From: Candidatus Uhrbacteria bacterium
GTDB taxonomy: Bacteria; Patescibacteriota; Patescibacteriia; UBA9934; GWF2-40-263
NCBI GenBank assembly: GCA_013204385.1
Contig: JABMNY010000016.1
Location: 1 to 35,261 of the forward strand
Direction: 5' to 3'
DNA length: 35,261 nucleotides
The position numbers and the translations under genes were made by a program. This document shows positions 1 to 35,261 of this stretch, piece after piece. Position 1 is the stretch's first letter; every line of letters starts with the position of its first letter. Below the pieces are notes generated by a model. It had not been told where the DNA came from, ran no database searches, and was given only the letters and a program-made list of their open reading frames with translations.

Positions 1-4
1 CGTT

Positions 5-1378
5 TCATAGACTTTGATTCACTTTATTTTGAGCGTCTTTAAGTGCACGTTCTTGTTCTGCTCCCGAGAGGAATTCGTCGATGAGATCAAGGAATGCTTC
101 TTCGGCAACATGTGCATCTCCTCCCCGGTACCAGGAGTCTGCTGTGAGTGTTTGTGCTGCGAAAATGGAGAGGACCTCATCTTCAAGTTGTGAGTTAATG
201 AGTGATCGCAGAGCGGCTGGTTTTTTTGCGGCTTCGAGGTAGCTTGTTACATGATCTTCTTCTGAGGCAAACTGCACAAAATCCCATGCCCAGTCTCCTG
301 CGTCTGTAGATTTTGCAACCGTTTCAACCCAGTAATTGGCAAAGTTTACGGTCTTTCCTCCATCAATTTGAGGAAGAGCTGAGACAGAAAAGTTTAGTTT
401 GGAGTTTGCTGCTCGGATGAAGTCGTGGTGATAGGAGTAGCCAAAGAAGAAGGCTGTGTTTCCACTGACGAATGCATCGAACGAGTCAGACATGTCCTCG
501 TTCCAGGTGTAGACGGCTTTGAGTGGGTTGGCAAAATCTGTGTAGAAGCGCAGAGCCTCGCCCCCAAGGAAACCTGAATCTGTTTCTTGGGCAAACGTGA
601 CGCGTCCACGACTGTCAGTCATCTGGGTTCCGTTTTGCATCATGAGAATAGAGACGAGATCAAACGCGCGTTCAATGTTTCGACTCGTTCCCATTGCAGC
701 TCCAGCTTGCACAATGGAATTACTGGTATTGATTTGTGTGAGGAGTGAGACCTGATCTTGAAATTCAGTCCAGGTGGAAGGAGGTTCAGGGATGCTTGCT
801 GCGTTCAAGAGATCTTTGTTGTAAAAGAGGGCGAGCGAGTCCATTCCCATCGGAAGACCAAAGATGCGATTTTCTGATTCTGCTTTTGCGTTAGCTTTAT
901 AGGAACGAAGAACGTCCTTCACAACCACATCGACGAAATTGCTTTTGAGTGCGCGTTCAGACAGCGTTGGTTCTTCTTGGACCGTGTAGATTGTTTCTTT
1001 TTTGATGGTTCCGCGTGTTTCTGAATACGGAATGGTCAATGAGTCCGGCATTGGTTGGATGAGACTTTCATATTTTCCTATCCAGGTGTTGTGAATAGAA
1101 TAGATGTCGGGTCCTTCTCCTTCTGCAAACGCACGAATAAGTTCGTCTTCATATTCATCATATCGAAGCTCTCGGTAGGAGAATGAGACGTTTGGATGCA
1201 GGGACTGATAGGCGTTCATGATCTTTGTGTACGTATCATCATCATCAAAGACACGCCAGATCGTAATGGTGACAGGGGTGGTTGCAAGTTTTTCTGCGGT
1301 GGAAGAGCCACCACATCCTGCTCCCATCAAGACAATCGGGAGAAGGAGAACTGCGAGATTTCGCCAAAATATTTTCAT
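5..1378 (-). CDS. ABC-type extracellular solute-binding lipoprotein (family 1, sugar-binding type)
   Basis: The 457-residue protein begins with a lipoprotein signal: a charged start, a hydrophobic stretch (LAVLLLPIVLMGAGC) and a lipidation cysteine at about residue 22, followed by a Gly/Ser linker. From residue 36 on it reads like the family 1 solute-binding proteins (TITIWRVFDDDDTYTKIMNAY, then a GEGPDIYSIHNTWIG segment and a mid-protein GLPMGMDSLALFYNKDLL segment), which bind sugars or oligosaccharides outside the membrane for an ABC importer. No permease or ATPase gene lies beside it, so its transporter partner is not visible. Its ATG overlaps the galU stop by 4 nt (ATGA on the minus strand), so the two are probably translated together. 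Substrate unknown; the family call is fairly secure. Confidence 0.85.
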   Translation of the reverse strand: MKIFWRNLAVLLLPIVLMGAGCGGSSTAEKLATTPVTITIWRVFDDDDTYTKIMNAYQSLHPNVSFSYRELRYDEYEDELIRAFAEGEGPDIYSIHNTWIGKYESLIQPMPDSLTIPYSETRGTIKKETIYTVQEEPTLSERALKSNFVDVVVKDVLRSYKANAKAESENRIFGLPMGMDSLALFYNKDLLNAASIPEPPSTWTEFQDQVSLLTQINTSNSIVQAGAAMGTSRNIERAFDLVSILMMQNGTQMTDSRGRVTFAQETDSGFLGGEALRFYTDFANPLKAVYTWNEDMSDSFDAFVSGNTAFFFGYSYHHDFIRAANSKLNFSVSALPQIDGGKTVNFANYWVETVAKSTDAGDWAWDFVQFASEEDHVTSYLEAAKKPAALRSLINSQLEDEVLSIFAAQTLTADSWYRGGDAHVAEEAFLDLIDEFLSGAEQERALKDAQNKVNQSL

Positions 1379-2256
1379 AGCGATTTGAATGTTTGTTTCA
1401 AATAACGTTTGAGATCCTTTCCAACTTCTTCATGCTTGAGTCCGAGTTCAATTTGCGCTTTGAGATATCCAAGCTTATTTCCGCAATCATAGCGCTTTCC
1501 CTTGAACACACAGCCATAAAGGACACGTTTCATCCTGATGTACTCTGCGAATGCGTCCGCAAGTCTGATTTCACCTCCTGCACCAGGTTTGATCGTTGGA
1601 AGAATTGCGAGAAGTTCAGGAGTCAGAATCTCACGACCAATGTGTACGAGGTTTGATGGAGCTTTTTCAACAGGAGGCTTTTCAATAAACTTATTGATCT
1701 CCCAAAGACCTTCTGAAACTTCTGATCCATCGATTACGCCGTAGTTCGAAACCTCTTTCTTTGGAACTTCCATGAGCGCCGTGACAGGATCTCCATATTT
1801 CTCATAGACATCCATAAGTTGTCGTAGAGCCGGCTTTCCTCGACCATTATCGATAATGTCGTCTCCAAACAAGACGGCGACTGGCTCGTGCGCATCGATG
1901 AAGGGGAGGGCAGAGAGAACGGCGTGTCCGTCTCCAAGCGGTTTGGTTTGGCGCACGAAGGCGAATCGTGCCAGTTTTCCGATGGCTTTGATCTTTTCAA
2001 GTTCTTGAAGCTTATTCTTTTGTTCAAGTCGATATTCAAGTTCGAAGTTTCGATCAAAGTGGTCTTCAATAGCACGTTTTCCAATAGCAGTGACGAAAAT
2101 AATTTCTTCAATACCACTTGCAACGGCTTCTTCGACAATGTATTGAATCACTGGTTTGTCGACGACCGCGAGCATTTCTTTTGGTTGAGCTTTAGAGGCT
2201 GGGAGAAATCGTGTTCCCATTCCAGCAACAGGGATAATCGCTTTGCGAATCTTCAT
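1375..2256 (-). CDS. galU: UTP--glucose-1-phosphate uridylyltransferase
   Basis: This enzyme makes UDP-glucose from UTP and glucose-1-phosphate, feeding surface-polysaccharide and glycolipid synthesis in the cytoplasm. The 293-residue length is typical of bacterial GalU. Visible signatures are the N-terminal nucleotide loop IIPVAGMGTRFLPASKAQPK (residues 8-27), QTKPLGDGHAVL (about 103-114), the metal/sugar-nucleotide GDDI motif (about 131-134), NYGVI (about 171-175) and FIEKP. It is the first gene of a two-gene operon with the downstream solute-binding lipoprotein (ATGA overlap). No Shine-Dalgarno is visible; a TCTAAT -10 box ends 9 nt before the ATG, suggesting a leaderless message. The call is secure. 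Confidence 0.95.
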   Translation of the reverse strand: MKIRKAIIPVAGMGTRFLPASKAQPKEMLAVVDKPVIQYIVEEAVASGIEEIIFVTAIGKRAIEDHFDRNFELEYRLEQKNKLQELEKIKAIGKLARFAFVRQTKPLGDGHAVLSALPFIDAHEPVAVLFGDDIIDNGRGKPALRQLMDVYEKYGDPVTALMEVPKKEVSNYGVIDGSEVSEGLWEINKFIEKPPVEKAPSNLVHIGREILTPELLAILPTIKPGAGGEIRLADAFAEYIRMKRVLYGCVFKGKRYDCGNKLGYLKAQIELGLKHEEVGKDLKRYLKQTFKSL

Positions 2257-2265
2257 AGTTTTTTC

Positions 2266-2271
2266 ATTAGA
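2266..2271 (-). promoter_or_regulatory. -10 box of the galU operon (leaderless type)
   Basis: TCTAAT on the minus strand, separated from the galU ATG by exactly 9 nt and with no ribosome site between. The same spacing recurs before several other genes in the window. No convincing -35 box is seen. Confidence 0.5.
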
Positions 2272-2477
2272 CCTGTTACCTTATAAATTTCTGACTATTT
2301 TGAGTGACAGTTGTGCCGAAACAATTGAAGGAAGAGGAAGAATATTTAGATATTTTGACGAATCCTGAAATCGTTGTAGGCCAAATGGCGCCAAAATAGA
2401 TCGAAAGATTATAAGGCAACAAGTCTATTACTCAGGATATAGATATGTCCCTATTGTAGCGCAAAAATGCTGAATTC
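2272..2477. other. Intergenic region upstream of galU, no convincing gene
   Basis: This gap between galU and the S51/MgtE operon holds only a 28-codon plus-strand open frame starting GTG at 2313 (MPKQLKEEEEYLDIL...). It has no clear start signals and may be a remnant or chance. Nothing else is recognised. Confidence 0.3.
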
Positions 2478-2501
2478 AAAAACGCTCCTGTGCGGAACGT
2501 T
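2478..2501 (-). terminator. Rho-independent terminator of the S51/MgtE operon
   Basis: On the minus strand AACGTTCC, loop GCACA and GGAGCGTT form an 8-bp stem (one G-U pair) followed by TTTTTG. It lies immediately after the stop of the 27-codon ORF at 2500. Confidence 0.6.
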
Positions 2502-2583
2502 AGTCACGGGAAGCAAAGAAGGAAATGATAAGGATCATCAGAAGGACGCATCCTCCAATGATCCATATACGCCAGTCTGTCAT
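2500..2583 (-). CDS. Possible 27-residue single-span membrane peptide
   Basis: An ATG sits 4 nt after the stop of the MgtE-like gene and opens a 27-codon frame: MTDWRIW, about 17 hydrophobic residues (IIGGCVLLMILIISFF), then ASRD. That is a minimal single-span membrane peptide. It lies inside the operon, before the terminator, and is too short for the ORF track. No Shine-Dalgarno is seen; translation would rely on coupling to the gene upstream. It could be a regulatory peptide for the transporter or chance; function unknown. Confidence 0.4.
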   Translation of the reverse strand: MTDWRIWIIGGCVLLMILIISFFASRD

Positions 2584-2587
2584 AGGG

Positions 2588-3148
2588 TTAGAGAAGTAAT
2601 GCGCTTGTGACGAGTCCGTAGATAATAATACTGCACATATCTTGAAGGACGGTCGCAATGGGGGCGGCTCCAACGGCCGGATCTTCATGGAGATCATTGA
2701 GAACTTCTGTGACAATAATCGCAATGAGTGGAGCCACTGTCACAGACATGAGGACGGAGAGTCCGACCGCAAGCGCAAGGAGGAGGTTGTGGAGCCAGAG
2801 AGTAATAGCAAGAGTTGAGATGATTCCAAACAACAGGCCGAGAATCATTCCTAAAAGCGGTTCTTTAAGTAGGTAGTTTCGAAATTTTGTATTTGAACTC
2901 TTCAAATCTCTGGAATAAATCGCATGTGTTTGATTCCCAACAGCCGCCGCAATATACACAACAAACGGAATAAAAAACGCGACATGCACATTTGTCGCAA
3001 GGACTTCCTCAAACCGTGAGGCTAAAATCGAAATACCAAATCCTAAAAAGAGCCCTAAAATAAGTGGTGGAATCCGCAATCGAAGTAAAAGCCCAATCGA
3101 CCCCGTATCATCATCTGCGTAGACGATTTTATTTTTGTCCGTGTTCAT
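2588..3148 (-). CDS. MgtE-like divalent-cation channel core (integral domain only)
   Basis: The 186-residue protein matches the C-terminal membrane domain of MgtE/SLC41 magnesium channels: an RIPPLILGLFLGFGISILAS entry helix, a FFIPFVVYIAAAVGNQTHAI segment matching the family's pore helix region, LLKEPLLGMILGLLFG, and the closing DPAVGAAPIATVLQD motif ahead of the last helix. About five membrane segments are visible. Canonical MgtE has an N-terminal helical domain and two CBS domains that gate the pore by Mg2+; both are absent here. Such half-size integral-domain proteins exist and often act as dimers or pairs. It follows the S51 peptidase by 6 nt, so the two are co-transcribed. Ion specificity is inferred. 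Confidence 0.8.
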   Translation of the reverse strand: MNTDKNKIVYADDDTGSIGLLLRLRIPPLILGLFLGFGISILASRFEEVLATNVHVAFFIPFVVYIAAAVGNQTHAIYSRDLKSSNTKFRNYLLKEPLLGMILGLLFGIISTLAITLWLHNLLLALAVGLSVLMSVTVAPLIAIIVTEVLNDLHEDPAVGAAPIATVLQDMCSIIIYGLVTSALLL

Positions 3149-3154
3149 AGAAGA

Positions 3155-3751
3155 TTATTTTTCGATTCGATATTCCGTATCTTTCAGTTTCACAAATGTA
3201 AATCGATGTGAAAATTCTTTTTCGACTTCATCGTTTTGAACTGCATAATCAGGATAATGTGGAAGAACAATATAGTCCACGATATTTAATCCATGAGAGT
3301 TATGCAAATAAAAGTCATTTGGTAATTCCGGGATGTCCTCTGAAAGAAATGGTTCAACACTTGGACCTGCGAGGAGTGATCCCGCGCTCGAACCAATATA
3401 GATGCGATTCTGATTGAGCAAATCTGGGATCATCGAAATAAATCCGCTCGTGTGAGCATACTCGAACAGATAGGTTGTGTTCCCACCTGCAACAAAAATA
3501 ATATCAGCTGATTCGAGTTCCTGTTTCAATGTTGATGGGTCTTGTTTCTTTAAATCGACATCAAAGAGGGAATAGCCAAGATCCACTAACGCCTTCCGAT
3601 CCGCTTCTATCCATGGAGTGTCTTTATAAACGTCACCAGCCGTAGGGATAAACGCAACCCGCTGTGATTTTTTTGGAAGAGCCCCGACATCAGAAAGCTC
3701 TCGAGCAACGGCGCTAAACGATGAGGTCAAAATGAGGCGAGGGCGGTTCAT
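3155..3751 (-). CDS. Peptidase S51 (dipeptidase E / cyanophycinase-like) family protein
   Basis: The 198-residue cytoplasmic protein has the S51 fold signatures: a FIPTAGD segment (about 35-40), the VAGGNTTYL motif (about 87-94), and the nucleophile elbow IGSSAGSLLAGPS with Ser122 as likely catalytic serine, followed by LPHYPDY with His164 as candidate catalytic histidine. Peptidase E enzymes of this size hydrolyse Asp-X dipeptides; without the defining specificity residues the substrate stays open. It heads an operon with the MgtE-like channel. The start is supported by a GTGCTAAACT promoter box ending 9 nt before the ATG and the lack of any Shine-Dalgarno, suggesting a leaderless message. 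Confidence 0.85.
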   Translation of the reverse strand: MNRPRLILTSSFSAVARELSDVGALPKKSQRVAFIPTAGDVYKDTPWIEADRKALVDLGYSLFDVDLKKQDPSTLKQELESADIIFVAGGNTTYLFEYAHTSGFISMIPDLLNQNRIYIGSSAGSLLAGPSVEPFLSEDIPELPNDFYLHNSHGLNIVDYIVLPHYPDYAVQNDEVEKEFSHRFTFVKLKDTEYRIEK

Positions 3752-3760
3752 AGTGAGACT

Positions 3761-3766
3761 AGTTTA
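3761..3766 (-). promoter_or_regulatory. Extended -10 box of the S51/MgtE operon
   Basis: TGCTAAACTAG on the minus strand, with TAAACT ending 9 nt before the ATG. The identical TAAACT box serves tRNA-Gly, which supports reading it as a -10 element. Confidence 0.6.
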
Positions 3767-3773
3767 GCACGGA

Positions 3774-3800
3774 ACAAAAACACCAGACGAGATGTCTGGT
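3774..3800 (-). terminator. Short terminator hairpin upstream of the S51 gene
   Basis: ACCAGAC, loop of 5, GTCTGGT make a perfect 7-bp stem followed on the minus strand by GTTTTTGTTC. It would stop minus-strand transcription entering from the REP-like region. It also falls inside the track ORF 3764..4054, which argues against that ORF. Confidence 0.6.
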
Positions 3801-3814
3801 ATTTTCAAGTATCG

Positions 3815-3916
3815 GGGGTCAGGTCGGGTTATGGGCTTTTCAACGAAGGGGGTGTTGCAGATAAAGACAATATACTCAATAAACCCATCAAAACCGGATA
3901 CCTGAGACTTGACCCC
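3815..3916. repeat. REP/MITE-like element with GGGGTCAAGTC-type inverted ends
   Basis: GGGGTCAGGTC at 3815-3825 and GACTTGACCCC at 3906-3916 form an 11-bp inverted repeat with one mismatch around about 80 bp. GGGGTCAAGTCT-type ends are familiar from the small palindromic elements mobilised by REP-associated (Y1/IS200-like) tyrosine transposases. No transposase is in the window, so this would be a non-autonomous or decayed copy. The 96-codon minus-strand track ORF over it is probably not a gene. Confidence 0.45.
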
Positions 3917-4096
3917 ATTTCGGCTTCTGATTTCGATTTCCAATTTTGGCGGTGTCTGTGGGTTTAGTACCAGATTTATCGCAAGCATTAAAGGGATTTT
4001 CGAGCGTTCACCAAAGGACGGTTTTGAGGCATGTGGGTCATTTCCCATACCCAAACATTTATAGTAAAATTATTTAACATAATCAAACAAATTTTT

Positions 4097-4396
4097 ATGA
4101 AAGATCAAGAAAGCGGGCCGCATATTTCGGAAGAAGAGGCTAGAAGCAAATTACATGCATTTGTGCATAATCCAGACAGTCTTGGACTATCAACCGAGGA
4201 ACGCGACAAGGTTATTGGAATCGCTTTTAACGGTGTAAGAAATCCGGATTGGGAGTCGGCACTTGATGTTATGTCAGACGACGAAGCTAAAACATTTGGG
4301 GCTGACCCAAACATGCGGGAAAACGCACGCCAGCAGCGAGGAAGGGCCTTAGAAGAAGCCAGAAAATTTTTGGATGAAATGGGGTACAATCGCTAA
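4097..4396 (+). CDS. Small acidic hypothetical protein
   Basis: I do not recognise this 99-residue soluble protein. I chose the ATG at 4097 (MKDQESGPHISEEEARSKL) over the track start at 4031, because the extra N-terminus (MWVISHTQTFIVKLFNIIKQIF) is translated from AT-rich sequence that looks like the promoter (TTATAGTAAAAT, TAACATAAT). It is helical and charged (EEARSKLHAFVHNPDSLGL, LSTEERDKVIGIAFNGVRNPDWESAL, DDEAKTFGADPNMRENARQQRG), with no membrane segment, signal or catalytic motif. It stands alone, ended by the strong hairpin at 4419-4479. Confidence 0.65.
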   Translation: MKDQESGPHISEEEARSKLHAFVHNPDSLGLSTEERDKVIGIAFNGVRNPDWESALDVMSDDEAKTFGADPNMRENARQQRGRALEEARKFLDEMGYNR

Positions 4397-4418
4397 GCTC
4401 AAGGTAAAAATCTATAAC

Positions 4419-4479
4419 AAAACAACCCTTCGGTATGAAGTATGCGCTTGCGCCTCACTTCATACCGAAGGGTTGTTTT
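4419..4479. terminator. Very strong bidirectional terminator (perfect 23-bp stem)
   Basis: The arms 4419-4441 and 4457-4479 are perfect 23-bp inverted repeats around a 15-nt loop. In both directions the stem ends in GGGTTGTTTTGT, so it can end the plus-strand gene at 4396 and the minus-strand tRNA-Ser transcript. Confidence 0.75.
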
Positions 4480-4583
4480 GTATTCGACAAAGCCTTATGG
4501 GTCGCCCTACTGCCATGGGCAGGAAGGACGCACGATAAGACTTTCTCGTGGCGGTGTCTATTGTACAAAATTCGAACTTATTT

Positions 4584-4671
4584 TGGCGGAGAGGAGAGGA
4601 TTCGAACCTCCGATACCTGACGGCATACACGATTTCGAGTCGTGCGCATTCGACCACTCTGCCACCTCTCC
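4584..4671 (-). tRNA. tRNA-Ser (anticodon CGA)
   Basis: The minus strand folds as a class II tRNA: acceptor GGAGAGG/CCTCTCC with discriminator G and encoded CCA, anticodon stem CACGA/TCGTG with loop CTCGAAA (anticodon CGA, reads UCG), a long variable arm and T-loop GGTTCGAATCC. The length is 88 nt including CCA. Confidence 0.95.
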
Positions 4672-4707
4672 TTAAAGTCGATAGGTCTACAACTATACGA
4701 TCAGATG

Positions 4708-4736
4708 AGAGTAGCATGAGAGGTATTGCATCTCAA
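4708..4736 (-). promoter_or_regulatory. tRNA-Ser promoter
   Basis: TTGAGA, 17-nt spacer, TGC-extended TACTCT. The TGCTACTCT box is identical to the one upstream of tRNA-Leu(TAA), and lies about 36 nt before the mature 5' end. Confidence 0.65.
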
Positions 4737-4772
4737 TAGGGATGAAATCTTTTTTCTCTCGCGAACATCCTG

Positions 4773-4778
4773 TAAACT
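4773..4778 (+). promoter_or_regulatory. -10 box for the 4787 gene (leaderless type)
   Basis: TGTAAACTAG with TAAACT ending 8 nt before the ATG at 4787 and no Shine-Dalgarno. Confidence 0.5.
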
Positions 4779-4786
4779 AGGTACAT

Positions 4787-5305
4787 ATGAATGAGCATGC
4801 ACCCGCCCCATTTATTCGTCCTAGAATGGAAACTCCTGAAAAGCGCGTGGAGCGTGAAACCCCTCTTGAATCTCTTGAGGCAGATACCTTGAAAGTCGAA
4901 AGTTTCGATGTGTTTTATGACAAGGTTGTGCGTGGCGAGATTACTTCGCGAGCCGTGTTGGAAGCGTATGCTGCAGGGAGGTTCGGCGAGCAAGACTATC
5001 TTCTTGATGAAAAAGGTAATGATGTTATAAAGCCAGATGGGGGATATATAAGAGAACCGCTTAAAGAAAATCAAAGATTTCGATTGCCAAAGAATCAAGT
5101 TGAATTATTAAGTGTCTATAGTGATAATCGAGCGGAAGTTGAAAAGCGTAAACAGACAGCTCTATCTGAAATAACTGGACTTCGAAACATTTCAGATTTA
5201 CTTCTGAAAGCTTCATTCATGAGTGAGGCAGAATTACGTGCAAGACTGGTTGGGAGTATGACCGGGAAGGGTATCTTCTTGATGAAAAAGGTAATGATGT
5301 TATAA
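4787..5305 (+). CDS. N-terminal fragment of the giant modular FAD protein (frameshifted)
   Basis: This 172-codon frame carries the true start of the large FAD protein. It contains one complete module ending DYLLDEKGNDVIKPDGGYIREPL (about residues 70-96) and the beginning of a second (MSEAELRARLVGS). It then goes out of frame: in the shifted frame the sequence continues YDREGYLLDEKGNDVIKPD and runs uninterrupted into the 5434 frame. Comparison with the third module (RARLVGGYDQQGYLLDEKG) shows one base missing near 5254-5257. The residues after about 157 (MTGKGIFLMKKVMML) are therefore out-of-frame translation. It is either a mutation, a sequence error or one state of a switch. Confidence 0.75.
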   Translation: MNEHAPAPFIRPRMETPEKRVERETPLESLEADTLKVESFDVFYDKVVRGEITSRAVLEAYAAGRFGEQDYLLDEKGNDVIKPDGGYIREPLKENQRFRLPKNQVELLSVYSDNRAEVEKRKQTALSEITGLRNISDLLLKASFMSEAELRARLVGSMTGKGIFLMKKVMML

Positions 5306-5350
5306 AGCCAGATGGGGGATATATAAGAGAACCGCTTAAAGAAAATCAAA
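4997..5350 (+). repeat. 79-bp perfect direct repeat (4997-5075 and 5272-5350) with a third diverged copy at 5545
   Basis: Two identical 79-bp copies lie 275 bp apart, encoding YLLDEKGNDVIKPDGGYIREPLKENQ. A third, diverged copy starts at 5545, 273 bp further on. The unit is a module of about 91-92 codons. Because 275 is not a multiple of 3, deletion between the first two copies would remove the frameshift and join the start to the long downstream frame. Confidence 0.9.
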
Positions 5351-5433
5351 AAGGGAACACTGATCCTGAGATAGCTGAGGTACTGAATCAATCAAATTCC
5401 GTAAATGGAGAAAAAAGAGAGGTTCAAAATGAA

Positions 5434-8400
5434 TTGTCTGTAGATAAACCATTGGTGGACAATTTTTTTAAGTTAATCCAAAAAAATACAGAGCCTGCAA
5501 TGGTTCTTCGCGCAAGACTCGTCGGGGGATACGACCAGCAAGGGTATCTTCTCGATGAAAAAGGTAAGGATATTGTAAAGCCAAATGGGGACTATGTAAT
5601 AGAAGATAATCCTTCATTTCGGGCTTTTATAAAAGATCAGGAGACTCGAGGGCTTTTGGGTGAATTGAATGAGTTGTTTGCAAATGAGGCTATTCCAGAT
5701 GACGTGAAAGCATCCATGCGGATGTATTTGAAGTCTCAAGATCAGACGCTCTTAGACAGAATTGAGCAAGCGGCTTTAGCAGATGGAAAAGATGCTGGGT
5801 TTGTGGCGGAGTTTGTTTCCACTCTTTCACAACTTGAACAAAAAAAACGGCTAGTCACATTTTCTGAAGGGTTCTTTAAGATTCATGATCAATCAAATAG
5901 TTTTGATGATGCCCTTGTGTATTTGCGTGTATACGAAACTCAAACAGAAGATGACCGAGCACGGGTTGAACAATTTGCGCGGTATGTGTTTGCCAAGCGA
6001 CGCACTGAGTTCATTGCTTCATACGCACAAGCTCTAGACCAAGAGGTTGTTGATTATACCGCTGTACTTGAGCGGTTAAAGGTTCTCTCTTCTTCTGTTT
6101 CAAAACAAGACAAATCAGCCGTGATTCCGCTTGCCCGCCAAGCGTACGCACGTGAACTTGCTGAATTTCAAAAAGACGTACAAATGCGGTTGACCAGGCG
6201 CGCAAAACCTGAGGAGGTGTATGCGTTTATTGACGCACAACCCGTCAGACCATCCATTGATCAGTATGATTATGTGGAGACGATTACAAAAATGAAGGAG
6301 TATGCTCGGCGCATTCTGGGTGAGAGCGAAAAGATGGACCGGTTAAAACGGACAAATGATATCCGTGGCTTGTTTCCGACCGCTGCCTCAAGTGTAGTCT
6401 TAGAACAATTAGAGGCTTTTCCAAAAGAAACCTCGGAAGATCAGGCGATTGCTGTACAAATGCTCGAGGAGTATAGACAATTTGCTGCGGCAAATAGGCC
6501 ACAAGACTTTGATGAAGCATTTGGTCAAGAGCTTGCACAAACACTTGAATCAAGAAGACAGGGGAAGTTTGTGAAAGCGGAACTTGGGAGAAATAAAGAG
6601 GCGTTTTCCTATACACAACGTCGATTCACAGAAGCGATTTATCCTCTTGAGCAGGTTTTGCGTGATGATCCGCGCACGCGAGACGCCATGGAGGAGGTGC
6701 TAGGAAATACAAAAACAGGAGGTTCCGGTGAGCGTGCGCGGTATGTACTGCGGTTAAAGGCTCTTTCAGAGCAACGCCCACTTACAGATACAGAACGTTC
6801 ATACCTTGAATCTGTCGAGCTTTTATCTTTGCACAATCCGTATTTGGTGGCTGTTGCTTCCTCTGCACCAGGTGTCACGAAGGAATTTTTAAACCATCAT
6901 TTTGACCGAAAAACCAAGCTTACAGTAGATTCCTTGAAAGACGGAGATTATGTTCCTGCGCTGATTATTGGTTCGGGTCCAAGTGGGATGATTGCGTTTG
7001 GAGAGCTCGTGCGACAGCGTCCTGATCTGGCAGAGCAATCAATCTTGGTTGATGAAGGGGAGACGATTGGAGGGCCGTTTGCGATTCCTCGTGGACCCGC
7101 TTGGGAACTCAATAGCGCAAATCGTCGTGGGGAGGGGGGAGCATCTCTTCCCGATCGATCATCTATCGCAGAAATTGATACCGTGCGGGCGTATGGGAAT
7201 CCCACAACGCGCTGGTATCCAGGTGAACGTGCTCAGGATAAAGATGTCCGTGCAGGAAGCATCAATGCGACTGTCGATTATTTGCTCACTCCGGATGATT
7301 TATCTACGGCGAGATATCCAACCAATGAAGAATTGCAACTAACCCTCTCATTGCAGGCTGCACTTACGGTGAACAAGATGCTTTTGGGGACTCGACTGAT
7401 GAAATGTGAGCCCGCCCCTGAGGATGGGCAACCTGGCACAAAGTTGGTCACGCTTGAAATTCGTGAGGCAAATGGAGAAACGAAAGTTCTTAAAATTCGT
7501 ACAGACTTCATTCCGACATCCTCTGGGCTCGGACAACCCTCCTATGGATTTTCTTTACCTGGGTCACGTGCAGAGCGTATCCTTGAGGCAACTGCAAATA
7601 CAAACGATTTTCCAAAACTAAGTACGACCTTAGAAGCCTTTCGTGCTCTGGCGGATCGTCGCAGAGAGAAAAAAAGCAGTATTGGAAAAACACTGGTCAT
7701 TTGGGGAAGAGGAAACTCGACAGATACATTAATTGAGTTTGTCGGGAATATTTTCAATGGAGAGAATCCTCGTGTGCGTGACGTGACCAAAATTTATGTG
7801 ATTGCAGATGGAGACTTAAGCGCACGACCACGTTATGCGCAGATAACAGATTTAAAACCACGTAACGGTCGAGGAAACCTCGTAGAATTTATTAGCGCTC
7901 GTGTGGCAGATGCTGGATTTTCGGATGCAACCCAGGAGTCCATCCAGGTTTATGACGAGCAAGGACAAGTGATTCGAACAAACGATGGAGAACCGATTGT
8001 CGCAGACGCGGGAATTGCGGCAACAGGATTTCAGCCAACAGCGGGTGAGGTGTTTGCTCCTATGCTTCAAGATGGACAGAAATTTCGATCAAAGAATGAA
8101 ACAGAACTTGGAATCGAGTCTGTTTCGCTTCCAACAAACATGGATGTTGCCGTGGCCGACAGACTCAAATCAGACCCAACGGTACTTTTTTTGGGAACTG
8201 CTTCTCGACCACAGTTCAATGTGACAAAACTTGCGCAACTCCCAACACCTGCTCGAGATGCTCTTTTGAGAAATGGAGCAGAGAATGCCGTCGCTATTGG
8301 ATTTCGAGGTCCAGACACGCAAGCAGCAATGAACATTACCTTAAACAGTTTAGACATCGTTCTTCCAAATACCGTGGAATCAAAACGAGATCAGATTGCG

Positions 8401-8835
8401 CTTGATGGAGAGATTCAACTGGGAGCGGAGGTGGCGATTAGGCGTGTGGTTGCACCAGATGCGCTTGGAATTCCTGATGATGTGGAAGCGGAAGCTATTT
8501 TTCTATCGAGTCTTTTGGCGTATGAAGTTGGGAACACAATCGAGGTGCTTAATAGTTCTTCTGGGCGATCAAGAAGGTTCACGGGAGACGTTAATTTTGA
8601 AGTCACGTATGTTGAGGAAGCAGGACGTTTTCAACTCAAATTTACGGGAGGAGATCAATCTACGATTTCTCAACCCCTCTTAAATGAAATATCACGAGTC
8701 GTTCAACAAAAGGACTTTCAGCGCTATGCAATTAGTGCCTTGCGTAAACGCCGACGCGCCTCAAAACTCTCTTTAGATGTTGCATTTAAAAAAGGGTTTT
8801 TGGATCCTCAACGAACATTCGTACAGGAGAGTTAA
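5434..8835 (+). CDS. Giant FAD/NAD(P)-dependent oxidoreductase-like protein (main part of a frameshifted gene)
   Basis: The track start here is an internal TTG; the same frame is open from 5227 and is best read as the continuation of the 4787 gene. It begins with the rest of the repeated ~91-residue modules, followed by about 450 residues of charged, mostly helical sequence without recognised domain. At about residue 505 a Rossmann dinucleotide site appears (ALIIGSGPSGMIAFGEL, GxGxxG), then a second nucleotide-type loop (TLVIWGRGNSTDTL, about 752-765) and the ATGF motif (about 862), an order reminiscent of flavin N-monooxygenases and related class B enzymes. No signal peptide or membrane span is seen. 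Substrate unknown. It ends 2 nt from a convergent gene. Confidence 0.75.
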   Translation: MSVDKPLVDNFFKLIQKNTEPAMVLRARLVGGYDQQGYLLDEKGKDIVKPNGDYVIEDNPSFRAFIKDQETRGLLGELNELFANEAIPDDVKASMRMYLKSQDQTLLDRIEQAALADGKDAGFVAEFVSTLSQLEQKKRLVTFSEGFFKIHDQSNSFDDALVYLRVYETQTEDDRARVEQFARYVFAKRRTEFIASYAQALDQEVVDYTAVLERLKVLSSSVSKQDKSAVIPLARQAYARELAEFQKDVQMRLTRRAKPEEVYAFIDAQPVRPSIDQYDYVETITKMKEYARRILGESEKMDRLKRTNDIRGLFPTAASSVVLEQLEAFPKETSEDQAIAVQMLEEYRQFAAANRPQDFDEAFGQELAQTLESRRQGKFVKAELGRNKEAFSYTQRRFTEAIYPLEQVLRDDPRTRDAMEEVLGNTKTGGSGERARYVLRLKALSEQRPLTDTERSYLESVELLSLHNPYLVAVASSAPGVTKEFLNHHFDRKTKLTVDSLKDGDYVPALIIGSGPSGMIAFGELVRQRPDLAEQSILVDEGETIGGPFAIPRGPAWELNSANRRGEGGASLPDRSSIAEIDTVRAYGNPTTRWYPGERAQDKDVRAGSINATVDYLLTPDDLSTARYPTNEELQLTLSLQAALTVNKMLLGTRLMKCEPAPEDGQPGTKLVTLEIREANGETKVLKIRTDFIPTSSGLGQPSYGFSLPGSRAERILEATANTNDFPKLSTTLEAFRALADRRREKKSSIGKTLVIWGRGNSTDTLIEFVGNIFNGENPRVRDVTKIYVIADGDLSARPRYAQITDLKPRNGRGNLVEFISARVADAGFSDATQESIQVYDEQGQVIRTNDGEPIVADAGIAATGFQPTAGEVFAPMLQDGQKFRSKNETELGIESVSLPTNMDVAVADRLKSDPTVLFLGTASRPQFNVTKLAQLPTPARDALLRNGAENAVAIGFRGPDTQAAMNITLNSLDIVLPNTVESKRDQIALDGEIQLGAEVAIRRVVAPDALGIPDDVEAEAIFLSSLLAYEVGNTIEVLNSSSGRSRRFTGDVNFEVTYVEEAGRFQLKFTGGDQSTISQPLLNEISRVVQQKDFQRYAISALRKRRRASKLSLDVAFKKGFLDPQRTFVQES

Positions 8836-8837
8836 CG

Positions 8838-9485
8838 TTATTCTCCTAGATTGTTTTGTTCTAGGGTTGGAGTCGGAACGACGATCGATCGTGCCATTTC
8901 GATGAGTTCTCCGTCTGTTGCGTGGGTGCCGTCGGCGGCGATGAGGAGAAGATGGTTTGGTAAGTCCGCAATCAGCATGCGGGAGATTTCGCATCGGTTT
9001 GGAACAGTGTCCTCGTAATCGATGCATCGTGGTTGCGTGTCGATTGTTTGGATATAGAGCGAGTGGTCTGCGTCTAAGACGACTTCCTGTGTTGGATAGA
9101 TATGGGTTGAGAGGTAAGTTTCAGTGGTTAATTTCGGGAGATAATCAATTTCAACAAAGCGCGTGTTGTTTTTTATGTAGACAAGGGCAAATGTCCCTTC
9201 TGGGAACTCGCGTACGGTCATGGTGTAGAGTCCTGCTTGATAGAGTTCTGCGCCAAACGTTTTACTGGGAACTGGGACCAAATTTGGAAGTGGGGACAGG
9301 TCTTCTAAAATTGTGAGTCCTGTAACGTTCGGCAAAAGAGATCGTTCGTTTTCATGTGTCCAGTTGAGATACTGAAGCAGAATAACGCAACCTAAAATTG
9401 CAACAACAAGAAACAAGAGCACCTTTTTATTAACGGGGGCGGGTTCAGTGTTTCTTTTTCGAAAGAGAAGGCTGATCGCTGGCAT
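8838..9485 (-). CDS. Single-span anchored hypothetical protein of the polysaccharide operon
   Basis: The 215-residue protein has a short basic N-terminus, one membrane helix (KVLLFLVVAILGCVILLQYL, about 21-40) and an extracytoplasmic domain of about 170 residues rich in beta-type sequence with two cysteines (PRCIDYEDTVPNRC) that may form a disulfide. I do not recognise the domain. Its start lies 41 nt inside the O-antigen-ligase-like gene, so it is the last gene of that operon. The tail of the protein is separated by only 2 nt from the convergent FAD gene. Confidence 0.7.
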   Translation of the reverse strand: MPAISLLFRKRNTEPAPVNKKVLLFLVVAILGCVILLQYLNWTHENERSLLPNVTGLTILEDLSPLPNLVPVPSKTFGAELYQAGLYTMTVREFPEGTFALVYIKNNTRFVEIDYLPKLTTETYLSTHIYPTQEVVLDADHSLYIQTIDTQPRCIDYEDTVPNRCEISRMLIADLPNHLLLIAADGTHATDGELIEMARSIVVPTPTLEQNNLGE

Positions 9486-10692
9486 AGGAGAAAATTATGG
9501 CGAGGAGTATCCAAGTGAGAATAGCAAGATCATTTTTAAAGTAAGGGACATCGACCAACCCATGAATGATCATTTCTACGAGAGCGAGGAAGGCGATCGA
9601 CAATGGGCTGATGGTGAATGGACGAGAGAGTACGTGGCGCGCGGTGCGCCAGGCAAGCAAGAGAAACGCGAGGACACCAAGAAGTCCTAACTCGACCCAG
9701 ATATTGAAAAGGATTGTGTGTGGGTATTGGAAGACTTCATACTGGGTTGCCAGGTGGTAGGGAGCAAATACGTCTCTATATCCTGCAAGTCCTGCACCAA
9801 ACATCCAGTGATCTTTGAGCATGACAATTGTTTCTGACCATTGTGAAAGTCGTACGCCTCCGGAGAAATCTTGAAGAGTGAGTTTTTGTATGATGAAGGA
9901 TTGATAGGGAGAAAGTGCGAGAAGAACACCTCCGACAAGAAAAATTCCGATCACTTTTTTCCTCGATGTCGGATTCCATATGCCCGCCAAAAAAAGTGTG
10001 GCAACAACAGCAACAACAGCCGCTTCTGTTTCAGCTAAGAGAATCGCGATTGAGGAAAGGAGGGTTGTGATGATCCAGAAAAAATAGATTGGACGGTTTA
10101 TTTGGGTGCGTTTCCAAATTTGTAGTGCTCCAATGATCACGATGGGACCTAAGAATAGACCGAGCGCATTAGGATAATCGAACACACTTGTGACGCGACG
10201 CTCAATGTCCCATGGAATCGGAATGCCCGCTCCCGTGAACCACTGAACGATGGCAACAAGAGCGAGGATGAGTGCGGTGACTCCAAGCGCAGTGAAGAGG
10301 GAATCCATGTTCAGCTTCTCTTCTTGGATCTCATATCTCAGGACAAAAAAGAGAAGGATTGGTTCGATGAAGTACGCTTTCCAAATACCGAGCGCTGCAA
10401 CGATTCCTATTGAAGTGACGATAGAGATAGTAGAGGCAAGAACAAGGAGGATGATTGGAATAAGAATTCCTTTGTCTTTTTTGAGTGAGAATGGAATCTT
10501 TTTGCGTTTCAAAAACCAAACGAAGAGAAACATCAGAACAAGCAGTTCCAAGAGCGTTGTTGGGACATGGAAGAGTTCTGTACGCAACAAGTAGCTTGGA
10601 AGAACTGCCGTGAGCACCCATATTCCTTTATGGAGATCAATCCAACAAAGGAGGCCGAAGGCAAATGTAAGAGCGAGAAAAACAAACAGCAT
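9445..10692 (-). CDS. O-antigen ligase / polymerase-like membrane protein (Wzy/WaaL family)
   Basis: The 415-residue protein has about ten to eleven membrane helices and the usual large external loop of the Wzy_C/WaaL family in the second half (WSETIVMLKDHWMFGAGLAGYRDVFAPYH, then QYPHTILFNIWVELGLLG). In that family the external loop transfers a lipid-carried glycan to an acceptor or polymerises repeat units; the GAGLAGYRD and PHTILFNIWVELG segments match the family's conserved positions. It starts 1 nt after the flippase stop, so the two are co-translated. Cells of this type lack lipopolysaccharide, so the acceptor is likely a teichoic-like polymer, protein or lipid; this is inferred. Confidence 0.8.
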   Translation of the reverse strand: MLFVFLALTFAFGLLCWIDLHKGIWVLTAVLPSYLLRTELFHVPTTLLELLVLMFLFVWFLKRKKIPFSLKKDKGILIPIILLVLASTISIVTSIGIVAALGIWKAYFIEPILLFFVLRYEIQEEKLNMDSLFTALGVTALILALVAIVQWFTGAGIPIPWDIERRVTSVFDYPNALGLFLGPIVIIGALQIWKRTQINRPIYFFWIITTLLSSIAILLAETEAAVVAVVATLFLAGIWNPTSRKKVIGIFLVGGVLLALSPYQSFIIQKLTLQDFSGGVRLSQWSETIVMLKDHWMFGAGLAGYRDVFAPYHLATQYEVFQYPHTILFNIWVELGLLGVLAFLLLAWRTARHVLSRPFTISPLSIAFLALVEMIIHGLVDVPYFKNDLAILTWILLAIIFSYASDQPSLSKKKH

Positions 10693-10693
10693 A

Positions 10694-12109
10694 TTATTTT
10701 GTCGGGAGAAGGCTCTTTAGTTCTGAAAGAGTGATTGCCTTTAAGGCAAAAATCGACAGGGTATAGATGATACCTCCCACAAGAATATCAATGAAGACTG
10801 GTGCGTTCATTTGTGAAAGCGCGAGATACATGATCGCTGCTGACACAAGAGATTTGAAGACTACTGTGAGGTTTGGGAGGGCACGTGACGTTTTATAAAC
10901 GACCAGGAACGTGATGAGTGCGATGAGTGCTTCGGATACAAGAGTCACCCACACGGCTCCCCACATTCCATAGGTAGGAATCAACCACAGATATCCTGTG
11001 ATTGCGATGACTGCGACAAAACTGTATCCCCAAATCATTCCACGTTGTTTGTCGAGCGCCACAATCAGATGTCCGTAGAGTGCGCCCATAAACACCCCAA
11101 TCAAGGCAAAAATAAGGAGTGCAAGGACAGGACCGGCGGACGTAAAATCTTCTCCTGCGATCAAAACCGTCAGTTCAGTAGAAACAAGCTGGGCTCCAAC
11201 AATAACGGGAATCACGGCAAGAACAAACAGATCAAAGAGTCGACTCACTCGTGCACGAAACTCTTCTTTTTTCCCGAGGCTCCACATATGCACCAAGGAA
11301 GGCAGTGCAAGTCCCATAAGCATGGTTGGAAGCACAGTCATGACGTCAATGATGCGATAGGCGACTCCGTAGAGTCCAACTTCGCTCTGAGAACGAAAGT
11401 ACGCAAGAAACAGAATGTCACCTTTTAGATAGAGAAGGTTAAAGATAATAGACAGGGCAATCGGCCATGAGTGGGAAAGAATAGTGAGCCACTGTGACCA
11501 TTCAAATAAGGGTTGGATGTTTACAAACGGTTTTGCCAGCATGATCATGGCAATGAGCCAAACAGCGTTGGCGATCACCATTGCGAATACCATCTCGACG
11601 ACTCCTGGGGAGGTGAACGCAAAGAGGGTGACGAGCGAAAGAAGGACGGCGCGGTTGATCAGTTCTGCAAGTGCTGCGCGCCACATAGACTCGTGTCGCT
11701 GAAACACACCAACCAACATGGAGGCGCCTCCCATGAGGAAGTACGCAAGCGCTCCAAATAAAATGGCGGTCTTCACTGTGTCTGACCAAGGGAGTAGAAG
11801 TGCTGAAAGGGGAGCAAGAGAAAACAACAGGAATCCAGAGACAAGGCGCAGACCAAAAAAGTTGCCAACAATCCGTTCCTCATCAACGCCTGCTTTTGAG
11901 ATCATCACAATCAGGGTGAGTGTGAGACCAAAATCGACCACCACCCCAAACATTTGAAGATAGGTGACAGCCGTGGTGTATTCTCCAAACGCATATGTCC
12001 CGAGTGTACGCGTCATGATGGCAACGGACACAAGCGCAATCAAGACTGAAATGATTTTGCCCAGGAGTTGGATGGTGAAATTAGAAGCAATTGAGCGCGC
12101 AGTGGTCAT
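10694..12109 (-). CDS. Polysaccharide flippase (Wzx/MATE-like, MOP superfamily)
   Basis: The 471-residue protein has 12-14 predicted helices and the N-terminal pattern of Wzx-type flippases (NFTIQLLGKIISVLIALVSVAIMTRTLGTYAFGEYTTAVTYLQMFGVVVDFGL). These move undecaprenyl-linked oligosaccharides across the inner membrane. It begins the operon flippase, ligase-like protein, anchored protein. A TGATACACT box ends 9 nt before its ATG and no Shine-Dalgarno is present. Its promoter lies back to back with that of the SpoIID gene. Confidence 0.85.
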   Translation of the reverse strand: MTTARSIASNFTIQLLGKIISVLIALVSVAIMTRTLGTYAFGEYTTAVTYLQMFGVVVDFGLTLTLIVMISKAGVDEERIVGNFFGLRLVSGFLLFSLAPLSALLLPWSDTVKTAILFGALAYFLMGGASMLVGVFQRHESMWRAALAELINRAVLLSLVTLFAFTSPGVVEMVFAMVIANAVWLIAMIMLAKPFVNIQPLFEWSQWLTILSHSWPIALSIIFNLLYLKGDILFLAYFRSQSEVGLYGVAYRIIDVMTVLPTMLMGLALPSLVHMWSLGKKEEFRARVSRLFDLFVLAVIPVIVGAQLVSTELTVLIAGEDFTSAGPVLALLIFALIGVFMGALYGHLIVALDKQRGMIWGYSFVAVIAITGYLWLIPTYGMWGAVWVTLVSEALIALITFLVVYKTSRALPNLTVVFKSLVSAAIMYLALSQMNAPVFIDILVGGIIYTLSIFALKAITLSELKSLLPTK

Positions 12110-12118
12110 AATGAAGCT

Positions 12119-12124
12119 AGTGTA
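12119..12124 (-). promoter_or_regulatory. -10 box of the polysaccharide operon (leaderless type)
   Basis: TGATACACTAG on the minus strand; TACACT ends 9 nt before the flippase ATG. It is divergent from the SpoIID promoter, only 12 bp away. Confidence 0.5.
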
Positions 12125-12136
12125 TCACAAATTTCA

Positions 12137-12165
12137 TTGACGAGAGGTCTAAAAAATGGTATTAT
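12137..12165 (+). promoter_or_regulatory. Promoter of the SpoIID/carboxypeptidase operon
   Basis: TTGACG, exactly 17 nt, TATTAT. It lies inside the N-terminal part of the track ORF (which begins with this same TTG), so the coding start must be further on, at the ATG 13 nt after the -10 box. Confidence 0.75.
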
Positions 12166-12178
12166 TCAGGTACAAAAT

Positions 12179-14074
12179 ATGTATACACCCCTCTTGAGTA
12201 AGTTTCATGCACTTCCCTCAAGAGCCACGAAGATTTCGCTGGTTTTGATTTCGATATTCCTGTTTCTTGCAGGAGTTTTTTTATTGCCAAGCATGACTCA
12301 AGCAGCTTCTTTAAAAGGATTCGAAGCGTTGCAGGTGAGTGCGCCTAAACAGGGATTCACCATGGAGCCTGGGTCTACTCAGGAAGTGCTTCTAACATTT
12401 AAAAATATTGGGGAGAAAACGTGGGTAAATAAGGGTTCTTCTTATATTTCTGTCTATACCTACGATCCGAAGTATCGCGTGAGTGATTTTAAGGCAGACA
12501 ACTGGATTGATTACACACAAGCGACCGTCTTAAAAGAATCAAGTGTGGGCGTAGGAGGAGTTGGATCAATCAATCTAACCCTTCACGCACCAAAAACAGA
12601 GGGAACGTACAAAGAAACGTTTCAACTTGCTGCAGAAGATACGGCTTGGGTGCCTGGTGGATTGTTTACCCTCACAATCAATGTGAAATCCTCAGGTACA
12701 CCGACTGCGACGATACAAGAACCTGCAGTCAGTAGTTCACTCAGTGATGGAGAGGCTTCACCTGTGACAGATGGACTCTCTGCCATGATTTTACTGCGTT
12801 CAGCACGATCTATTACGGCGAAAGCGGGAGAAACCATTGCGTATAAAGTCGGAGTGAAGAATACAGGTACAGCAATTTGGAGCACGCGAGAAGTTGTGAC
12901 TTCTGAGTATTCAATTGCGAGTGTGGATACGCAACATGCTTCTTGGGTCTCATCAACAGAGCTTGTTTCAAATACAACCGGAACGGTAAAACCAGGCGGA
13001 CTTGATTTCCTTGCATTTACATTCAACGCTCCATCGACAAAAGGGGTGCATACGGTTCGCTATCAGATGGCTGTGAACGATACTGTGGTTCCAGACTTTT
13101 ATATTGATATTCCTGTGGAGGTGACATCCGGCGCTCCTGCGATTATCGATAAACCTGTCACAGTAGATGAGACGCTTATTGAGTCAGACCGCGTAATTGA
13201 TGAACCGATTCTTCGCATTGGTCTTTTGACAATTGATGAGGAAACAGATTGGGTCACAGAAATTTCTTGTGATACCACTTGGAAGTTGAAAGATAGTGAA
13301 GGGGGATTATTAGGAACAATGAAAAAAGATGAAGTAGTGCGAGCGTTTTATAAAAATCAGCGCTACTACTTTAACCGAGGGAGAGGAATAGAGGAGACGT
13401 ATAAGTTCCTTCGATTTATTCCAGACAGCAAAGATGCTATTTGTACAATCGAAAACTTTGATCGACGTGAAACTCGAGGAGCAGCATATGCATTCAATCA
13501 GTTTCGAGATACGTTAGAACTTCAATATATTCCGTATAAAGATGAGGTATGGGTTATTAATGAGTTACCTATCGAGGAGTATTTATATGGACTTGGAGAA
13601 ACTTCCAATTATTCCCATGCAGAGTTCAAAAAAACACTTATTACAATCGCACGAACTTACGCTTTGTATCACTGGGAGCGAAATACGAAACATAAAGGGT
13701 ATTTCACAATGAATGCATACGCGGATGATCAGGTATACTTTGGGTATGGATACGAAGTCGTTCACCCGCTTATCAAAGAAGCGGTGGAGCAGACGCGTGG
13801 AATTACTGTGAATTACGATGGCCATACAGCCATCACCCCGTATTTCTCCCGTTCAGACGGTCGTACGCGCTCATGGAGTGAAGTTTGGGGAGGAAGTGTT
13901 GCCTGGCTCATTGGAAAACCAGCCCCATGTGACGCGTCAAAAGGATATGCACTTTGGGGACATGGTGTTGGGCTCGGAGCTACAGAAGCATTGTGTATGG
14001 CAAATAACGGTAGTAAATGGGAAGACATTTTGCATTACTTTTATACAGGCGTAGAGCTTACAAAGAGATGGTAG
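12179..14074 (+). CDS. Secreted SpoIID/LytB-domain protein with two Ig-like (NBR1-type) domains
   Basis: I start at ATG 12179, since the promoter occupies the track's earlier start. The 631-residue protein has a signal/anchor helix (about 19-36, ending SMTQA). Two Ig-like repeats follow (about 46-165 and 195-320), each with the FKNIGEKTW / VKNTGTAIW pattern typical of NBR1-like domains. The last 200 residues are a SpoIID/LytB domain: LPIEEYLYGLGETSN, IARTYALYHW, DDQVYFGYGYE, TRGITVNYDG, YFSRSDGRTRSW and GHGVGLGATEALCMANNG. SpoIID is a peptidoglycan lytic transglycosylase acting on denuded glycan; the glutamate of GLGETSN is the likely catalytic residue. It overlaps the next gene by 7 nt, which points to a joint role in wall remodelling. 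Confidence 0.85.
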   Translation: MYTPLLSKFHALPSRATKISLVLISIFLFLAGVFLLPSMTQAASLKGFEALQVSAPKQGFTMEPGSTQEVLLTFKNIGEKTWVNKGSSYISVYTYDPKYRVSDFKADNWIDYTQATVLKESSVGVGGVGSINLTLHAPKTEGTYKETFQLAAEDTAWVPGGLFTLTINVKSSGTPTATIQEPAVSSSLSDGEASPVTDGLSAMILLRSARSITAKAGETIAYKVGVKNTGTAIWSTREVVTSEYSIASVDTQHASWVSSTELVSNTTGTVKPGGLDFLAFTFNAPSTKGVHTVRYQMAVNDTVVPDFYIDIPVEVTSGAPAIIDKPVTVDETLIESDRVIDEPILRIGLLTIDEETDWVTEISCDTTWKLKDSEGGLLGTMKKDEVVRAFYKNQRYYFNRGRGIEETYKFLRFIPDSKDAICTIENFDRRETRGAAYAFNQFRDTLELQYIPYKDEVWVINELPIEEYLYGLGETSNYSHAEFKKTLITIARTYALYHWERNTKHKGYFTMNAYADDQVYFGYGYEVVHPLIKEAVEQTRGITVNYDGHTAITPYFSRSDGRTRSWSEVWGGSVAWLIGKPAPCDASKGYALWGHGVGLGATEALCMANNGSKWEDILHYFYTGVELTKRW

Positions 14075-15132
14075 TAAAAACAGGTATTGGATTCATGATG
14101 TTATTCGCCGTAGTTTGCCCTACGGCGATTTTTGCTGCCCCGTATCCACTTGAAGAGATTTATCAAAAGCGTGGAGACCTTCAGCAGGCGTTTGATCCAG
14201 ATTCGCACTTGGCAGTTTCAGGGACAGCGGCTGGATTCTTGCTAGATCTTGAAGATTGGGCAACGCAGTATGGTTGGATGGAGCATGAGGAGCTTGCAAG
14301 TTACGGACCAGAAGAAGGTGACGGTGTGCCAGTACGTGTGAACTCAGAAGAGATCGAGTCAGAAATTGGGTCTGAGGCGTATGTGGTGATGGATCGTTCA
14401 ACAGGCAAAATTTTGACGGTAAAGAATGAAAACAAAGTCTGGCCGATTGCGAGTCTTACAAAACTTATGACCGCCAACGTCGTCCTGGATCATGAGGTAC
14501 CCATGAGTGCGATCGCAGATGTTCGAAACGCAGACAATGTGGGAGGCGCCAGGCTGTATGTTGAGGACGGAGATACGTTTTCTGTGGAGGATCTGTTCTA
14601 TGCAACTCTTGTGGCAAGTGCAAATAATGCCGCAAACGCTCTTTCACGCACAGCAGGACTGACCCCCGCACAGTTCATTGCAGAAATGAATCAAAATGCC
14701 GTGAACCTAGGGCTTACAAAGACACAGTATGTTGATCCAACGGGGATTGAACTTGGAAATGTTTCGACGGCACGAGAAATGGCACGGATTGTTCGAACGG
14801 TTTTCGCACGTGATGAGATTCGTCCATTTATCTCAACGGTTAGTAAATATATCAATGTCATCTCTCAAGGCACAACCAAGAAAATGACAAACACAAACTG
14901 GATGTTGTGGAAGCCTGAGTACGATGATCTTTATGTCACCGGTGGAAAGACAGGGTACTTGATTGAGAGCGGATGGAATGTGGCAGTAACACTCAAACCG
15001 ATGGGGGGCGATGACGATAAAGAGTTATTAATTATTGTCTTTGGTGCTGAATCTCGAGGAGATTCATTTATAGATGCAAACAAGCTCGCCGACTGGGCAT
15101 GGGAAACATTTGAATGGCAAAAACAGAATTAA
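14068..15132 (+). CDS. D-alanyl-D-alanine carboxypeptidase (peptidase S11, DacA/PBP5-like)
   Basis: I start at ATG 14068, which gives a proper signal peptide (MVVKTGIGFMMLFAVVCPTAIFA, cleavage near 24) and overlaps the previous stop by 7 nt; the track start at 14017 lies inside the SpoIID domain. All three penicillin-binding motifs are present: SLTK (Ser129 nucleophile, Lys132), SAN (184-186) and KTG (294-296). The enzyme trims the terminal D-Ala of peptidoglycan stems outside the membrane. At 355 residues it is the compact form, without an obvious C-terminal amphipathic anchor. A stretch of about 70 residues between the signal and the catalytic domain is unassigned. It ends in a strong terminator. 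Confidence 0.92.
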   Translation: MVVKTGIGFMMLFAVVCPTAIFAAPYPLEEIYQKRGDLQQAFDPDSHLAVSGTAAGFLLDLEDWATQYGWMEHEELASYGPEEGDGVPVRVNSEEIESEIGSEAYVVMDRSTGKILTVKNENKVWPIASLTKLMTANVVLDHEVPMSAIADVRNADNVGGARLYVEDGDTFSVEDLFYATLVASANNAANALSRTAGLTPAQFIAEMNQNAVNLGLTKTQYVDPTGIELGNVSTAREMARIVRTVFARDEIRPFISTVSKYINVISQGTTKKMTNTNWMLWKPEYDDLYVTGGKTGYLIESGWNVAVTLKPMGGDDDKELLIIVFGAESRGDSFIDANKLADWAWETFEWQKQN

Positions 15133-15165
15133 AAAAACACTCCCGGTATACTCGGGAGTGTTTTT
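15133..15165. terminator. Bidirectional terminator of the wall operon and the PH-domain gene
   Basis: AAAAACACTCCCG, 7-nt loop, CGGGAGTGTTTTT form a perfect 13-bp stem with T runs in both directions, between convergent genes. Confidence 0.9.
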
Positions 15166-15173
15166 ACGTAAGA

Positions 15174-15755
15174 CTACTTAATGACGCTCTTTATTTTTCC
15201 TCGTCCGCCCGCTCCTAGTGCGCTGAGGCGTCGTTTGTCTTCTTCTACGAGTTCTGTGACGATCTCTTTTACGTGTTCTGGATTGTCGATATTTTTGAAG
15301 TGGAATCGTCCTTTTTCACCCGCGGTTTGCACGAATACTTGTCCGTAGGTGAAGAGGGTCTGGAGGATGCCTCTGATTTCTGCGGTGGTATCTTGAACGG
15401 CGGCGAGATCAAGTTCTGATGCGGTGCGAACAAACAATCCTTCTTGTTCAATGTTGATGATGCGTTCGTTTGTAATAATCCACGTGTCCAAGTAATAGTC
15501 TGTGAACTCAAGAAAGGCAAAAAGCCAAATAGAGAGAAAATAGATGCTTCCCAGAAGAACAATCAATGGACCAATAACAGCATGATTTAGCCAGACCTGA
15601 ACAGTGTCCCAGAAATACCATGCGATCGAGATCGGAAGAGTTGTGAGTAATGTAAATGCACTTACAATCGCAAGTATCGCGAACCAATGTCGTCGCAAGA
15701 AAAGGACAACATGTTCATCTGTGCGTTGATTTGGAAGATGATCAAGTCTCATCAT
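15174..15755 (-). CDS. Membrane protein with bacterial PH domain (YdbS/DUF304-like)
   Basis: The 193-residue protein has two membrane helices (about 22-50 and 60-85) followed by a bacterial pleckstrin-homology (bPH2) domain: YYLDTWIITNERIINIEQEGLFVRTASELDLAAVQDTTAEIRGILQTLFTYGQVFVQTAG. That order, two helices then ITNxRII...L..VQD, is the hallmark of YdbS-like proteins. The family's role is poorly known; it is membrane-associated. The two ATGs at 15755 and 15752 are in tandem; no ribosome site or clear -10 box is visible because a 106-bp inverted-repeat element abuts the start. Confidence 0.8.
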   Translation of the reverse strand: MMRLDHLPNQRTDEHVVLFLRRHWFAILAIVSAFTLLTTLPISIAWYFWDTVQVWLNHAVIGPLIVLLGSIYFLSIWLFAFLEFTDYYLDTWIITNERIINIEQEGLFVRTASELDLAAVQDTTAEIRGILQTLFTYGQVFVQTAGEKGRFHFKNIDNPEHVKEIVTELVEEDKRRLSALGAGGRGKIKSVIK

Positions 15756-15861
15756 ACCCCGTAAGACAACTTAACCAACCTATCATTACAAAATAGCTGG
15801 CTTTTCTTTAGAAGATGATCGTATGGTGATTGAGAAGTATTCATAAGTTGACTTACGGGGT
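15756..15861. repeat. 106-bp element with 18-bp terminal inverted repeats (MITE-like)
   Basis: ACCCCGTAAGACAACTTA at 15756-15773 and its inverse at 15844-15861 match at 17 of 18 positions and enclose 70 bp of AT-rich sequence. CAT occurs on both outer sides, a possible 3-bp target duplication. It fills the whole gap between two minus-strand genes, touching the start codon of one and the stop codon of the other. It could be a tiny mobile element or a transcript hairpin controlling the downstream gene. Confidence 0.6.
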
Positions 15862-16145
15862 CATAGAGCTGGAAACAAGTCTTCGTTGTAAAATTTAACT
15901 GTGTCATCAAGGGAAATCGGATGTGACCAGTCGTAGTCCATCAGGAGATAGGTAGATCCAGCAAGGAGAATGATCGTTCCCCCAGTGAATACTGTTACAA
16001 GCAGATACAGTCCAAATCCATACATCCCATACTTAAGAAGATGGTAGACATTGAACAAACTATAAAGCACATAAAACAACATGTACGCTCCGTAAATGAT
16101 CAAGAAGACAATAATGGGGATATCAATATTTGGGAGATCAAACAT
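15861..16145 (-). CDS. Small hypothetical membrane protein
   Basis: The 94-residue protein has two or three hydrophobic helices (IPIIVFLIIYGAYMLFYVLYSLF, MYGFGLYLLVTVFTGGTIILLAGSTYLLM) and a short acidic tail (SLDDTVKFYNEDLFPAL). I do not recognise a family with certainty; small proteins of this shape are common in this bacterial group. It has its own leaderless-type promoter and lies upstream of the PH-domain protein, separated by the 106-bp inverted-repeat element. Confidence 0.7.
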   Translation of the reverse strand: MFDLPNIDIPIIVFLIIYGAYMLFYVLYSLFNVYHLLKYGMYGFGLYLLVTVFTGGTIILLAGSTYLLMDYDWSHPISLDDTVKFYNEDLFPAL

Positions 16146-16154
16146 ACTAGTACT

Positions 16155-16160
16155 AGTTTA
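16155..16160 (-). promoter_or_regulatory. -10 box of the 94-residue membrane protein gene
   Basis: TGTGATAAACTAG; TAAACT ends 9 nt before the ATG. The box directly follows the T run of the preceding terminator. Confidence 0.6.
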
Positions 16161-16163
16161 TCA

Positions 16164-16187
16164 CAAAAGCCCCGTTCGGGGCTTTTG
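16164..16187 (-). terminator. Terminator of the cysteine-rich protein gene
   Basis: CAAAAGCCCCG TT CGGGGCTTTTG is a perfect 11-bp palindromic stem with a T tail, just after the stop at 16203. Confidence 0.85.
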
Positions 16188-16202
16188 ATATGTGGACTAT
16201 CT

Positions 16203-17111
16203 TTAGAGATCACCTCCAGTTGAGTTGAGTTTTTTTTCGCTTGGATCTGTTCCATCTTTTGTTACACCAGCCTCACCACCGTTTGGATCTCCATTTGTTC
16301 CATCATCAGCTGGTGGGAGTAATGATCCATCATTATTATCCTCTCCACATTCGAGCAGACAGCCATTTTTCCGACCGATACAGTCAAGTCCTGCGGTAGT
16401 TTGAGAATCGACGAGACATTGATCATAGTCTGCGTCACATGATGAGCTACACGTATCTTCTACGGTTGATCCATCGTTCGGTTCTCCTACAGCTACACTA
16501 GGTTGGCTTTTATCACCATCTTTTGATTTGTTGCACCAAAGGTCGCATGAGTTGAGACAACTTCCTTCTTCCAAGTCGCAGTCCACTTTTTTAGTTGGAT
16601 CAGATGTATTTGCGGCTTCACACGTAGTAAGTACATCTCGGCAGGATTCTGCACAAGAGTTATCAAATGCTGGAGGTGCAAACGTTGGGTTACATGAGCA
16701 CATGCATTCAGCACCACTTGTAAGACATTCTTCTTTTGATCCACCATTCTTTAGACATGATTCATAACTATCTTTACATGTCAGATCACACTGATCAATT
16801 GGTGGAAGGCTTGCTTCTTTTGTTCCTTCTACTACTACAGGCTCACATGAGTCAACACAGGCTCCAAGATCTCCATTACAGTCTTCAATGGATCGGCCAG
16901 AGCTTATACAGGCCTTTCGTGACTCGGTGCATTGCCAGAGGCAATCACACTGTTGTGCGGAAGCGTCTGAGACAGCCTGACTTGATTGATAATCAAGCTT
17001 TACGTAACCGGAAGCATACCCGAGTGCTCCAAGACCTGCGAGGAGAAGGGTTGCAACAGCGATCTTTGTTCCCACGGAAATTTCTGTGGCCACTTGTGTT
17101 TGAATCGGCAT
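16203..17111 (-). CDS. Membrane-anchored four-module cysteine-rich protein
   Basis: I start at ATG 17111 (MPIQTQVATEISVG) because the longer track start lies in the preceding gene's stop region and would include the promoter (TATTAT 13 nt upstream). The 302-residue protein has one membrane helix (about 14-38), then four extracellular cysteine modules with one spacing rule, C-x3-C-x6-C-x(9-13)-C-x6-C-x3-C: CLWQC...CVDSC, CDLTC...CMCSC, CAESC...CLNSC and CSSSC...CLLEC. The symmetric CxxxC pairs suggest a disulfide-pinned helical hairpin per module. The C-terminus is Gly/Asp/Asn-rich and disordered. No family recognised; probably a surface or adhesion/scaffold protein. It follows the Clp-like gene by 50 nt. 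Confidence 0.75.
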   Translation of the reverse strand: MPIQTQVATEISVGTKIAVATLLLAGLGALGYASGYVKLDYQSSQAVSDASAQQCDCLWQCTESRKACISSGRSIEDCNGDLGACVDSCEPVVVEGTKEASLPPIDQCDLTCKDSYESCLKNGGSKEECLTSGAECMCSCNPTFAPPAFDNSCAESCRDVLTTCEAANTSDPTKKVDCDLEEGSCLNSCDLWCNKSKDGDKSQPSVAVGEPNDGSTVEDTCSSSCDADYDQCLVDSQTTAGLDCIGRKNGCLLECGEDNNDGSLLPPADDGTNGDPNGGEAGVTKDGTDPSEKKLNSTGGDL

Positions 17112-17161
17112 AGATGTTGTGTCGATAATAATTTTATGTATGATAACACTTTTTCGAAATA

Positions 17162-18298
17162 CTAGGTTTGCATTTTCCACTGGTCAACAACTTCTTGGAT
17201 TGCGGAATTTGTCACGATGATTCCTTGTGCGTTGCGAATGATCTTATCGTGGTCAGTAAGTTGCTCGAGATGCCGTGTGAGTGCACGTTCCGCTTTTTCG
17301 ATCTCAAGTTCATCTGGAAATTCTTCATTTAGTGCATCTAGTTCGGCAATTACTTCTTTAAGTCGTTTTGCTTCAAGTTTAATGCGTTCCTTTGTTTCTA
17401 TGATTTGCGCAGGCTCTGCTGCGGTATCAACATGAGCGAACTTTGCTTCGATCGAAATTTTTGCGGATGCTTCATCAATGAGATCAAGTGCTTTGTCTGG
17501 AAGGAATCTTCCTTGGATTTCTTTTGAAAGTTCGATGGCTGTACGCAGTGTCTGGTCTGGAATCTGAACGTGATGGAATGACTCATACACACCCTTGATT
17601 CCACGCAGGATTTCGAAACTATCGTCGTCAGATGGCTCTTCTACAAAGACTGGTTGAAATCGGCGATTCAGTGCATCGTCTGGTTTGATGAACTGATCAT
17701 ATTCCTTCCATGTTGTTGCGCCGATCGCTTGAAGATCACCTCGTGCGAGTGCTGGTTTTAAAATATCTGATACATTCATAGCACCCTCTGCACCAGAGGC
17801 CTGTTCGATCATGTGGATTTCATCGATGAACAATATAATTTTTCGACCCATTGCTTCAATTTCTTTTGTGAGATGTCGCATGCGCTCTTCGAACTCTCCA
17901 CGATACTTTGTTCCAGAGATCATTCCTGTGAGATCTAATGCGAGAACACGCTTGTCTTTAATTGAGTCTGGAACGTATCCCTTGTGGATGCGTCTCGCGA
18001 GACCTTCAACAATAGCAGTCTTTCCAACCCCAGGTTCTCCTAAGAGAAGAGGATTATTCTTGCGTCGGCGAGAGAGAATGTGAACGACGCGTTCAATTTC
18101 TTCTTCTCGACCAATAACTGGATCAAGATTCCCTTTATCAGCCTCTGCAGAGAGATCTTTTGTATATGTTTGCAATACGGATCGACCACCTGATCCAGAA
18201 TGCGAAGAGCCCTTTTTCCGTTTTGCTTGATCCCAAATGAGTAAGCCAGCAACAATGAGGATAATAGCGATTGTAATGGTGGGGGAGAGTGATTCCAT
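17162..18298 (-). CDS. Membrane-anchored single-AAA+ Clp-like ATPase (ClpB/ClpC NBD1 only)
   Basis: The 378-residue protein starts with a membrane helix (about 8-22) and a Ser/Gly linker, then a complete first ATPase domain of the ClpA/B/C family: LDPVIGREEEIERVV, Walker A GEPGVGKT (87-94), pore loop GTKYRGEFEERM (129-140, Tyr132), Walker B ILFIDE (155-160), sensor GATT (193-196) and the NRRF arginine finger (about 211-214). After a coiled region it stops at IVTNSAIQEVVDQW, the point where full-length Clp enters NBD2. It lacks the Clp N-domain, NBD2 and the loop that docks ClpP. It could be an unfoldase feeding a membrane protease or an independent disaggregase. One nt separates it from ruvB. 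Confidence 0.85.
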   Translation of the reverse strand: MESLSPTITIAIILIVAGLLIWDQAKRKKGSSHSGSGGRSVLQTYTKDLSAEADKGNLDPVIGREEEIERVVHILSRRRKNNPLLLGEPGVGKTAIVEGLARRIHKGYVPDSIKDKRVLALDLTGMISGTKYRGEFEERMRHLTKEIEAMGRKIILFIDEIHMIEQASGAEGAMNVSDILKPALARGDLQAIGATTWKEYDQFIKPDDALNRRFQPVFVEEPSDDDSFEILRGIKGVYESFHHVQIPDQTLRTAIELSKEIQGRFLPDKALDLIDEASAKISIEAKFAHVDTAAEPAQIIETKERIKLEAKRLKEVIAELDALNEEFPDELEIEKAERALTRHLEQLTDHDKIIRNAQGIIVTNSAIQEVVDQWKMQT

Positions 18299-18299
18299 A

Positions 18300-19337
18300 C
18301 TATTGATTGTTTATGTTAGGTGGAATTGGCAGATCAAGATGTTTGTATCCATGTTCTGTCACCATCCGACCACGTGGTGTGCGTGTGAGAAAACCGATCT
18401 GAATCAGAAATGGCTCGTGAACTTCTTCAATGGTTTGGATTTCTTCTTGGGTGGCAGCAGCAATTGTGGAAAGACCAACGGGGCCTCCCCCAAACTTTTC
18501 AATGACCGTTGAAAGGATTCGTCTATCTGTATTGTCGAGTCCCATGTGATCGACGGTCAATTTTTGGAGCGCTTCTTGGCAGACAGGACGCGTAATATGA
18601 CCGTCGGCGCGAACATCTGCAAAGTCTCGGACTCGTCGCAAAAGCCGATTGGCGATTCGTGGAGTACGACGTGAGCGTCCTGCGAGCATGTCGACCGCTT
18701 CTGTATCGATCGAGGTGTTGAGGAGTGAGGCACTGCGCGCAACAATCGAACCGATGTGTTCTTCTTCGTAAAAATTGAGGTGATGGGTCACGCCAAAACG
18801 GTCGCGTAGTGGAGCGGAAAGAAGAGAGAGTCGAGTAGTGGCTCCGATGATGGTAAAACGCTCTAGACTGAGGCGGAGTGTGCGAGCGGTTGGTCCTTTT
18901 CCAACAATGATGTCGAGCGCATAGTCTTCCATCGCTGGGTAAAGGACTTCTTCGATGGTTTTGTTCATGCGATGAATTTCGTCGATAAACAGAATGTCTC
19001 CTCGGCCGAGGTTTGAAAGGATTGCGGCAAGGTCTCCTACACGCTCAAGCGCAGGGCCTGACGTAACTCGGATTTGTGATCCCATCTCATTGGCGATGAT
19101 GTGAGCGAGCGTGGTTTTTCCTAGTCCTGGGTTTCCGTACAAAAGAACGTGCTCGATTGGTTCGTCTCGTTTTTTTGAAGCTTCGATAAAAATAGAAAGA
19201 TTTTCCTTAATATCATCTTGTCCGACAAAGTCCTGTAAGGATTGAGGGCGTAAGCCAACTTCAAAATCGCGTTCTTCTGCGGGAGCATCTGCTTCCGTAA
19301 TACGTTCAGGGATCTCCATTTCTTCACGCTCAATCAT
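18300..19337 (-). CDS. ruvB: Holliday junction branch-migration helicase RuvB
   Basis: RuvB is the hexameric AAA+ motor that drives branch migration of RuvA-bound Holliday junctions. Visible are the entry [13 protein letters not shown], Walker A GNPGLGKT, Walker [10 protein letters not shown], the [18 protein letters not shown] sensor/arginine-finger stretch and the winged-helix tail with [21 protein letters not shown] start at the second ATG (MIEREEME): a CATAAT -10 box ends exactly 9 nt before it, whereas the track start (19346) would be immediately against the box; RuvB proteins also usually begin M(I/D)ER. From this start it is 345 residues, a normal length. It is the first gene of an operon with the Clp-like ATPase. 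ruvA and ruvC are not in the window. Confidence 0.93.
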
Positions 19338-19346
19338 AGTGCCCAT

Positions 19347-19352
19347 ATTATG
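19347..19352 (-). promoter_or_regulatory. -10 box of ruvB (leaderless type)
   Basis: CATAAT on the minus strand, 9 nt from the second ATG of the ruvB frame; the spacing matches other native genes and decides the start. Confidence 0.5.
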
Positions 19353-19378
19353 CCTGTTGTGGAGTGGTGGAGCAAATC

Positions 19379-19408
19379 AAAAATACTCTTGGAGTCAAGA
19401 GTATTTTT
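19379..19408. terminator. Terminator after tRNA-Leu(TAA)
   Basis: AAAAATACTCTT, loop GGAGTC, AAGAGTATTTTT: perfect 12-bp stem, T runs both ways, 2 nt from the tRNA 3' end. Confidence 0.85.
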
Positions 19409-19409
19409 A

Positions 19410-19495
19410 TGGTGGGCCGAGAGGGAGTCGAACCCTCATGGGATTTCTCCCCGGGGATTTTAAGTCCCCTGCGTATACCATTCCGCCACCAGCCC
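19410..19495 (-). tRNA. tRNA-Leu (anticodon TAA)
   Basis: Class II tRNA on the minus strand: acceptor GGGCTGG/TCGGCCC (with two G-U pairs), discriminator A and encoded CCA, anticodon stem GGGGA/TCCCC with loop CTTAAAA (anticodon TAA, reads UUA), long variable arm and T-loop GGTTCGACTCC. 86 nt with CCA. Confidence 0.93.
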
Positions 19496-19505
19496 ACGCG
19501 CAGAA

Positions 19506-19534
19506 AGAGTAGCAAAGAAGGGGAGAATCGCCAA
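19506..19534 (-). promoter_or_regulatory. tRNA-Leu(TAA) promoter
   Basis: TTGGCG, 17 nt, TACTCT preceded by TGC; the -10 region is identical to that of tRNA-Ser. Confidence 0.65.
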
Positions 19535-19542
19535 GTTATGAG

Positions 19543-19570
19543 TTGACGAAACCAATAGATCTGCTAGCAT
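19543..19570 (+). promoter_or_regulatory. Promoter of the M20 peptidase gene
   Basis: TTGACG, 16 nt, TAGCAT with TGC extension. It is followed by a 31-nt leader containing a small CTGCT/AGCAG hairpin and an AGAGGAG ribosome site. Confidence 0.65.
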
Positions 19571-19601
19571 ATCGGCCTGCTCATCAAGCAGAGGAGAATA
19601 C

Positions 19602-20972
19602 TTGAAGTACACACTTTTGTTTCTGATCATGTTCATGCTGGGGCTTTCTTGTCGTCCAGCGGTTGTGGACGAGGGGACTGACGAGACTGTGGAGCGCGTG
19701 GATCAATCTCCCGTGACTCCACCAGAAGGACCAGAGTCCATTCTGCATCTGTCTCAACAAGATCAAGAGATCTCACTTGCTGTGGCTCTGGGCGAGGAAT
19801 GGGGGCAAGCGCTCCTGAAGGAGCTGGTCGAGCAGAACTCAGGAACCCTCAATATCGAGGGCGTCACCAAGGTGGGGGCGATTCTCGAGCGGGAACTCAC
19901 ATCCATGGGATTTGAGACGCACTGGGAGCACCCCGAAGTGAACGAGCGTCGTGCAGGACACTTGATCGCTCATCGTTCAGGTTCAAGTTATCGAATTCTG
20001 ATGGTCGTCCATATGGACACGGTTTTCGAGACAGGAGCAGACGGATCTGCGTTCTCAATCGAAGACGGGATCGCCCGTGGACCCGGTGTGCACGACATGA
20101 AGGGGGGTATCGTTGTGGCGCTTAGTGCCCTGCGTGCTCTACATCATGCAGGAGAACTTGAGGGTTCCAGCATCACCTTCATTGCGATCGGAGACGAAGA
20201 GTCGCCCGCTCAACCGCTCGAGTTGGATCGCAAGATCCTTCGTGACTATGCAGAGCAGAGTGATTACGCACTGGTCTTTGAAGGACGTGATGATACACAT
20301 CCTGGAATCGTCACGGGCCGTCGTGGGATTTCCTCCTGGGAACTGTTTGTCACCTCGGGTGGCGGGCATTCATCTCGAATTCTCACTTCGGAACTCGGTG
20401 CGGGAAGCGCTTACGAGTCTGCTCGTATCATCAACATGCTTCGGACAGAACTTGTTGAGCCCGGTCTCACGGTGAACATCGGCTACGGCGCGGTCGGATC
20501 TCAGATCTCAGATCAACAAAGTGGAATCGTGGTCCAAGGGAAACTCAACCGAGTTCCTGAACAAGCCCTCTACAAAGGCGACCTTCGCTACACAACCTTC
20601 GTGCAAAGGGATGATGCGCAGAAGCGCATGCAAGCGATCGTCGAAGTTGGTCTCCTTGGGACGGTGGCAGACATCAGGTTCATGGATCTCTACCCACCCA
20701 TGGAAGCGACGCCGGGAAACGAGAATCTTCGTGACCTGATGGAGCAAGTTTCCCTCATGCTCACGGAAGAGGCGCAACCCGCAGTTGACCCAATCTACCG
20801 CGGAGCAAGTGACGCCTGCTTCATCTCTGGAACGATCCCTGTCATCGACGGACTTGGTCCCTCAGGCGGGGGAGATCACAGCCGGGAGGAGTATGTCGAT
20901 CTCTCAAGCATCACACCCTCTGCCACACGCACAGCCGTCCTCATCTCTCGCATCTTCGCAATGGGCTGCTGA
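19602..20972 (+). CDS. M20-family metallopeptidase lipoprotein (glutamate carboxypeptidase-like)
   Basis: The 456-residue protein starts at TTG, supported by GAGGAG 6 nt upstream. A lipoprotein signal ends LGLSC (Cys17). The M20 zinc-peptidase pattern follows: VVHMDTVF (His137, Asp139), GPGVHDMKGG (Asp165, bridging ligand), IGDEE (Glu199 catalytic, Glu200 ligand) and GGGDHS near the end (His426), with the lid/dimerisation domain between. This order fits carboxypeptidase G2-type enzymes that release C-terminal glutamate or hydrolyse dipeptides, here on the outer face of the membrane. Its base composition is visibly GC-richer than its neighbours, and the promoter and ribosome site differ from the native leaderless genes, so it is probably acquired. 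Confidence 0.88.
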   Translation: MKYTLLFLIMFMLGLSCRPAVVDEGTDETVERVDQSPVTPPEGPESILHLSQQDQEISLAVALGEEWGQALLKELVEQNSGTLNIEGVTKVGAILERELTSMGFETHWEHPEVNERRAGHLIAHRSGSSYRILMVVHMDTVFETGADGSAFSIEDGIARGPGVHDMKGGIVVALSALRALHHAGELEGSSITFIAIGDEESPAQPLELDRKILRDYAEQSDYALVFEGRDDTHPGIVTGRRGISSWELFVTSGGGHSSRILTSELGAGSAYESARIINMLRTELVEPGLTVNIGYGAVGSQISDQQSGIVVQGKLNRVPEQALYKGDLRYTTFVQRDDAQKRMQAIVEVGLLGTVADIRFMDLYPPMEATPGNENLRDLMEQVSLMLTEEAQPAVDPIYRGASDACFISGTIPVIDGLGPSGGGDHSREEYVDLSSITPSATRTAVLISRIFAMGC

Positions 20973-20980
20973 GACCGCAC

Positions 20981-21011
20981 ATCGAACCTCACGCATGGGT
21001 TCGATTTTTTT
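20981..21011 (+). terminator. Terminator of the M20 peptidase gene
   Basis: ATCGAACC, 9-nt loop, GGTTCGAT followed by a run of T residues, 8 nt after the stop. Confidence 0.85.
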
Positions 21012-21020
21012 ATTTGGAAA

Positions 21021-21078
21021 AGAAACACCCCACCGATCAAGCGAGATTCCAGTAGGGGTTTCTCGCTGACGATGGGGT
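21021..21078 (-). terminator. Bipartite terminator of the small lipoprotein gene (dispersed element, copy A)
   Basis: On the minus strand an outer stem (CCCCATC/GATCGGTGGGG) surrounds an inner stem (AGCGAGA/TCTCGCT), ending GGGGTGTTTCTTTT. Most of it is nearly identical to the terminator at 27892-27949. Confidence 0.75.
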
Positions 21079-21091
21079 CAGCTGATCCGAG

Positions 21092-21373
21092 CTAGTGTCG
21101 GATCGTACAGCTCTTGACGATGAGGCCACAGCAGACGGTGGCAGTCGACTGCACACCCGCTGGGTTGAGACCAGAAGCCTTGAAGGCGACCGAATCATCC
21201 TCGCCACATCCGCCCACGTAGTGGGGGCTGATGCCATGCTTCCCAGTGACCGTGACCTCGGTCCAGCCCTCGGCCGTGAGGGTTCGGGTGGCGTTGTCTT
21301 CACTGACCATCTCACCACAGGCGGCGAGGGAGATGAAGGAGAGGATGAGGAGGAGGGTGCTGAGTCGGGGCAT
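21092..21373 (-). CDS. Small cysteine-containing lipoprotein
   Basis: I start at the internal ATG 21373 (MPRLSTLLLILSFISLAAC), preceded by a GAGGA ribosome site; this gives a clean lipoprotein signal with Cys19. The mature part is about 75 residues: a WTEVTVTGKHGISPHYVGGCGEDDSVAFKASGLNPAG core and a TVCCGLIVKSCTIRH end, with paired cysteines. Small secreted proteins with a GC.EDD.xxF.A..NPAG core and VCCG...K.CTIR end recur in this bacterial group, to my recollection; function unknown. The gene is GC-rich, has a consensus promoter and a 77-nt leader, and lies convergent to the M20 lipoprotein. Confidence 0.75.
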   Translation of the reverse strand: MPRLSTLLLILSFISLAACGEMVSEDNATRTLTAEGWTEVTVTGKHGISPHYVGGCGEDDSVAFKASGLNPAGVQSTATVCCGLIVKSCTIRH

Positions 21374-21450
21374 TTGGAGTCCTCGAGGTGCGTACAATCG
21401 GTATTTTCCCACCATGGGATACCTGCCGATAGGTAGTCAGTTGACGTTTA

Positions 21451-21478
21451 AAGATATCATAAAATAAGCTGTTGTCAA
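21451..21478 (-). promoter_or_regulatory. Promoter of the small lipoprotein gene
   Basis: TTGACA, 16 nt, TATCTT; the segment TTATTTTATGATATCTT resembles GTATTTTGTGATAACTT in the 28625-28653 promoter. Confidence 0.7.
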
Positions 21479-21520
21479 TAGAAAGATGTAAAAACGCGTA
21501 AGGTTTCAATTAAAACAAAT

Positions 21521-21550
21521 AAGACCACCCGATGTGTATCGGATGGTCTT
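21521..21550 (-). terminator. Hairpin downstream of the truncated tRNA-Gly copy
   Basis: AAGACCACCCGAT, loop GTGT, ATCGGATGGTCTT: 13-bp stem with one mismatch; minus-strand side continues ATTTGTTTTAA. It stands to the tRNA-Gly fragment as the next terminator stands to the full tRNA. Confidence 0.6.
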
Positions 21551-21551
21551 G

Positions 21552-21570
21552 TGGAGCGGGAAACGGGGAT
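21552..21570 (-). repeat. Truncated 3' end of tRNA-Gly (19-bp direct repeat)
   Basis: These 19 bp are identical to the 3' end (T-arm half, acceptor strand and CCA) of the intact tRNA-Gly at 21751-21769, in the same orientation and 199 bp away. It looks like an attachment-site duplicate or remnant of a second tRNA copy. Confidence 0.8.
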
Positions 21571-21715
21571 ATGGGATTTGAAGCAAATCCCATATGGCGT
21601 TCGTTCGCTCGGCAATAAGCGAAAGTCTTAAACAAAAGATGACTTTCACGTATTACCTCACTCACTCTCGCATCGAACCCCGAGGAGCCGCGGGTTCGAT
21701 CAGTCTATCATTCCA
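21571..21715. other. Inter-repeat segment with inverted tRNA T-arm copy
   Basis: No gene. It contains a perfect 9-bp hairpin directly beside the fragment (ATGGGATTT/AAATCCCAT), GTTCGTTCGCTCGGC, the sequence CTCACTCACTCTC, and a palindrome at 21672-21700 whose right half (GCCGCGGGTTCGATC, 21687-21701) equals 15 nt of the tRNA-Gly T-arm in opposite orientation. Confidence 0.55.
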
Positions 21716-21750
21716 TATAAAAAGCCCCAGTAGAACTGGAGCTTTTTATA
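21716..21750 (-). terminator. Terminator of tRNA-Gly
   Basis: TATAAAAAGC-CCCAGT and ACTGG-GCTTTTTATA form a long stem with one mismatch, abutting the tRNA 3' end. Confidence 0.8.
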
Positions 21751-21825
21751 TGGAGCGGGAAACGGGGATCGAACCCGCGGCCTTCTCCTTGGCAAGGAGA
21801 CGCTCTACCACTGAGCTATTCCCGC
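21751..21825 (-). tRNA. tRNA-Gly (anticodon GCC)
   Basis: Cloverleaf on the minus strand: acceptor GCGGGAA/TTCCCGC, discriminator T, encoded CCA, D-arm AGCTCAGTGGTAGAGC, anticodon stem TCTCC/GGAGA with loop TTGCCAA (GCC), T-arm GCGGGTTCGATCCCCGT. 75 nt. Confidence 0.96.
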
Positions 21826-21844
21826 AACAGGAATTGCGAGCAAA

Positions 21845-21873
21845 AGTTTAGCATTGAGAGGAACTCGTGGCAA
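21845..21873 (-). promoter_or_regulatory. tRNA-Gly promoter
   Basis: TTGCCA, 17 nt, TGC-extended TAAACT. This fixes TAAACT as a genuine -10 box in this genome. Confidence 0.75.
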
Positions 21874-21981
21874 GACCTATTTTGGTTGAGTCATTTATGA
21901 AGGAAACTGTTATTTTTTGGAACATTCTTGAGATTCTCTTGGACGTGATAGACTATCCCCAATCAATTCATAAGATAAACT

Positions 21982-23619
21982 ATGGCAAAAAAATCTAGCA
22001 CGACTGCTTTAACTCCTGAACGTCACGCAGAACAAGATGCTCGATACGCGCAGGGGCATGAGTATGATTATGTGATTATCGGTACAGGATCTTCTGCGCT
22101 CACGGTTGGAGCGCTCCTTGCAAACGCTGGACACAAAGTCTGCATGCTTGAGGCACACGATATTCCTGGAGGATATTGTCAGTCGTTTAAAACAGGGGAC
22201 TTTTATTTCTGTGCGCAGGTTCACTACATTTGGGGGTGCGCGCCAGGTGGGAAGATTTACGAATTTTTGAAGCGTGTCGGTCTTGAAAAAGATATTACGT
22301 TCGAGTTGTTTGATAAGTCTGGGTACGACGTCATGGCGCTTCCTGATGGGAAGAAGGTTCGGATTCCATATGGTTGGGATAATCTTGTCGAGAATGTGGT
22401 TGAGGCTTATCCAGATCAGAAAGTGCCGATGGAGAAGTTTGTTAGTGTGTTGAAAAAGATTCGAGAGGAGTTTGCTTTTCTTCCTGATCGAAAATTAACG
22501 TTCAAAGATTACTTGAAAGCCTACAAAGTGATGACGGTCATCAAGTATCGAAAAGCGACGGTTCAAGATTTGTTTGATGAGTGCGGTCTTTCAAAAGAAG
22601 CACAGGCCATTTTATGTGCGAACGCCGGAGACTTTATGGAACCCCCTGAGCGTTTGTCCTTGTTCATGTATGTGGCACTCTTTGGCGGCTACAACACAGG
22701 AGCCTATTATCCAACAAAACATTTCAAGTATTACATTGATCGCCTCGCGGACTTTATTACCGAGCATGACGGATGTCACATTTATTATGAGACAGAAGTG
22801 GATCAGATAAAAACAGAAAACGGAAAGGTTGTTGGTGTGAGTACAAAGAATGGAAAAACGTTCACGGCAAAGAACTACATTTGTAACGCAGATCCGAAGA
22901 AAATGTCAGAGATGATTGGGATCGAGAAGTTTCCAGAAGAAGAACAGAAGAAACTCGATTATACGTATTCTCCTGCGGGAGTCGTTGTCTATCTTGGACT
23001 CAAGGATATCAATCTCCGAGACTACGGCTTTGGATCAAGTAATATCTGGCACTTGGAGCAGTGGGATATGAACAAGATGTGGCGCGAGATGGGGGAGGTA
23101 AACTTCGAGAATCCATGGATCTTCATGTCGACACCAACGCTTCATACGCAAGAAGAAGGAACAACTCCAAGCCCCGAGAATCAGATTTTGGAGATCGCGG
23201 CGTATACAGAATATCAACCGTTCAAAGACGCACAGGACAAGAGTTACGCGGAGTATGCAAAGCTCAAGCAAAAGATTTCTGAGCGGATGATCGATATTGT
23301 GGAAGAGAAATATATTCCAAATTTGCGAAAGCATATTTTAGTGAAGACCGTTGGAACCTCGACCACAAACGAAGACTTCATTATGACGCCTCAGGGAAAC
23401 GCCTATGGCGCGACGATGACTCCAGAGCAGGTGAGCTTGAATCGTTTGAAAGCAAAGACTCCGTTTGAAAACTTTTGGTGGTGCAATGCCTCAAGCGGTT
23501 GGGCGGGGATGTATGGGACGGTCTCAACAGGAATGAGTCTCTACATGGATCTCACAGGGGATCGTTACTATGACGAGATTGTCCAAAAGAGTGATGAAGA
23601 GATTATTGCGGAACTGTAA
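21982..23619 (+). CDS. Phytoene desaturase / retinol saturase-like FAD oxidoreductase
   Basis: The 545-residue protein begins with a short polar segment and then a FAD-binding Rossmann motif YDYVIIGTGSSALTVGALLANAGHKVCMLEAHDIPGGYCQSF (GxGxxA at 34-39, the acidic end of strand 2 in LEAHD, GGYCQS). That GG[YR].QSF signature and the closing FENFWWCNASSGWAGMYGTVSTGMSLYMDL motif put it in the CrtI/carotenoid-isomerase/retinol-saturase group, which acts on polyenes or fatty-acid-like substrates. There is no signal peptide. No carotenoid synthesis genes are nearby, so the substrate is open. The nearest -10 candidate is TGATAGACT; the message would have about a 30-nt leader. It shares its terminator with the next gene. 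Confidence 0.85.
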   Translation: MAKKSSTTALTPERHAEQDARYAQGHEYDYVIIGTGSSALTVGALLANAGHKVCMLEAHDIPGGYCQSFKTGDFYFCAQVHYIWGCAPGGKIYEFLKRVGLEKDITFELFDKSGYDVMALPDGKKVRIPYGWDNLVENVVEAYPDQKVPMEKFVSVLKKIREEFAFLPDRKLTFKDYLKAYKVMTVIKYRKATVQDLFDECGLSKEAQAILCANAGDFMEPPERLSLFMYVALFGGYNTGAYYPTKHFKYYIDRLADFITEHDGCHIYYETEVDQIKTENGKVVGVSTKNGKTFTAKNYICNADPKKMSEMIGIEKFPEEEQKKLDYTYSPAGVVVYLGLKDINLRDYGFGSSNIWHLEQWDMNKMWREMGEVNFENPWIFMSTPTLHTQEEGTTPSPENQILEIAAYTEYQPFKDAQDKSYAEYAKLKQKISERMIDIVEEKYIPNLRKHILVKTVGTSTTNEDFIMTPQGNAYGATMTPEQVSLNRLKAKTPFENFWWCNASSGWAGMYGTVSTGMSLYMDLTGDRYYDEIVQKSDEEIIAEL

Positions 23620-23622
23620 AAG

Positions 23623-23649
23623 AAAACGTCCTCGTTATGAGGACGTTTT
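23623..23649. terminator. Shared bidirectional terminator between the two FAD genes
   Basis: AAAACGTCCTC, GTTAT, GAGGACGTTTT: perfect 11-bp stem. The stop codon of the minus-strand gene lies in its loop. Confidence 0.9.
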
Positions 23650-24906
23650 TTTCATGACTTGTTGTGCCACACGCTGACCGCATCTGAGCGCTCCTTCGGT
23701 CCATGGACTGTTCAAGTAGTCTCCGCAGAGGAAGATGTTTTGTTCACCTTGACCCTCGCCTTCAATAAACGCTTTGGCTTTCTTGAGGGAGCCTGGATAA
23801 AACTTTGGCATCGCTTCGATCCATCGCTCAAGATCGAAGTTTTCGATCTCTTTTTCTTGTGAGAACCATGGGCACACTTCTATAAACTCTTTCTTTACGG
23901 CTTCGAATACCTTTTCATCATCGAGTTCCAGAAGTGTCTTTGCGAATTCCTCATGCAACCAGACGCAAACAAGAGACTTCCCATCACGAATCATCTCTTC
24001 TCCCTTCATGGACTCGTTCACATATCCTGAAATCTTTTGGTTCTCAACGTATGGCACCCAGACGACAGATGTGTCCTTGAGCTTCGTTCGATCCACACGG
24101 AACGCTACACTAATCGTTGAGGCATATCGAGCTGAGTCTAAAATCTCTTTTTGTTTTTGTGTGGGGTTTTTGTAGAACCATTTTGTATGAGTTGCTTGGC
24201 TTGCAATCACTGCAAGATCGTAAGCGTCCCCATCGACTATGACCTGACTCCCTGATTCAACCGATTGAACTTCATGATTCAATCGAACATCCAAGCGACT
24301 CGCAAACGCATTTGGAAGCGCTTGCATTCCACCTTGAGTGCGATGAAGGTCCCAGCCCTTCTTGTTGTGGGAAATAGACTTCATAATTCCTAGGAGTGCT
24401 CCCGTTGAGATTTCGTCGGCTCGATGAAACTGGTACACGGCGGTAAACGCATCGACAAAATAATCAGCTACCTGCTTTCCTGTTCGTCGACGCATGAATG
24501 AGTAGGCATCTCCATTGTCATGTGGGGCGAGTTCGTTGAGGTTGAAAAAGTCGCCAACATTTCGAATCAAAAAGTACTGGAGAGCGAGTCGAAATTTAGA
24601 CAGGGGACTTAAGACGTCATTTGGAGAAAAAATCTTTCCGTCTACCGTGATGCCGTATTTAAGAAATCGCATCGGCTCCCACTCGATTCCAAACTCCGTG
24701 CAGTACTTCTTCATCTCATCGTATAAATTACACAAATGATCTGCCCCGATATCAAAAAGAAATCCATCTTTCTCACGAGAGGCCATACGCCCACCTACTT
24801 GCGAGCGAGCTTCATAGACCGTGACTATATGTCCCGCTTTTTGTAATTCGTAGGCACAGGTAAGTCCCGCAATCCCAGCTCCAATGACAGCAATTTTCTT
24901 GCTCAT
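23635..24906 (-). CDS. Amine-oxidase / protoporphyrinogen-oxidase-like FAD oxidoreductase
   Basis: I start at ATG 24906 (MSKKIAVIGAGIAGL), which puts the FAD site where the family has it; the track start adds 12 residues from promoter-side sequence. The 423-residue protein shows GAGIAG (9-14), the acidic Glu32 in VTVYEAR, and GGRM (38-41), then a C-terminal FLCGDYLNSPWTEGALRCGQRVAQQVM that closes the FAD site. This is the flavin amine oxidase / HemY-like / squalene-phytoene desaturase-like fold. No haem genes are near, so the reaction is unknown. It converges on the CrtI-like gene and may act on related substrates. Confidence 0.85.
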   Translation of the reverse strand: MSKKIAVIGAGIAGLTCAYELQKAGHIVTVYEARSQVGGRMASREKDGFLFDIGADHLCNLYDEMKKYCTEFGIEWEPMRFLKYGITVDGKIFSPNDVLSPLSKFRLALQYFLIRNVGDFFNLNELAPHDNGDAYSFMRRRTGKQVADYFVDAFTAVYQFHRADEISTGALLGIMKSISHNKKGWDLHRTQGGMQALPNAFASRLDVRLNHEVQSVESGSQVIVDGDAYDLAVIASQATHTKWFYKNPTQKQKEILDSARYASTISVAFRVDRTKLKDTSVVWVPYVENQKISGYVNESMKGEEMIRDGKSLVCVWLHEEFAKTLLELDDEKVFEAVKKEFIEVCPWFSQEKEIENFDLERWIEAMPKFYPGSLKKAKAFIEGEGQGEQNIFLCGDYLNSPWTEGALRCGQRVAQQVMKKTSS

Positions 24907-24932
24907 AATCAATTCATTCAAATACTTTCCTA

Positions 24933-24960
24933 AGTATGACAACTTTAGTCAGATTTGCAA
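24933..24960 (-). promoter_or_regulatory. Promoter of the amine-oxidase-like gene
   Basis: TTGCAA, 16 nt, CATACT preceded by TTGT; 26 nt before ATG 24906. Confidence 0.5.
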
Positions 24961-24961
24961 T

Positions 24962-25006
24962 AAAAAAGCCGTTCACGCGACCAATGAGGATTGGGGTGAA
25001 CGGGGG
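24962..25006 (-). terminator. Terminator of the PQ-loop-like gene
   Basis: Outer stem CCGTTCAC/GTGAACGG and inner stem CCAAT/ATTGG with an internal loop, ending in GGCTTTTTTA on the minus strand. Confidence 0.85.
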
Positions 25007-25011
25007 CGTTG

Positions 25012-25893
25012 TCAGGTGATCTTCCTCAACATGCGCGGGCGCACGAAGAGAATGAACACCATGATGGTCTCGATGATGAAGAAGGTGATCGGCTGACCAG
25101 CGTCCTCAAGCGTCCGTGCTGGGACAGCGATGAGTGCGAAGACACAGGACACCCACCAGATCCACCAGGAAATCTTGAGCTCCTTTTCAGGTGCTCCCCA
25201 AGCAGATTCAATGGTTGGAATTGAGCCGATGAACATCACGACCAAAGAAGAGGTGATCGTCAGTTTTGGGTCGCTAAAGTAAATCCCGATCCCGATTCCT
25301 GTGACGGCACCCGTCAAAGAGGCTTTGTCGAGTTTTGACCACTGAGATTCACCATATTTCCAGGCGAAGCAGAAAGTGGTCCAGGAGCCGATGATAGCGC
25401 CAATCATCTGTCCGTTCACAGAGTCTTCCAAGAGCATTCCGAAGAAGATGGTTGAATCGAGCAATGCCCAAATGAACCAACTTGATTTCATGGGCTGTGC
25501 ACCTTTGTACACAACGCTGTGTAGGTAGGGGATGAATCCTCCGACAAGGAAGACTCCAGCCAGGACATTGCTGACATCCGTTATCGTGTACCCACCATAG
25601 TAGAGGTACTGGATCATCAGGATGATGCTGAGAAGAAGTCCCAGAGTGTCCGCCGGCAAGAGGTGCCAGGCGCGCTTGGTGATCTGGTAGGGGATGCGCA
25701 CCAGGTAGACGAGAAGGGCGCCAGTGACGATCAGAGGATCGATTCCGCACGCACCCTCGATCCAGTTCTTGTGGATCTGTGCAGGGAAGCCGATGAGGAC
25801 CATCAGCATTCCACAGAAGAGCACAATCCAGCCTAGACGTGCCTGCCACGGATCTAGGAATTGAGCGAGGTGTTCTGCACGTTCGCGGGGCAT
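25012..25893 (-). CDS. Seven-to-eight-span membrane protein, PQ-loop/SWEET-like
   Basis: The 293-residue protein alternates hydrophobic helices with short loops. Its middle (AGVFLVGGFIPYLHSVVYKGAQPMKSSWFIWALLDSTIFF) matches the PQ-loop-like pattern xPYxxxxxxGxxxPxxxSWFIWxxL known from small SemiSWEET-like and related proteins. A similar IPTIESAWGAPEKELKISWWIWWVSC near the C-terminus suggests an internal duplication. SWEET-type proteins carry sugars by facilitated diffusion; the role here is inferred. GC-rich, with a consensus promoter (TTGACT...TAGTAT), a 45-nt leader and GGAGAG before the ATG, so it belongs with the acquired set. Confidence 0.7.
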   Translation of the reverse strand: MPRERAEHLAQFLDPWQARLGWIVLFCGMLMVLIGFPAQIHKNWIEGACGIDPLIVTGALLVYLVRIPYQITKRAWHLLPADTLGLLLSIILMIQYLYYGGYTITDVSNVLAGVFLVGGFIPYLHSVVYKGAQPMKSSWFIWALLDSTIFFGMLLEDSVNGQMIGAIIGSWTTFCFAWKYGESQWSKLDKASLTGAVTGIGIGIYFSDPKLTITSSLVVMFIGSIPTIESAWGAPEKELKISWWIWWVSCVFALIAVPARTLEDAGQPITFFIIETIMVFILFVRPRMLRKIT

Positions 25894-25938
25894 GAGGCTC
25901 TCCAGAAGGTGAGGGTGTCAGAAAAAGAGCGAGGGGGA

Positions 25939-25967
25939 ATACTACCTCAAAATGCCCAATAAGTCAA
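25939..25967 (-). promoter_or_regulatory. Promoter of the PQ-loop-like gene
   Basis: TTGACT, 17 nt, TAGTAT. The spacer TGGGCATTTTGAG closely resembles TGGGTATTTTGTG of the 28625-28653 promoter. Confidence 0.75.
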
Positions 25968-25977
25968 CCTATCCCCC

Positions 25978-26017
25978 AAGCAAAAACACTCTCCAGATCA
26001 GGAGAGTGTTTTTGCTT
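25978..26017 (-). terminator. Terminator of the HelD-like gene
   Basis: A perfect 17-bp stem (AAGCAAAAACACTCTCC and inverse) with a 6-nt loop; U-rich on both sides. Confidence 0.9.
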
Positions 26018-26029
26018 GCGTAAAGGAAT

Positions 26030-26617
26030 TTATTCAAATCGATGAAGCTTTGTTCTTCCTAAAACATGAAGTTCTGACATGGCGCGCGTAAGGGCGATGT
26101 AGAGGAGGTTTTTTAAGATACGTTGTTTTTCGGGAGTTCCCTCTGGGTCTCTAAATAAGTTGTTTTCAACTCCCACAAGGCAGACCACATCAAACTCCAC
26201 ACCCTGGGCTTCTTTGATATCCAAAACATGGACGTTTTCATTCTGCGCAAACGCAAGTTTAAATTCGCTTAAGTAGGTTTCATTGCGAGCAAGGACTCCG
26301 ACAGTTTGGTTTGCTTCTAATGTGTGTACTCGCTCTTGAATGTAATTGATCTCGTGAGTCTTGTCTGAGAGAGAAACTTCTTGAACAGGAACTCCTGACC
26401 GTAATTCTGCAGGGATCTCAACCGTGTACCCAAGCGAAGCAATGAAGGAGAGGATCTCTTTGGTGTTTCGATAAACCTTTGTGAGTTCCACAAGTCGTTT
26501 GGAAGAAATCGTTTCCTGAATCTGTGACCAGTCACGAACAGTTCCAATTTGAACTTGTTGAGCGATGTCTCCGATGTAGATCATGGATTGAGCTGTTTTT
26601 TGCCCACATGTTTTCAT
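26030..26617 (-). CDS. helD: HelD-like superfamily 1 helicase, C-terminal part (frameshifted gene)
   Basis: This frame holds the second half of the helicase. Although the track starts at an internal ATG (26617), the frame is open from about 26701 and there encodes the missing Walker B: HLFLILVDEFQNYLPEQI, continuing IYIGDIAQQ (motif III), the motif V-like VLDIKEAQGVEFDVVCLVG and motif VI LLYIALTRAMSELHVL. Together with 26614..27849 it makes a protein of about 600 residues. The ATG shared with the first frame's stop (ATGA) is probably coincidental, since starting there would lose the catalytic Walker B. Confidence 0.85.
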   Translation of the reverse strand: MKTCGQKTAQSMIYIGDIAQQVQIGTVRDWSQIQETISSKRLVELTKVYRNTKEILSFIASLGYTVEIPAELRSGVPVQEVSLSDKTHEINYIQERVHTLEANQTVGVLARNETYLSEFKLAFAQNENVHVLDIKEAQGVEFDVVCLVGVENNLFRDPEGTPEKQRILKNLLYIALTRAMSELHVLGRTKLHRFE

Positions 26618-27849
26618 GAGCCTAATTTGTTCAGGGAGATAATTTTGAAATTCATCGACAAGGATGAGGAATAGGTGATAGGGAGTCGGCCTATTTTCTT
26701 TTTAAGCGTTCCGTTATTCAGTTCTTGATAATATTCTTTTGTTCTCGTGAGCTCCCCGTGTGTTGCGTGGAATGCATTGAGTAAAAGCGTGAGGTCGAAT
26801 CGATCAAGTTGAAGAGCTTTTGTTTGTCGTTTGAATACGTCTAGTTGTTCATTCTCGAGAGCGTTATCATAAACTTTTTTCAGATAGATGAACGGATTTT
26901 TTGAAAGAGTCAGTAGGGGATCATGTGTCGTGTGGAGGATACCAAGTTTTGCTTGCTCGAATGCATCTTTCTCTGATTCATCCATTCCGAATCGATCGAC
27001 ATATTTTATGTCGGTAAGGCCAAGAATCGTCAGCGCCCATTGAGCAAATGTGGTTATCTGCACATGTTTGATTCCGAGTTCAGGAAGAAGGTGAGAGAAA
27101 TAATCTTGTGTTGAAGTATCTTGGACGAAAACGATGATCGAGTTTGTTGGAAACTGTTCCGAAGTCTCTGGGGATTGGACAAGGTAGGCAATCCGATGGA
27201 GAGCAAGAGTTGTTTTTCCAGAACCAGCCGGGCCTGAAATAACGAATGAGCCTTTATGATCTGCACGGATCACTTGGTCCTGAGCCTTCTCCATTTGCGC
27301 GACAATTTCAGGAAGCACAAAACCTGTTTTGTGCGTTGAGAAATGTTCTTGGTAAATAAGCTCGCGTTCTTGCTCAAGAGATTCTGTCGCAAGAAAAAGG
27401 ATTTTTCCATGAACGATCATGTACTGTTCTTTTGCTGATAGTGTTCCGCGAACGATTTTTCCGTCAGGTTGTGCGTAAGAGAAGGTTCCTGGTTTTTCAA
27501 ATCGAATAGATGCTGCGGGGGTGATCCAAGAAAAAATTGAAGATTCCTTGTACCCAAACTTTCCAAAGAACCAGTCCTCTTCTTGGGACGATCCTTCTTT
27601 TTTGATGCGACATTTAACAAAGTAGGGGGAGTCTTTAAGATGATCTAGTTCCTCTAATCGTGTTTCATCATAGGAGAGCAGGCGAGTAAAAATAAGTTTG
27701 TCGTCTGTGATCCTGTCGTGTTTAAAGTCTTCCTTGCGCATCTCAACAGAGACTGCAAGATCCTGGAATGTGTGATCAAGAAGAGAACACGTTTCTTTGA
27801 CCTGCGTTTTTGCCTGTATCAAAATTTGATCTTTTTCTTCTTGTTGCAT
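26614..27849 (-). CDS. helD: HelD-like superfamily 1 helicase, N-terminal part (frameshifted gene)
   Basis: The frame carries a coiled N-terminus, a beta-rich segment and the HelD-type Walker A loop SFVISGPAGSGKTTLALHRIAYLVQSP (about 209-216 in track numbering). HelD-like proteins are UvrD/Rep relatives that in Gram-positives rescue stalled RNA polymerase and in Enterobacteria are called helicase IV. I start at the second ATG (MQQEEKDQ), since TAGGAT ends 9 nt before it. The frame derails after KKKIGR: the last residues (LPITYSSSLSMNFKIISLNKLGS) are out of frame. The shift point is an A-rich tract, CTTAAAAAGAAAATAGG near 26690-26706, where a -1 shift restores LVDEFQ. Confidence 0.85.
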   Translation of the reverse strand: MQQEEKDQILIQAKTQVKETCSLLDHTFQDLAVSVEMRKEDFKHDRITDDKLIFTRLLSYDETRLEELDHLKDSPYFVKCRIKKEGSSQEEDWFFGKFGYKESSIFSWITPAASIRFEKPGTFSYAQPDGKIVRGTLSAKEQYMIVHGKILFLATESLEQERELIYQEHFSTHKTGFVLPEIVAQMEKAQDQVIRADHKGSFVISGPAGSGKTTLALHRIAYLVQSPETSEQFPTNSIIVFVQDTSTQDYFSHLLPELGIKHVQITTFAQWALTILGLTDIKYVDRFGMDESEKDAFEQAKLGILHTTHDPLLTLSKNPFIYLKKVYDNALENEQLDVFKRQTKALQLDRFDLTLLLNAFHATHGELTRTKEYYQELNNGTLKKKIGRLPITYSSSLSMNFKIISLNKLGS

Positions 27850-27858
27850 AACTGCCAT

Positions 27859-27864
27859 ATCCTA
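27859..27864 (-). promoter_or_regulatory. -10 box of the HelD-like gene (leaderless type)
   Basis: TTTGATAGGAT; TAGGAT ends 9 nt before the ATG at 27849. Confidence 0.4.
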
Positions 27865-27891
27865 TCAAAAAAAGCGCATCGCGCCTAAAAA

Positions 27892-27949
27892 AGAAAACAC
27901 CCCACCGATCAGCGAGAACCAGCGGGGGTTTCTCGATAAAGGGTGGGGT
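27892..27949 (-). terminator. Bipartite terminator of the 27961/28317 operon (dispersed element, copy B)
   Basis: Outer stem CCCCACC/GGTGGGG and inner stem CGAGAAACC/GGTTCTCG, ending GGGGTGTTTTCTTTTTT. Homologous to 21021-21078: both share CGAGAAACCCC, then CTGG, TCTCGCT and GATCGGTGGGGTGTTT in order. Confidence 0.8.
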
Positions 27950-27960
27950 TCGTGGGTTGT

Positions 27961-28287
27961 TCAGGACTTGGACTTGTTGCCGGCGCGAGCGAAGGCGTCG
28001 GCGAGGGACGAGAAGCCTTTGTTCGGACGTTCCGTCTTGGTGGGTGCGCGCACCACCACGGGGGCGGGCTTCTTGATGGGTGGAGCGTCCGTGGTCGTGG
28101 TGTCTTCGAACACCGCCTGAGGTGTGGTACCAAATCCTTCACACGGACCACCACCGAAGCTGGGGTCGTGTGAGTCCATGACGTACCGACCAGCCTTGCC
28201 TGCGTCGTGATCGATCATCGATCGACTTGCGGACCGGACAGGGTGGGACTCTTGGCAGGTGCAACAAGCACCGAGCATGCGTGACAT
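27961..28287 (-). CDS. Small GC-rich hypothetical protein
   Basis: The 108-residue protein starts after a textbook AAGGAG ribosome site 5 nt from the ATG. It has a Cys cluster near the start (GACCTCQESH, possibly metal-binding), a GGGPCEGFG loop, a Thr/Pro-rich stretch (TTTTDAPPIKKPAPVVVRAPTK) and a basic tail with SSLADAFARAGNK. It is probably cytoplasmic and mostly disordered. No family recognised. It is the second gene of an operon, 29 nt after the 89-residue gene. Confidence 0.65.
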   Translation of the reverse strand: MSRMLGACCTCQESHPVRSASRSMIDHDAGKAGRYVMDSHDPSFGGGPCEGFGTTPQAVFEDTTTTDAPPIKKPAPVVVRAPTKTERPNKGFSSLADAFARAGNKSKS

Positions 28288-28316
28288 GGGATCTCCTTGG
28301 TGTTGTGTGAGTGTGG

Positions 28317-28586
28317 TCAGGCAGAGAGACGGTTCAGGAACAAACGCATGCGCTTGCTCCCGAGCTTGGTCTTGACGTGTTTGATGCGCTTGCGCACATC
28401 GACGAGCCGTCCTCCACAGCGTCGTGCGTAGTCGCTGTCGAGTGCATGTGGATTGGTCGGAGCGTTCTCGATTATCTTCTCGAGTTCGCTCAGCTCAGAT
28501 TCCCAGACCGAGCGCCTCCGCTCGATGGCGTGGGTCTCGAATGGATCCAGGTACTTCATGAGCTCTTCCCAAGTCTTCTTTTTCAT
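28317..28586 (-). CDS. Small basic helical hypothetical protein
   Basis: The 89-residue protein begins MKKKTWEELMKYLDPFETHAIERRR after a GGAGG site. It is nearly all charged helix (RRRSVWESELSELEKIIENAP, RCGGRLVDVRKRIKHVKTKLGSKRMRLFLNRL), suggesting a small helical-bundle or nucleic-acid-contacting protein. No family recognised. GC-rich, first gene of the operon with 27961..28287, with a consensus promoter and a 38-nt leader. Confidence 0.65.
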   Translation of the reverse strand: MKKKTWEELMKYLDPFETHAIERRRSVWESELSELEKIIENAPTNPHALDSDYARRCGGRLVDVRKRIKHVKTKLGSKRMRLFLNRLSA

Positions 28587-28624
28587 GGTTCCTCCAGGTT
28601 CTCTTTAGGGTTGAAGAACGAGGT

Positions 28625-28653
28625 AAGTTATCACAAAATACCCATTTTGTCAA
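28625..28653 (-). promoter_or_regulatory. Promoter of the two-gene GC-rich operon
   Basis: TTGACA, 17 nt, TAACTT with a TGGGTATTTTGTGA spacer; this is the best -35 match in the window together with the 21473-21478 box. Confidence 0.75.
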
Positions 28654-28694
28654 TGGTTTTAGAGTGTATTGGCCCAAAATCCCCCTGGTATAAA

Positions 28695-28730
28695 CAAAAA
28701 ACACCTTTCTACTGTGAAAGGTGTTTTTTG
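28695..28730. terminator. Terminator of the ABC-F gene
   Basis: CAAAAAACACCTTTC, 6-nt loop, GAAAGGTGTTTTTTG: perfect 15-bp stem with T tracts. Confidence 0.9.
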
Positions 28731-28732
28731 GG

Positions 28733-30190
28733 CTATTTTATGAGAGTTGAGAGATCGAGTGTTTGATCGAAATTGATTTGTTTGACGAAATCTTCTGCGT
28801 GAGACACAACGATCATGCACCCTTTGTAGTCGTTCAGTGCTTTTGCAATCACGGGGAGATGACGGAAGTTGATGTGGTTGGTTGGCTCGTCGAAGATGAG
28901 GAGACCCGGCTCTTGGAGCACAAATCGTGCAAAGCACAGGAGTCCTTTTTGACCTTCCGAAAGTGCTCCGACGGGAGTAGCAAGTTCATCACTTTTGAGG
29001 AGGAACTGTGCGGCAGCTCGGCGAAGCGTTTCGTTGTCAGGAACATCCATCACACTTTCAAGCGATGCGTACGCGGTTTGCCCGAAGTCGAGTCCAGAGA
29101 AATCTTGTTTGTAGTAACCGACTTTGATGTCGTCTGCAATTTTGAGATCTGGATCCTTTCCTTCCGCGAGTGCGCGCAGGAGCGTACTCTTTCCAATTCC
29201 GTTTGGTCCTGAGATAAGAAGATGATTTGTCTTTCGCAGAATGAGTTCCATCTCTGCTTTTTTTGCTTCGTGATTCTCGATCACTTTGACGGACTTAATT
29301 GTGACGACGGCGTCTTTGAATGGTTGGGCAGGAATATTGAAGTTTGAAATGGTTTTATCGTCTTGCTTTACTCCCACCATATTTTCTTCCGCGTCGGCAA
29401 TTTCGTCTCGAAGTTTACTTGCAAGCTTACGCATCTTTCCTCCCTTGTGGGCAAAGAAGTTTACTTTGTCTTTGCGATCTTGAATGGTTTTGAGAAGCTG
29501 AGCGTTTTTTGCTCGGTCACGTTCAACACGCGCAGAGATTTCCTCAACCACGTCCGTATAGTTTCCTTCGTACTTATCAACCTTTCCAGTAAAGATATCC
29601 AGGTGCAACACGCCTTCTGTAAAGCTGTTCAAAAAGTCGGCGTCATGGGAAATGACGAGGACGGTCTTCGGATACATGATGAGGAACATCGTCAGGTGAT
29701 CGATTCCATCACGATCAAGATTGTTTGTTGGCTCATCAAGAAGCAGGATGTCTGGCTGTTGAATAAGGGCGTAGGCAAGTAAGAGTCGTGCCTGCTGACC
29801 TCCAGAAAAATCTCCCACAGGTTTATCCAGTGGAGCAGAAAGATTTACGACTTCAAGCACATCTGCAATACGCTTATCAAGATTGCGTGGAGCTTCTTCG
29901 AAGGCATGGGCAAAGTACTCACGAACGCTTTCTGTCAGGTGTTCACGTGCCATGACTTGTTTTGCGGTTGCGATTGTGGACCCTTGCTTGAAATGAACTT
30001 CTCCACGATCAGGCTTGAGCTCTCCTGTGATGAGTTTAAAAATGGTGCTTTTTCCTGCGCCGTTTTGACCCATAAGCGTGAGCTTTGCGTCTTCTCGAAC
30101 AGAAAAATTTGCCTCCTTTAAATTAGGAGTGTCAGAGTTGTACCCGAAGGTCACATTCTCAAATCGAACGATAACGTTATTTTGTGCCAT
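28733..30190 (-). CDS. ABC-F family ATPase (ribosome-associated type)
   Basis: I start at ATG 30190 (MAQNNVIVRFENVTFGY); the track's extra 22 residues run through the promoter. The 485-residue protein has two ABC domains without membrane segments: Walker A GQNGAGKST (41-49), signature FSGGQQ (128-133), Walker B LLLDEPTNNLD, a charged linker of about 80 residues between the two domains, second Walker A GPNGIGKST (328-336), signature LSEGQKG and FDEPTNH. ABC-F proteins bind the ribosomal E site to rescue or regulate translation, or give antibiotic protection. At 485 residues it is shorter than EttA or Uup. Monocistronic. Confidence 0.88.
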   Translation of the reverse strand: MAQNNVIVRFENVTFGYNSDTPNLKEANFSVREDAKLTLMGQNGAGKSTIFKLITGELKPDRGEVHFKQGSTIATAKQVMAREHLTESVREYFAHAFEEAPRNLDKRIADVLEVVNLSAPLDKPVGDFSGGQQARLLLAYALIQQPDILLLDEPTNNLDRDGIDHLTMFLIMYPKTVLVISHDADFLNSFTEGVLHLDIFTGKVDKYEGNYTDVVEEISARVERDRAKNAQLLKTIQDRKDKVNFFAHKGGKMRKLASKLRDEIADAEENMVGVKQDDKTISNFNIPAQPFKDAVVTIKSVKVIENHEAKKAEMELILRKTNHLLISGPNGIGKSTLLRALAEGKDPDLKIADDIKVGYYKQDFSGLDFGQTAYASLESVMDVPDNETLRRAAAQFLLKSDELATPVGALSEGQKGLLCFARFVLQEPGLLIFDEPTNHINFRHLPVIAKALNDYKGCMIVVSHAEDFVKQINFDQTLDLSTLIK

Positions 30191-30201
30191 ATACGGCGAA
30201 A

Positions 30202-30229
30202 ATTTAACAGATTTTAAGTAAATTGGCAA
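30202..30229 (-). promoter_or_regulatory. Promoter of the ABC-F gene
   Basis: TTGCCA, 16 nt, TTAAAT, with the -10 box ending 11 nt before ATG 30190; no Shine-Dalgarno. This fixes the start. Confidence 0.55.
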
Positions 30230-30244
30230 GGGTTGAGCCTCTCC

Positions 30245-30281
30245 AAATACAAACACCTGGATGATCCAGGTGTTTGTATTT
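30245..30281 (-). terminator. Terminator of the coiled-coil gene
   Basis: A perfect 17-bp stem (AAATACAAACACCTGGA and inverse) around a 3-nt loop, just after the stop at 30288. Confidence 0.85.
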
Positions 30282-30287
30282 CTACCG

Positions 30288-30857
30288 TTAAGACTTTTCT
30301 AGAAGTCTGAGTCGTAAATCTTGGTTGTAGACGATGTCTGTGAGTCGGTGGATCCTGGTGTCGACAGATGCAATTGTTTTTGTGTTGTCGTCGACCTTCT
30401 TACTAAGATCATCGAACCCTACTTTTGTCATGATTGTGAGATCTGAAAGGTCAGCGCGCATTGATTGACGTTCTTCTTTGGCTTCCTTTAGTTGTGCATT
30501 AATACCTTTAAATTGTGCATCGATGCCAATAAACTTCTTATCTACTCCAGTAAAACGTTGATCTATTTCCTTAAACCGTTGGTCTACCTGTTCAAACCGT
30601 TGGTCTACCTGTTCAAACCGTTGGTCTACCTGTTCAAACCGTTGGTCTACCTGTTCAAACCGTTGGTCTACTTGTTCAAATCGTTGGTCTACTTGTTCAA
30701 ATCGTCTATCGACCTGCTCGAAACGTTGATCTACTTGTTCGAATTTTTCATCGACATGCACGAAACCAGCGACCATTTTTTGGGAAAGGTCACCAATCAC
30801 CACATGGATGCCATGTATAGCTTCTTGGAAATCAGATTTTGTTAATTCTTCATTCAT
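30288..30857 (-). CDS. Heptad-repeat coiled-coil protein (minisatellite-encoded)
   Basis: The 189-residue protein is a long helix. After an N-terminal head (MNEELTKSDFQEAIHGIHVVIGDLSQKM) residues 39-94 are eight consecutive FEQVD[QR]R heptads, followed by four degenerate ones (FKEIDQR, FTGVDKK, FIGIDAQ, FKGINAQ). Hydrophobic F and V at a and d positions predict a parallel coiled coil. The C-terminus (VDDNTKTIASVDTRIHRLTDIVYNQDLRLRLLEKS) is another coiled segment. No signal or membrane helix. Probably a cytoplasmic spacer or filament-like protein. TATAAT lies 11 nt before the ATG; no ribosome site. Confidence 0.8.
   Translation of the reverse strand: MNEELTKSDFQEAIHGIHVVIGDLSQKMVAGFVHVDEKFEQVDQRFEQVDRRFEQVDQRFEQVDQRFEQVDQRFEQVDQRFEQVDQRFEQVDQRFKEIDQRFTGVDKKFIGIDAQFKGINAQLKEAKEERQSMRADLSDLTIMTKVGFDDLSKKVDDNTKTIASVDTRIHRLTDIVYNQDLRLRLLEKS
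30576..30743 (-). repeat. 21-bp minisatellite (8 copies) inside the coiled-coil gene
   Basis: Eight 21-bp units, several identical (TTGGTCTACCTGTTCAAACCG read on the plus strand, with a few third-position changes), encode the FEQVDQR heptads. In-frame gain or loss of units would change coil length by 7 residues each. Confidence 0.92.
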
Positions 30858-30868
30858 AGCGTATTTCG

Positions 30869-30874
30869 ATTATA
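30869..30874 (-). promoter_or_regulatory. -10 box of the coiled-coil gene
   Basis: TGC-extended TATAAT, perfect consensus, 11 nt before the ATG. Confidence 0.65.
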
Positions 30875-30939
30875 GCATAGGAGGATGTGGACCTGGCTGA
30901 TCTGTTTACCAGGCCCATAGTGTTAGCCGTTCATAGGAG

Positions 30940-31155
30940 TTATGCGACTTGACCCTGCGTCGTTTTCTTACGTACTTGATCAAAAGCCCAACCGGCTCCT
31001 GATCGGTTTCCTGCTTTGAATTGATCTCGTGCGAGTGAGACGGTGAAATCACGAAATCGATTTGTTTGTGAATCATCGAGTCCAAATTGTTCAGCCAGTT
31101 CGCTTATTTTATCTAATAGTTTTTGGTACCAGTTATTTTGTGTTTTGTTTTCCAT
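30940..31155 (-). CDS. Small helical hypothetical protein
   Basis: A 71-residue soluble protein (MENKTQNNWYQKLLDKISELAEQFGLDDSQTNRFRDFTVSLARDQFKAGNRSGAGWAFDQVRKK). It is compact, helical and lacks cysteines or a signal. Its start lies 23 nt inside the preceding 50-residue gene, in another frame, so it is the last gene of the lamin-tail operon. I do not recognise a family; a small regulatory or nucleoid-type protein is possible. Confidence 0.7.
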   Translation of the reverse strand: MENKTQNNWYQKLLDKISELAEQFGLDDSQTNRFRDFTVSLARDQFKAGNRSGAGWAFDQVRKKTTQGQVA

Positions 31156-31285
31156 AGAGATGTTTCATGAGTTCAACAACGTATTCTCCGAGAAGAATAG
31201 AAACGGGCTCGGAGATGCCATAGGCATAAGCCTTGCGCTCAATGGCAGATTTAATTTCTCGAGCGCTTACAGCAACAGATGTCAT
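31133..31285 (-). CDS. 50-residue small protein missed by the ORF track
   Basis: The frame MTSVAVSAREIKSAIERKAYAYGISEPVSILLGEYVVELMKHLYGKQNTK fills the gap between the lamin-tail gene and the 71-residue gene. It begins 2 nt after the lamin-tail stop (TAATTATG) and overlaps the next start by 23 nt, which is typical of translational coupling. It has helix-turn-like charged/hydrophobic alternation and no signal. Below the track's length cut-off. Family unknown; the context (tight coupling on both sides) makes it believable. Confidence 0.6.
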   Translation of the reverse strand: MTSVAVSAREIKSAIERKAYAYGISEPVSILLGEYVVELMKHLYGKQNTK

Positions 31286-31287
31286 AA

Positions 31288-34113
31288 TTAGGTTGTTGCG
31301 GGTGTGAGTCGACGGCGTGGAACGAAATGCCAGAGAGCAAGAAGCCCAAGGACGACGATTGTTATAAGTAACAAAATGATCCCCGCCGAACCAGCGTCTT
31401 TTGTGCTTTCATGAGTGGTTGTCGAGCTCGCCATTAATGCCTCTTCCTCAATTGCCATATCTTCGATTGTGCGAGGACGAAGTCGAAGCTCGCCATCATA
31501 GCTTGTGAGCACGCCTGTGATGGTCATCTGATCCCCACGTTCAAATTGATTAGGGTCAATCGCTGGTGTGCTATTGAGATAGATAGTGAGTGTTGCGCCT
31601 GATTGTTCAAGAATCAGTTTTGTAGCGGACTTTGACTGGATTTGACCTGATGTTGAGAGGAGTGTCCCGGTAAGAGATGGATTTACCTCAGTGAGTGCAT
31701 ATGTATTGGTGGGAAGTGTGAGACGTGCGCTTGCTGGGACAGCCCCCGTTGTGCCTGCAAGTTTAATGCGTCTCTCGCCTCTACTTGTACTTAAGACGCC
31801 TGTGACCTCAACGGTGTTTCCCAGTGCGAGATTAGGATACTCACCAGAATATAAATAGATTTGAATCCCTCCCGTGGAATCTTCAAGATAAAAAATTTGT
31901 GCTCCAAATACTCCTGGGAGAGCTGTAATGACTCCTGTTACATGTACGTCTGTTCCATCAACTCTTGTTTTTGCTTCTGCGATTGTAACTGAAATTGCAG
32001 GTTGTGCTTTTGAAGATGATACAGATGTTTTGGTTGCGGATGCACTCCTTGATGTAGGGCTTGCAACCGCTTGAGAAGAAGCCGTAGCAGACCAACTCCA
32101 TAGGGAATTTGCGTAGGTATACACAACCCCCTTTGCGGCATTTCCATACGTCACTTTGTCGACAATCTCTGCGTCTGGAGCGAGGAGTTCAAGTGTGTCG
32201 CCTGTGTTATTGAGCGTAAGTTTTGAGTCTGTTCGATAGAGGCGTATTGTCTCGCCAGGAAAAATAGTTGTTGTCTCTTTGAATGTGTAGGTGTCTGTTG
32301 AACCATCTTCAATCAACCACCCGTTGAGATCGACGGGTTCAAGTCCTGTATTTTGAATTTCGATGTATTCTTCCGTTTCATCTGATCCAGTTGTATTTGG
32401 ATAGAGTGTGACAAATCGAACCGTTTTGAGAAGTTCTGGTTCGGGGTCGGATTCAGGAATTTCCGTTGATGATTCAGTTGCGACGGGCACTACTTCAATT
32501 GCGGAAGTCACAGGGATTTCATCGATAGATTCTATGGCAATAAAGATGAGGTTTGGCTTTCCTGGGGTAGGAATTTGCGTGAGTTCAAACGTGTCTCCAT
32601 TGCGAGCAAGCGCGTTCCCGTTACGAGGAACAGGATAATAATTGACTCCATAAGTAACGGACTCAAGAATCTCTCCAGCCCCGTTTTTTAGAGTGACTGT
32701 GTCACCATCGTTATTGAGTTTCCCTTTTGGTGATTCAATTACGAGATAACTGTCTGCCAAAATTGTGAATGCTGAGAGATGAGTTGATTTTCCTGAAGCG
32801 TCTTCGAGGACATATCCCGTAAGGAGTGCATCAACACTGGATGCATTAAACAATTCAATCCATTCGATCCCACCCTCAAGTGGATCGACGACAAATTCAC
32901 TGATACGGAGTTCAATGGTTTGATCGACGCTAGAAACTGTGTCCGTTTTTTCTGTCGGTTCCTCCTCTAGCACCTCTACACTTACTTCCTCTTGTGGAAT
33001 GGATTCTGTTTCTTGCGTAAGACCATCTTCAACGTTAACTTCTACAATCTCTTCTTCCAGAATTTCTGGTTTTTGAGTGTCGATCAGATTTTCCATGCCA
33101 GGAGTTGGTTGATAGGTGAGTTCGAAAACACCTTCTGAATTGCGAGCGAGGGCTGATCCATCTTTTGGAGCGGGAAGCTCATCTGTGCCGTAGATGAGTG
33201 AATCGATCAGTTCACCTGACGCATTTTTTAGCACAATAGAGTCTGCGTCATTATTAAGTTTTCCAAGCGGTGCATCGATAAGATAATACGCTCCAGGTTG
33301 AATGATGCCATCAAGGAGTGTTTGTTTTCCAACCGCATCTTCAACAGTCCATCCAGTCAGATCAATCTCTTCTGTGCGTTCATTCATGAGCTCGATCCAT
33401 TCATGTTCGTCCTCGAGAGGATCGACCACAAACTCGTTGATCCGCATGGTTATTGAGTCAGAGAATACTTCTTCAACAAGATCTTCACCATCTGTTTGGG
33501 AGGCAAAGGATACGATCCCTGGCGTGCCATAGTCTTCAACACCTTCAAGAAAACCCTGAGAGGAATGAGCATCAGACCACGACGTGGCAAGAGATCCATC
33601 GGCTAATCCGTCCACTCGCTCCATGCTGGCATATCGTCCGTCATTAGAATCTGCAGTGCTGCCAGATCGTCCAGCGAAAGGGGATCCATCCGCTCCTGCC
33701 AGATCGATGAGGGTATTCTCATCGTCATAGAGAGCAAGACGGAATCCTCCGTTTGGCAATGACAAGGTGGCGGTGGTGAAGTTGGGTGAGGTTCCGAGTG
33801 CGGTGTTTTCGTGTGTAAGCGCATAGTTTGAAATAAGATACGTTGAATGAGGTTCAATAAGACTTTCTTCTGGGAAGACAAGATCAGATTCTGAACTCCC
33901 TGCTCCCGTGATCTTCCATCCTGAAAGGTTAAGTGTTTCATCACTGACATTTGTGAGTTCGATCCATTCATCTGAGCTGGAGATCGAAGACCCAGCCCAG
34001 GCAATTTCAGAGAATACAATTGTAGGTATGCTTGCGTGGGTACGCATTGGCAACGCAGCAATCGTAAGAATCATGACGAGTGCTATCCAATAGCGGTCAA
34101 ATAGTTTCAACAT
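31288..34113 (-). CDS. Surface protein with four lamin-tail domains, an OB-fold domain and a C-terminal membrane anchor
   Basis: The 941-residue protein has a signal peptide (ALVMILTIAALPMRTHA, about 10-27). Four lamin-tail domains follow, recognisable by (V)xxSEIAWAGxxxSxxDEWIEL..SGW, INEFVVDPLEDEHEWIEL.NLTGW, ISEFVVDPLEGGIEWIEL and a more divergent VDLNGWLIEDGSTDTYTF; domains two and three share KLNND.D.xxLKN and are the most alike. Acid-rich linkers separate them. Next comes a nucleic-acid-type OB-fold repeat pair (VHVTGVITALPGVFGAQIFYLEDSTGGIQIYL and TITGVLTSYDGELRLRPRTI), then a membrane helix (AGIILLLITIVVLGLLALWHF) and basic tail. Likely cell-surface, possibly DNA-binding or scaffold; inferred. 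First gene of a three-gene operon. Confidence 0.85.
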   Translation of the reverse strand: MLKLFDRYWIALVMILTIAALPMRTHASIPTIVFSEIAWAGSSISSSDEWIELTNVSDETLNLSGWKITGAGSSESDLVFPEESLIEPHSTYLISNYALTHENTALGTSPNFTTATLSLPNGGFRLALYDDENTLIDLAGADGSPFAGRSGSTADSNDGRYASMERVDGLADGSLATSWSDAHSSQGFLEGVEDYGTPGIVSFASQTDGEDLVEEVFSDSITMRINEFVVDPLEDEHEWIELMNERTEEIDLTGWTVEDAVGKQTLLDGIIQPGAYYLIDAPLGKLNNDADSIVLKNASGELIDSLIYGTDELPAPKDGSALARNSEGVFELTYQPTPGMENLIDTQKPEILEEEIVEVNVEDGLTQETESIPQEEVSVEVLEEEPTEKTDTVSSVDQTIELRISEFVVDPLEGGIEWIELFNASSVDALLTGYVLEDASGKSTHLSAFTILADSYLVIESPKGKLNNDGDTVTLKNGAGEILESVTYGVNYYPVPRNGNALARNGDTFELTQIPTPGKPNLIFIAIESIDEIPVTSAIEVVPVATESSTEIPESDPEPELLKTVRFVTLYPNTTGSDETEEYIEIQNTGLEPVDLNGWLIEDGSTDTYTFKETTTIFPGETIRLYRTDSKLTLNNTGDTLELLAPDAEIVDKVTYGNAAKGVVYTYANSLWSWSATASSQAVASPTSRSASATKTSVSSSKAQPAISVTIAEAKTRVDGTDVHVTGVITALPGVFGAQIFYLEDSTGGIQIYLYSGEYPNLALGNTVEVTGVLSTSRGERRIKLAGTTGAVPASARLTLPTNTYALTEVNPSLTGTLLSTSGQIQSKSATKLILEQSGATLTIYLNSTPAIDPNQFERGDQMTITGVLTSYDGELRLRPRTIEDMAIEEEALMASSTTTHESTKDAGSAGIILLLITIVVLGLLALWHFVPRRRLTPATT

Positions 34114-34162
34114 AGGTGCGGTTTAATTTTAAAGGTGCTTTGCAAAGCGGCGCGCAAAAAGA

Positions 34163-34216
34163 AAGACCCCCAAGATGTACACACTCACAAGGAGTGGAAT
34201 CATCTAAGGGGGTCTT
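34163..34216 (-). terminator. Terminator of the LysE-type gene
   Basis: Nested stems: AAGACCCCC/GGGGGTCTT outer, AGATG/CATCT middle, CACTC/GAGTG inner; minus strand ends GGTCTTTCTTTTTG. Located between the exporter stop and the lamin-tail start. Confidence 0.75.
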
Positions 34217-34384
34217 CTCTTGTACTCTCATGACATCAAGAATTTGTTTGTCAGTCAACTGACCGAAGGGTTGTTTGTGCTCAAGTATTTCCTAAGGGAG
34301 TTTCAATATTTCTCTAAATTTAGCATCTCAGGTTGTTCGTAAAAACAAAACCTTCCCTTGGGGACAGTCCGTTTATGATGAGGA
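34217..34384. other. Intergenic segment before the LysE-type gene's stop
   Basis: No gene seen. It carries a small GTCAGT/ACTGAC hairpin and a 15-bp stretch (ACCGAAGGGTTGTTT, 34262-34276) identical to part of the 23-bp terminator arm at 4464-4478. Confidence 0.4.
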
Positions 34385-35008
34385 TTATTCCTTTGAAGAA
34401 AATAAGATTTTAAGTCCTAGGATTGCAAGCACTCCTCCCATCAAGCGATCGATATGATGTGTGATGCGTTGGTAGGATGTTGTGATGCGAGCGATCGTGA
34501 GAACGTTGGCGACGAACGCAAACCAAAGAAATGTGAGGATGATCATCTCGGTACCGAAGGCAAGTTTTAAAAGAAGGCCCGTCGCTGGATCGATCACTTG
34601 AGAGAATACAGCAAGAAAAAAGAGTGTCGCTTTCGGGTTGAAGACATTCGTCAAGAATCCAATCTTAAAGGCCTTGCTTGGGGCGATGTCTGGTTTTACA
34701 AAAACAGCGAGTTCTTCCTTAGTCTTGGGTTGACTCCGCAACATGTGATAGGCCAAGTAGAGAAGATAGAGTGCACCAAACGTTTTGAGTGCGTTAAACA
34801 GCAAAATCGATTTGGAAACCAGGAGTCCAATACCAAGGAGCGAGTAAGTCACATGAACACCAACACCCATCGCAATCCCTAGTGCGGTCATGATGCCTGT
34901 GCGTCGAGAATACACGAGACTGTTGCGGACAATCATCACAAAGTCAGGTCCCGGTGAGATCAGGCCAAGCATATGGACGGTGGTAACGATAAGAAATGCT
35001 TCAAACAT
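34385..35008 (-). CDS. LysE/RhtB-family amino-acid or metabolite exporter
   Basis: I start at ATG 35008, since MFEAFLIVTTVHMLGLISPGPDFVMIVRNSL is the classical LysE/RhtB N-terminus; the track adds 37 residues translated from a terminator. The 207-residue protein has six membrane segments and the conserved LISPGPDFVMIVRNSL, GALYLLYLAYHMLRS and GFLTNVFNPKATLFFLAVFSQ motifs, the length normal for the family. Family members export lysine, threonine or homoserine; the substrate here is open. Monocistronic, ended by the nested terminator at 34163-34216. Confidence 0.9.
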   Translation of the reverse strand: MFEAFLIVTTVHMLGLISPGPDFVMIVRNSLVYSRRTGIMTALGIAMGVGVHVTYSLLGIGLLVSKSILLFNALKTFGALYLLYLAYHMLRSQPKTKEELAVFVKPDIAPSKAFKIGFLTNVFNPKATLFFLAVFSQVIDPATGLLLKLAFGTEMIILTFLWFAFVANVLTIARITTSYQRITHHIDRLMGGVLAILGLKILFSSKE

Positions 35009-35043
35009 ACGTCCATTTTTGTACCACAGTTTCATCTGAAAGA

Positions 35044-35075
35044 AAAAATCTTCCGAAAACTTTCGGAAGATTTTT
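35044..35075. terminator. Terminator downstream of the tRNA 3' fragment
   Basis: AAAAATCTTCCGAAA and TTTCGGAAGATTTTT pair perfectly over 15 bp around a 2-nt gap, directly adjoining the tRNA fragment. Confidence 0.85.
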
Positions 35076-35099
35076 GGTGGGCGAGGAGGGACTCGAACA
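35075..35099 (-). repeat. Truncated tRNA 3' end (T-arm and CCA), diverged from tRNA-Leu(TAG)
   Basis: The 3' part (TTCGAGTCCCTCCTCGCCCACCA) matches the end of the neighbouring tRNA-Leu(TAG) except in the T-stem (CCCTC versus CCTTT), in the same orientation 98 bp away. It is a tRNA remnant or an attachment-type copy. Confidence 0.8.
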
Positions 35100-35172
35100 A
35101 TGAGTGGAGTGAGGAACAATCAAATTCGATTTGGGTGGTTCCGAACGAACGAGTTGTTTTATTTTGAAAAGA

Positions 35173-35257
35173 TGGTGGGCGAGAAAGGACTCGAACCTTC
35201 ACGCCTTGCGGCACTAGCTCCTAAGGCTAGCGTGTATACCAATTTCACCACTCGCCC
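35173..35257 (-). tRNA. tRNA-Leu (anticodon TAG)
   Basis: Class II tRNA on the minus strand: acceptor GGGCGAG/CTCGCCC, discriminator A, encoded CCA, anticodon stem CTAGC/GCTAG with loop CTTAGGA (TAG, reads CUA), variable arm TGCCGCAAGGCGT, T-arm GAAGGTTCGAGTCCTTT. 85 nt. Confidence 0.95.
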
Positions 35258-35261
35258 ATCA

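Follow-up and report, generated by a model that had tools for sequence, protein, structure and literature searches.

The window, a stretch of 35,261 nucleotides that makes up one whole contig of the 1.05-Mb genome (48 contigs) of an uncultured, ultra-small Candidatus Uhrbacteria bacterium, carries a large gene that begins with an array of repeated modules and whose reading frame, in the assembly, is broken inside the second module. We consider it fairly probable that the modules form a recombining array in a rare, patchily distributed orphan gene, and that this gene is dispensable and laterally acquired and had its frame broken by a recent mutation.

Results

The gene begins with an array of three modules

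The two copies of the module core at 4997–5075 (YLLDEKGNDVIKPDGGYIREPLKENQ) and 5272–5350, both on the plus strand, had been reported as identical in an earlier note on this DNA, and alignment bore this out at 79/79 bases, with the match extendable on neither side. This was the longest exact direct repeat of the window, compared to 13–17 bp in 20 random windows generated from the same sequence with a first-order Markov model. The earlier note had not listed a third, diverged copy at 5540–5623 (plus strand), which is 69% identical to copy 1 at the DNA level. All three copies encode a module of the form YLLDEKGxDxxKPxGxYxxE; copies 1 and 2 do not differ at synonymous sites either. The linkers between the modules of the window showed no significant similarity to each other. 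Because the 79/79 identity ends abruptly and the linkers share nothing significant, the tract appears to have been homogenised independently of its flanks and to be short, as in gene conversion. No further copies of the module were found elsewhere in the genome.

Over 20 codons, modules 1 and 3 (4997–5056 and 5545–5604) differ by seven amino-acid differences and one synonymous difference, hinting at diversifying change between these modules at sites too few to test.

Both other homologues carry an array of their own

A search of about 1,400 Patescibacteria genomes returned long homologues in three genomes, including that of the window. The other two, G391 and G728, belong to other lineages, with G728 outside the class of the window, and their proteins are about 40–50% identical to that of the window. 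The other five genomes of the genus yielded no homologue, nor did the sampled family and order, apart from a weak match in G046; no relatives were found in phages, plasmids or viral contigs. The C-terminal parts of the three homologues are about equally distant from each other (50–53%) regardless of class. Ahead of the first module, the window gene has a leader homologous to that of the G728 gene, at 39% over 61 aa (E 2e-12).

The same architecture was present in both of the other homologues. The G391 gene, which is split over two contigs, has an N-terminal array of two copies of 162 nt at 98% identity, followed beyond a 100-N gap by part of a third. In G728, an incomplete first copy precedes a 10-N gap, and the two other copies, of 169 nt, match each other at 100%. 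As both arrays contain N runs, their copy numbers are uncertain, and the comparison covers n = 3 homologues. The module cores of different lineages have only a few residues in common. Copies that are highly alike within each gene but strongly diverged from one gene to another are the mark of homogenisation, and the N-terminal array likely belongs to the family as a whole, with its copies homogenised gene by gene. We infer recombination as the cause of copy identity from that identity alone.

Matches in G046, G616 and G1166 may be distant relatives of the Rossmann-like part and show no modules. Such candidate relatives from other Patescibacteria, at L009, L027 and L105, are 1291, 464 and 835 aa long, have no visible modules and gave no Pfam matches above the curated cut-offs. 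Profile matches in G845 and in G793, the latter to a UvrD-type helicase, were judged to be chance.

The C-terminal part carries flavoprotein-like motifs

The long frame contains GSGPSG and ATGF motifs (pattern search), and a second Rossmann-like motif, GRGNS, could be read from the sequence; in the homologues this second motif is GRGNSA or GGGNSA. The motifs suggest two putative dinucleotide-binding folds, as in flavoprotein oxidoreductases, and the name ‘FAD gene’ is a motif-based label. In class B type flavoprotein monooxygenases, GxGxxG is followed by a second motif, GxGNSx, and then by ATGF, and the window gene has apparent counterparts of all three in this order. Unlike these enzymes, it has a long extra N-terminal region, the FxGxxxHxxxW/P fingerprint was absent from all three homologues (pattern search), and neither Pfam nor the PDB gave a significant match. 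Against Pfam and NCBIfam the long frame had nothing below E = 1, the best Pfam match of the C-terminal half was NAD_binding_9 at E = 0.22, and no Pfam or NCBIfam model covers the protein family. The Kyte-Doolittle maximum for a 19-aa stretch was 1.29 in the long frame and 1.07 in the N-terminal frame, neither strongly hydrophobic. AlphaFold models were too poor for use, with a pLDDT of 35 for the C-terminal half and 57 for the module.

The gene occupies a site that is empty in the sister genome

On its left the gene is bordered by a tRNA-Ser (CGA) at 4584–4671 (minus strand, ARAGORN), and on its right by a gene for a 215-aa protein at 8838–9485 (minus strand). The sister genome G003 is syntenic over most of the window, including the right neighbour, at roughly 65–82% nucleotide identity. 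There, the homologue of the right neighbour ends 151 bp before the tRNA-Ser(CGA) with no gene between them; the same interval in the window is 4.2 kb long and holds the FAD-like gene. Two relatives of G391 also lack the gene, and in them the sequences that match the two flanks of the G391 gene lie about 0.6 kb apart. The gene looks like a lone accessory insertion, and we infer lateral acquisition as the simplest reading of this distribution, with many losses as the alternative.

On contig L025 of G728, an intact tRNA-Thr and, after it, part of a second tRNA copy (reverse strand, 2434–2719) stand upstream of the homologue, an arrangement that appears as left by integration at a tRNA gene. In G003, a recombinase-like gene (L107:4737–6323), whose frame crosses an N run, lies directly beside the tRNA-Ser(CGA), on the side opposite to that of the FAD-like gene in the window; judged by its sequence it is a putative serine recombinase. 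The tRNA-Ser(CGA) may be an integration hotspot.

The assembled reading frame breaks inside module 2

The earlier note had placed the start frame and the long frame one base out of register, and both the open frames and codon usage agreed with this. The start frame, which opens at ATG 4787 (4787–5305, plus strand, 172 aa), contains the conserved leader, module 1, the linker and the first part of module 2, and runs past the break to a stop at 5303–5305. The long frame (5227–8835, plus strand, 1,202 codons) contains the rest of the module array, a middle region and the C-terminal two-Rossmann-like region; its first listed start is TTG 5434, giving 1,133 aa. Both frames are open over 5227–5302. 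Codon-usage scoring favored the start frame as coding until ~5237 and the long frame from ~5237–5267 onwards, which indicates a sharp single-base register change in module 2. In agreement with this, the module 2 peptide is split over two frames, the start frame giving RARLVG and the long frame YDREGYLLDE, whereas module 3 reads RARLVGGYDQQGYLLDE within one frame; the register thus shifts by a single base within module 2. Together, codon usage and module alignment place it at 5240–5260 on the plus strand, as a deficit of one base, relative to module 3, at a short G-run. Neither a homopolymer of 6–7 or more nor a tandem array was found at the break.

An assembly or sequencing error may have made the break, in which case the gene would be intact and only the array real. 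This explanation, which is compatible with the array part of the one we prefer, is possible, though short of likely. It would fit a deficit of a single base at a short G-run, the gaps in the G391 and G728 arrays, which suggest that the region is hard to assemble, and the presence on the same contig of a second frame-broken gene, for a helicase (26030–27858, minus strand). However, a 79-bp repeat is short for modern assembly, and about 42,000 aligned codons of conserved genes contained no convincing frameshift relative to the sister genome, so random assembly error is infrequent. Of the two, we hold a real and recent mutation to be somewhat more probable than an error of assembly. Two flagged frameshift cases in that comparison were judged spurious: in one, the first piece lay upstream of the sugar transferase proper, and in the other the matched frame had internal stops and no family match and was probably not a real gene.

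We regard as doubtful, and overlapping with our preferred explanation, the view that the gene is a decaying pseudogene, which was acquired, proved useless and is starting to degrade with its repeats as a relic. The frame break itself, the second broken gene on the contig and the accessory nature of the gene, which is absent from the rest of the sampled genus, are what this view would predict. The remaining 1,200 codons are nevertheless open, codon usage in the scored part is coding-like, and the conserved motifs are common to the homologues.

The broken helicase gene is UvrD/HelD-like and is divided over two frames, with the break near 26660 and an LVDEFQN motif in the second frame. Its pieces weakly match PADLOC UvrD-type helicases (NERD+UvrD, GajB). 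Elsewhere in the window, a 189-aa protein (30288–30857, minus strand) contains about eight 21-bp tandem repeats encoding FEQVDQR heptads; it is likely a coiled coil, possibly of variable length.

The repeat spacing adds no independent support for a switch

The earlier note had proposed that deletion between copies 1 and 2 would join the ATG to the long frame, and had seen in this a possible ON/OFF or module-number switch. The arithmetic holds, as the copies are 275 bp apart, which is 2 mod 3. It is, however, just the one-base deficit stated in another way. Each of copies 1 and 2, in its own reading frame, encodes one and the same peptide, and a deletion between them consequently keeps the module in register and removes any break that lies between. 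Frame rescue is thus automatic for any such break, and the 2 mod 3 spacing provides no independent evidence for a switch.

Among the other spacings between adjacent copies, those between G391 copies 1 and 2 (285), the last two G728 copies (255) and copies 2 and 3 of the window (273) are all multiples of three, leaving the broken pair as the only measurable spacing that is not. The remaining G391 and G728 spacings cross assembly gaps and were left out of this comparison. As the measurable adjacent copies of G391 and G728 are in frame, exchange there would change the number of modules without switching the frame.

An ON/OFF (phase) switch in the population, driven by exchange between the 79-bp copies or by loss or gain of a base in module 2, is in our judgment very unlikely. 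The start codon would indeed join the long frame upon deletion between the copies, and ~1,200 codons have been kept free of stops in the long frame, which suggests that it was functional until recently. Yet frame rescue would accompany any break between repeats that share a frame, the deletion is one-way and costs a module, the measurable copies of G391 and G728 reveal no OFF state, and the short G-run at the break does not resemble contingency tracts. The comparative data make module recombination likely and a change in module number possible; an ON/OFF switch is possible arithmetically, and a regulated one is unsupported.

Programmed –1 frameshifting at a GAAAAAG heptamer of suitable phase in the overlap (about 5282–5290), which could join the frames since both are open over 5227–5302 and the upstream frame reads ATG AAA AAG there, is highly improbable: the heptamer differs from the canonical A AAA AAG, and homology and codon usage put the frame change at 5240–5260, before the heptamer, so that the frameshift product would carry a non-homologous stretch.

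Discussion

Our preferred explanation, a recombining array in an orphan gene broken by a recent mutation, would account for these observations as follows. The gene would encode a large, patchily distributed Patescibacteria protein whose C-terminal part carries flavin/NAD(P)-binding-like motifs, and would begin with two to three modules, each composed of a core of about 26–55 aa and a variable linker. Recombination, by unequal exchange or short-tract gene conversion, would keep the cores within a gene nearly identical while those of different lineages come to differ strongly. In the window, the 79-bp tract would have been copied recently between modules 1 and 2, and the one-base deficit in module 2 breaks the frame, most likely by a mutation that appears recent, with an assembly error as the other possibility. 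Exchange between cores would normally alter the number of modules in frame; here it would also delete the broken stretch, as a by-product of repeats that share a frame.

Several known systems resemble this array in part. Periscope proteins are surface proteins of variable length, with highly identical tandem domains whose number varies through highly identical in-frame repeats (PMC8201768). The window gene and its homologues resemble this in part: they hold nearly identical tandem modules, in frame at the measurable copies of G391 and G728, and the high DNA identity would be expected to drive changes in module number by intragenic recombination. Unlike periscope proteins, the window gene has an N-terminal array of only 2–3 modules, which are short and have linkers unrelated to each other, in an enzyme-like protein; its frame is broken, and its protein has no strongly hydrophobic segment and no surface anchor that we could see. 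The likeness is one of repeat behavior; with length variation not demonstrated, we do not file the gene as a member.

Our literature search for phase variation with repeats in CPR bacteria found a single study, on a hypervariable repeat gene of Gracilibacterium, a predicted extracellular protein with tripeptide PTD repeats that vary at synonymous sites, which assembles poorly (PMC6851277). Both are repeat loci inside a gene of a CPR bacterium with poor assembly, but the modules of the window comprise tens of residues, and even their synonymous sites are unchanged between copies 1 and 2. As in simple-sequence-repeat contingency genes, a one-base register change separates OFF-like from ON-like states. 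Unlike in those genes, the break has no long homopolymer or short tandem tract, and a second state was not seen in the one assembly.

A bolder possibility, which we advance as speculative and unlikely, is an undescribed, laterally moving single gene of Patescibacteria in which each host actively reshuffles or homogenises the N-terminal modules and the flavin-like enzyme part at the C-terminus stays conserved. The modules could then be interchangeable binding units or even in-cis substrates of the enzyme part, with their number and frame varying in the population.

Intragenic concerted evolution of modules is best described in surface proteins of cultured bacteria. Each of the three long members that we found of this rare, enzyme-like gene, scattered across Patescibacteria, has an array, which suggests that these minimal genomes benefit from module exchange or at least tolerate it, and such exchange may explain broken or gapped genes of this kind in draft assemblies.
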